Shown: piece by piece, positions 1 to 64,000 of the stretch
Numbering within the stretch: the stretch's first letter is position 1
Layout: the number at the start of each line of letters is the position of its first letter
Source of the DNA: Galaxea fascicularis
Lineage: Eukaryota > Cnidaria > Anthozoa > Scleractinia > Euphylliidae
Reading direction: 5' to 3'
NCBI GenBank assembly: GCA_948470475.1
Contig: OX419344.1
Location: 25,367,225 to 25,431,224, forward strand
Length of the DNA stretch: 64,000 bases
Translations under genes and position numbers: made by a program
Notes under the pieces: model-generated
Seen by the model: only the letters and a program-made list of their open reading frames with translations
Database searches by the model: none
Told to the model about the DNA's origin: nothing

Positions 1-431
1 TCTGTTGTTCACAATAAACTCTATTATTGAAAACAATTGTTCCGATGTACTTTTGTAAATCACACATGCCTTGCTTATGTCCTCCATGAATTATAGCTGG
101 TGCAGTGGGTTCTCCGTAATAAGAATATAGGTAAAGGCTTTTTGCAGCTCGCTTCGAATTCCACATCCCCAAAAACCAGAAATGAAACTCCAGATTTCAT
201 CTCAGATCGGAAGTTCTAGGAAGGATACCCAAATCGTGAGCGTTCTTATGCCGACTTTAAAGGATCAAAACTGTCCCAGGGCAAGTGAAGTGGAGCTTAA
301 AAACTGTCTTCAAATCTTTTTTCTGAATAACTGTTCATATACAAAACTGCCTCTACAAAACCAGGAAGAAGACTTCAAATAATTTTCAGCGTGGAGAGCA
401 CCCAAAGAACTTGTAAGAAATTGTACACAAA

Positions 432-545
432 AATTTGGTTTTATCAACTCTGTTGATAATACCAAATTTTAGTGTACTACTTCCCCACCGAAGCAGCACC
501 ACAGTTTCTTTAGAAACTACCCCCCTAATATTCATTGTAAGAAAT
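432..545 (+). repeat. Fragment of Penelope-like element 3' tail
   Basis: The stretch contains the motif ATCAACTC-GTTGATAATACC, which recurs with one change at about 3152-3172 at the end of the PLE in this window. It is followed by a segment running through 'accacagtttctttagaaac' that resembles, as I recall it, the continuation of PLE 3' tails in coral genomes. I see no coding capacity; the short open frames on both strands here are chance. The family assignment rests on similarity to the second copy in the window and on memory of coral repeats. Confidence 0.5.
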
Positions 546-1042
546 TGGCCACGTTTTGTTAAAGTTTCCCCTGAAATAATTTGCATACTTGTCGTCCGTG
601 ACAACAGACGACAGTAAATTGCTCCTGTCGAGTTAAATACTCTTTGTTTGTAAAACTAGACCCCTTATCATCTGTAGTTTCCAGTGATGACCATTTTGAA
701 GATACGCCAGGTAAAGTGCCAATGTTACTCCTTTATAAGAAACTGCTCCAGCATACTTCCAGGCCGCAGTTGTGCTGTGATTTTAACGCACTTTGTCTAT
801 TGTAGCTCTATTTAGGATGAACTCAACGTTACCATGAACGATAAACTACAAAAGCTCCAAAATAGGGCTGCCAGGTCCAGTTACGACAGAAGTGACACTA
901 TTCTCCAACCGACTCCATTGGAATAATCTATCCACACTCCGATAAAAACTCAAGGCGGTTTTAATGTTTAAAATAATTAAAGAGCTTTTCCCGGCGCACC
1001 TGCATAATTTATTTAGGATCCGCAGTACATCGTATAATTTAA

Positions 1043-1168
1043 GAGATTCTCCGTAGGTACGTGGTGTTTCACTGACAGTTGTCATAAAGTGTTCTGATAG
1101 GTAGAGCACTGCAAAACCTCTAAATATGATAATTGTCTGTGAAACACCACGTACCTACCAGATTCTCA
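1043..1168. repeat. Inverted repeat, about 30-bp arms
   Basis: The arms at 1043-1072 and 1139-1168 are reverse complements with few mismatches and share the core gtaggtacgtggtgtttcac. They flank a 66-base centre. The size and terminal symmetry suggest a small foldback or MITE fragment. There is no coding content. Confidence 0.6.
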
Positions 1169-1385
1169 GATCACATTAGACTGACTTGCCGAAGCCACGT
1201 ATGTGCCCTTGGCTACAGCGTACGCACTTGAATGAAACAAGCAATGAAAATGTGAAGCTTGTGGGATGTGACTCAGAGTGACAAGAATAGCTCACAAATT
1301 ACTGTGTATAGGTAAGCTGAAATCCACTCATTGGGCACTATGGACATGTGGTAGCGGGCATTACCTCTCTACAAAAGTTACGAGT

Positions 1386-1481
1386 CATCTGTCCCACGAC
1401 CGGGCTAGTAAGGGGTCTGGGTTTGTGACGTCATGTAAGGAATAGACCGATGCCCTTTCAAGCTCGGTCGTGGGACAGATG
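1386..1481. repeat. Short inverted-repeat element
   Basis: Perfect 17-base arms (catctgtcccacgaccg at 1386-1402 and its reverse complement at 1465-1481) enclose about 60 bases. This is probably a miniature inverted-repeat element. Nothing else is recognisable between here and the PLE at 1.6 kb. Confidence 0.6.
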
Positions 1482-1615
1482 ATGGCTTGATTTCGATTTC
1501 GTATTTCGTAACGCCTGTGAAAAGTCAATATTTGGCTGAAATAGGCGCAAAACGGCGCAATATGTTTCGGACAGGTGCAAAGATTTAGGCGAAAAAAATT
1601 TTGGAATGAGGCGCA

Positions 1616-3172
1616 CTTTAATCTACGAATGGGACCTAGCTATGCCAATCTTTTTGTAGGATATGTTGAACACTAATTTTTTAATCAGTACAACGGCCCC
1701 AAACCTGAACTCTACGGCCGCTACATTGACGATTGCATCGGCGCTATTTCACCCAACAGAGAAGAACTCGATCAATTTATAACGTCCGTTAATTCATTTC
1801 ATCCGGCTCTTAAATATACCAGGGACATCTCAGAAACTTCATTGGCTTTCCTAGATATCAAAGTTCCTATCAGTGACAACGTTTTATGTACCAGTGTGCA
1901 CTACAAACCTACAGATTCTCATAGTTATTTGTTGTATTCATCGTCACATCCATCACACGTCAAGAACTCCATTCCTTATTCTCAATTTCTTAGACTTCGA
2001 CGTCTATGTAGTGATAACTCTGATTTTTCCAGCAAATCAGAGATGTGCCAGTTCTTCGAAAAAACATGGCTATCCTGCCTCTGTGGTCAAAGCGGCCATC
2101 ATCGCGCCCAACAATTTGATCGACAGTCAGCCCTACAAACGTCACAAAACGAAAAGAACGACAGAATTCCATTCACCCTCACTTTCCATCCTCATAATCA
2201 CGCAGTCAAAAGTATCATTCTCAATAACTTTAAATTACTCCAAAATGATCCCGAGACTGGTAGAATCTTTTCGCAACGTCCACTAATTTCATTCAAACGC
2301 GACAAAAACGTAGGCAACTTTTTAGTTAGAAGCGTAGTTAAAACTAACGAGCAACCTGGCACTTTCAGGCCATGTCCACACTGATGCGTTTTTGATAGGT
2401 GTAAAAACGGATCGATTGATCTGCGTCCACAATACGTAGCGTTTTCAATACGATTCACTTTCAACAGCGTTTTCGATCCGTATCCGTTTTCGAGCGTATC
2501 AGTGTGGAGGGGAGGCCAAAACGCATACATATCAATGCGTTTTCAAACAAAAACGCATCACTGTGGACATGGCCTCAAATGCGCGCGCTCACGATGTAAC
2601 TTGTCCTTTCATTCTTAGCACTAGCAAAATATCGGGACCTAAGCGATCTGTTAAGATCACCGATCGGTTCACATGTACCTCCGCAAATGTCATTTTTTGC
2701 ATAACCTGTACGTCATGCAATAAATTATACATTGGCGAGACAGGAAGACGACTAGGCGACCGATTCCGCGAACACCTTCGCGATGTTGAGAAGAATGACA
2801 AGGATGCATCTAAGCCAGTCGCACGTCATTTTAATCTCCCTAACCACTCCAAACAACACATGGCTGTCTGCGGCCTTTCCCTACATCAAGGTACGACGAA
2901 AAGCCGCAAGAATCTGGAACAAAAATTCATCTTCCAAATCGGCACCCTCAATCCTCACGGTATTAACGAACGCTTTTCATTTAACCAATGTATTATTATT
3001 TTTCACGTTGCCATGTTACCACCAATAGTGTAGCTCCTACTCCACTATAAAAACTACACACAACCCATAATTCTTCGATTCGCTCTGACGAAGGGCTAAC
3101 GCTCGAAAAGTCAGCTTTTAGAATCCCTGTACGGTGGTCGATTTACACTATCAACTCAGTTGATAATACCAA
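1616..3172 (+). mobile_element. 5'-truncated, degenerate Penelope-like retroelement (RT C-terminus plus GIY-YIG)
   Basis: The conceptual translation shows a PLE reverse-transcriptase block (Y-A-N-L-F-V-G-Y near 1635, R-Y-I-D-D near 1723), then the RT tail. After a nested insertion at 2368-2574 comes a GIY-YIG endonuclease (K-L-Y-I-G-E-T-G-R-R-L near 2723, with preceding C-x2-C pairs). The frame is broken: there is an in-frame TAA just after the Y-A-N-L-F block, a MITE insertion, and a shift downstream of it. The first part of the RT is missing, so this is a dead copy. The element ends around 3172 in the same palindromic tail motif seen at 0.43 kb. RT plus GIY-YIG defines Penelope-like elements; the exact family is not determined. 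Confidence 0.85.
2368..2574. mobile_element. MITE nested inside the PLE
   Basis: A 207-base element with terminal inverted repeats beginning ggccatgtccacactgatgc, matched by the reverse complement at 2550-2574 with one mismatch. It is flanked on both sides by tca, a probable 3-base target-site duplication. It interrupts the PLE coding region between the RT and GIY-YIG parts, so it is younger than the PLE insertion. It has no coding capacity and must have been mobilised in trans. Confidence 0.8.
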
Positions 3173-3635
3173 AAGTTTGAGCCCGAGCATTAGCAGCCAT
3201 GGACAGCTGTGTCGGCCTTGTTAGGCCCTCGTCAGCATGGCCGACATAGCTGAAACCCGGCCGGGTTCAAATACCTACATGAACAAAATAAGCAAAAACC
3301 TCTGTGGTATTCTTGCCACACCAAGCCACATCCCACAAGTTTCGCTTTTTCATTGTTATGTAGCATTAACTCATTCGGCCGCGATCATCCCATTTCGTTA
3401 ATCCTGAACCCTACGAGTCCCTTCCGCAATTCTTTTCTTTACAAGGCGTTGCGTGACATTGTGACACTGACGCTGTGCATTGTCGCGCCAGAAGTTGTTC
3501 ATAAATATTAAATTCAAAAGACTCCTGGACCGTGAATTCCTTGAAATCTCAGAAAGGACAGGAAGGTGGGAGGTGCAAAAGAGACTGCCTCCCCACGTGT
3601 AACGCCATGGCAGTTCCATTCTAAGCTCATTCAAA
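3173..3635. other. Upstream region of TNF-1
   Basis: This 460-base stretch lies between the PLE tail and the first TNF-1 codon. It should hold the TNF-1 promoter and 5' untranslated region. I could not identify a TATA box or other convincing element, and the open frame on the minus strand has no recognisable content. Confidence 0.3.
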
Positions 3636-6600
3636 ATGGCTGAAAACAAGAAGCAGAGTCCCTTGCGCTTTGTCCTGGAGTTGGTTATCGTGTTGTTGCT
3701 GGTGTATTGCGTGTCATTGAGCGTGTTCCTAGTATATTTGATGCGAGATCACAGTCTACTGAAACAACACGTCGAAAACTTACAAAGCCGCGTCGATTTG
3801 CTAGCGGAAGGTAGAGTTGCAGCCAGTGCGACTGTTTTGCCCATGGGTGACCATCAACAGCGAGGAAACCACGAATCTAACCAACAGGAAGCTCAACAGG
3901 TCAGTAAATACTCCATCAATACTACCTACGCAATCAAAATAATCGCGATGGCGTGTTTGTGCGATTAAATGCAAATTAGCACAAAGATGTAAACCTTTAT
4001 GCGTTCCCTACCGTTTGCTATTGTTTGTTTCCCTCAGACAGCGATTCACCTTCCGGTCATATCATGAAATAATGGCTGACCAACCTGACATTTGAGAGAT
4101 CTCCTGATTAATATCATGACCATATTTAAAATCGCTTCACGATCTCACTTAACGAGCCGTCATCAAGTTCTTTGAGATTATACTCTGCTTCCTTGTTCAT
4201 ATGCCACAGGAATACAACACAATACGAAGCACCCAAGTCACGGGCATACCGAAATTCACTACAAGAACCTTACATGTTTCATTGCAGGTTAACTGTTGGT
4301 TATTCACCGCATATTTCGCCGCCGTTCTTCCACACTATAAACAGTTCAAAGGTCATTCTGATTTATTTGTATGTTAAGGATAAGAAGTACACTGTACGCC
4401 GAAAAGGGAATCCCCGGCTTTCCTCCCCGTGATAATTCTTTATACCTCCACTTTTGATTTCTGTTCCCGTGCCACACAGGAATTTTCCAAGGAAGCAACA
4501 CCAGAATAGTCGCAAGGGCTAGCGTGAAGTGAGTCTTGAGGGTGATGTCGGAAGAGTTCCTCAGTTTCATTTCTTCCTCTGCAGGCCTTAGCTGCGAGCC
4601 GGGGCTGCGAGTCAGTCTAACTAACAGTTAGGGTCAGCCAGTCGAGTCAGTCTGACTTCCTCTGACTGACCATCAAGGAAGGAAACGTTTACACCGAAAT
4701 CGCTGTAGCACCCAAAGTACTTGATCACATCTTTTAGACCAGTTGTAGCACTAAGGATCTCTTATATATCTCCAAAAGGCCAGGTAACTTGAGATAAATC
4801 CACAAACTATATTTGCTGACATCTCGTGGCGTTTCTTGGAATTAAGACTATACTGAGCTTGCAAAACAAAACAGCACTCTCCTCTGCGGTAATGGCACCA
4901 AAAGCAAAAAAAAAAATACTGGATTAGCTGTCCTCGGTGATCTGTAGTGCTTCCTCTGCTGTTCAAGTGTGAGTTTTCTCTCAAAACAATCGTGGTATCG
5001 GATTTGTTGGCAAGAATGGACAGCAACCTATACAACTCTTGTAATGCCTTGGGCACTTACGACAACGCTGTTTTTAAACTTCTTTGAACTTGTCCCCGGC
5101 CTCATCGTGGCTACGCCTTCATTTATGTAGTTCCTTTCAGCTCCTACAAACGAGAGAAAGCATGGTTTACTACACTCTATAGCAAAAAGGTATTTTCATT
5201 CCACTGATCACCTTTGTAATCACTACTTGAACCAATTCACAGCAAAGATGTTGTGTCATGTAAGGCGCGGTGTGCCATTTGAACGTTATGGTCGGATTCC
5301 TCTCCCATGTAGTTTTTATTTTGTTAGCTTTTCTTCACCTCCCAACAGAATTCTGAGGACCGTTAGGGAAGGGCAAAAGAAAGGCGCCCTCGGAACAGGC
5401 TTTCGTTTTTGGGCGATTTTCAACGGCGTTTCATAAATCCGGCGAAATGGCGAAAGTCGTATCTGGCCAGTCAAAGTTTGCGTAACCAGAGCGCCATGCT
5501 CAAATCAGAAATTGACATAAAGTAAATATGATCGGTACCTAACGCGGGAAAATAGGCGTTAGTAAGTCAAACTTGACGCGTTTTTTCCCTGATCGGTTAG
5601 GACTAATCAATCATGAAACGAACGAAATGTAGTAGAACTTAAGCAAATACGAGCCACTTTCAAAACTCAATCGAAAGCCGCAAAATTAACTTTACGATGA
5701 AGTTCTTTTAGTTTCCTCGTCAAAGTCAATTTTATCGTTTAATTTGCAGCGGACCGAGGTAGCTGACGTGAAGAACGCATTCCTTGGAAGACTCAGACGG
5801 AACTCAAACGGCTGTACGCAATTCGTATGTCCAAGTGGTCCTAATGGTCCTCAAGGACCATCCGGGCCCCCGGGTACGTTTTAATGCGATTTACTGTTAA
5901 CTCCAGTCGACTATTCGCGATTTTGTTTAAGATACCGTTCGCGCAGAGTTTACTCCAATATTCCTATAAAAATTGAGAAATAGACCATTCTTCCCGATTT
6001 TTCTGGAAAGGTCGAAGAAAACTCGTGTTATCAGAGGGTTATCAAGAGAGAGATGAAACCTATACCAGGGCTAACAAATATTTTAACTTGTCTTCGTTTC
6101 CTGATCTCCTTTGTGTCAGTGGCAACTGAAACCGTATTAAAAACCGTGATATCAAAGTAATCGAATTTTGTTTTTAAAACGCCGTAAATAGTTAATCGCC
6201 CCTGACTGTGTAGAGATCTTATGAACTGAGAAAGTACCCGTCTCTTGCCCCGTAGCCGTCCGCGCGGACTCAGACAATGACAATTTAATTATCACCTAGT
6301 CCCCGGTTTGATTCCTCGACGTTTGGACCAATTGTGTATTTAAACATATAACGAAGTATATCAACGCCCTTTATTCTTTGTACCCATCAGGTGAAAAGGG
6401 AAGAAGAGGCAAGAGAGGACACGCAGGTTACCTATGATTTATCATTGTTAACAAAGGCTCCGTTTATATGGAGAAAAGTTTTCACGGGTAGAAGGGTCAC
6501 CCGCCTACCCGAGCTACCCTGGGCAAGCCAACATTTCCTTACAAAACTCGGCGAACCGTTTACATGAGAAACAAAAAGTTGGTTCGGCTTGAAGGGTGAC

Positions 6601-9014
6601 CCGCCTAGCCGAGCCAACTTTTCTCCATATAAACACTTTGGCTCGCCTGGCCGGGTCAAAAACAAAAATAAAAAACATGTCATCGCGATAGAGTGTTCAG
6701 GTATATCGGTCATGTACATCACAAAACATCTCTTGATAAGCTTTGATTTGGCTAGTCATACGTAAGGAACTTTCTAACAGTGCTAAGTAGCTTCAATTTG
6801 AATGATTTCATCCACGGACTCAAAAAGTAGAACCACCTTGTACAACATAATAGACAGTGCCACAGGAAGTACTGCTCAGTAGCTTTCATTGTAATTGTAA
6901 GACTTCAGGATTTAATCATCAGAACCAAAAGTGAAGTTAGAACCACCAGGTCAAGCATAAAAAACAGCACCACATAGAAGTATTGTTCAATTGATATAGT
7001 TACAACTTTCATCCATAACCTCAACAGTAGAGGCACCTCCACCATTCAGTTCAAACAGTATCACAGGAAAGTTTTGCCACATGAGTGGCCACACCTAGGA
7101 TTCTATTGACAAACGCAAATGTCGGAACCACTGCGTGGGATAATACCATGACAAACTGCAATACAAGGCCGAAGAACGACCACATCCAGACTCAAAAGAC
7201 GTAGCCTAAAGAAAGCTCATCATACTACAGCTACTCACTCAGTTATTTTAAACAGCTGATCCTGATGGCATGACCTTCTTGTAATACATGTTTTCAGGAC
7301 AAAAAGGGGAAAAAGGTCCAGCAGGTCCTACTGGTCTAAAGGGTCCCGAGGGACCACCCGGGCCACAGGGATCTCAAGGGACAAAAGGAGAACCAGGACA
7401 ACGAGGTAAAGCGTTTTCGGGTATCCCGAGCGAGCAAAACACAAATAACTTTACAGTATTTCGAATGTGTGAAACCGCCCACATACACGAGAATTCTTGT
7501 TCTTTTTGTTACTAACAATGTCTCGACAGCCAGTCCTGGTCTCCCTACTCAAGCTGGCCACAGACACAGTTATGTCCTAAATATCGCACGTTTTCCGTCG
7601 TCGATCATTGTCGCGTTAGATTACGTACACTTATATCTTTGTAACACAATAACCAAATTGTTACGAAGGTTATTCACAGTTCAGATGTACTCATTTTTCT
7701 CTTATCTTAGGTGAACAGGGTCCACCAGGCCTCATGGTAAGCAAACGTACTCCACCGTCTCCTTTTCAATCTCGCATGACAATTTTGTAAAAAGTTTCTA
7801 CTTTCAAAAAATATTTGATACTGAACACCGCACAACAGTTTTGCACCGAGTACTACATGGTTTCTTCCGAGGGCCATTGTGTTCAACTTAATATGGTGGG
7901 TGAACGGTAATCCGTGGTCTCTTTCTTGCAATCCACCTGAGTAGAAACCATTATAGTATTGTGTCCAGTGACCATGGGTTTGCGTAAGATGGCGTGTTTA
8001 GTATTTATGTTCCGCACCTTGCCCCTCAACGTAATCCTTTGAACTTTGAACTCTGTCCGGCAGGTGGCGGAAAGTGCTCACTTGTTAGGAGACGGTAAAA
8101 GAGTGCGCCATGCAGGTAATATTCCATCTGTTAACTAAATTCGTTTGGTGTCTCCTTCCTTTATTCTCCTGTAGTAGTTCCTCGTGACTGCTGTAATACA
8201 AATATAGCTGTTTAAGTGGAAGAGTAACTAAGATTACCAGGTCTTGCTGCAGTACAGTTATACCACAATCTTACGTTGGACAATTACAAATTTGCGGTAA
8301 GCCAATCACAGAGTAAGCGCAGAGCGGCCAGCTAAAAGCAGAATCGGGAATCGGAGTACACGTTTGGTTTCAGTATTCAGTACTGAATACTGAGTGGAAA
8401 ACGCAAAAACAATGCGTTTCAAAAAGTCTCAATTTTCTTTATACCGTCGTCATTAAGCGACATTCGCCGATAAGTAATTTGGTGCCCTTCGTAGACAGGT
8501 ATAGTTTTGTATGAGCAGATACTCACACTTACGATGCGACTTGTAGATCAGACCTCAACGGCCTTGCATCAGATTATTTTTCATGTCTTAATGACGTCGC
8601 ACTATATTGAATCATCTAGTAGAAAATTGCATTAAATCACCTTTTAATGTTTCCCACACAGGCACTGTGAATCGTTGGAAGGAAGGCCACGTGGGAGGAA
8701 GTATAATATTTAGAAGGCACCAGGGTGCACTGGTGATCGGTCGTTCTGGAATGTACTATGTTTACAGCCAGATGTACTACTACGATTGCAGCAGCTACAC
8801 CATGAGTCACTACACTTTACTGAATGGAAACATGATTCTGGGCAGTGAATCCAGTGTTGTAGATTGCAATAAAGCATACAACACAAATTTCCATGGCGGA
8901 GTGTTTCATCTGAGACGCGCAGACGAGCTCAAAATTGAAGTGTATAAGAGTAAAATGTACTACATGGCGCCGCAGTACAGCTACTTCGGAGTGTTCATGT
9001 TATATCCAGACTAA
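3636..9014 (+). CDS. TNF-1: EDA-like collagenous TNF-superfamily ligand, 320 aa
   Basis: Seven exons: 3636-3899, 5750-5873, 6391-6426, 7298-7405, 7711-7736, 8064-8115, 8662-9014; all introns are GT-AG and the sum is an intact frame. Type II membrane protein: cytoplasmic residues 1-10, signal anchor about 11-36, stalk, furin-type site R-L-R-R at 102-105, Cys110 and Cys115, 23 uninterrupted Gly-X-Y triplets (118-186), then the TNF-homology domain. THD hallmarks are S-A-H-L-L-G in exon 6 and Y-Y-V-Y-S-Q-M, G-G-V-F-H-L and Y-F-G-V-F in the last exon. The plan matches ectodysplasin A. Uniquely in this array, Cys246 and Cys272 sit where TNF-alpha has its CD-EF loop disulfide. A second R-G-K-R basic motif lies inside the collagen (exon 3). 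Expected role: trimeric ligand for a TNF receptor, released by furin-like cleavage. Start chosen as the first Met before the anchor. The receptor is unknown. Confidence 0.92.
6448..6656. repeat. Inverted-repeat element, copy 1 of a family shared with 62.3 kb
   Basis: Lies in TNF-1 intron 3. The ends are inverted (gtttatatggagaaaagtt against aacttttctccatataaac), and the body carries clustered gggtcacccgcctacccgag and gggtgacccgcctagccgag motifs. A related sequence occupies about 62330-62735. The open frame over it on the minus strand comes from the repeat and is not a gene. Probably a non-autonomous DNA transposon. Confidence 0.65.
8371..8392. repeat. Perfect 22-bp palindrome
   Basis: A perfect self-complementary sequence centred on agtact in TNF-1 intron 6. 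There is no known role; it could be a residual transposon tip or simply chance. Confidence 0.5.
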
Positions 9015-9789
9015 ACAGGAACTGTGTGAAGCGAGTGTTCTGATGGTGGGAGTAGCCCACGTATTCATTGTTAGCCTCATTTCGTTTTAGTCTTCGTAGA
9101 TGGGAGGGAGAGCGGGAAAAGTGGCAGAAGGAAAGAGGTTTTCTTCTTTCCCTCGCCCCAGTCACCTATATCCTTTCCCCCTCTTTTTCGCTCTTCCCTT
9201 TCCTATTTCTCCTCTTCTTAAGGCTAACCCGTTCTTCCGAAACTTCCATCAAACTTTCGATAACAGTTCGGAAAAATCTCACAGATGAAGCTTAGGAAAC
9301 GTGAAATATAAAGCCGTTTAATAACACATCGCAAGTAATAACGTCAAAGAATGGTTTGTAGATGTTCAATTTATACAGACCCGGTATGACGTGTTAAAAG
9401 TGTTAGCATTTAAAATGCAGGATATTCCAGGGTTAAGTTGCCTACAAGAGGATATGCAGTACTTGATTGATACTATGCCATTTATAATTTGCAGCTTGAA
9501 ATTGGCGGGGAGATATGTAACGTTTTCAAACAACCCGCGCGAAATGAGTACGGGAGTGTTGACAAGAGTGCATCACAGGAGTTTGTGGTATGCTGGAAAG
9601 CGTCAACTCCAACATAAATCAGGGTTTCCATTCTCATTTCAACCCGTCTGCTCTGTGGACTTAAAAGTATTTCACATTTTCGTAATTTTACTGCCTTTTA
9701 TCAGTTCATCCATTTCATACCCGTGCGCCTTTTTGTGTGGGTGATTCACTCGACATACCAGTGTCTCACCACACTCCAGCGAAATATCG

Positions 9790-9795
9790 AATAAA
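9790..9795 (+). terminator. Candidate poly(A) signal of TNF-1
   Basis: AATAAA about 775 bases after the TNF-1 stop, the first canonical hexamer I saw downstream. The distance is plausible for a 3' untranslated region but there is no transcript evidence. Confidence 0.35.
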
Positions 9796-10412
9796 TTAAC
9801 GCTGATTTCAAACATACTTTGGGTGGGTTTTCGTTAAGCTTTGTATATTTTGATGTAACTTTGTATGATACCCGTATCGTAACAGTACGTACAACAGCAT
9901 TGGTAGCTTTTCAGTTTTGTGAGGTACAATAATATTTTATTGTATACCATAAATGATGCATTGTAATAAAAGTAGTCGTTCAGTAGAAAAGAAATATCAT
10001 TTTTAAAGAAACACTTCAATTGGAAAAAACCAATTGAAACAGAGACTGTTATCGTTGAGTAATTGTCATACACGAGCATGCTGTGTTAATTTAAACTCAA
10101 CGGAGCTACATTGTTGAAGTTGGATTATGCATGATCATCAAAGCACAATAGTGTAAGTACCTGGACAATACACGCAAATGCACCTTGAGAAGCCGCGCCG
10201 CAGCAACCTTCACATTGGGACATTCCATTTTTTTTATCTGAACCCCCCACCCCCTATGGGGGGCATAATTTATTATGTCTGAAACTACAGATAAATCGTT
10301 TATTGTAAAAACACATCGCAGTCCGAAGACTGAATTACGAGTTTAGTTACAGAATGAGAAAAATATGAATTTAGAAAATTTTAAAGCCTTACAAAATGTG
10401 GTCTAAACTGTT
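9796..10412. other. Intergenic DNA between TNF-1 and a repeat
   Basis: AT-rich sequence with no gene, clear element or RNA that I can recognise. A small hairpin formed by two copies of caattgg/ccaattg lies near 10017-10037. Confidence 0.3.
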
Positions 10413-11022
10413 GCAGGGTCCGACATTGCGACTGACTGGTCGCCAATGCGACCAAAAATTGAGCGTTGGCGACCAGAAATTTAGAACTGGTCGCCAGCAG
10501 GCGACTAACCTTTTGATTGTTTCAGCGGCTTCTCGCAATTCTGATATCGCGGGCAAAAACGTGACGTGGCGAAAATCGTGACGAGTCGTGACGAATAAAG
10601 CGTCAGCCGAAACAAGCGCGCTTAATTTAAATCATACTTTACCTAAATACCAGTAAACAGAGTAAATGCCATTGCGATTGTATTGGTCAATAATCAACTC
10701 AATTAGATTTAATAATAATAATAAATAATAATAACTGACCTGCTAATCACCCTTCCTCGCAGTCAGAGACTGAATTGCGAAGGACGCAGCTCAACGAGGT
10801 CGGACCGAAGGAGCTGTGCAGCCGGTTAGGCGCTCGGCCCCTGAACACGACCCATGTATGACCTCGGAGCACAGCACCACAGCCAGATGGATTAGACCGG
10901 GAGTCGATTTTGAGGAGGGAGGAAACCGGAGTGCCCGGAGAAAACCCTCGAAGTCAAGTTGAGATCGACTGAAACTCAGCCCACATACAACATTTGTAGA
11001 GGTGGGAGGCGTGATTGTTGTT

Positions 11023-11061
<39 letters not shown>

Positions 11062-11688
11062 AGATTTATCCAGATAGTCACCCATCCAGATATCAAACCC
11101 GTCCAACAGGGCTTAACTTCGGTGAACAGACGGCCACTGACTTAGGTGGGGGACTGGTTCGAGCAATAAAAGAGTGTGAGCGCCTGGCACTAGAACATTT
11201 CTCGTCATTGCGTTTTCGTTGCGTCTCGGCGAAGAACAGATAGTTGAGTTGCACACTTGATTAAATCTAAGTATTGAAAGAGGGCCCCCATACGTCTAGT
11301 ACACAGAACTTAACAGGAGACCAGTATAGTTCCTGCTAAATGGAAATAATAAGAAAAAGAAATCCGAAGCCTTCGCATGAACGTTGACAAACACGCTCAT
11401 TGAGATGTAGGACTATGTTATCGTTACACGGCTTTAATAGCTGTATGTAATAATATTGTGTTAAATGGAAACATTTTGTTTAATTATAGTGAAAGAAAGT
11501 TTAAATTTTTTGCTTTTACTATAAATTAACGTAAATTAAAACTACTGGAGTAAAACGAAAAATTAACACAACCAAACCAAAAAAACTAACACTTGTCTTT
11601 GGCGACCAAACCCTTCCATTTGGCGACCAAAATTTTTAGGTTAGTCGCCAATTGGCTCCCTTAGAAAAAAGTTAATTTCGGACCCTGC
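10413..11688. mobile_element. 1.28-kb TIR element, probable non-autonomous DNA transposon
   Basis: The outer ends are inverted (gcagggtccga at 10413 and its complement ending at 11688), flanked on both sides by tgtt. Just inside each end are repeated ggtcgcca motifs in opposite orientation. The middle (about 10770-11000) has a GC-richer block with gaggaaaccggag-type motifs, which I recall from repeats in many animal genomes. The open frame at 10959-11243 shows no recognisable domain. No transposase is seen. Confidence 0.6.
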
Positions 11689-12453
11689 TGTTGGAATCTG
11701 GAATTTAGGATTATTAGGTGGTGTTGGACGCAAACATGAGGGTGTCGGATTCATGGCTATATTTGCTAAAAAGGAGTCTTGCCCTAAAATGTGAAGCCTG
11801 CATGGGGAGTCGGAATTACTTTTTTTCTGTCATGCATGGCGGTATTTGAATATGAACTGGCAACAAAAAGGCCTGTCGGAATCGTGCCCTCCATAACGAG
11901 GGGAGGGATAAAAGATGGAATGTCCCATTCTTGGTCTAATATATAATATTGTCGTGAGCACCATGGGACTTCCGGTTGTTGTTTGGTTAGCCTTGGCGTT
12001 CCTTTTTTTTTTCAGCAATTTTTATGTATTTTTCTCTTTTTCTCGATCATTAAAAGCAAAATGGCCTGAAAACCACTGCTGGCAATACTATCCCAAGCCG
12101 GAAAAAGTAAATCCAATTTCGTTGTCCAGTGTCACCAGGAAACGGACAACAAAGACAGAAGTTCGATTTCAATATTCCGATGTTGTTGGAAATGGAAATT
12201 CTAAAGTCGAATTCCATTTTTCCATGTCAGTGGAAAAGGAATATATATTGTTCATTGATCAGTTTTAGAGGGTATGGAGGTGCATCTAGTGTGGAGTTCT
12301 CCTACATCATATATTCCTCCATTTCCGAGAAAGTCATGAAGTGAATGTTCATCGAAGCGTGAGATAATAAATCAAATGAGACCTGCAAAGGACGGCGAGC
12401 TTCTAGGAAAACAACGTTAGTGATACGAAGATTCGAGTGAAACGGACACCGCC
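11689..12453. other. Upstream region of TNF-2
   Basis: The 765 bases before the TNF-2 start should include its promoter and 5' untranslated region. The overlapping open frames at 11915-12344 are short, mutually exclusive and without domains. I see no convincing regulatory motif. Confidence 0.3.
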
Positions 12454-15400
12454 ATGGACAAGCCTGTGAAACCACGTGGTCGCTGTTGTAATTTGATCTC
12501 ACTTGCCATTCTCACAATGGCAATTTACTTTGCAGTAACCATAGGTTTTATGTTGACTTTATATCGCTTGGTAGTGATTCAGACAGCTCAAATGCAAACG
12601 TTTGAGACAGTGGTAAGTGATTTCGCAGCTCGTATTCACAAGTTGGAAACTAGCTTCACCAAGCAAAAGACGGTCAGAAAAAGTGACAGAAATGTACAGA
12701 ATAACGCCATGCAGGTTAGTGGTAAGATCGTTAGAAGCTTTGCAAAGCAAAAGCCTTCCCTTCTTTTGAATGAGTTACCACTTCTGCACTCCAAATTTAT
12801 GCATACGTTTTAACTTGAAGGAATACAAAGTCGGTTTACTCGTGCGTGTACTGTTTCGCAGGTGTCCTCCGATTCCTTTCAAGGAAGAGACAGGCGACAA
12901 TTTGAAGGTTATCACCTGCCTGGTGACGAAAGTACGTTTGCAGGATTGCTTCCTCCAGATTTAGAATCGACCAGACTTGATCGCATTGAGGATTATTTTT
13001 ACAAAAATACACCAAGTTCAAGGCCACTTATGCTGTGGGAATTGAATACGAATAAGTAAAGACTTCAAAGATAGCCAACTAAATTGACTTTTACGGATTA
13101 ACTATCAAAAGCTAACACATGTTGTACACAAAACTATCCCCCTCAACTCAATATTGATTAAGAGAGATATTCTCATTAGTACTATGATTTAACTTGAATT
13201 ACCACGGCAATGAGAGTAACGTTAATTAGTGGCACAAAATTCTACTAAACAAGCAGTCATTCGCTCGTTGTAATTGTAACAAGTTGTTAGCGGATTGCAT
13301 TCTCAAAATCCTGCCAAGTGAATCTTAAAGCTGTAGTAAGTGTAATGAACTTTGGCCTCATTTCAGTTGTCCAACCTGCAATACTTCCGCATTTTTCTCA
13401 AATAATGTCCCGAATGTTCCAGCCGAGTGATGGGCTTTGAAGTGATTGAAACTGAACGCTAACGTGAAAGGAAGCTTCTAATTCACAAATCCCCTGGGTT
13501 CTTTTGTTTGGAAAGGGATGTGATTTTCGTTTCCGTGGGTCGATGGTCGATAGGCCGCTTGATGTAACTCGCTGTACTGCGGGCACTTAAAGCCAAACCT
13601 ATTATGATGTGTGAGACTGGTTCTAACTAGAATTAACTTTTCCTCGTAGGTTTTAGATGCAGAAAAGGTAAGTTGATCAACTTACGTAGCGATATGGTTG
13701 AGCAACCTTCTATGTTACGTTCAAATGCAAACCAGCTAATTAACTTCCCAGACGTAACGCTTAATTCGACCAATTAAGTCCTTTTTAATTTTCTTTCAAA
13801 GGAGAGAAAGGTACGGGATGAAACAGATATTGGAAGTGGCTACGATAGTTACCTAGAACGTTTTTACGACCTATTCATAAGTGAGGACTGCAGAAGCATT
13901 GCGGTTACTTATTAACGTATTATTGCTGTGAAATTATTATGTGAAAATACAAACGATGCTAACAAAGCATACTATAACATTTCCGAATTCGTTTTCGTCT
14001 TGTCGAGCCAGCATCAGTTCGATTCTGGATGGGGTTAATTCAAAACCAGTAGACATTAAATTTTCCAGATTTTCATGTACTTAACATTGACGAACATTGT
14101 AATCTAAACTACACCAGGTGAAAAGGGAGACCCGGGTAGTCCAGGTGACCGAGGCCCGCTGGGACCAAAGGGGCCGCAAGGACGTCGTGGTGAGACTGGA
14201 CCAAGTGGTGCACAGGGAAAAACTGGTAAGGTTTTCTTCGAACCGTTTCAGAGTCACAAACTGAGCGGAGATCAAATTTTTATAATTCACGAGAAGTAAA
14301 TGAACTTGTCAGTAGACGAGATCGAGTGTTGTGGAGGAAATGGTTAATCGTCGTAATTACTTGAGAGTACAGCCTGATACAAATGACCTTATCAGCCAAT
14401 CGAAACGAGGAATGCGCATTCGACCCGCCTTACACATTCAGTGACTACATCAGCATCATGCGACAAATGATATGGTATTTCTTTTTCTTTTCTTTTATTA
14501 CGATCGAGTTTTGCAACTTAAATCACGATGTCCCAAGATAGGGCACAGACTAAGGCTTTTGACATCTGTGTTTCACTATGCCTTTTGCGGTGCGGGTCTC
14601 GGAATAAGTAAAACGTCGATACATAAAAATCATGGCATGTGGAACAAGTTACCACAATCTCGGTAAGATATGGAATCGGCTGAAATGACGGCGGAGAAAA
14701 ATGACTGAAATGCTCTCGTATTAGCGCCTTCCCGCCTTCCCCCCCCCCCCCCTTCCCCGCTCTACCTTGTACTTGTAAGCAACACACCCTGCCTCGCTAT
14801 ATATTTGAATTAAGTACTACCCGGAAATAGAAATGTTACCGTTCAAGGCCTTGGATGCTTAACTCAGCCCTCTTGAGTGAGACGATGACGTCTGTACCTC
14901 TGAAAAGAAAGAAATATAACAATACTTAACTTACTCACTCATTCCTTTACTAAGTTAAGATGTTACTTACGCCTTCCCTTACAAGTATAATGCAATTTTC
15001 GGAGAAAGTTTGACCTCACACTAGTTCATGAATGGACTCCTTGTTCAGGAGCCCATAACTAGCTCCTGTCTGGTCCTGGTTCCCTTTGATGTTCCTTTGA
15101 CTGATCCTATATTAATTCATACACATGGCAGGCCCAATTGGTCCCCCAGGTCCACCCGGAAAGGACGGTGATCAGGGAACTCCAGGCCTCAAGGGAATCA
15201 GGGGTGAGCATGGACCGAAAGGAGCCATGGGAATTCATGGAGCTCAGGGCTTACCAGGTTTGCTTGAACTTTGAACAATATAGAGCGTTTTTCTCTGACA
15301 TGGCCAGCGGCCATATCAAGTTAATGAAACAAAAAAAAAGTATTTGCATAAAACCCAGAGGGTTAGCCTGCTACACCTGCGCCTTCCTTTGTTTTGGAAC

Positions 15401-16899
15401 ACCAACATGGCCGCCAAGATGTTATGTGAAAACGCTCAAAACTATCGTTTAGTTACAGTTTCAGTTGGTTGTCGATGGTTCGTTTTGTGAATGTGAATCA
15501 TATGAAATGGTATATTTGAACTGCAAACCAAAGAATGAAGATATAAGTGATCATCTCAGTTATGAACACTACTTGAGCAGTAGTAAAGATAAAGCCTGAA
15601 AAAAATTCACGCTTAGAGGGAGTCGAACCCATGACGCCTACGATACTGGTGCAATGCTCTTCCAGATGAGCTAGCAATTCAACTGAGTGCTGGTCATTTT
15701 GTTATGTAGTTGAATTTTCTTTGTTATCTTCCTTATTTTATTGCCATTTTTTAAAATGTTTGTTGGTAGTGCTCAAGAAAACGAAAACTACTAAACTTCA
15801 TTTCGAATTCCCTTCTTTTTTACACAGGACCACCTGGTCCACCTGGACGTGCTGTAAGTATCTAGTTGAACTCTTTCCGAAAAACAACGAGAAACTGTTT
15901 CTCGCTGCACATACGTTATAAAACGGAAAGAACATTGAACAATGAACTGGATTGACGCTTCCAGGAAGTGTAGCTGAGAATAGACAGATGTGTCCAAAAC
16001 GCAACAAAAAAGAACTGCTGAAAGCGGCTAAACGAAGAACTACGTAATACTTCAATACTCCGATGTGTCGCTGATTTTAGTTTTACTCTGTAATTTCAGT
16101 TAAGCGAGAGCATTCACTTGGTTGGAAAAGGAAAGCACATTGACCAAAATAGTAAGTTTCCAAATAAAGTTTTCAAGAGAAATGCATATTACACAAATGA
16201 ATCAGTCAATCAGACATGCTCACAGTTTAACACAGCAGTGAACTAACTGATTAGAAACGTGAATGTGTCTGGTGCCTTTCAGGGTTAACTAGGGCTTTGA
16301 CCCAGTTCAAGCTACTACTATTAACATACGATTCTTAGGATCGGAAATACTGCGAATTTTATGATCTGGACAAGGAACAAAAGCTATGACGTAAAAAGAA
16401 TTTTGGTCTCTTTAAAAGCGAGATGAGGAAACGTTTTCATTGAAGAGAGAAGATAGCGCATTTTGCCTTATCTTGAAGATCTTGTTTGTTCATTTAATTG
16501 TATCTGTTTGTCGAGTATCGCTGAATGTCTGCCTCGTTTTCAGAATGGCACCGCATTACTAACTGGAATGTAAAGCACAGGCAAGGCAGCATCGTATACC
16601 ATGCTTCATTCGGCGAGGTGGAAGTTAAAAGAGCGGGCTTCTATTTCGTGTACAGTCAAATGTATTACTTCGATGGTAACACAAGTCAAATGGCCCATGA
16701 CACGTATATCAACAACAAGAAAGTCATGGGCAGCGTAGGAAGTGTGATCGGAGAATATAAGAAGCTCAACACCAAGTACCATGGAGGTGTGTTTCGGCTT
16801 CAGGTTAACGATACGATTTCTGTCCGTTCACCTTACACAAAGGAATTCAATATGGTACCCTGGGGAAGCTTTTTTGGAGCGTTTTTGCTTCACCCCTGA
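12454..16899 (+). CDS. TNF-2: EDA-like collagenous TNF-superfamily ligand, 341 aa
   Basis: Nine exons: 12454-12714, 12862-12931, 13650-13667, 13802-13810, 14118-14225, 15132-15257, 15828-15853, 16100-16151, 16544-16899. Signal anchor about residues 13-37, furin-type R-D-R-R at 96-99, then F-R-C-R-K (112-116), 30 uninterrupted Gly-X-Y triplets (117-206) and a THD ending [12 protein letters not shown] signatures include Y-F-V-Y-S-Q-M-Y-Y and H-G-G-V-F-R-L. Exon 4 is a 9-base microexon coding one triplet. The exon 2 donor is the strong gtacgt site at 12932; an earlier gtgacg at 12922 is the alternative, also phase 1. The stalk is clearly paralogous to TNF-3 (L-Y-R-L and A-A-R segments align), so the two arose from one duplication. 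The first Met is followed directly by a basic tail and the anchor. Ligand role inferred from family. Confidence 0.9.
13802..13810 (+). other. 9-base microexon of TNF-2 (one collagen triplet)
   Basis: The bases gagagaaag lie between an acceptor ending ttctttcaaag and a donor gtacgg. Inclusion adds Gly-Glu-Lys and keeps phase 1 on both sides, so skipping would also keep the frame. The call rests on frame and splice-site fit and needs RNA support. Confidence 0.6.
15490..15690 (-). mobile_element. tRNA-derived SINE, copy 1 of a family shared with 52.3 kb
   Basis: In TNF-2 intron 6. On the minus strand it begins with a Pol III A-box-like tagctcatctggaagag (15657-15673) and a B-box gggttcgactccc (about 15618-15630). 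A conserved body follows, read on the minus strand as ctactgctcaagtagtgttc and onward. The same body follows a tRNA-like head at 52325-52535. That shared non-tRNA body is what makes this a SINE and not a tRNA gene. Confidence 0.75.
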
Positions 16900-17274
16900 G
16901 AGATTATTAAAGCCTTACCCCTCTTACCACAAGAATTCCCAAAGGGACAAAAGAGGAACCCTCAAAGATCGTTTTGTAAAAAATTGAAAAAAGAACAGAA
17001 CAATTAGAAAGCACATTCTTATTAGCGAGAATAGTTATACTATAAGATTTCATCCAAAACCTCGAGCGTTGAATTCAGTCGGTACAGATACTACTGCTCA
17101 GTAGCAATCATTAATCCAGCCAATTCATTGTCGGGGAGCGGTGTATATAAGAAAATCGGTTAATTGACGAAATAAATAGCGGTTGCCAGTCTACTGCGGT
17201 TCTTTTTCTTTACGTTTACTGTGTAAATTATCTTTAACTTTTGCAATATTGCAAGGAATTCAGTCCGTTATGCG

Positions 17275-17280
17275 AATAAA
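17275..17280 (+). terminator. Candidate poly(A) signal of TNF-2
   Basis: AATAAA 376 bases beyond the stop; another lies at 17171-17176. Either could serve. Confidence 0.4.
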
Positions 17281-17499
17281 GCTTCTCAGTTGTAGGTCTT
17301 GTTGTTGCCGTTGTTATTTGTTTTGGACACAAGTGGGAAGGGTTTGATACATTTTTTGCGAAACGACTATTTATGAGAGGGCACAGGAAACAAGTGTATT
17401 AGCAGGGTAGTCCATCAAACTGCAAAACGACATGGGAGTTAGAGTAAACCTCTGCTGCTTAGTATCGTGTATTTTCTGAAGTTCCGCAGCTAGTATTGA

Positions 17500-17826
17500 C
17501 CGCCGACCGGTTAGCTCAGTTGGTAGAGTTCCGGACTAACACCCAGGGTCTTAAAATAACTGAGGAGAATGTGCTTCCTTTGCAATGACATCTGCAAATG
17601 GTTAGACTTTCTAGTCTTCTCGGATAAGGACGATAAACCGGAGGTCCCGTCTCACAACTCTCTACAATTAATTCTGTGGGACGTTAAAGAACCACTAGGG
17701 ACGTAACGAACCCTGGCTGTGACCACCCCTGGTGCTGACCTGTGTCTCGGGCCCGTAGTATTAGGCGCTCGCTGTTGCGGTGTCCCTGCCTACTTGGCGA
17801 AGTTAAATAAAATAAAATAAAATTTA
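17500..17826 (+). mobile_element. tRNA-derived SINE with AAAAT tail
   Basis: A head with an A-box-like tagctcagttggtagag (17512-17528), a body containing cggataaggacgataaaccg and ggtcccgtc, and a tail of (taaaa)n at about 17803-17824. The body resembles the conserved central domains known from ancient animal SINEs (Nin-like), an identification from memory. It cannot be a functional tRNA because no cloverleaf can be completed after the A box. Confidence 0.6.
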
Positions 17827-18013
17827 AGTTTATCACCGAGTTACGTGACCACAAAATCATTTCCATACACAAGCAAGCAAAGAACTATCGTCAACGGTGG
17901 AAATCTAGCTCTTTATCGCCAAAAAGAAGCAAAAAAGACAACCAACGTGACAGAAGAGGGACTCTTTTTTTATTTACCACAAAGTATAGCCTGTTCCAGG
18001 CGTTCAGATAGTA

Positions 18014-18223
18014 GGGACGTTTAGATTTGAGTACGAGTACGAGAGTGAGTACTAATACGCCTTTGCAAATCCTGTTCGCGTGCTTTATATGATCACTAGT
18101 GACATCAATCTTGTTTCAACGATCTCCTGATCTACTGGTAAGTAACAAGGAAGAGTTAGGGTTCAGGGAAGGTGACTGGTTTGAAATTAGAAATTCGTAC
18201 TCGTACTCAAATCTAAAGGACCC
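18014..18223. mobile_element. MITE with 26-30 bp TIRs
   Basis: A 210-base element; the left arm includes tagatttgagtacgagtacg and the right arm its reverse complement. An outer, weaker inverted pair (tagcctgttccaggcgttca near 17989 against aggcctcgaacaggcta-like sequence near 18365-18382) suggests it sits inside, or is the core of, a larger element. The open frame at 18099-18395 is a by-product. Confidence 0.65.
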
Positions 18224-18399
18224 TCGTAAACGAGGCCCGAGCAAGGTCAAAAATGGAGAGGGCTTGGGACAGGCGGCGATAAGGAATCCTCCCTCCGCCC
18301 GCTACCCCCAGTTTCCTCTCAATTTTTTTTGTTCGCTCAGTCTCGTTTGCCCGCGTCCGTATCTGAGGGCCTCGAACAGGCTACACAAAGTGTAGCTGC

Positions 18400-19146
18400 C
18401 ACTCTTCCCTGGGACGTCACAGGATATCCAGCATAAACTGGCAGCATGCGCAGCAGACGGAATTGACCACCAATATCTGCTTCCCAGACTAAGAGGCGCA
18501 AAACAGAGAAAGGTTTTTAGTCAAAGAAACAATACAAGAATTCCAAAAACAAAACAGCCTAGAAACAACCTTTTTCGAAACGAAAGTCCCACTGAAAGCC
18601 GGTGCGACCAGAAACTCTAAACCAGGCGTATCTCCGTTGCCCCAAAAGGGACACTGAACAATCTGATTCGTTGGTCGCAGGACACTTTACGAAGGTGCGC
18701 TTTATAACACGATTCTAAAATGAAAGTCAGCAAGTGAACTTGTCTTAAAAATAAAATCTCTTTGACCTTCAGTCCTTAATGTTGACAATGTTGGCATATA
18801 CATGCAGAATTTGCCAAGAGAAAATACTTGATTTGTTTTCTCTGCACCTGAAAGGTGATATCGTTTAGAGCCTTAATCCTTATATTTTCGCCTGATAGCG
18901 CTATTTCCTTGGCTACTCCTAATCTATCAACAAAAGATGTTCTCTTCCAGGATGTTCGAAGATTTCAGTTTCTCTGCCATGTCAATCAGGCTGGCACATG
19001 CGCTTTACAGGGCCAACTTTCCGAGAAACTTCCTAAAGCTCAGTGAAGCGTGGGACAATGAAACTGTTCTTTGCAAGCCGCCGCATTCGAATCAAAACAA
19101 AGCGTGAACCTTGGCGTGTAGAGTTTCTATGTCAAGCAATCCTTAA
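18400..19146. other. Upstream region of TNF-3
   Basis: About 750 bases before the TNF-3 start codon, presumably holding its promoter and leader. No recognisable coding or RNA feature. Confidence 0.3.
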
Positions 19147-22100
19147 ATGATGATCCAACACGAAAAAACACGTGGGCAACGCCATGCAGTTAACTTCGGA
19201 ATTGTAATTGCTGCACTATACACCATTTTCGCTACGATTTTCATGGTGACACTGTATAGATTAGCAGTTGCGCAGACAGCGAGAATACAGTCTCTGGAGA
19301 CAGTCGCAGGCGAGTTGGCAGCTCGTGTTCGCAGGTTGGAAAACAGTTTCACAGCTCAGAAAACTGGTTTCAAGTCTGTGGGTGAAACTGGTCACGTTTT
19401 GGAGGAAAAATCTACTCGTCTGAAAACCAAGGTAGGGTATTTTGAAAGCTCAAGTTTTCGTAAAGTTTTAGATAATTTCGTATTCAAATATTATGATGAA
19501 TTAGGCAATCAAAGCTTCTTTGAAGTGGTGCATGCATAACTAAGATGAGGCTCTTCAAGGCAATTATTTGGTGTTTTTTAAAGCTTGCTCTATCCGATCC
19601 CCCTGAAAAGGACAGGAACAAAAGACAGATGGAAGGGTACTGCCCCTGTCTACAAGGTATTTATACACATTGTTGCCTGTACTTGGCGATGATAGGGTTA
19701 AGGGGGCTAGAACTTTACACATATAACATTTCTTTCTTTTGATATGAGACATCACCGAAATAATGGTCTCGTAAGGTAATCAGTATAAGCCAACTGAATT
19801 GATAACAAGCTATATCTAAAGGAGGATGGTTAAAAGCGAACATTGCCTGGGAGTAATTTTGTCAGATGGCTTTTTTGTCCAAGATACCCCCTGCCGTGAG
19901 CACGGGCACACTTCCAAAGACAATCGCTTTTCAATAAAACACGGATTCTCATACTTTTAATGGCTCACGTTTCCGGCAAAACGGACCAAAACAACGCGTG
20001 TTTGTAGACTTCGAGTAAACCGACCGATGCAATTCATCACTATTACGAAACGCTTGAAATGACGGCTGAAGTCATTGAACCCTTGGTTTGTTTACTTCCG
20101 TGTTGCTGCCTTTTAGTCGTGACTTTGTAAATCAATCGATTTGAACAAGTACCGAGAAATGTAAACGTCTATCAACACCGTACTCGGCAGTCCAAGACGA
20201 AGTAATACTACCACTTTGGTTATCTTTGCCAGCATTCATGATGTCAATCCAAGAGATGGAAATATGTAGTTTCACAGATGTCTCATTTTCGTCCAAACAG
20301 ACAAAAGTAATCAGGAGGATTTTGACAATCTTTTTAACCGGTTAAATTTACGAAATAACATCTAAACACTTTGTTTCAACAATAGAGAAATCACGTAAGG
20401 AAATACACTCAGTATAATTTGCGCTCAGCGTAAACATAAATTTGAACCTGGCCATTTTTTTCTTAGTTAAGTCAGATTCTGTCGTTTTGTTTCATATTAT
20501 CGATTACTGATGAATTCTACACTCCATCCTTCCTTTCTCGAAATATAAAATGTCTGTTGCACCTTACACATGGGCCACTGGTGATTTGGTGTTTGAGTTC
20601 CGTGGATTTCTTTACTCTTGTCTTGAGTGATACCTTAGGTTTCTTCGTATACTCGGTAGCACGAGTTGACTGCAGCTGTAGTCTTTTGATTTGCCGGTTA
20701 GTCGTTTTTTGTTTGACACTGAAATAACGACAGCATGACATACCACTGCAGCGTTTTGTTTTACTTTTTTTATTTGGCTCCAGTTGCGAATGAGTTGAAT
20801 TTTTTTTACTTAGAGCTGATATATTCCGTCCCCCAAGCCACGTCTATTACGGAACTTGGATGTTAAACCGGAAGCTAGGATACTCGAGTTTTAAAGATGT
20901 TTTCAACAAAGATGAGCAACACGAGATACAATTAGGGTATTTGGACGGAAACGATTAGGGCTGACCGGCTGAGCTCCTTAGTTCAAAACAGAGTGATTTT
21001 TTCCCCGAAATCTGAGTGGTAGAAGCCGTTTGCAAAAATAAAATAAGCCAGACTATTTTCATGGCTTTTTAAAAATGTCAATATGATGTTAGTTAACGAC
21101 ACATTAAGTAAGTGATAACTGCTCCAGACAAACGAAAGCCAATCTTACTGACAGACATTAGCTAGCCAACAATACCAGCACGCAAAAAGAGAACAAAAGA
21201 TGCACTAAACGTCACGATATTTGCTTCAAAACAAAACGAAGAGATATTTAAATTCAATCGAGGCGTCAGTTTCAATTGTACTCAATTTGTATGAATAAAT
21301 GACCTTGACACTGTCGAGGTCTATAAATTAGCGCCGGTGAAAACAGCCACGTTCCATCACCGATGGAATCGATTAAGAATAAGGACTATCATTGCCACAC
21401 AAAAAAAGGAAACAAGCTCTACCAGAGTTTCTGACAAACTCCAAAGGTCGATCGAATTATCTCCTATGAAAGGTCAGCCGCATGTGATAAACACGTGTTA
21501 ACCGATGAAGTGACTGATAAAAAGTGACCCGTGTCAATTAAAAATATTTTTGAACAGGACCCTTGGAGTACATGGAAAAGCGGAGCGTGCGAGTTTCGTG
21601 AAGTGACGCACATTTCAAGTGTAATAAAATTCTTCGTTCAGTAACACAAAGGAAAAATGAAATGTATGTACCCTGGAGTGTAAAAATGAAAATAGCCTCG
21701 GGAGATCCGGAAACTCCTGCTAAGAAGTAATGTTTTGCTTTCATTTTTCTCCGGCGTTATACGTTCTTGTGCTTTGCAAACTCTAATCGTTGGACTTGTT
21801 TCTCTTTCTCAACAGGTCGCCGAGGCAAGAAAGGTAAACGAGGTCAGTTTACGCCATAGCCACTGGTTACGGTGACTGATCACTCACTCACATGACTGAT
21901 CAGGAAACAAAAACATCTGCAAAAACGAATATTGTGAAATGAACCACTCAAATACTTCATCGCCAGCTTTGACGAGTCTAGAGCATTTTGCAATAAAGTA
22001 AAGTAACAGCATTTTCCCTTTTTCAAATGTTTTGAGTTATGGTATACGTAACAACAGTGAAAGTTGTCAGAAAAGAAAACAAGGAACTCAGTGAAAACTA

Positions 22101-25100
22101 CGTAGAAAAACGACAACAAATTGGTCATTACTCGTCATGGCAACTACAATAATGATAAAATGTACGATTCTTTATCTCCCGATGTGGCGACGATTAAATA
22201 CATCAAGTGACTACAACTTGAGACAAACTATCGTAAATTTAATCATTAACATTGGCAAAAGTGTTATGTAAAGCGTTCGAGTCCAACGATAGAGATGTAA
22301 GCAATTTGCGACAGTAACGGAAGTTAGCCTGCAATTACAAGTGGGACCTTTCCTTCAGGTCACAAAGGAGATCAAGGCCCTAAGGGTGACGAAGGACCCC
22401 CTGGTCCTGAGGGACCAAAGGGACCTCCAGGTGAAAACGGTAACCGGGGAGCACCAGGTGAGTACTTCATGTAACGGTGCATCACATTGAGTGTCGAGAG
22501 TGAACGAATCGAGCTGAACGGCGTTGCAAACTTCCATAGTAGCGCAGTTATTTCCACTTGTACTGGAATATGCGTCAGGAAGCCTTCAAATGTCTATGAT
22601 AATAAAGAAACCAAATCTAACCGAAACTCTCAAATTCTCGATATTCTGGATTTTTGTATGGTTTTTCCTTGAATAGAGCTAACGAAGTAATAACATCATA
22701 TATCTGGACATAATAACTATCAGGAAAAATCAATGAAGCCGAGGGATTTCAGATAAATTGTATTCTTTCCATTGGCCTATATGTAAGGAGCTGTCCGTAA
22801 AGAAATATATTTTGTTTACTCGGAAATGATAAAACGTTTAAAATAAACATGATCAACGAGTTCGTTTTCTCAGATTGAGTTCAAACCGCATGTGCCGAGT
22901 ACTTGTCACGAGTGTTGTTTTCTGTAAGGAGTGCACAAACCTTCGGTGCGCGCATAAAGTTTCGCAAAGTTATGAATGTGATGTACAGCTTTTGACACAA
23001 AATAAGTCAAGAGAGACTTCAACGTCAATCGAAACTTCTTTAAGAGTGAAATTTGACTAAATTTTAAACGCAAACTGTTACTAAAAGCCAACTTACGTTT
23101 CCTAGATTTTGTGTTCCTCCAAATAACAAGCAATCACCCTTAGTTGACACCTCTCTTCGAGTTTAAAACCGCATGGCTTTCTCTTCTTCCACACTGCAAG
23201 AATAGCGAGACAAAAAAATGTCACTGAAAAGTGCTGACGTAGATTAAATAGTGAAGGTTCCTCGATAAGATTGAACGCACATCTATCAACCTGATCAATC
23301 GGGGTTAACAAAGGGGTAGGGTAATAAATAAAATAAATAAATGAAAGATTACCCTCGGCAATTTATTTAGCACAAAGGCTAGTGGGGCCGAGCAAATACA
23401 TGAAACAAATAATTCAAATAAACGTAACAGGATAAGAATCCCAACTGGCGGGAGGCAGACCAGTTGGCTATTTACAAGGATGACCGAGGAGTTGAACCGG
23501 GCACTTACCCAGAACAACACCAGCTAGTGGTCAGAGCGGGATTTGAACCCGGGTCACCGCATTGAAATCCAGCGCCCTTAACCACTCGGCCATCCTGCCT
23601 CCCATGGTAAGGACCGTTTTGAGCAACTTCGTCTCCCCTGAATTTTCTTTCGTCACAAAGATCATTGCTTGATTTTAGCCGTCTTACGCTGCGAAATACT
23701 TTTAAACTATAAAGACACTTCGTATATGTTGTGGTTTAAATTTGTTTTCGGTATTTTCTCATTACCCTTCCCTTAACAACAAATGATTCGCCTTTATGGA
23801 CACAAGTTTACTTAATTAAGCAGGCTTTTGCGAATGTTTAACCTTATGGTATATGCACGTAGCTTTTGGATTTAATAATGGAATATCTTATTTATGGTAC
23901 GTGATCTTTCATTCACGGTACACAAGATTCATAATCAATCTAAGAAAAAAATTGTGGTATTCAGGTGAAACTGGACCGAAAGGTGCACAGGGCCTCAGAG
24001 GTGAGAAAGGAGATCCTGGGCGACTTGGGGACAAAGGAGACCCGGGTGATATGGGGCATAAAGGAGGAATAGGCCCCAAAGGATCCAAAGGAGACACAGG
24101 TTAGCATGTTGGATTTTTCATTTAACGCCTTTTAGTCAGACTCGATGCATTCCACTTAAAAAGAGCACAATCTTTGAGTGATCAAAATTATTACTATTTC
24201 AACGCTGAGGGGACTGAGGAATGCTAGTTCATTACAGGACAATTATCGTTAAATGACTCTTAAGGACAGAAGCGTGATTCGCTTCTAGATAGATAGTTAT
24301 AGATACATATGCCTTTATGTCTACACGATGGTATTTAAAGCTATGAAGCTTATGGGGTCGTGTATCTAGAAAATCAACCATAGATAGAATTAAAAGTAAA
24401 ATCCCTTAAATTTCATTCTGCAATGTATTTAACTAGGAACTCGAGTCCAAAAGAGTAAAAACAAACAACATTTACAATCGTGTGTAGGAAGATACAGCTA
24501 CTGTTCAGGTCGCCTCGCCCTTTTGGGATAGTAGTAAATAGGCCATATTCGTATTCTCGGTATTGAACTGGATCTAGCATGAAGTGGAGGCTCTTGCGGG
24601 GGAATCTTTTCATATGTAAATGTATTCCCCGCAAGAGCCTCCACTTCATGCTAGATCTAGTTCAATACCGAGAATACGAATATGGCCTATTTCATGACAA
24701 CCAGAAAGAAGTGACTAAGAGTAATCAGTGACATAACCCCCGGATGGGGATGCGATGCTCAAACGATCCCACAGGACAACCAGCATGAAGTAGCCAAGAG
24801 TAATTCTAATACTTTCGGTATGGAATGCTACTCCATCCATGAGTTACCTTGTATTTGCCAGATTTTCTTACCAATTCATTATGGATATTATTCGTTTCTA
24901 CACCGAAGTAGGGTAAGAAAATATGGAGAAATGTACACAAGACCCCAAAATATCAGTAATCAATAAACCATCATCATTATTATTGAAAACGTTTTGTTCT
25001 TTAAACAGGACCAGGTGGTCCGCGAGGCCCCCCTGGATTTTCGGTGAGTTACCATGATTAAATATTTATCGTCATTTTTGTCACTGATTCATTTTTCATT

Positions 25101-26022
25101 TGCCATGTTTTGTTGTTTTCAGATGAGCGAGAGCATCCATCTTGTCGGTGACGGGAGTAGAATTAAAAATCCAAGTAATGTTCTTTCTTCTTTTACGCTA
25201 GGTTTCCAATAATGTCTTTCGGTATTCTGAGACAAGTGCTTTCCATCTGTAAGAACTGGCTGACCACTAGTATGATATATGCACCCAGTTGGAATAACAG
25301 GTTTTTCAATTTCTTTGAAAACGGTGGACATGATTTTCAGAGTAAGCAGCCGCCATTTTGAGCTGTATGTTCAGCCAGCCGATCAAAATAACGAAATCCA
25401 TTTCCAAATAGTCCATGCTTCCCAGCTAATTATTATCACAAATGGAAGGTGCCCAGAACTTTGGGTGATAGGTGGGTGTTTCGCCAGGTTGTTCGCGTTT
25501 TCTTCTGAAACAAAGCCTTACGTTTCTAAATATATTATTCAGTGTGCATAGGCCGAGGCCCCTGTTCTCTAAGCGTGAATTGGGTATCAACCTGGCCCTA
25601 GTCTCCTACGCCAAGTTAAATAACAAGGAAGCTAACGAAATTATACGGTTTCGTTACTAGGTTCCCACCGAATATCTAACTGGAACTTGAGGCACAAAGA
25701 AGGCAATATCTCGTATCACGGTTCAGCTGGAGTCATAGAAGTCAAGAGGACTGGGTACTACTTCATATACAGTCAAATGTATTACTATGATGGTACTTCT
25801 CAACAAATGGGTCACTATACGTACATCAATCATGACAAGGTTCTGGAAAGTATGGGGAGCGTTATAAGTGCCTCTAAGAAATACAACACCAAGTATCATG
25901 GCGGGGTTTTCTTGCTTCGGGAAGGCGACACTATCTCGGTTCGCATTCCATACACCAAGAATTACTACATGGATAGTGAGGGAAGCTTTTTTGGTACGTT
26001 TTTGCTCCATCTGATGACTTAA
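19147..26022 (+). CDS. TNF-3: EDA-like collagenous TNF-superfamily ligand, 355 aa with proximal THD exon
   Basis: Eight exons: 19147-19431, 19584-19656, 21816-21842, 22359-22457, 23965-24099, 25009-25043, 25123-25174, 25661-26022. Signal anchor about residues 15-38, furin-type R-N-K-R at 106-109 followed by Y-C-P-C, 33 uninterrupted Gly-X-Y triplets (120-218, the longest collagen here), then the THD with [29 protein letters not shown] and F-F-G-T-F-L-L. These align well with ectodysplasin A. Exon 3 is strongly basic (G-R-R-G-K-K-G-K-R) and could end at an alternative gtaaac donor 9 bases earlier. Two Met codons start the frame; either fits. A second THD exon lies downstream (26837-27228). Much of the last exon is nearly identical to TNF-4. 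Confidence 0.9.
23310..23605 (-). mobile_element. tRNA-derived SINE in TNF-3 intron 4
   Basis: Read on the minus strand it begins with an A box tggccgagtggttaa (23578-23592) and a B box gggttcaaatccc (23538-23550), followed by about 190 bases of body and an AT-rich tail (plus-strand aataaataaaataaataaat near 23320-23343). The head resembles a tRNA-Ser/Leu-type gene, but the long body and tail show it is a retroposed SINE. Confidence 0.7.
24536..24692. repeat. Near-perfect 69-bp inverted repeat (long hairpin) in TNF-3 intron 5
   Basis: The arms at about 24536-24605 and 24623-24692 are reverse complements with one substitution and one extra base, separated by about 17 bases. Transcribed as part of the TNF-3 intron it would fold into a long, almost perfect stem. 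It could be a recent foldback element or a source of small RNAs; no flanking duplication is obvious. Confidence 0.8.
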
Positions 26023-26247
26023 ACTTCAAAGAGAACAAAGGCGAAAAATTCCAGAACTCAGTTAGAATAGACCGCACGAACTACCACTACAGAAAGGCCA
26101 GTAGCAACTATCACTTTGAAAAATTGGAAATCTTAGAAGAGCAGTAAGATGTAGTCTACTGTGGTTTAAAATTTTTATCCAGCCCACTCTTAAATCATTT
26201 AATTTATCTCTGATTTAGCAGTACAGACCTTGCGTAGGGTGTAAAAT

Positions 26248-26420
26248 AGACCTCTTTCATTATGGCGGCGAAACAAAATATTATTTTGTTTTCATGCTAA
26301 TAACCCTTACTAGCCTCGCTAGGATATGCAAGAAGAAATTCTAAAATGAGGCTAGAAGGTCTAATTAACATGAATACGAAAATCACAATTAATCGGCGGC
26401 CATTTCAGTGAAAGTGGCCT
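26248..26420. repeat. Possible MITE between the two TNF-3 THD exons
   Basis: An imperfect inverted pair: atagacctctttcattatgg near 26248 against a ccatttcagtgaaagtggcctat-like end near 26402-26422. The match is weak, so this is a tentative call. No strand-A exon, anchor exon or AATAAA is visible between the two THD exons. Confidence 0.35.
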
Positions 26421-26836
26421 ATAAATTGTGCAGTTCTATCGACGGAGCACTTGTTTTTCTAGGTAATTGAATTTTTGTCAGGAATATAACTGGTTAATGT
26501 TACGTAGTGAGTTCTCTTTATTGGAGATCGTCTTACGGGATGAGCATCTAAGGGCTCTATGTCGCTGTCCATCTGACCCGTGGTCGCGAATACTGCCTGA
26601 TTTGTGCCTCTTAACAGTTCTGATGCCACTACGTCCTTTTTCAAAGTCGCGAAAGTACAGCAAAGAGACGCTACTATTTTCGACCATCTTCTTCATATTG
26701 GAGCTAAGACTGACAATGATTTGAATTAAACCTGTAAAATTCCCAGCTTCAAACTGATGCTAGTCAACTCTTTTTTTTTCTTCTCACTCATCCCTACCAC
26801 GGATTTTCCAACAAGACTTCCTTTGTTTTCACGCAG

Positions 26837-27228
26837 TATCTAAACGCACAGTGAAGAACTGGGAAGTACAGCACAAATCAGGCGGACTTCAGTACAGCGA
26901 TGGGACCGTTCAAATACAAATAGCTGGATTTTACTATGTGTATTCCCAGATGTTTTATCATGACGGATCAGCATATCAGATGACACACCAGCTGTATGTT
27001 AATTCTCGCAAATTTATGCAGAGCACGTCTGCTGTTGTTAGCAAAGAAAGAATGTACAGCACTAATTATAACGGCGGTGTAGTGTTTTTGAACGCGACGG
27101 ATAATATATCTGTGAGAACGCCCTTTTCAAGGTTTTATCAAATGGATCCAAGTTACAGCTATTTTGGTGCTTTCTTGCTTCATTCCGTCACGCAAAACAC
27201 TTCCACGTCCAAAAGACTCCAAGATTGA
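26837..27228 (+). CDS. TNF-3b: second, distal THD exon (alternative last exon)
   Basis: An intact THD exon preceded by a good acceptor (tttgttttcacgcag) in phase 1, the phase needed to join to TNF-3 exon 7 (ends 25174). Joining gives an in-frame 365-aa protein that shares the anchor, furin site, collagen and strand A with TNF-3. It has Y-Y-V-Y-S-Q-M-F-Y, N-Y-N-G-G-V-V-F-L and Y-F-G-A-F-L-L-H, then a longer tail ending in Leu-Gln-Asp. Its sequence differs clearly from the proximal THD, so the two would present different receptor-binding faces. No other upstream exons of its own were found in the 0.8 kb gap. The alternative is a partial gene duplicate that is never spliced, but the open frame and conserved core argue against decay. 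Confidence 0.75.
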
Positions 27229-27236
27229 AACAGGAA

Positions 27237-27242
27237 AATAAA
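27237..27242 (+). terminator. Candidate poly(A) signal after TNF-3b
   Basis: AATAAA only 8 bases beyond the distal stop. I saw no AATAAA between the proximal stop (26022) and the distal THD exon. Confidence 0.4.
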
Positions 27243-28916
27243 GTAACAAAAAAATAGCATAGCATTATCCAGCAACACCTATGTTGGCATCCCTTTAGGC
27301 ACCACAATTAACAGCACCGCACGAATGTACCGTCCAGTGGATGTTGTGGTGTTAATGGTCAGAACTACCTTACCAGCACAACAAACACTACAGAATAGTA
27401 CTGCTGAAGTACGTTCGTTTCAATGGCAGTATACCAAGGAGTTTCCAAATTCCATTTTTCCCTGAAGCTACACCGCACACAGCTAACACAAAGTAAGGTT
27501 TGACTCGGTATAGTGTTCTTAAGGACCACACGAAAGAAACGCCGGTTCTCAATGGAAAGTGCTCTCAGACGATACAATATTTAGGCTCAGTATGACTGGA
27601 ACAAAAGAAAAAATTGACAAATAGTTACATGTGAGAATTTTAAATTCTCCCCAACTTCTCGTAAACTGTTTTCAGAACTGAAAGTACATCTGTACATGAT
27701 AGGGAGCCAAAATGGGATGCTAACTCCAGTGTAACTTGGGAGTCGTAGTTAGCTGGTGCTTTTTGTTCGATTTGATCGGTAGCTAAGCAGTCACGTGACA
27801 AAAGAAGTTATCCACCTAAGGCGCACAAACGGGTTCACTGAAGTAATCATCCTCCAGGAACTCTTCGTCGAGGGAAAATGTGGCACTTCTCGAAAAAAAA
27901 AAGGATAACTTTAGAACTCCTGTGACAACGTTCATTTGCAGCTGGCTAAAGATCAAATTCCAGTTAGGCATTGATGATAATTGTAAATAGTGCTATAGTT
28001 GTAACCGCCTTTGGAGTCCAAAGATTGTAAATTATTATAATATGAATGATCTCGTTTCGGATGTACAGGTGTACCTGATATGTGAGATCTGTTATCCTCT
28101 AGTTTTTTTGTTTAATTTAGTGAAAAGGAAAATACTCTCGGAACAGTTTTTGAAGAAGCTGGTAGATTATACATATTCACCGTATTGTTGATATTGGATG
28201 CAAGTATTACTTCGCTTTAAAGTTACGCTAAGGTGAGAATATACTTTTGTAACTGATGACACTGTTGGCCACTACTAGTTAATGGTTGTATTAAAACACT
28301 GAACAAAATGTCACCTTTTGAACAAATGTGGAAGTAATTCCTGACTGGTACAAACTGCATGAAGTTCAGTACAGAAACGTATCATTCTTGTCAATGTTTG
28401 GCTAAAGAGCGGACAAAGGTTGGAGGAAAAGAGACTCACATGCCCACCGAATATGAAGTTAGAGTGAGAGGAGGACAAATAACGGGAAACAACTCTGTTG
28501 TCCTCACCCACGGCCGGTTGTTAAAGGGAAGTGAAAGGGGCTCGAAGGTAAAATCCCCTTTCATTGTCATTTTAACCTTTAGCCTTGAGGGAGCTCGGTA
28601 AATAATGTCTTTCACAATCGCATTTCGACTATCACGAATTGCTCACGCGCTCTCCATGTTGAAGTACTCAAAATGTCTGATCCTTTCTTTAGATGACGGG
28701 CTTTCGTAGTACAGCAAAAACAGATTAAACTTCTGGAACGAGCTATTACGTTTTCACCTTAGAATTGGAAGATCTCTAAAACAGCGTGATGTCAGGCGGT
28801 TGTCACACGCATTATTGGCTCGGGTATCCCCCCCGTGATCATTGTTTTTTTCCGAGAATTTTGCAGTCTGTATCTGTTTTCGAATCTGTTACCTCTGTAT
28901 TCCAGCAGCTTATGTG
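27243..28916. other. Intergenic DNA between TNF-3 and TNF-4
   Basis: 1.7 kb without a recognisable gene. A polypyrimidine tract and acceptor (acctctgtattccag, ending 28905) lie 11 bases before the TNF-4 Met, suggesting a spliced 5' leader whose first exon is somewhere in this stretch. Confidence 0.4.
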
Positions 28917-31686
28917 ATGGAAAAGAAACAAACACAACCTGGGACTCAGCTACTTCCAGTTCTATTATGTTGTTTGATGTTAGCCTGCTCAGGGATATTG
29001 TTCGGTGTCTACACGCACAGAGAAATCTCCTGGTTAAAGATACAAATCCGTGAGCATCAGAAGGTCATAGAGGCCTTGCAGAACGGAAACGATGCGCGAA
29101 CTGCCCAGGTAAAGGAGCTTATTTATTCTTATAGGCTTCTTCGCAGAGTCATTGCAACCACTGCAGTTTAAATTATTGGTGATACAACAGATAGTCTTTA
29201 ACTTGTTGACAAAACTCCATGAATTTCCCAGGGGTCAGAGACGGAGCGAATTCGAAGAAACGTCGACGGATCTTGCACTTGCGTGGGTAAGTGTCTTAGA
29301 GCTAAATACAAGTTGCAGTGATTGCAAGCGAAATCGTGAACCTATCCACATCAGAACAACTTACACACCACGATCAAAATCAGAGGACACAAACAAGCCT
29401 AAACAAGGCTGGGAATGGAGCCGGAATGGACCCGTCTGGGAACAAGGACTGGACAAGGGGTGTTGCATTCATTCCTAAAGCGCGTCACTCGGGTATTTTT
29501 TTCTTAACCGAACCTTCTTCTTTTTATATTGAAGCCGTGATTTTGCTGGCTCCACAGATTGTTTCTCTGACACAATTCTTATTTCTAAAGGCCTAGGTAA
29601 CGAGTACATCCTTTCGGTCAACTAAATATGGATAATTAATTGACCCTTGGGACAGAAAAGTTTGAAATGCGAAACCTCAGGTTGTACGTCTCAGTTAAAT
29701 CACAGTTCATACATCCAGTGTTTCAATTTTAACTATTCCTACTCAGAAGTACCCTGAGAGCTTACATAAAGTAGCCATTTCCATCCTACCGCATTTCTAA
29801 CCCACTTCTCCACTCACCTCAGCATTTTACTTTACCGGCAGGAGCGCCAGGGAGACAAGGAAGGCGGGGAAGAACGGGAAAACTTGGCCGCCCTGGCCCC
29901 CCTGGATCACGTGGTGTCCCAGGTGATGTTAATGTTTCTTGGAACTGGCAACTCAAAACTCCTCTGTACCACATTCCAACTGATTGGACAAGAATTTTTG
30001 AAGGAATTAAGAGAGCAAAAACGGGATCCGATATTTTTCGTTAAATGCAAAAGAGAAAAAGAATAATCAAGAGAATTCTAAAATGGAAAGGGAATTGACA
30101 ATCCACTGCTGGAGCATCCTGTTTGTTTCATGATCTCATATGATTAATAACAACTAAGACTTAATTGCGTCGTGTTGTTTGATTGGCTTTATCTTCGCAA
30201 TCATTCCCATTCATTTCAGGTTCTCCAGGACCTACTGGTTATCCTGGCTTAAAAGGACCGCAAGGGCCGCCGGGTATTAAAGGAGATCGTGGAATAAGTG
30301 GCCCGCAGGGACCGAAGGGAATTCCAGGTCAGATATAATCAGTTTATTGATAAGCTTTGTTACACGTGGCATTTCCTTGCGCAAAACGAAAACAGGTAAG
30401 CCCTGCCTCGTGACAGTAGACGAGTGGAAAGCCAAGACAACTACTTCGTGAAAAATATCTGCAAATCCTGACAAGGAATGAAAAAGCTTGTCTCGGTTTC
30501 TATTTATACATATTTTTGTCACGAAGTTAATCCCAAGAGCACGATGGCTCATTGAGGGGATTTACTTCGAAAGTTACTTACATCTATTAAGGGGTAGAGG
30601 AAACAAAACAATAATATGACTAAATTTTCGATTTCTATACCTCCTTCAAAAACTAAGGTTTAGAAAACATTCATTCGTGGTTCCAAGTATACAGACATTT
30701 TGTTTGTAGCAAGTTCAAAGTTGACACTAACTTTAAAATTAAGAATTTGGAATAACTGAATGAATGAATGTATGATGCTAAAACCAAATGAATAGAGACA
30801 CTTCCTGCAACCCTCAAATACTTAAGACTTTAAATGTAAACATTTTTTCTTTCAAATAGGACCACGTGGCTTTTCTGGATCTGCGGTAAGCACTGATATC
30901 GCTGAACAACATCAACTTTCTCTTAACCTTTAGTTGACATTGGCCACGATAACGAGTTGAAAATATATTTTTAACTTTCAGAGTCTTGAAAGCATTCATC
31001 TAGTTGGTGATGGAACAAGACTAAAGCATTGTAAGAAAATTGTCAATATCCCAGCCGACCGTTTTCATTGACAAACGGAGGGGGTGGTGGTGTTGGGTGA
31101 TCAGTTTCCCTTAGCTTGTCATTCCAAACCATTTTAACCCTTTTTTTAGTTTTTGTCCTGTCATAATCACACTGATAGATCAAGCGAGTGAATTATGATA
31201 CCCCAACATCAAATTGTTCAAGGATTCATAGGATTTACTTCTCTCAGAATTATTGAAAGACTTTTTTCACTCTTGTCATTAAGACCCTCAAATTCATTTA
31301 TAGCTCCCTCACACCCTATATCCAATTGGGCGTTGAGGCATCTAAAAGGCCGTATCTTGTACCACAAATCTACTGGACTAATTGAGGTCAAGACGACTGG
31401 GTACTACTTCATATACAGTCAAATGTATTACTTTGATGGTACTTCTCAACAAATGGGTCACTCTACGTACATCAATCATGCCAAGGTTCTGGAAAGTATG
31501 GGGAGCGTTATAAGTGCCTCTAAAAAATACAACACCAAGTATCATGGCGGAGTTTTCTTACTTCGAGAAAGGGACACTATCTCGGTTCGCATTCCATACG
31601 CCAAGAATTACTACATGGATAGTGAGGGAAGCTTTTTTGGAGCCTTTTCTCTTGGTTTTCCCGGAATACAAGGTAATAACTTATGA
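28917..31686 (+). CDS. TNF-4: EDA-like collagenous TNF-superfamily ligand, 297 aa with first THD cassette
   Basis: Seven exons: 28917-29108, 29232-29286, 29842-29922, 30220-30327, 30860-30885, 30982-31030, 31304-31686. Short tail, signal anchor about residues 11-31, furin-type R-I-R-R at 70-73, then C-T-C, 24 uninterrupted Gly-X-Y triplets (83-154) and a THD. I chose the Met at 28917 over an upstream in-frame Met (28842) because an acceptor lies between them and the other genes have a short polar N-terminus. The last exon is odd. Instead of the usual L-L-H-P stop, F-F-G-A-F runs into S-L-G-F-P-G-I-Q and meets a phase-1 donor (gtaata, from 31673) just before the TGA, so it can be spliced onward to the second cassette at 32776-33994. 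Read to the TGA it gives a 297-aa protein. Confidence 0.88.
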
Positions 31687-31746
31687 TTTACAGAAGATAC
31701 AGTGTTTACTAAGAATGTGACGAAATTAAGATGAAGGGACAAACTG

Positions 31747-31785
31747 ATAATAATAATAATAATAATAACAATAATAATAACCTAT
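31747..31785 (+). repeat. (AAT)n microsatellite
   Basis: A tract of ataataata units with one interruption, inside the interval between the TNF-4 cassettes. A second (AAT)n tract of about ten units lies at about 32094-32123. Confidence 0.85.
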
Positions 31786-32092
31786 GAGGCGCTAATGACA
31801 TAGTACACAATTAGTTCGTAGCAGGTATTATTTGATAGATAATTTATTCTATTTATTTTACGCAATTTTATTCCTATCTAACGTAACTTTGTAAATTTTG
31901 ACATAATACTGGCTACGTTTACACGCCCAATATTTGTGATTTGGACCTGGCATTCCGGAGTTTTCAAACTGCCATAATAATATGTTATTGTTCAACGATA
32001 TCGAAAAGTTGTATGCATGGATACTTTTTAGCATGAACCGCGGAATTTTATTATTGTTATTATACTAAGTGTTTCACAGTCATTAAAACTGG

Positions 32093-32124
<32 letters not shown>

Positions 32125-32775
32125 TGCAACATTATTTCCGTGTCAAAGTATTTAGCTATGCCAGTAAGCTAATTGGGGAAACCTATCGACTTAAACACGA
32201 ATCTAAAATACCAAAACGTTCTACACAGTGGGTGAATATGAAAGTAAACTATTATTTAAAGAAAAAAAAACATTATGACTATGTACAATACATGGTACTA
32301 AGTCTACAAGTATGCAATATTCACAAGTTGCAAGGCCTGCTGCAATTACTGTTGTTGTCTATAAGGCTCGAAAGGTCTACATTTTGTATTTGCGCCTTGA
32401 ACGCGTTGAGGCTTGGCGATGTCCTGAGTTACTGAGTTTCGATCAAATAAACCGCGAAGGGGATCGAAGGGGATCGAGCCCAAGACCTCGTACAGTGGCA
32501 CCGGTTGAATGTCACCACGCTAATGGGAGGCTGGTGGCAAACTAGGTCATCTATGAAACTGATATATATGTAGCATGCGTAACGCATGTAGCTAGGATTG
32601 TTAATATCGAATGCGTTCCGACTATGTAGGCCAGGTCCCAGCGGTCAGGGTATGATGCTTGCCTTACTTCTCAACTCGACGATAGTGGTTCTGATGACTT
32701 TAGTGGTTGATGATGATGCTGATTACCTTACTGATAACGATGATTTTTATTCTTGCTTGTCTGTTTATATTTCAG

Positions 32776-33994
32776 AACAGGGAGTAAAACCACCGCCAAC
32801 ACCGGTAAGAGTTCTGCTCTTAAGTGCACGAGACCAACATTCTTGGTTCAGATATTTAGTTTACAGTCGGAAGTGGTATTGCAACTTGGTGCTTTATCAC
32901 ACAGGGTTGCACACCTGCCTAACAGGAAGGTACATTCTACGAGAACGCATCCGTGGTTTAACTAATGACAACTAAACTAAGCCACTTGAATTTCTTCGTT
33001 TAGGTCGCAGAAAGCATTCACCTAACCGGGGATGGTACAAGCCTCAGTAATCCCTGTAAGCAAATCTACATTTTTTTTCTAATTATCAGTTACAAAGGGA
33101 CTCAAGTTTGACCTTAAAGTGCACCTAACCCCAAAATATTTGCACCTGTTCGAAACGCATTGCACCTTTTTTTTTTTTTTTTTTAACAAATCCTGATTTT
33201 GTATAGGCTTTAAGACTTCCGAAAAACTCGGTATGATTTGGTCACTACCGAGTCAGACGGGGCGTGGGTCTATTCCTGAGTTGACGTCACAAACTGCTTT
33301 GCATGCATGTTGACATGTGATGCAAATGAGTTTTGGACGCCAACTCAGACATACGACCCACGCCCCTTTTGACTCGATCATGCTTAGTATTTCGTAAGTT
33401 TTAAAGCCTATACAAAGCCAAGATTTGATAAACAAAAGGGAACAACAGACGCTTTGCGTTTCGAACAAGTGTAAGATTTATTTTAGCGAAAACATTTTTT
33501 GGGGTTAGGTGCACTTTAAGCGCACACAGGGTTTTACTACTAATCAACGAGCCCGACGAGCAGATGCAGCCGTTATGATTGTTAAGCAATTGTAAAAATA
33601 TACAAAGAAAATTTCATTTCATATTCTATCTCAATTCACAGTTCACGTGCTCATAACTAACTGGATTATTAGTCACAAGCTGGGCTCCATACAGTTTGAA
33701 AGGGGTGTTATTAGAGTCACCAAAGCCGGCCACTACTTCATATACAGCCAAATGTACTACTTTGATTCCCGCGTTCGAGTAATGGCTCACCACACATACA
33801 TCAACGATGGAAAGGTCATGGAAAGTGTAGGAAGCTCTGTGGCTTCCAGCGCAAAGCGCAACACAAAGTACCATGGCGGAGTGTTTCTCCTGCGGGCTAA
33901 TGACACCATTTCTGTTCGCATACCGTTCATCAGGCATTACAGCATGAAAACAAATGCCAGCTTCTTTGGAGCGTTTTTGCTGTATCCGGTGTAG
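32776..33994 (+). CDS. TNF-4b: second C-terminal cassette (linker, strand-A and THD exons)
   Basis: Three exons: 32776-32804 (29 nt, phase 1 to 0, E-Q-G-V-K-P-P-P-T-P, a degenerate counterpart of the 26-nt collagen linker exon), 33004-33055 (52 nt, V-A-E-S-I-H-L-T-G) and 33642-33994 (THD with [24 protein letters not shown]). The set duplicates the last three exons of TNF-4. No anchor, furin or collagen exon precedes it. It fits in frame in two ways: after TNF-4 exon 4 in place of the first cassette (289 aa), or after the phase-1 donor at the end of the first THD (437 aa with two THDs). Which is used cannot be decided from sequence. All motifs are intact, so a decaying copy is unlikely. Confidence 0.8.
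33113..33520. mobile_element. MITE with about 25-bp TIRs in the TNF-4b intron
   Basis: The left end cttaaagtgcacctaacccc is matched by its reverse complement ending at 33520. The total is 408 bases, with an internal palindromic zone around 33230-33380. No transposase. Confidence 0.8.
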
Positions 33995-34222
33995 TCAGAC
34001 TTCATTACACTGTACTGAGGGATAAACAGCGGCTTAAATTGCACAGAAACTGTATTACAGAGTAGTTCAATACTAGTCTTAGCGAGAAAACCGTGTCGAC
34101 ATTCTATATAGATGAAAAGCAACGGGACTATTTTCTTGTTGTACCGGCAAAAAGAGACAAGTCCCTAACCAATATATTTTCACATTGACTCTTATTGTAT
34201 ATGAAATTCATATTATATCATA

Positions 34223-34228
34223 AATAAA
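34223..34228 (+). terminator. Candidate poly(A) signal after TNF-4b
   Basis: AATAAA 229 bases past the TNF-4b stop. After the first-cassette stop (31686) the nearest AATAAA I saw is at 32446-32451, 760 bases on. Confidence 0.5.
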
Positions 34229-35919
34229 GATTTTGTGGTTGAATAGATCCAATTCGTTCTGTTGGAGAATTTCGTGTGGGAAAACGCAGACCTAAATGTT
34301 GTAATTAATTAAAGGCTAGCACAATTATTCTTGGTGATTTGCAATGAAATTTAAATTAAGACTTCGCTGTTTTTACTAAGACCATAAGTATGGGTGAGGG
34401 GAAGTGAACTTTTACACTTTGCATACCTTAGTTCAAAAGTTACTCATAGCGACAGACAGTGGTCATTTTCCTTTCTGTTCGCAGAGGAAAGCGCGAATAA
34501 GAATAGCCACAAGCTAGAACACGAACTCGCCATTCCCGTGGCCAATATTTATACTCACAGGCCTTTGCGCTTGATAAACTCTTCTTGTCTGGTCGTGAGC
34601 CCAAACGATATCGTGAGAGTTCTCTGTCTCAGGGATGTGTCTTGTTCGAAAGTTGTTCTCCTAAGAATCTCTCGTGTGTCACTCAAGTGAAAGACGAGCG
34701 ATCGCACGAGGTGCCAACACAGTGACAGGGGAAATTTTTGTCAAAAGCAACATTTGCTTCAAAAAAATTAATTGTGACATGGTTGTTGATTTTGTGAGTC
34801 TTTCTATTGCCATTTGACTATTGTTTAAACGAGAAGCCTCCAGATTGGTTACAACAAACATTTACTGACAAACTGAATTTTAGGAACTGAACAAGCGTGC
34901 GCGCAATTTGCGGCATTTATTGTGACCTACATTGAGAACGGAATGTGTTTTACTTCATTTCATGCCTCTCAGTTGGCATCTTTATTAAGAATAAAACGAT
35001 TTAATTCCATGCCTCTTTTTCATGGGATACGCCGTGTCTTATCCGGTCACAGATTACGATTTGGAGTACGTATTCCGCTCTCCTTTTATCACTCTTTTAG
35101 TACCCCACCTTCTTGGGGCAATTCTATAGCAGTATAGGGGGTAACCCAGAATGTAATTATCAGGATTAAACGCCTTTGAACAATAGCTGCATTTGGCAAA
35201 TTCGAGGTTCAGTTTAGGATCGGGGGACGTTTGCTCAGGTGTTAAGCTGACAAAGGGCAGGGCGCAGTCAAGATTAGTCGTTTGACGTATTTCATGATAA
35301 ATTAAATCATTGTCGTGTGGCATCAACCTGGGAGATCTGCAGTTCTCGCTTGTGTTGAATGGAACTTTTCTGTGTGCGATTATTCCTTTACCTCCGACAA
35401 TATCCTGATGATTACAAGTAGTTTGGAGCTTTCATCTGTCACGTGGGTCTATCCATGAGTAACGGCGTCCATCCGGGAAAGAAAGAATGTGCAGAAACAG
35501 CAAGGCAGATACTGTACTCCACGTAATTGTCGAGCTGTTCTAAGCTCCGAAACTAATTTAGAAGAGGAAAGAATAAGAAGAGGGGCGCTTTTCCCTTCAG
35601 TATTCTCTCCCACCATACCTACCCAAGAGCCTGGTACAGGGTTAGTTGCGTGACCGATGCGGTACCGATTACGTATTACACCCGATTCTGACTATTTGCA
35701 CGTTTGCCTTAACTGCAGTTCACCCAAAGAGTGCACAAAACACCAAGGAATGGTAACTAGTGCTCAGTAAACTAAAACAATGGATCATTGACTGCAATGT
35801 AGGCCACGTGACGTAGTGTTCTCAGAAACAACAAAATCTCACCGGAGATCTGAGATCTTAGCCGTAGTGACGACAATGGTGATTTCTAAGAAAGCTGCGA
35901 GACCTTAGACGCGACCAAA
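34229..35919. other. Intergenic DNA between TNF-4 and TNF-5
   Basis: 1.7 kb with no recognisable gene or clear repeat. The short open frames have no domain or splice context. It should contain the TNF-5 promoter. Confidence 0.3.
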
Positions 35920-50913: not shown

Positions 50914-51003
<90 letters not shown>

Positions 51004-53436
51004 AACAACATTTCAAGATATTGCCGAAGCTTTTCTTTGCTCGTCTCAAGATTATAAGTCACTCATGAAAAACATGATTGTTCGTACTTTGTCAAGAGCC
51101 TTTACTTTTGGTTAATTTCGATTCAGTTGTAACTTAAGTTCTTCTTTTGGCATGTTTTCTTTGTTTTCCAGACAAAGGACACAAGTCATGCCGTAAAGTA
51201 CACACCTGCTTGCAAACATATACCAAAGGTATAATACTCCTATCGAGCATCAAAGTGTCAACTAATTTCCCACTATAAATTACGAATACAGTTTCTAAAT
51301 CGTTTGCATGCATGTCATGATAAAAGTCTTTTGTTCGTCTGGATTCCCCATTTATTCGTTTATTTTTCACTCATCTTTCTCTTCGTTTATATTCCATGCA
51401 GAAAATCAGCTAAATTTCACCCTGGAGCGTAAAAGAGGTACTTTTTATTCAATAGTTTGAGTTAGAGCTCGAGATTTGTAGGCCTTCAAAGTAGTTGTGG
51501 GTACTCAAACTGAATAACAGTTGGACAATTCAAGAGTGAATTATCTTATTTTTGAGACATAATTTTTTATTGTTTTACCCAAAAAAGCGTTTTACCTCAA
51601 CATTGTTTAAGTGTGCAGTTTTGTATGTCTTCGTTATTGACTACGACTTATCTAGCAATTAGGCAACTGGTAATCTCGAGGTCTCTCTTACTGGCAAAAT
51701 CAGCGTACTGTAAGGACGTCTTACGTAAATCAAGTACATTTGGATTCCTTTTTTTACTGTTGACCAAACAAATAGAATGCACTTCCACAAAATTGTTTTA
51801 TCAAATGTTGTTGGTAGGTACAATTGGTAATTGAGTTTCGAGTCATAATTTAGGAAAACTCGCCGTCTGATCACAAAACGAATAACATTTCACTCGGTTC
51901 AACTACATATCGAAATGTCCCTATAAAATGTTCAACTCCTTTCTTAGCCAGGTATTTGCTGATGCAACATCCGTTTCATCTTTATATTAGCTTCCATCCA
52001 CGTCTATGGAGTTAACGCGGGCAAAGTTGAGGAGACGATTCAAGGTTGGAAGAAGCCGGGTGCAGGTTTGAAATTTTATCACGTACATTTGGGTGTCGCG
52101 TTTCTGTTTTTAAATACTCCCTTCGTGCTGAATATTTTACATGGTTCTTCCTGTTCTCCCCTCTACTTTTAAAGGCGGTCCGTCACAGGCTATCCTCTTA
52201 AAACGCAGTGGCATTATTTTAATTTTCAATAGAGCAATTTAGTTGTTCGCGCTGGCTTTGTCTAGTTTTGCTACGTTCTGTTTGCTTTTGTTTTGTGTCG
52301 CTGCGTTCGGGAGCTGATTCCTCTTGGCTTGTTAGCTCACTTGGTAGACCACTGCACCCGTATTGCGGAGTTCATGGGCTCGACTCCCGCAAAAGTCTGA
52401 TTTTTTTTCCCTCAGTTAGGCTTCATTTTCACTACTGCTCAAGCGGTGTTCATCACTGCGATGATCACTTACATCTTCATTCATTAATCCGCGGTTCAAA
52501 TATATGATTTTCATGTATTCACACTCGTTCTGTGATTGGTTGGCAAATCTCATGCCAGTTTCTCAATCAATAAGAACCAAAACAAACCTGCGACACGCAG
52601 TCCTCCCGTTTGGCGTGGTGGGCTACTTGTGTCCTCGGTGACCAGCCTGAGTAAATTCCTTGGTTTTTTGTTTTACCAACCGCTCTAAATGAAATGCTGC
52701 AATCATGCACCCTATTGGGGGGTATGTTTTCCACACTTTTAACATGTCTAGGAACATAGCAAAATAGGCTGCTCTCGGCTGTCCGTCTTTAAGTTAAGTC
52801 AAAGTTAGTGTGCCTTTTATCGTGACCAAACGTGTGGCAAAGTTTATATCAAATCTTGATCGACTTTAAAGGACACCGAAAGAACAGCCAAAGATAACGG
52901 CAATGAGATTCCCACGCTTTTTATAAGTTTCCCTCTAAAATTAACCACTAAGACATCACATGCACATAAAATTAAAAAATAGTGTTTTCGGGTAGGGGGA
53001 TGCTGCGTTAATCTTTGCTTTTTGTTTTCCAGGTTATTCCAAGAATATTACATGGACGGATAATGATAAAAGCCTGACTAAACACATGGTATTAAGCACA
53101 AGACAAGTCATTACAATTTCCCGCCAAGGCGGTTCTTACTTTGTTTATTGCAACCTACGGGTAGGGCTAAGATACCTCCAGGAAGTTTCCATAAAGAAGA
53201 ATCACGGCGGAAATGAAGAAACCATATTCTCACAGACTTTGAACAGTGGCAATGGAACTTACGATGTCAAATTATCCGGATTAGTTAGTGTTTTAAAGGG
53301 AACTAAACTATACGTCGAGATAAAACGTGACCCCCACAAAAACATCAACTCAGAAGACGAGAGACTGCTATTTCCCGATTTGTCCGATGATGATCATGTA
53401 AAAAACAACAACTTTGGAATGTATTTGGTCAGCTAA
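46510..53436 (+). CDS. TNF-6: divergent non-collagenous TNF-superfamily ligand, 293 aa
   Basis: Six exons: 46510-46785, 46915-46948, 51172-51228, 51402-51437, 51991-52065, 53033-53436; phases join and the frame is intact. Signal anchor about residues 19-40, then a heptad-rich stalk in exon 1 (leucines, Arg/Glu-rich, about residues 43-90) predicted to be a coiled coil, furin-type R-V-R-R at 95-98, and a Cys pair in exon 3 (S-C-R-K-V-H-T-C). There are no Gly-X-Y triplets. Exon 5 carries A-S-I-H-V-Y-G, matching the E-S-I-H-L-V-G strand A of its neighbours. The last exon has G-S-Y-F-V-Y-C-N-L-R-V and ends N-N-F-G-M-Y-L-V-S, the strand-C and strand-H signatures of a THD. The middle of the domain is diverged and has an acidic loop (L-S-D-D-D). 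A LINE and a (TTAC)n tract lie in intron 2 without breaking an exon. The small exons 3-4 are supported by phase and splice sites only. Confidence 0.78.
49520..50914 (+). mobile_element. 5'-truncated, frameshifted LINE (CR1/Jockey-like RT) in TNF-6 intron 2
   Basis: Three frames together cover an RT palm: D-Y-R-K-A-F-D-M-V-D-H, H-G-V-P-Q-G-S-I-L-G, L-Y-V-D-D-T-T-I. The C-terminal region has L-H-W-I-P-F, K-R-H-S-R-N-T-R-Y and S-R-L-W-S-N-V-P, ending at 50748. Shifts near 49840, 49990 and 50435 make it inactive. The 5' half (endonuclease) is missing. It ends in a (TTAC)n tail, typical of CR1-like elements. It lies in the same orientation as TNF-6. Confidence 0.85.
50915..51003 (+). repeat. (TTAC)n microsatellite, about 22 units
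   Basis: An almost uninterrupted tetranucleotide run directly at the 3' end of the LINE, most likely its expanded tail. It is likely length-polymorphic. Confidence 0.95.
52325..52535 (+). mobile_element. tRNA-derived SINE, copy 2 of the 15.5-kb family
   Basis: A box tagctcacttggtaga (52332-52347) and B box gggctcgactccc (52376-52388). They are followed by the same body as the 15.5-kb copy (cactactgctcaag and gatgatcacttacatcttca) and an AT-rich end. It lies in the last intron of TNF-6, in sense orientation. Confidence 0.75.
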
Positions 53437-54893
53437 GGTTACTTATCGTACTGACAGCCGTGTATGTACTGATCCTAGAACCTTCGCTCATACGACTGTG
53501 GGCGAACTTATGACGTCACCAACAAACTTGCCGACTGCCTACTACGTTATTTCCCCACGTACGGAGGATTAAATGTCCTAGCGAACTTAATTGTAATTAA
53601 GTGGACCGTCGACTAAACCAAGGTCGAAACTAGTTGCAAAAATTTGCATAAGTTAAACTTTATCATCAAAATCAAACAACAAACAATTTCAGCGTGTCAG
53701 GACTTCTATAAAAAGTTAATAGATTCTCCAATCTTTACCGGTAGCTAAGAATACTAGAGGTCTTAACCGCCACTACAGAGCATAAACTGAAACAGCTATT
53801 TACCCTGACGTCACTCCGGCGACCATATGAGGTATCTCAAAGTGCAACGTGATCACGTGATGTACAAACGTGAACATTATATGTGGGAATTAACGACTCA
53901 AAAAATTCGTGCGACGATGCTGATTTCTAAAAATGTTGATTAATTGGAGAGACCAATAATCCCTGTAAAATGGATTATTTAAATGAAAGCTTTCTGCACA
54001 GAACTATCAATGAAATGACTGTTGAGGTGTCTGATAATGCATGTGGAACAGTTATTCAAAATACTGATTGCTTGGTCTTACGTAAAAACGATCTTCCTTA
54101 ACCTGTCACACCCTGAACGTTTTGTCCTCTTTGTAACCGGTTTTTACTTAGTTTCACTGACTCGCATTGTTCCTATGTTTTGTTTAAACCTTAACATATA
54201 GAATCAAGATGCATATTCTCCCCACTAATCTCCGTATTTCCTCGTAATCCCAGATGGGAGAATTTCTTTAAATGCCAACATGATTTCTCCTTGGTGACCA
54301 TGTCGTGTCATGTCCCAAATGTTTGATAAAAAAACTACATTGTCAGGAGAAAACAGATACTTGTGATCATTAAGGATTAACACAATTCCTGAAATCCGTT
54401 TACCTAGACTGTTTTTACTGTTATTTCCACTTAAAGTAGCAATAGACAACTTTCAAATGTAAAATAAGTAGATGTAATTATCTAGATGTTTCTCAAATAC
54501 CTTGTAAACTAAACTTTTGACGTATGATGATCTGTCACAAAAAGGTTCATGTAGTTATGTGAATAACAAAGGTTGTAAATAAAAAGAGGGGCCAATGTGA
54601 TTTTACAAGGACCAGGAAAATGTTAATGAATGGATTTTTAAACCCTACTCAATTTTCTAGAAGAAATACGTTTTCGAAGATACACTTTTTCTTTTCCTTT
54701 TGTAATTATTTCAACACCATAATCATTGGAAAATCAAGTTTAGGATAAAAAAGTTGTTTATAGTGGCATGAACGATGTGAAAATTAAAGACCCTGGGACC
54801 AAAATTATTTGTTTTGTTTTTTTAAGTATTCGTTGTGCATGTTGTAAGATAAGCAAGACAAATGGGTAATTCAGAACGATTAATTCATTATTT
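53437..54893. other. Convergent intergenic region between TNF-6 and arylsulfatase A
   Basis: 1.45 kb between two genes that point toward each other, so it holds both 3' untranslated regions. A candidate plus-strand AATAAA is at 54578-54583, distant from the TNF-6 stop. No other feature recognised. Confidence 0.35.
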
Positions 54894-54899
54894 TTTATT
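54894..54899 (-). terminator. Candidate poly(A) signal of arylsulfatase A
   Basis: AATAAA on the minus strand (tttatt on plus), about 38 bases after the stop codon. Confidence 0.5.
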
Positions 54900-54936
54900 C
54901 TCTGCCTTTACATGAAAAGATTTTGAAAAAGTGGTT

Positions 54937-57900
54937 TTAAACTGCATCCACTGTTTTGACACTACTCCTCCATGGGCCCCAATATCCTTTTTCACTTGCC
55001 ACTTTCATTGCCTCAGGGTCAGCAGGTTTATTTCCAGGGGGTACAAGCCCCTTCATGTAATACTGAACTCTATCCTGTAGCTCTCTTACCATATCTGGGA
55101 GCTTCATGCTGAGGTCAGTACGCTCATCTGGGTCAGCAGTAATGTTGTAAAGGGCAACCTTTATACTGTCACCAAAGTTCTGTTGATATATTTTAAAGTA
55201 GTGAACAGTAACAAATTGCGGATCACATTATAGGTTAGTAAGTACAAAAAATTATATACTGAGCTCTAACTGAACAGAGCCATTCTGGAGAAGAAGGCAT
55301 AAGTTGTTATTTGCTGGAACATTTTACAAATAGGACTTTACTTCCTTCAACCCAACCGCTGTCCTCACACTCTACACAAGCAAGATTTTAAAAAACACAA
55401 AATTCTCAAGAAAATAATCCTCTAATCCAGACTGATCATCATGGATCTTTCTCCTACCACTTACTTCAACCTAATTACTGGAATACACTGCCCATGCCCT
55501 TCATAGCTGCATGTATCTAGTAAATCTACCAAATAAGTATTAGTGGCTTGTACTTGCAGAAGTTCTTGGAAGTACAAATATCTACCTTGTCAACCTGCTC
55601 TGTAAAGCCCTGGGATAATTCTGGTGGTTTGTACCATGTTAGATTAGGTACATTCATCAACAGCTTCATGTCACCAACACGAATTGCAATCCCCTCATAC
55701 TCTTCAGCAGTATTGGAGCTTGGGGCCAAGTCAATGTTGTGTAGGATTTCTGTTCTGGGTGAGGCAGCACCCTCAGAAATGCTGTGCCATATGTTGAAAC
55801 CATCCAAAGGTGGAACAGAATAATCCTCCTTGACACCTTAGGGAATTGCAGCCACAGAGTTCAGTTACAAAAGTTTTGTGTGAAGGGTATCATACTATCA
55901 AATGAATACAATGTAATGATCCTCGCCATTGTGAGAACAACTTATGCAATATCATAAGGATGCCAGAAAAAATACTTATGCCTCATACCTAAAACAACAC
56001 AGCAACAATATTTTTAATTTAACAAAAATTATTTTATTAAAATAATTCAATAGTTTGCAGGTCAGCACAACGTGCAGGTACCTTAAGGAAACTTGGTAGA
56101 ATTTTTTCATTTTTTGCGGTAACAACTAAGATCAATTATTGGCTGTGTATATAGTCCAACTTTCAAAACATTTTGTTGGAAGGAAAAGAATTAAGAAAGC
56201 AATAATCAAAAAGTAGTTTTATTCTTAATCTGCCCTACAGAATTTTTTAAACTGAAATATTTTGAAGATCATTCCAGGTAACATAATTTATAATATAGAA
56301 GTCTGAGAAGATTTCACTGACCTGTTTTTTAAATAAGACTAAGATGAGATTTTGGTTTTAGGGACTCAACTGAATGTCTCATGTGATTGCCATGGTAACA
56401 GGTTTTCTGAGATAAATATAATGTAAAGAATCTATGCTGTTTCTTTTATTTCTGTGCCAAATTTCATAGTACTAAGACGAACCAAACAGAATTCAGAAAA
56501 GAATTTGTAGAACTTGTCTTGGGAAAATGAAAACTACTGTGAACCACCTTAAGCTAGTTGAGGTGGGTTGTGCTTACAAGTAACACAGTAATAAGACAAA
56601 CAAAAAGTAACCTTGAGAGAGAAATTAGCAAAAATACCTGCTAGATGGAGGAGGGTTGGGTACCAGTCTGTTACATGAAGGAGCTCCTTGCACCTGATTC
56701 CAGTCTTCTGCAGCATTTTTCCATGAACAAAACCAACACCCCTAACTCCTCCCTCCCAGAGACTGGCCTTGTGTCCACGTAAGGGCCAGTTGTATCCACC
56801 CGCAACAGGAATGCCACCATTATCAGTGGAGACAATCAAGAAAGTGTTGTTCCATAGACTGCAAGAGAAATGGACTTTCTTAATGGGTTAGCTAATGGTG
56901 TACAAAAACCTACTGGTACGCTCAGATTTGGGTTTCAGCATTGAGAGTGGAGGGGTTTGAAAAGCCCATAAAGGTTTACTCAGAGATGAGTGTCATGATG
57001 GTGAAAATGTGTTCCAAAAAGTCTAATGCCCAGAATGATTCCCAAAAAAGGTGACTATAAATAAACAAAATGTGAATACGTTATTGTGAGCCCCCTTGAT
57101 AAGCCTAGGTACTTTTGGGGCAAACAATGATTAATATGTTTAAATATAAAAAATATATATATATTATATATGTTGAGAGGTCAAGTTAACATAATCATTT
57201 CTTTAGTCCTTGTGCATTTGCCATAAAGTCTATCAGAAATTTTCCAACCCAAATAAGTCCACTGGCCAAATTTGTAATCTCTTCTAAAACAATCAAAACA
57301 AAATCCCAAAATAGTCTAACACCTTGCCATCACTAATGTCCTGGAGTCTTCCCCTGGATGATAACTTTTATGAGTAGCCTTCTTGACCAGGGTATGCCAC
57401 CATTTGAATGAGGGAGGGGTCAGTAACCACTTGACCAAGTCCCACCCTTTTTACCTGCAATCCCCCTCCTGTTCCAAAGGGTGTTTTCTTGGATGAAAGG
57501 TATTCAGCTGTTGTGAGTACTCACCCAGCCTGCTTCATAGCTTGTGTGACATTCCCTATTGCTTCATCCACAATATCAACCATTGCAGCATAATGTCTTC
57601 TTGTATGATCCTCAATGAATTGGTATTTGTCAATGTATTCTTGAGGTGCTTGTGTTGGATCATGGACATTTTGAAATGGTAGGTACAAAAACAAGGGTTG
57701 TGAGGCATTGTGGGATAGAATAACATTCTGTGCTTGCTGTTGAAAAAAAAAAAAGAAAAGAAAAGTAAATTGATGCTACATTTTTTTCCAATTCTGAATA
57801 AATTCCTGCTGTAACCTGTACGCTAAAACTAAATGGGCCAAATTACCTCAGCATAAAGCCTGGCTGAATAAACTCCACCCTTATCATTGACAGGTTCTTT

Positions 57901-60900
57901 GTTATCATGGAGATCAACAATGCCATCTCTGTCATGTTTAAAGTGATCTTCAGCTCCAGTGTAAAAGCCGTAAAATGAATCAAAGCCACGGTATGTAGGT
58001 GTATATGGCCACTCAAAGAAACCCAAATGCCATTTTCCAACCATATGAGTTGAATATCCTGACATGATATAATAATAAATGGCATCAGCAACAGCTTTAT
58101 TTATCCCTCATTTTTTTAATCACAGTCACAAATAGCAAAAATATAATAATGAAATAAGGGTAACTGACAACCTGAAATAACCTGAAGTAATTTAAAATAC
58201 CACGATGATACTTAATTATATAGTTATATATATTACAATTCATGGCTGGTCAGCTTTCTTGAAATTGTTTTTTTTTTTTGTATGCTCTTTATTTACATAA
58301 AATAGTGTAACACATTTACCCACATCAGGATGGAGCATTTCCACCCAATACCAACTTACAAAAACAAAGTCACATTAATGATGGCACTCAGTAAGTAACA
58401 TCTGAATTCTGAAGTCACTAATTGAATGGGGGAGTGCATCAGACCAACACCAGCAGTCCACTCGTGCTCAAGTACCTCTGGCACATTTTGGTAGGGGTGT
58501 CTCTCTTCAGAGCCACAACACAGGGAAAAGTCTTGACTGTCTTGATTTTAGTTAAGTTATTAGTGACAGAACTTTTACGCAGTGTTTCAATCCATATTAC
58601 AACATGTTTTGGTTTATTAGTGACTGCTCATCAGATGGACCACTTCATTAAAACTTCATTTTCAATCTACGCCAGCTAAGTGGACCAGGGAGGTATGGGG
58701 GATGGTGTGGATGCACCTGTCCCAACCCTACATCCATACAATTTATTGATCTTAATAACATTTAAAATACCAAAATAATGCATTCAAAACAGAACTGATT
58801 CCCAATATCAGCTAACTATAATAATTAAAACTAAACTGCATTAATGCAAACTTAAGGATAACTGTAACAATTTATATTGTGGAATGTTAATGTGTTTCTT
58901 AAAATAAATTTCACAAGCAGTCTGCGCAGTGATATTAGGACAGGCAACGTTTTTATTGTGGGAGGGAGGAGAGAGGTCCTTTGCCTGCCTAGGTGACAGA
59001 ACCAAATCGCACACTGTTACAAGACATTACTGGAAGACTGACAATAGATAATACAGTATTTTTGTAACAAGCTGCATACCAACTTCCTTGAGTTTTTGGG
59101 GCAAAGTAGTGAAACTAAGCGGTAATCCATATGGCCTGTCAGGACGTATTACTCCATGTTGCAAGCCTGATAACAAAATTGTGATATCCATAAATGAAAG
59201 ATAGCACAGCAGAATTGCGACAAAAACTTTACAGTGCTGTAACATGAGCCCAGTAAATAATCATTTCAGGAGGTATTGTTTAAAGAGGCTGGAAAGGGCT
59301 TTTAGCTGCACACGCATGCAATCTACACATGCCATAACTAATGTGCACATGTTAGCTGAATGAATCAAAATCAAGCACACCAGAAGTTAAATGCTACATA
59401 AAATCGCGTGAACTGAAATTTTGCTCGGTGACCCATCTTGATTTTTTGCATGCACGTACCATTCACGATGGCACTTTAAATATAGAAGTTTCGGGGAAAA
59501 TTATCAAGTAGAATTTTCTGTAAGCCATAAAATGCGTTTTATATATCTATATATATAAATTCTACTAGATAATTGTTTTCATACTGTCTGAAAAGTTTAA
59601 GAATTTAGGGAGCTTTCCAACAAAGAAATAAGAACGGTAGGTCACCGAATTAGTTTTTCAGATAATTTACAAAAACTGACATTTAGAGGACTTTTTTTGT
59701 GGACCAGGGGCGTTGCCATGGTAACTGATATGACGTTATAATCACCCTTAAAATATAGCCCAACATTAGAGTTCCAAGGAGACATATAGTTTGCCCATAC
59801 TATTAAATATCCTTCTTTGTAATCTTTCATCGTTTCGCAAACACTACATCAACGAAAAACCCTTTCGAGCCTCCTTAAGCACAGGTAAACTAACAGTAAT
59901 CATTAGTACATGTTTTTGATGAAAGTAGACTGCGATCTCTTTTGCTCTAAAATCTGGAAGGAACGCGATATACGAGCGGGGAATCGAAACTACCGGCTCG
60001 CGGATTCCCCGCTCGAAAATCGCGTTCGTTCCGGAGATTTTAGAGCAAAAGAGAGACTGCTCAGTCGCAGTCTATGATGCAAGACCATGCAAGTTGTTGG
60101 GTTGCATTTTTGCTATGGAGGATTTTGATTGTGATGGTGGGTTTACCTGCGTAAGGTTATGTCACTATAGCGGATAGCTCTTGGGCAGGCACGAAAACCA
60201 TATCGGATAGGGTTTTTGTTCACACATAAAACGTTGATTTCGGGGCGATCTCTGCAACGGGCGAAGCGCCGATCTTTTTAAAAATCGTCGCGACTTGTTC
60301 GAGTCCTCGGCTGTTTCTGTTCTCACCTAGCCTGCGTGACCAGACGCCTTTTTCGGCTCTTGTTTCACACGCCGAAAAAGGCGTCTGGTCACGCAAATAA
60401 CCGCGCGTAAACGTGAAAGTAGAGAGAGGTTCATTCAACTTTTAGATTTCATATTGCACGCCATCACGCGGCCAATGGCCCAGTGGCCCGTTTCTCGAAA
60501 GTCCCGGTAACTTAACGGGCCCACAAACCATATTTTGAACTCCAAATCTCAATAAAAGTAGGGAATGATCTGACCTCTAATGAAGTCCATTTTGTTTCTT
60601 TAGCTGATAACTTTACTGTATGATTTTCAATAATTTTGAAACTCCCATATGGAATGAAAAACAAAACTGCTTAACGGGCCCGGTAATTACCGGGAGCTTC
60701 GAGAAACAGCCCCCTGCACGCTCGAGATCTCGTCAAGTTCTGCCATACATCTACAGACTAAATGATAGCCCTGCATAGAGTCTTTAACTGTAGGCTTAAC
60801 GATTTGTTGCATGGTTCCAATCGTGATGAGTCAGATAGTGTATAGTTTAAATCTAGTCTAGTTTTAATTTTTAAAAAAGTTCTGTTCTTGATAAAAAGTT

Positions 60901-61229
60901 TATTCTTCGAGGAGTTTCGACTTTTCTCTGCGGTAACAAAATGCAATAAAAAGACTCAGTCACAGACCTGTGTGTATGGGGTACCTGCCCGATAAAAGTG
61001 CGCTCCTTGTCGGTGAACAAATCGATTGAACATAGTAGTTGTCCAAGATCACTCCTTCAGACGCAAGTTTATCCATGTTTGGAGTTTGAATTTTTGCGCC
61101 ATGGAATCCGACATCGCTCCAGCCAAAGTCATCTATTACGACCAGCAAAATATTCGAAGGAGCACAGCTGACTTGCAGAGCAAACAACACATACAGAGCA
61201 GCGAAACGTGGCAAGTAACTGAAATGCAT
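54937..61229 (-). CDS. Arylsulfatase B/I/J-like sulfatase (arylsulfatase A gene of this window), 495 aa
   Basis: Seven minus-strand exons: 60968-61229, 59080-59166, 57847-58058, 57525-57736, 56638-56858, 55586-55836, 54937-55179; phases join to an intact frame. Signal peptide about residues 1-22, metal-binding D-D at 33-34, and the formylglycine motif C-S-P-T-R (Cys71, Arg75) followed by S-G-R-Y-P-I-H-T-G. Further hallmarks: V-G-K-W-H-L-G (123-129, catalytic Lys and His), S-T-D-N-G-G (268-273) and W-P-L-R-G-H-K. The string [14 protein letters not shown] and the ending W-G-P-W place it with arylsulfatases B, I and J, which hydrolyse sulfate esters, including GalNAc-4-sulfate in the case of ARSB. 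It should be lysosomal or secreted. Length fits the family (ARSB about 530). All catalytic residues I checked are present. The substrate cannot be set from sequence. Confidence 0.93.
59425..59655. repeat. Possible inverted-repeat element in arylsulfatase A intron 1
   Basis: Outer ctcggtgaccc and taggtcaccga ends, and an inner inverted pair (aattatcaagtagaatttt against aaattctactagataatt), are arranged symmetrically around an AT-rich centre. The match is partial, so the call is tentative. Confidence 0.4.
59927..60073. repeat. Foldback element, about 60-bp imperfect arms
   Basis: In arylsulfatase A intron 1. The left arm agactgcgatctcttttgct and onward to gcggggaatc is matched in reverse complement by 60003-60073. 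The whole segment is close to one palindrome with a short centre. It is likely a MITE or foldback. Confidence 0.75.
60334..60394. repeat. Perfect 24-bp hairpin
   Basis: The arms 60334-60357 and 60371-60394 are perfect reverse complements with a 13-base loop. Part of the arylsulfatase A intron 1; probably a transposon remnant. Confidence 0.85.
60485..60713. mobile_element. MITE with long imperfect TIRs
   Basis: The left end ggcccgtttctcgaaagtcc and following cggtaacttaacgggccc are matched in reverse by gggcccggtaattaccggg and cttcgagaaacagcccc at the right end. Internal sequence is AT-rich and non-coding. Lies in arylsulfatase A intron 1. Confidence 0.75.
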
Positions 61230-62329
61230 TTTTGGCCACTCGAAGGGGCTTGCAGTTTTGTGTTGAAGAATGAAGTCACTTGTTTTTCATGTGATCGTAG
61301 AGGTTAGTTAAATATTTACCGATGACCGATGTAACCAATTAACGAACGAGAATAATCCTGGCGAACTGACCTGACTGACCTTACGTGCCACAATGAATAA
61401 GATTCCGCGTAGAGACAGGGGGTGGGGGCTTGGTTACTCGGACACACCCAGTTTTCGGAGATCTCGGCACCTCTCTCACCAACTTATTTACTTTCACTGC
61501 TGACATACTGCCTTTTTCACTCGAGAGGGATATAAAACCTGAGCAGAACGACTCGGTAGATAGGGATCAGGAAGTATACAACGCCGAGAACATTTCAGTA
61601 AACAAACTTCTTAAACTTTTTTTTTGCTTTGTCCCTACTGTTCTCTCGTGCCACAGCTTAGGAACCCGCTGTCGATGCAGTTTTTGTTTGTTTGTTTTTT
61701 TCTGTATAAAAGGAGCTGATCCTGTCAGTAAGAGTTGGAGCGAGATATTTATTATGTTTGGTGGTCATAAAGTTCTCTACATCTACATCACCGTGTCCAT
61801 AGCGGACACATGAACTGAGCATCAAACATACTGCTTTACTGAGCGAAGACCTTACTCCATTAAATTACATTCTAAGCTATATGTAAAACTCTTAGCCCCC
61901 ATCCTTTTCAGTCGTTAATTTTAAGCCATCAACTTTGCCTGCCTCAAACATCTCTTTCTTTCTTCATACTTAACTAACGTGGGGAGTGATTGCCCAAATC
62001 TCCCGAGCCAGAGGCTCATGTTAAATACGCTCGATAAAAGGATAACTAAAAAAAGATAAGAAAATTTGTATATGCTTATCTAGATCTTCACAATAGCATC
62101 AACATTAGAAAGATAGACATTCACTTTGTCTTCTTTTATTGCGTTTATCTGAACAGTGTGAATCCATAAAGACTTATAAAAGACAGGGCTCCTGTAAAAG
62201 ACTAAAGAACCACTCAAACACACCTTTATTGTAAAACGTGAAAGTAATTAAGAAAAGGTACATGCATCATTCAAACTGATAACTGAAGGTACCCTATTTT
62301 GTACTTACAGTGTACGGCCCCTTGTAAAA
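61230..62329. other. Upstream region of arylsulfatase A
   Basis: 1.1 kb holding the presumed promoter and 5' leader of arylsulfatase A. The plus-strand open frame at 61430-61813 has no recognisable domain or splice context. No regulatory element could be assigned. Confidence 0.3.
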
Positions 62330-62735
62330 GCACTTCTTAAGGCCCCATCTATAGAAGATAGAAGGGTCCCCTGCCCACCCGATCTACCCCGGGCTAGCCA
62401 ACTTTTCCTACATTTCCTTACAAAGCGCAACGAACCGTCCTCATCAGAAACAAAACGTTGGCTCGGATGGAAGGCTGACCCGCCTGGCAGGGTCACCCTT
62501 TGGCGATTGTAGGGTTACCATCTCTTTTTACATATAAACACTTGGCTCCCCTACCCAGGTGAACTCGGTCAAAGGTACATACACAGAACATGCCCAAGCG
62601 CTGTTGTCATTCCGAAACAGCTCTTGACTCGGTTAAGCGGGGCAACTTCATTCTCATATAAACGCTCGTTAAAGCTGACTCGGCTAAGAGAGTACCGAAC
62701 CCTCTTACTAGAGATAACATTTCTCCATATAAACG
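62330..62735. repeat. Repeat copy 2 of the 6.45-kb family (longer version)
   Basis: Shares agaagggtc...cctgcccacccg, agccaactttt, acatttccttacaaa and tccatataaac segments, in the same order, with 6448-6656. It extends further and ends in ttctccatataaacgaggcc. The open frames here come from the repeat. Confidence 0.6.
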
Positions 62736-62964
62736 AGGCCAAAGTAAAGAGGACTCCGTGGAACAATAAAATCAGTTGTTGTCGAAGTCGTGTCATCGGA
62801 CAGATACACCGTTCAGTAAAATCCTTTCACAGGATATTGGACTAATACGAGGCTACAGCAAGGCTTGGTTAATTTTAATAAAACAAATCAAATGTAGTTA
62901 AGCCCGATTTTGTTGCTTTTAAGTACTTTGAATAAACTACACTTCTACTCCTTTTCTCCACACT

Positions 62965-64000
62965 TCAACTTTTCCATGGGCCCCAGCAGCCTCTTTTGCG
63001 CGCCACTATCCTTGCCCTTCGGTCAGAGGGTTTATCCACAGGAGGGACTACTCCACTCATGTAGAACTGAGCTCTTTTGTGTAGCTTGTCCACCATTTTG
63101 GGGAGGTTCTTGCTGAGGTCTACGCGCTCGTAAGGGTCAGCGGTAATGTTGTAAAGAGCAACTCTTATCTTACCACTAGTTTCCTGAAAATTCAATAGAG
63201 AGACTTAAGCCTGGTTTACCCGTGCGACACAAATGAAAACGCAAGGAAGTACACGCGTTAACTAGCGAAACGCAAATGCAAACGCAAGAGCCGACGCAAG
63301 AAATGGAAACAGTTTCATTTTCCTGCACTTGCGTTTGCGCTTCCGTTTCAATTGCATACGTGTGAAACGGGGGAACGCAAAGGCAAGGTCAATACGTCAG
63401 TGTCGCCCTACAGGCCTTCCTTGCGTTTGCGTTCGACGTGTGAACGTCGTTTGCATTTGCACTTGCGTTTCCATTTGCGTCGCACGTGTGAACCAGGCTT
63501 AAACTGAAAACTGAAGTCATAATCCATCTGACATGGTGATTCTCTAAAAGTAAGGAAGGTGGACTGGGATTATCCATTTAAGGTCGTCTCAGTATCCTAG
63601 CACTTTTGATATGAGGGGCTCTTACTCAAAAAGGGACTCGCACTCTCCGGGAAGGGGTGCGGAGGGAGAGGAGGGGGGGGGCGCCAACGAAACGGCTAAA
63701 AAATACCGCCTGAGGGGGTTGGCACAAACTGTTAAGGCTCGAGGGAGTTCTACACTATAAAATCAAAGGTTGTCTTTGGGAATGCAGGATCGAGTAATGT
63801 GATTAAGATTGATCAGGGAAGCAATTACCTCATTTCCTTCTGTAGCATCGACTGACAATTCCGGCGGCTTATACCGAGGCTGACTTGGCACGTTCATCAA
63901 AAGTTTCATGTCACCAACACGAATTGCGAGCCCATTTTCATGACTTGAATAGTCGGTGATGCGAGGACCGTTAATATTGTGCAGAATCTCTGTTCGTGGT
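62965..64000 (-). CDS. Second arylsulfatase B/I/J-like gene, last two exons (5' part outside window)
   Basis: Minus-strand exons 63829 to beyond 64000 and 62965-63183, both in phase 0 at the shared junction, as in the arylsulfatase A gene. The visible protein includes [44 protein letters not shown] and C-W-G-P-W before the stop. These match the last two exons of the neighbouring gene closely, so the pair is a tandem duplication in the same orientation. The catalytic half, with the C-x-P-x-R motif, is off the window, so activity cannot be judged. This copy ends a few residues after W-G-P-W, shorter than its neighbour. Confidence 0.9.
63205..63502. mobile_element. piggyBac-like MITE (TTAA target duplication)
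   Basis: In the last intron of the second arylsulfatase gene. TTAA at 63205-63208 and 63499-63502 flank a 290-base element with inverted ends (gcctggtttacccgtgcgac against gtcgcacgtgtgaaccaggc) and internal repeats of aacgcaa/ttgcgtt type. TTAA duplication is the piggyBac hallmark. No transposase. Confidence 0.75.

Follow-up and report, generated by a model that had tools for sequence, protein, structure and literature searches.

A likely two-headed TNF ligand gene in the stony coral Galaxea fascicularis

TNF ligands signal through receptor clustering, and the number and kind of heads that a ligand carries sets what clusters. To our knowledge, the usual rule within the TNF ligand superfamily is one head per chain. 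In the passages of a Mercenaria survey, exactly one TNF domain is given for 75 of 76 TNF genes, the 76th not being described there (PMC8905726); the wording 'two TNF domains', as used in the passages of another report, denotes neighbouring subunits (PMC8024323); and the term 'THDs' does not occur in the passages of a tunicate TNF paper (PMC12843592). No two-headed TNF ligand appeared among the titles and abstract beginnings returned by a literature search, and a search for TNF or ectodysplasin in Stylophora found nothing. Within the C1q family, natural chains of this kind are described for CTRP4 (C1QTNF4; passages of PMC10206021), which is two-headed, and for the multi-headed HcC1qDC6 (abstract of PMC5519582), which together cover chains with two or three C1q heads.

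The gene considered here, TNF-4, lies in a stretch of 64 kb (the window; bases 25367225-25431224) within a 26-Mb contig of the Galaxea fascicularis genome (416.6 Mb in 170 contigs). Sequence comparison indicates that it is likely a natural two-headed TNF ligand gene, in an arrangement common to a gene model of Stylophora pistillata, P0001. An initial annotation of the window had presented such a chain as a striking departure from the rule of one head; the predicted 437-aa chain and the P0001 model each contain two heads, and such a departure would be tempered by the multi-headed C1q relatives.

Exon plan and splice signals of TNF-4

At least 13 TNF head exons occur genome-wide, seven of them inside the window, and there is no N anywhere in the window. 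The TNF genes of the window have their matches among stony-coral proteins, and the head cores of two Logan-derived proteins, P0011 and P0014, are identical to those of TNF-2 and TNF-5. In TNF-4 (Table 1), the translation of exon 1 includes a hydrophobic segment, judged by eye to be a putative type II membrane anchor, and the stalk exon contains RIRR/N, which we take to be a furin-like site. The duplication of a cassette of linker, strand-A and head exons, noted in the initial annotation, is borne out by our reading of exons, phases and translations, as is an in-frame phase-1 donor at 31672/31673 that fits the acceptor before 32776; the lengths predicted there were likewise reproduced, at 437 aa with both heads, 289 aa with cassette 1 skipped and 297 aa with the stop at 31686. 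Cassette 1 both begins and ends in phase 1, and this symmetry means that either keeping or skipping it preserves the frame. Searching the 437-aa chain against Pfam returned two stretches of PF00229 (TNF; 87.3 bits, cut-off 23) and a collagen match, PF01391 (53.6 bits, cut-off 27.2), between the putative membrane segment and the head; TNF and collagen were the sole matches at E up to 0.01, with C1q not among them.

Table 1. Features of TNF-4, in window positions
Feature	Position	Strand	Basis or remark
Exon 1: start Met and hydrophobic segment	28917..29108	+	sequence, translation; membrane role by eye
Stalk exon, furin-like RIRR/N	29232..29286	+	translation
Collagen (Gly-X-Y) exon	29842..29922	+	translation; Pfam collagen in chain
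Second collagen exon, ends in phase 1	30220..30327	+	translation, Pfam
Cassette 1 linker exon, phase 1 to 0	30860..30885	+	sequence
Cassette 1 strand-A exon, phase 0 to 1	30982..31030	+	sequence
Head-1 exon, phase 1-1; 8-residue tail SLGFPGIQ after FFGAF, donor G/gtaata	31304..31672	+	translation, alignment, fold model
Read-through GNNL-stop if donor unused; first G codon begins at 31672	31673..31686	+	translation
Putative inter-head intron	31673..32775	+	ATTAAA at 32082, AATAAA at 32446
Cassette 2 linker exon EQGVKPPPTP, phase 1-0	32776..32804	+	sequence
Cassette 2 strand-A exon, phase 0-1; GDGTSLSNP common to Stylophora head 2	33004..33055	+	translation
Head-2 exon with stop, phase 1-stop	33642..33994	+	translation, tree
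AATAAA, 229 bases past head-2 stop	34223..34228	+	sequence

The end of head 1 reads FFGAF-SLGFPGIQ-G/gtaataac and, if left unspliced, continues as G-N-N-L to the stop at 31686. Among the 13 head exons found, a phase-1 G/GT located 5-12 residues past the end motif occurs in TNF-4 head 1 only; the other 12 have no such G/GT and run into a stop codon 2 to 20 residues on. Donor scores come from a matrix built on 14 donors, whose positions were set by alignment of P0011 and P0014 with TNF-2 and TNF-5. The head-1 donor, AAG/GTAATA, scores 6.45 and ranks 10th among the 265 GTs in 28917-33999, with the 14 matrix donors, each left out in turn, scoring 0.7-10.9 and eight other TNF-4 donors, assigned by eye, scoring 2.8-8.9. 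Because 133 of the 3702 GTs in the whole window score at least as high, this value proves nothing alone. For the acceptor before 32776 the score is 7.4, against -2.8 to 12.4 for the reference acceptors, and 85 of 3795 AGs score as high.

A candidate Gly-X-Y run extending unbroken from the tail across the splice into linker-2 was rejected, in that the junction codon GAA (Glu) breaks the register. The head-1 tail still contains G-F-P-G-I-Q. A scan of the three plus-strand frames of the inter-head intron for a hidden collagen exon yielded no GxyGxyG stretch.

Two candidate 3' signals lie past the head-1 stop, an ATTAAA at +396 bases (32082) and an AATAAA at +760 (32446). The position of this ATTAAA counts against joining of the two heads; that an AATAAA is found 229 bases past the head-2 stop, and one only 760 bases past the head-1 stop, counts for it. 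Left unspliced, head 1 would terminate 12 residues beyond the motif, compared with 17 and 20 residues for two stop-type heads in the cluster; this normal-looking end also counts against a two-headed product.

When modelled alone, the head-1 exon forms a confident TNF head (mean pLDDT 81.3). In this model (all of our structure predictions are monomer models), residue 116 of 121 is where the final strand closes, and pLDDT is down to 38 at the last residue, which gives the tail the character of a linker. The head also shares 132 of 136 bases with head 1 of TNF-3 (25765-25900), the upstream flanks and tails being different, a pattern that suggests a gene conversion between the two heads that left the tail alone. 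The values of dN (0.085) and dS (0.306) between them suggest constraint on one or both.

Tailed heads and two-headed models in other corals

We retrieved 119 related proteins, eight of which are without an FFGAF-type end motif, and the rest supplied 113 heads: in 49 a His follows at two or three residues from the motif, 12 are of the head-2 type (LLYS/LLYP), 30 are tailed and 22 are others. The tail spans eight residues in 27 of the tailed heads and seven in three, and is followed by a glycine; since the pattern by which this class was picked demanded a glycine in a range, the glycine itself is no evidence. After it, 26 of the 30 have K, N or E, under a pattern that allowed K, N, E, L, M or I. 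As judged from protein letters in the relatives, with donor DNA read at the tail in the window, the fixed tail position and the K/N/E are the imprint expected of a phase-1 donor, GT(A/G)A, that has been read through. Past the tail, the reading frames of the relatives diverge in length and sequence, and some close relatives are alike for a stretch; neighbouring introns can stay alike for a stretch between close relatives. A motif-less Desmophyllum protein outside these counts, P0018, permits in its +1 frame FGAFLLG, five residues and G, followed by a stop, which is compatible with the same tail.

Taking the same printed contig size in the result tables as a proxy for contig identity, six of the 16 tailed heads on contigs of more than 50 kb share a contig with a head 2 (P0001 counted) and ten do not; in some species, tailed heads may thus have other downstream partners, or the head 2 may be hidden in 90% clusters. 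By the same proxy, all five head-2 clusters on contigs of more than 50 kb (three contigs, P0001 apart) share a contig with a tailed head, and the six on contigs under 10 kb have no tailed head on the same contig. Searches by tblastn of genome contigs (34 pattern matches) and viral contigs (27) found no relative.

In a head tree with few columns, many open forks and a bootstrap that had not settled, head 2 forms one clade (support 100/100) of 13 of the 108 rows, whose members are the window head 2, the Stylophora head 2 and head-2 exons from other sources. Omitted from this tree were the distant P0027-P0031 and P0117-P0119, five further proteins without the motif (P0018, P0025, P0077, P0092 and P0096) and seven short tailed rows (P0042, P0047, P0089, P0106, P0110, P0114 and P0116). 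A single clade of tailed heads was considered and is not supported: the tree needs seven changes, at least two of which are forced by starred branches.

The protein P0001 is a predicted 282-aa 'ectodysplasin-A-like isoform X1' of S. pistillata, a model without a stalk that begins inside head 1 and continues through the tail and a collagen-like linker to head 2. Both of its heads align with those of the window, with 62% identity over 277 columns. Its head-1 tail, LLGDLAPR-G, has the same length as other tails, and its head-2 strand A, GDGTSLSNP, is specific to head 2 and is also present in cassette 2 of the window. The words 'isoform X1' in its name suggest several transcripts. A C1q match to P0001 reaches 22.4 bits, below the cut-off of 23.7. 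The fold model has two beta-rich domains and a disordered linker, with a mean pLDDT of 67.1 that falls under 50 in the linker; this low confidence probably arises from the aligned single heads falling on head 2 in both alignments, and we therefore use the model solely for the presence of two beta-rich domains. Among its top six fold matches, five (4zch twice, 5hkj, 5hzf and 4dou) have several heads in a single chain, with TM-scores of 0.45-0.48.

No other two-headed protein of the P0001 kind was found among candidates of about 240-765, 115-365 and 416-1323 aa. A Montipora foliosa protein, P0002, has two TNF heads in one model with a second hydrophobic segment between them, and from its sequence looks like two neighbouring TNF genes joined in one gene model. 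That gene models can fuse neighbouring TNF genes in this way counts against a two-headed TNF-4. In one protein search, eight of 31 rows were Logan-only proteins with collagen and TNF, each single-headed; because none of the Logan rows retrieved is near-identical to any isoform of TNF-4, their silence does not separate the possible readings of the locus.

Alternative readings of the locus

In our judgement TNF-4 is quite probably a TNF ligand gene of the EDA-like type with a collagen stalk, organised mainly to encode two different heads on each chain. The comparison with P0001, the tail-plus-donor pattern in 30 relatives and the head-2 clade make this reading likely, and they support the earlier suggestion that the gene could give a double-THD ligand. 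Also in its favour are the G/GT placed as in no other of the 13 head exons found, the linker-like tail and the signs of constraint. Counting against it, ten of the 16 tailed heads on contigs of more than 50 kb have no head 2 by the contig proxy, the tailed heads do not group as one clade, and P0001 is the sole two-headed protein of its kind among those retrieved. The head-1 exon would then be internal, with its short tail and phase-1 donor splicing to linker-2, strand A-2 and head-2, and the 437-aa chain would consist of the stalk, head 1, a Pro-rich linker of about 18 residues and head 2. For G. fascicularis itself, we infer the use of the 31672-32776 junction.

An unlikely alternative, though the strongest of three, is that the heads are mutually exclusive, the stalk at 30327 being joined to cassette 1, with an end at 31686, or else to cassette 2, but never to both. 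A splice from 30327 to 32776 would be in frame, with all junctions in phase 1, and the ATTAAA at 32082 or the AATAAA at 32446 could end a head-1 transcript; but this model makes a donor-like pattern on tailed heads unnecessary, and the two heads are joined in P0001. The neighbouring TNF-3, in which a single strand-A exon is followed by two head exons and the first of these closes with a stop, speaks for such a switch; that its head 1 is without the tail or the G/GT speaks against it.

It is highly improbable that head 2 is a separate small gene, reading from its own ATG at 32652 (MMLALLLNSTIVVLMTLVV...) into linker-2 to give a 185-aa secreted or anchored protein with a single head. Although the frame is open across the acceptor and the start is hydrophobic, by eye this stretch resembles the repetitive end of an intron before a good acceptor, and the matching part of P0001 is collagen-like and continuous with head 1. 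Least probable of all is a decayed or assembly-made fusion of two genes that is not expressed in two-headed form: head 1 looks partly overwritten by TNF-3 (the 132/136 bases at 25765-25900), but the frames are intact with signs of constraint, the 26-Mb contig has no N in the window, and the same arrangement is present in the Stylophora model.

Assembly, significance and comparison with known systems

If TNF-4 is two-headed, its chains could associate in threes, the first heads making up one trimer and the second heads another, or they could tie neighbouring trimers into a larger assembly. A single molecule could then offer two surfaces for receptor binding, and a ligand with head 2 alone could arise where cassette 1 is skipped. 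In TNF structures the two termini of a head are both found at its base; head 2 would therefore be placed next to or beneath head 1, or else take part in the trimer of another molecule. A broader proposal, for which we see the case as evenly balanced, is that two-headed TNF ligands are an old natural class maintained in many stony corals, each chain having a pair of diverged heads and a Pro-rich or collagen-like spacer, whose double trimers or branched networks could bring two receptor types together, and in which skipping of cassette 1 would switch between two- and one-headed forms.

Such a ligand would occur in animals with large TNF-receptor repertoires (Acropora digitifera has 40 TNFRSF genes, as cited in passages of PMC12843592). 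A natural chain with two different heads would, if real, be an evolved counterpart of the designed single-chain multi-head TNF proteins, and would open receptor co-clustering by one ligand to direct testing.

Among known systems, EDA has an anchor, a furin-like site, a collagen stalk and a TNF head, in that order. The predicted TNF-4 chain follows the same order, with its hydrophobic segment in the place of the anchor, and differs in that it would carry two different heads per chain rather than one. EDA (PDB 1rj7, 1rj8) is also the best sequence match after 4zch for both window heads, and EDA-A2 is the best PDB fold match of the head-1 model. The Stylophora P0001 shares with TNF-4 the succession of head 1, linker and head 2, the clade of head 2 and the position of the tail, whereas its collagen-like linker between the heads is longer and its model is without a stalk or membrane segment. 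Montipora P0002 also has two TNF heads in one model, but is set apart by its intervening hydrophobic segment. The single-chain APRIL-BAFF-BAFF (PDB 4zch), which scores highest in the sequence comparison of both window heads and in the fold comparison of the P0001 model, likewise has several TNF heads in one polypeptide; it is, however, titled a single-chain human heterotrimer, which we read as engineered, and its head placement is a poor match (TM-score 0.45-0.48 on the query). By analogy, the nearest natural parallel to a two-headed TNF-4 is CTRP4, although it and HcC1qDC6 carry C1q heads where TNF-4 carries TNF heads.

Paired head exons in TNF-3

In the neighbouring gene TNF-3, a single strand-A exon precedes two head exons and would join each in phase 1, the second through an acceptor set by eye. 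The first head exon is closed by a stop codon, and from the sequence the two are likely to be alternative last exons, given that same placement of the second acceptor. In the tree of 108 TNF heads, the second head lies on a long branch (1.57) and has no close relative.

Coordinates of the features discussed
Feature	Position	Basis
TNF-3 head exon 1	25661-26022	sequence
TNF-3 head exon 2	26837-27228	sequence; acceptor placed by eye
Compared stretch, TNF-3 head 1	25765-26002	
Compared stretch, TNF-4 head 1	31411-31648	
Open frame before TNF-4 head 2	32652-32804	
Inverted repeat	33106-33527	
Second head-exon pair (L001, L009)	G000:C10:5087469-5090205, minus strand	

Similarity of the first heads of TNF-3 and TNF-4

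Because these heads are nearly identical (225 of 238 bases over the compared stretch, and 132/136 across 25765-25900) whereas their immediate upstream flanks are much less so (76/102), gene conversion between them is likely.

Surroundings of TNF-4 head 2 and other paired heads

An open frame, hydrophobic at its start, runs unbroken across the acceptor into linker-2, the exon opening the second TNF-4 cassette. An extended inverted repeat with about 70% identity lies in the intron 5' of head 2; it also resembles 1421-1589 and is perhaps a mobile-element relic.

Two further TNF head exons on the same contig form another, divergent pair, spaced about 2 kb apart and each ending in a stop. In Montipora foliosa, two TNF units are joined in one 591-aa database model (P0002), which has a second hydrophobic segment mid-chain and probably represents either a read-through transcript or an annotation error.
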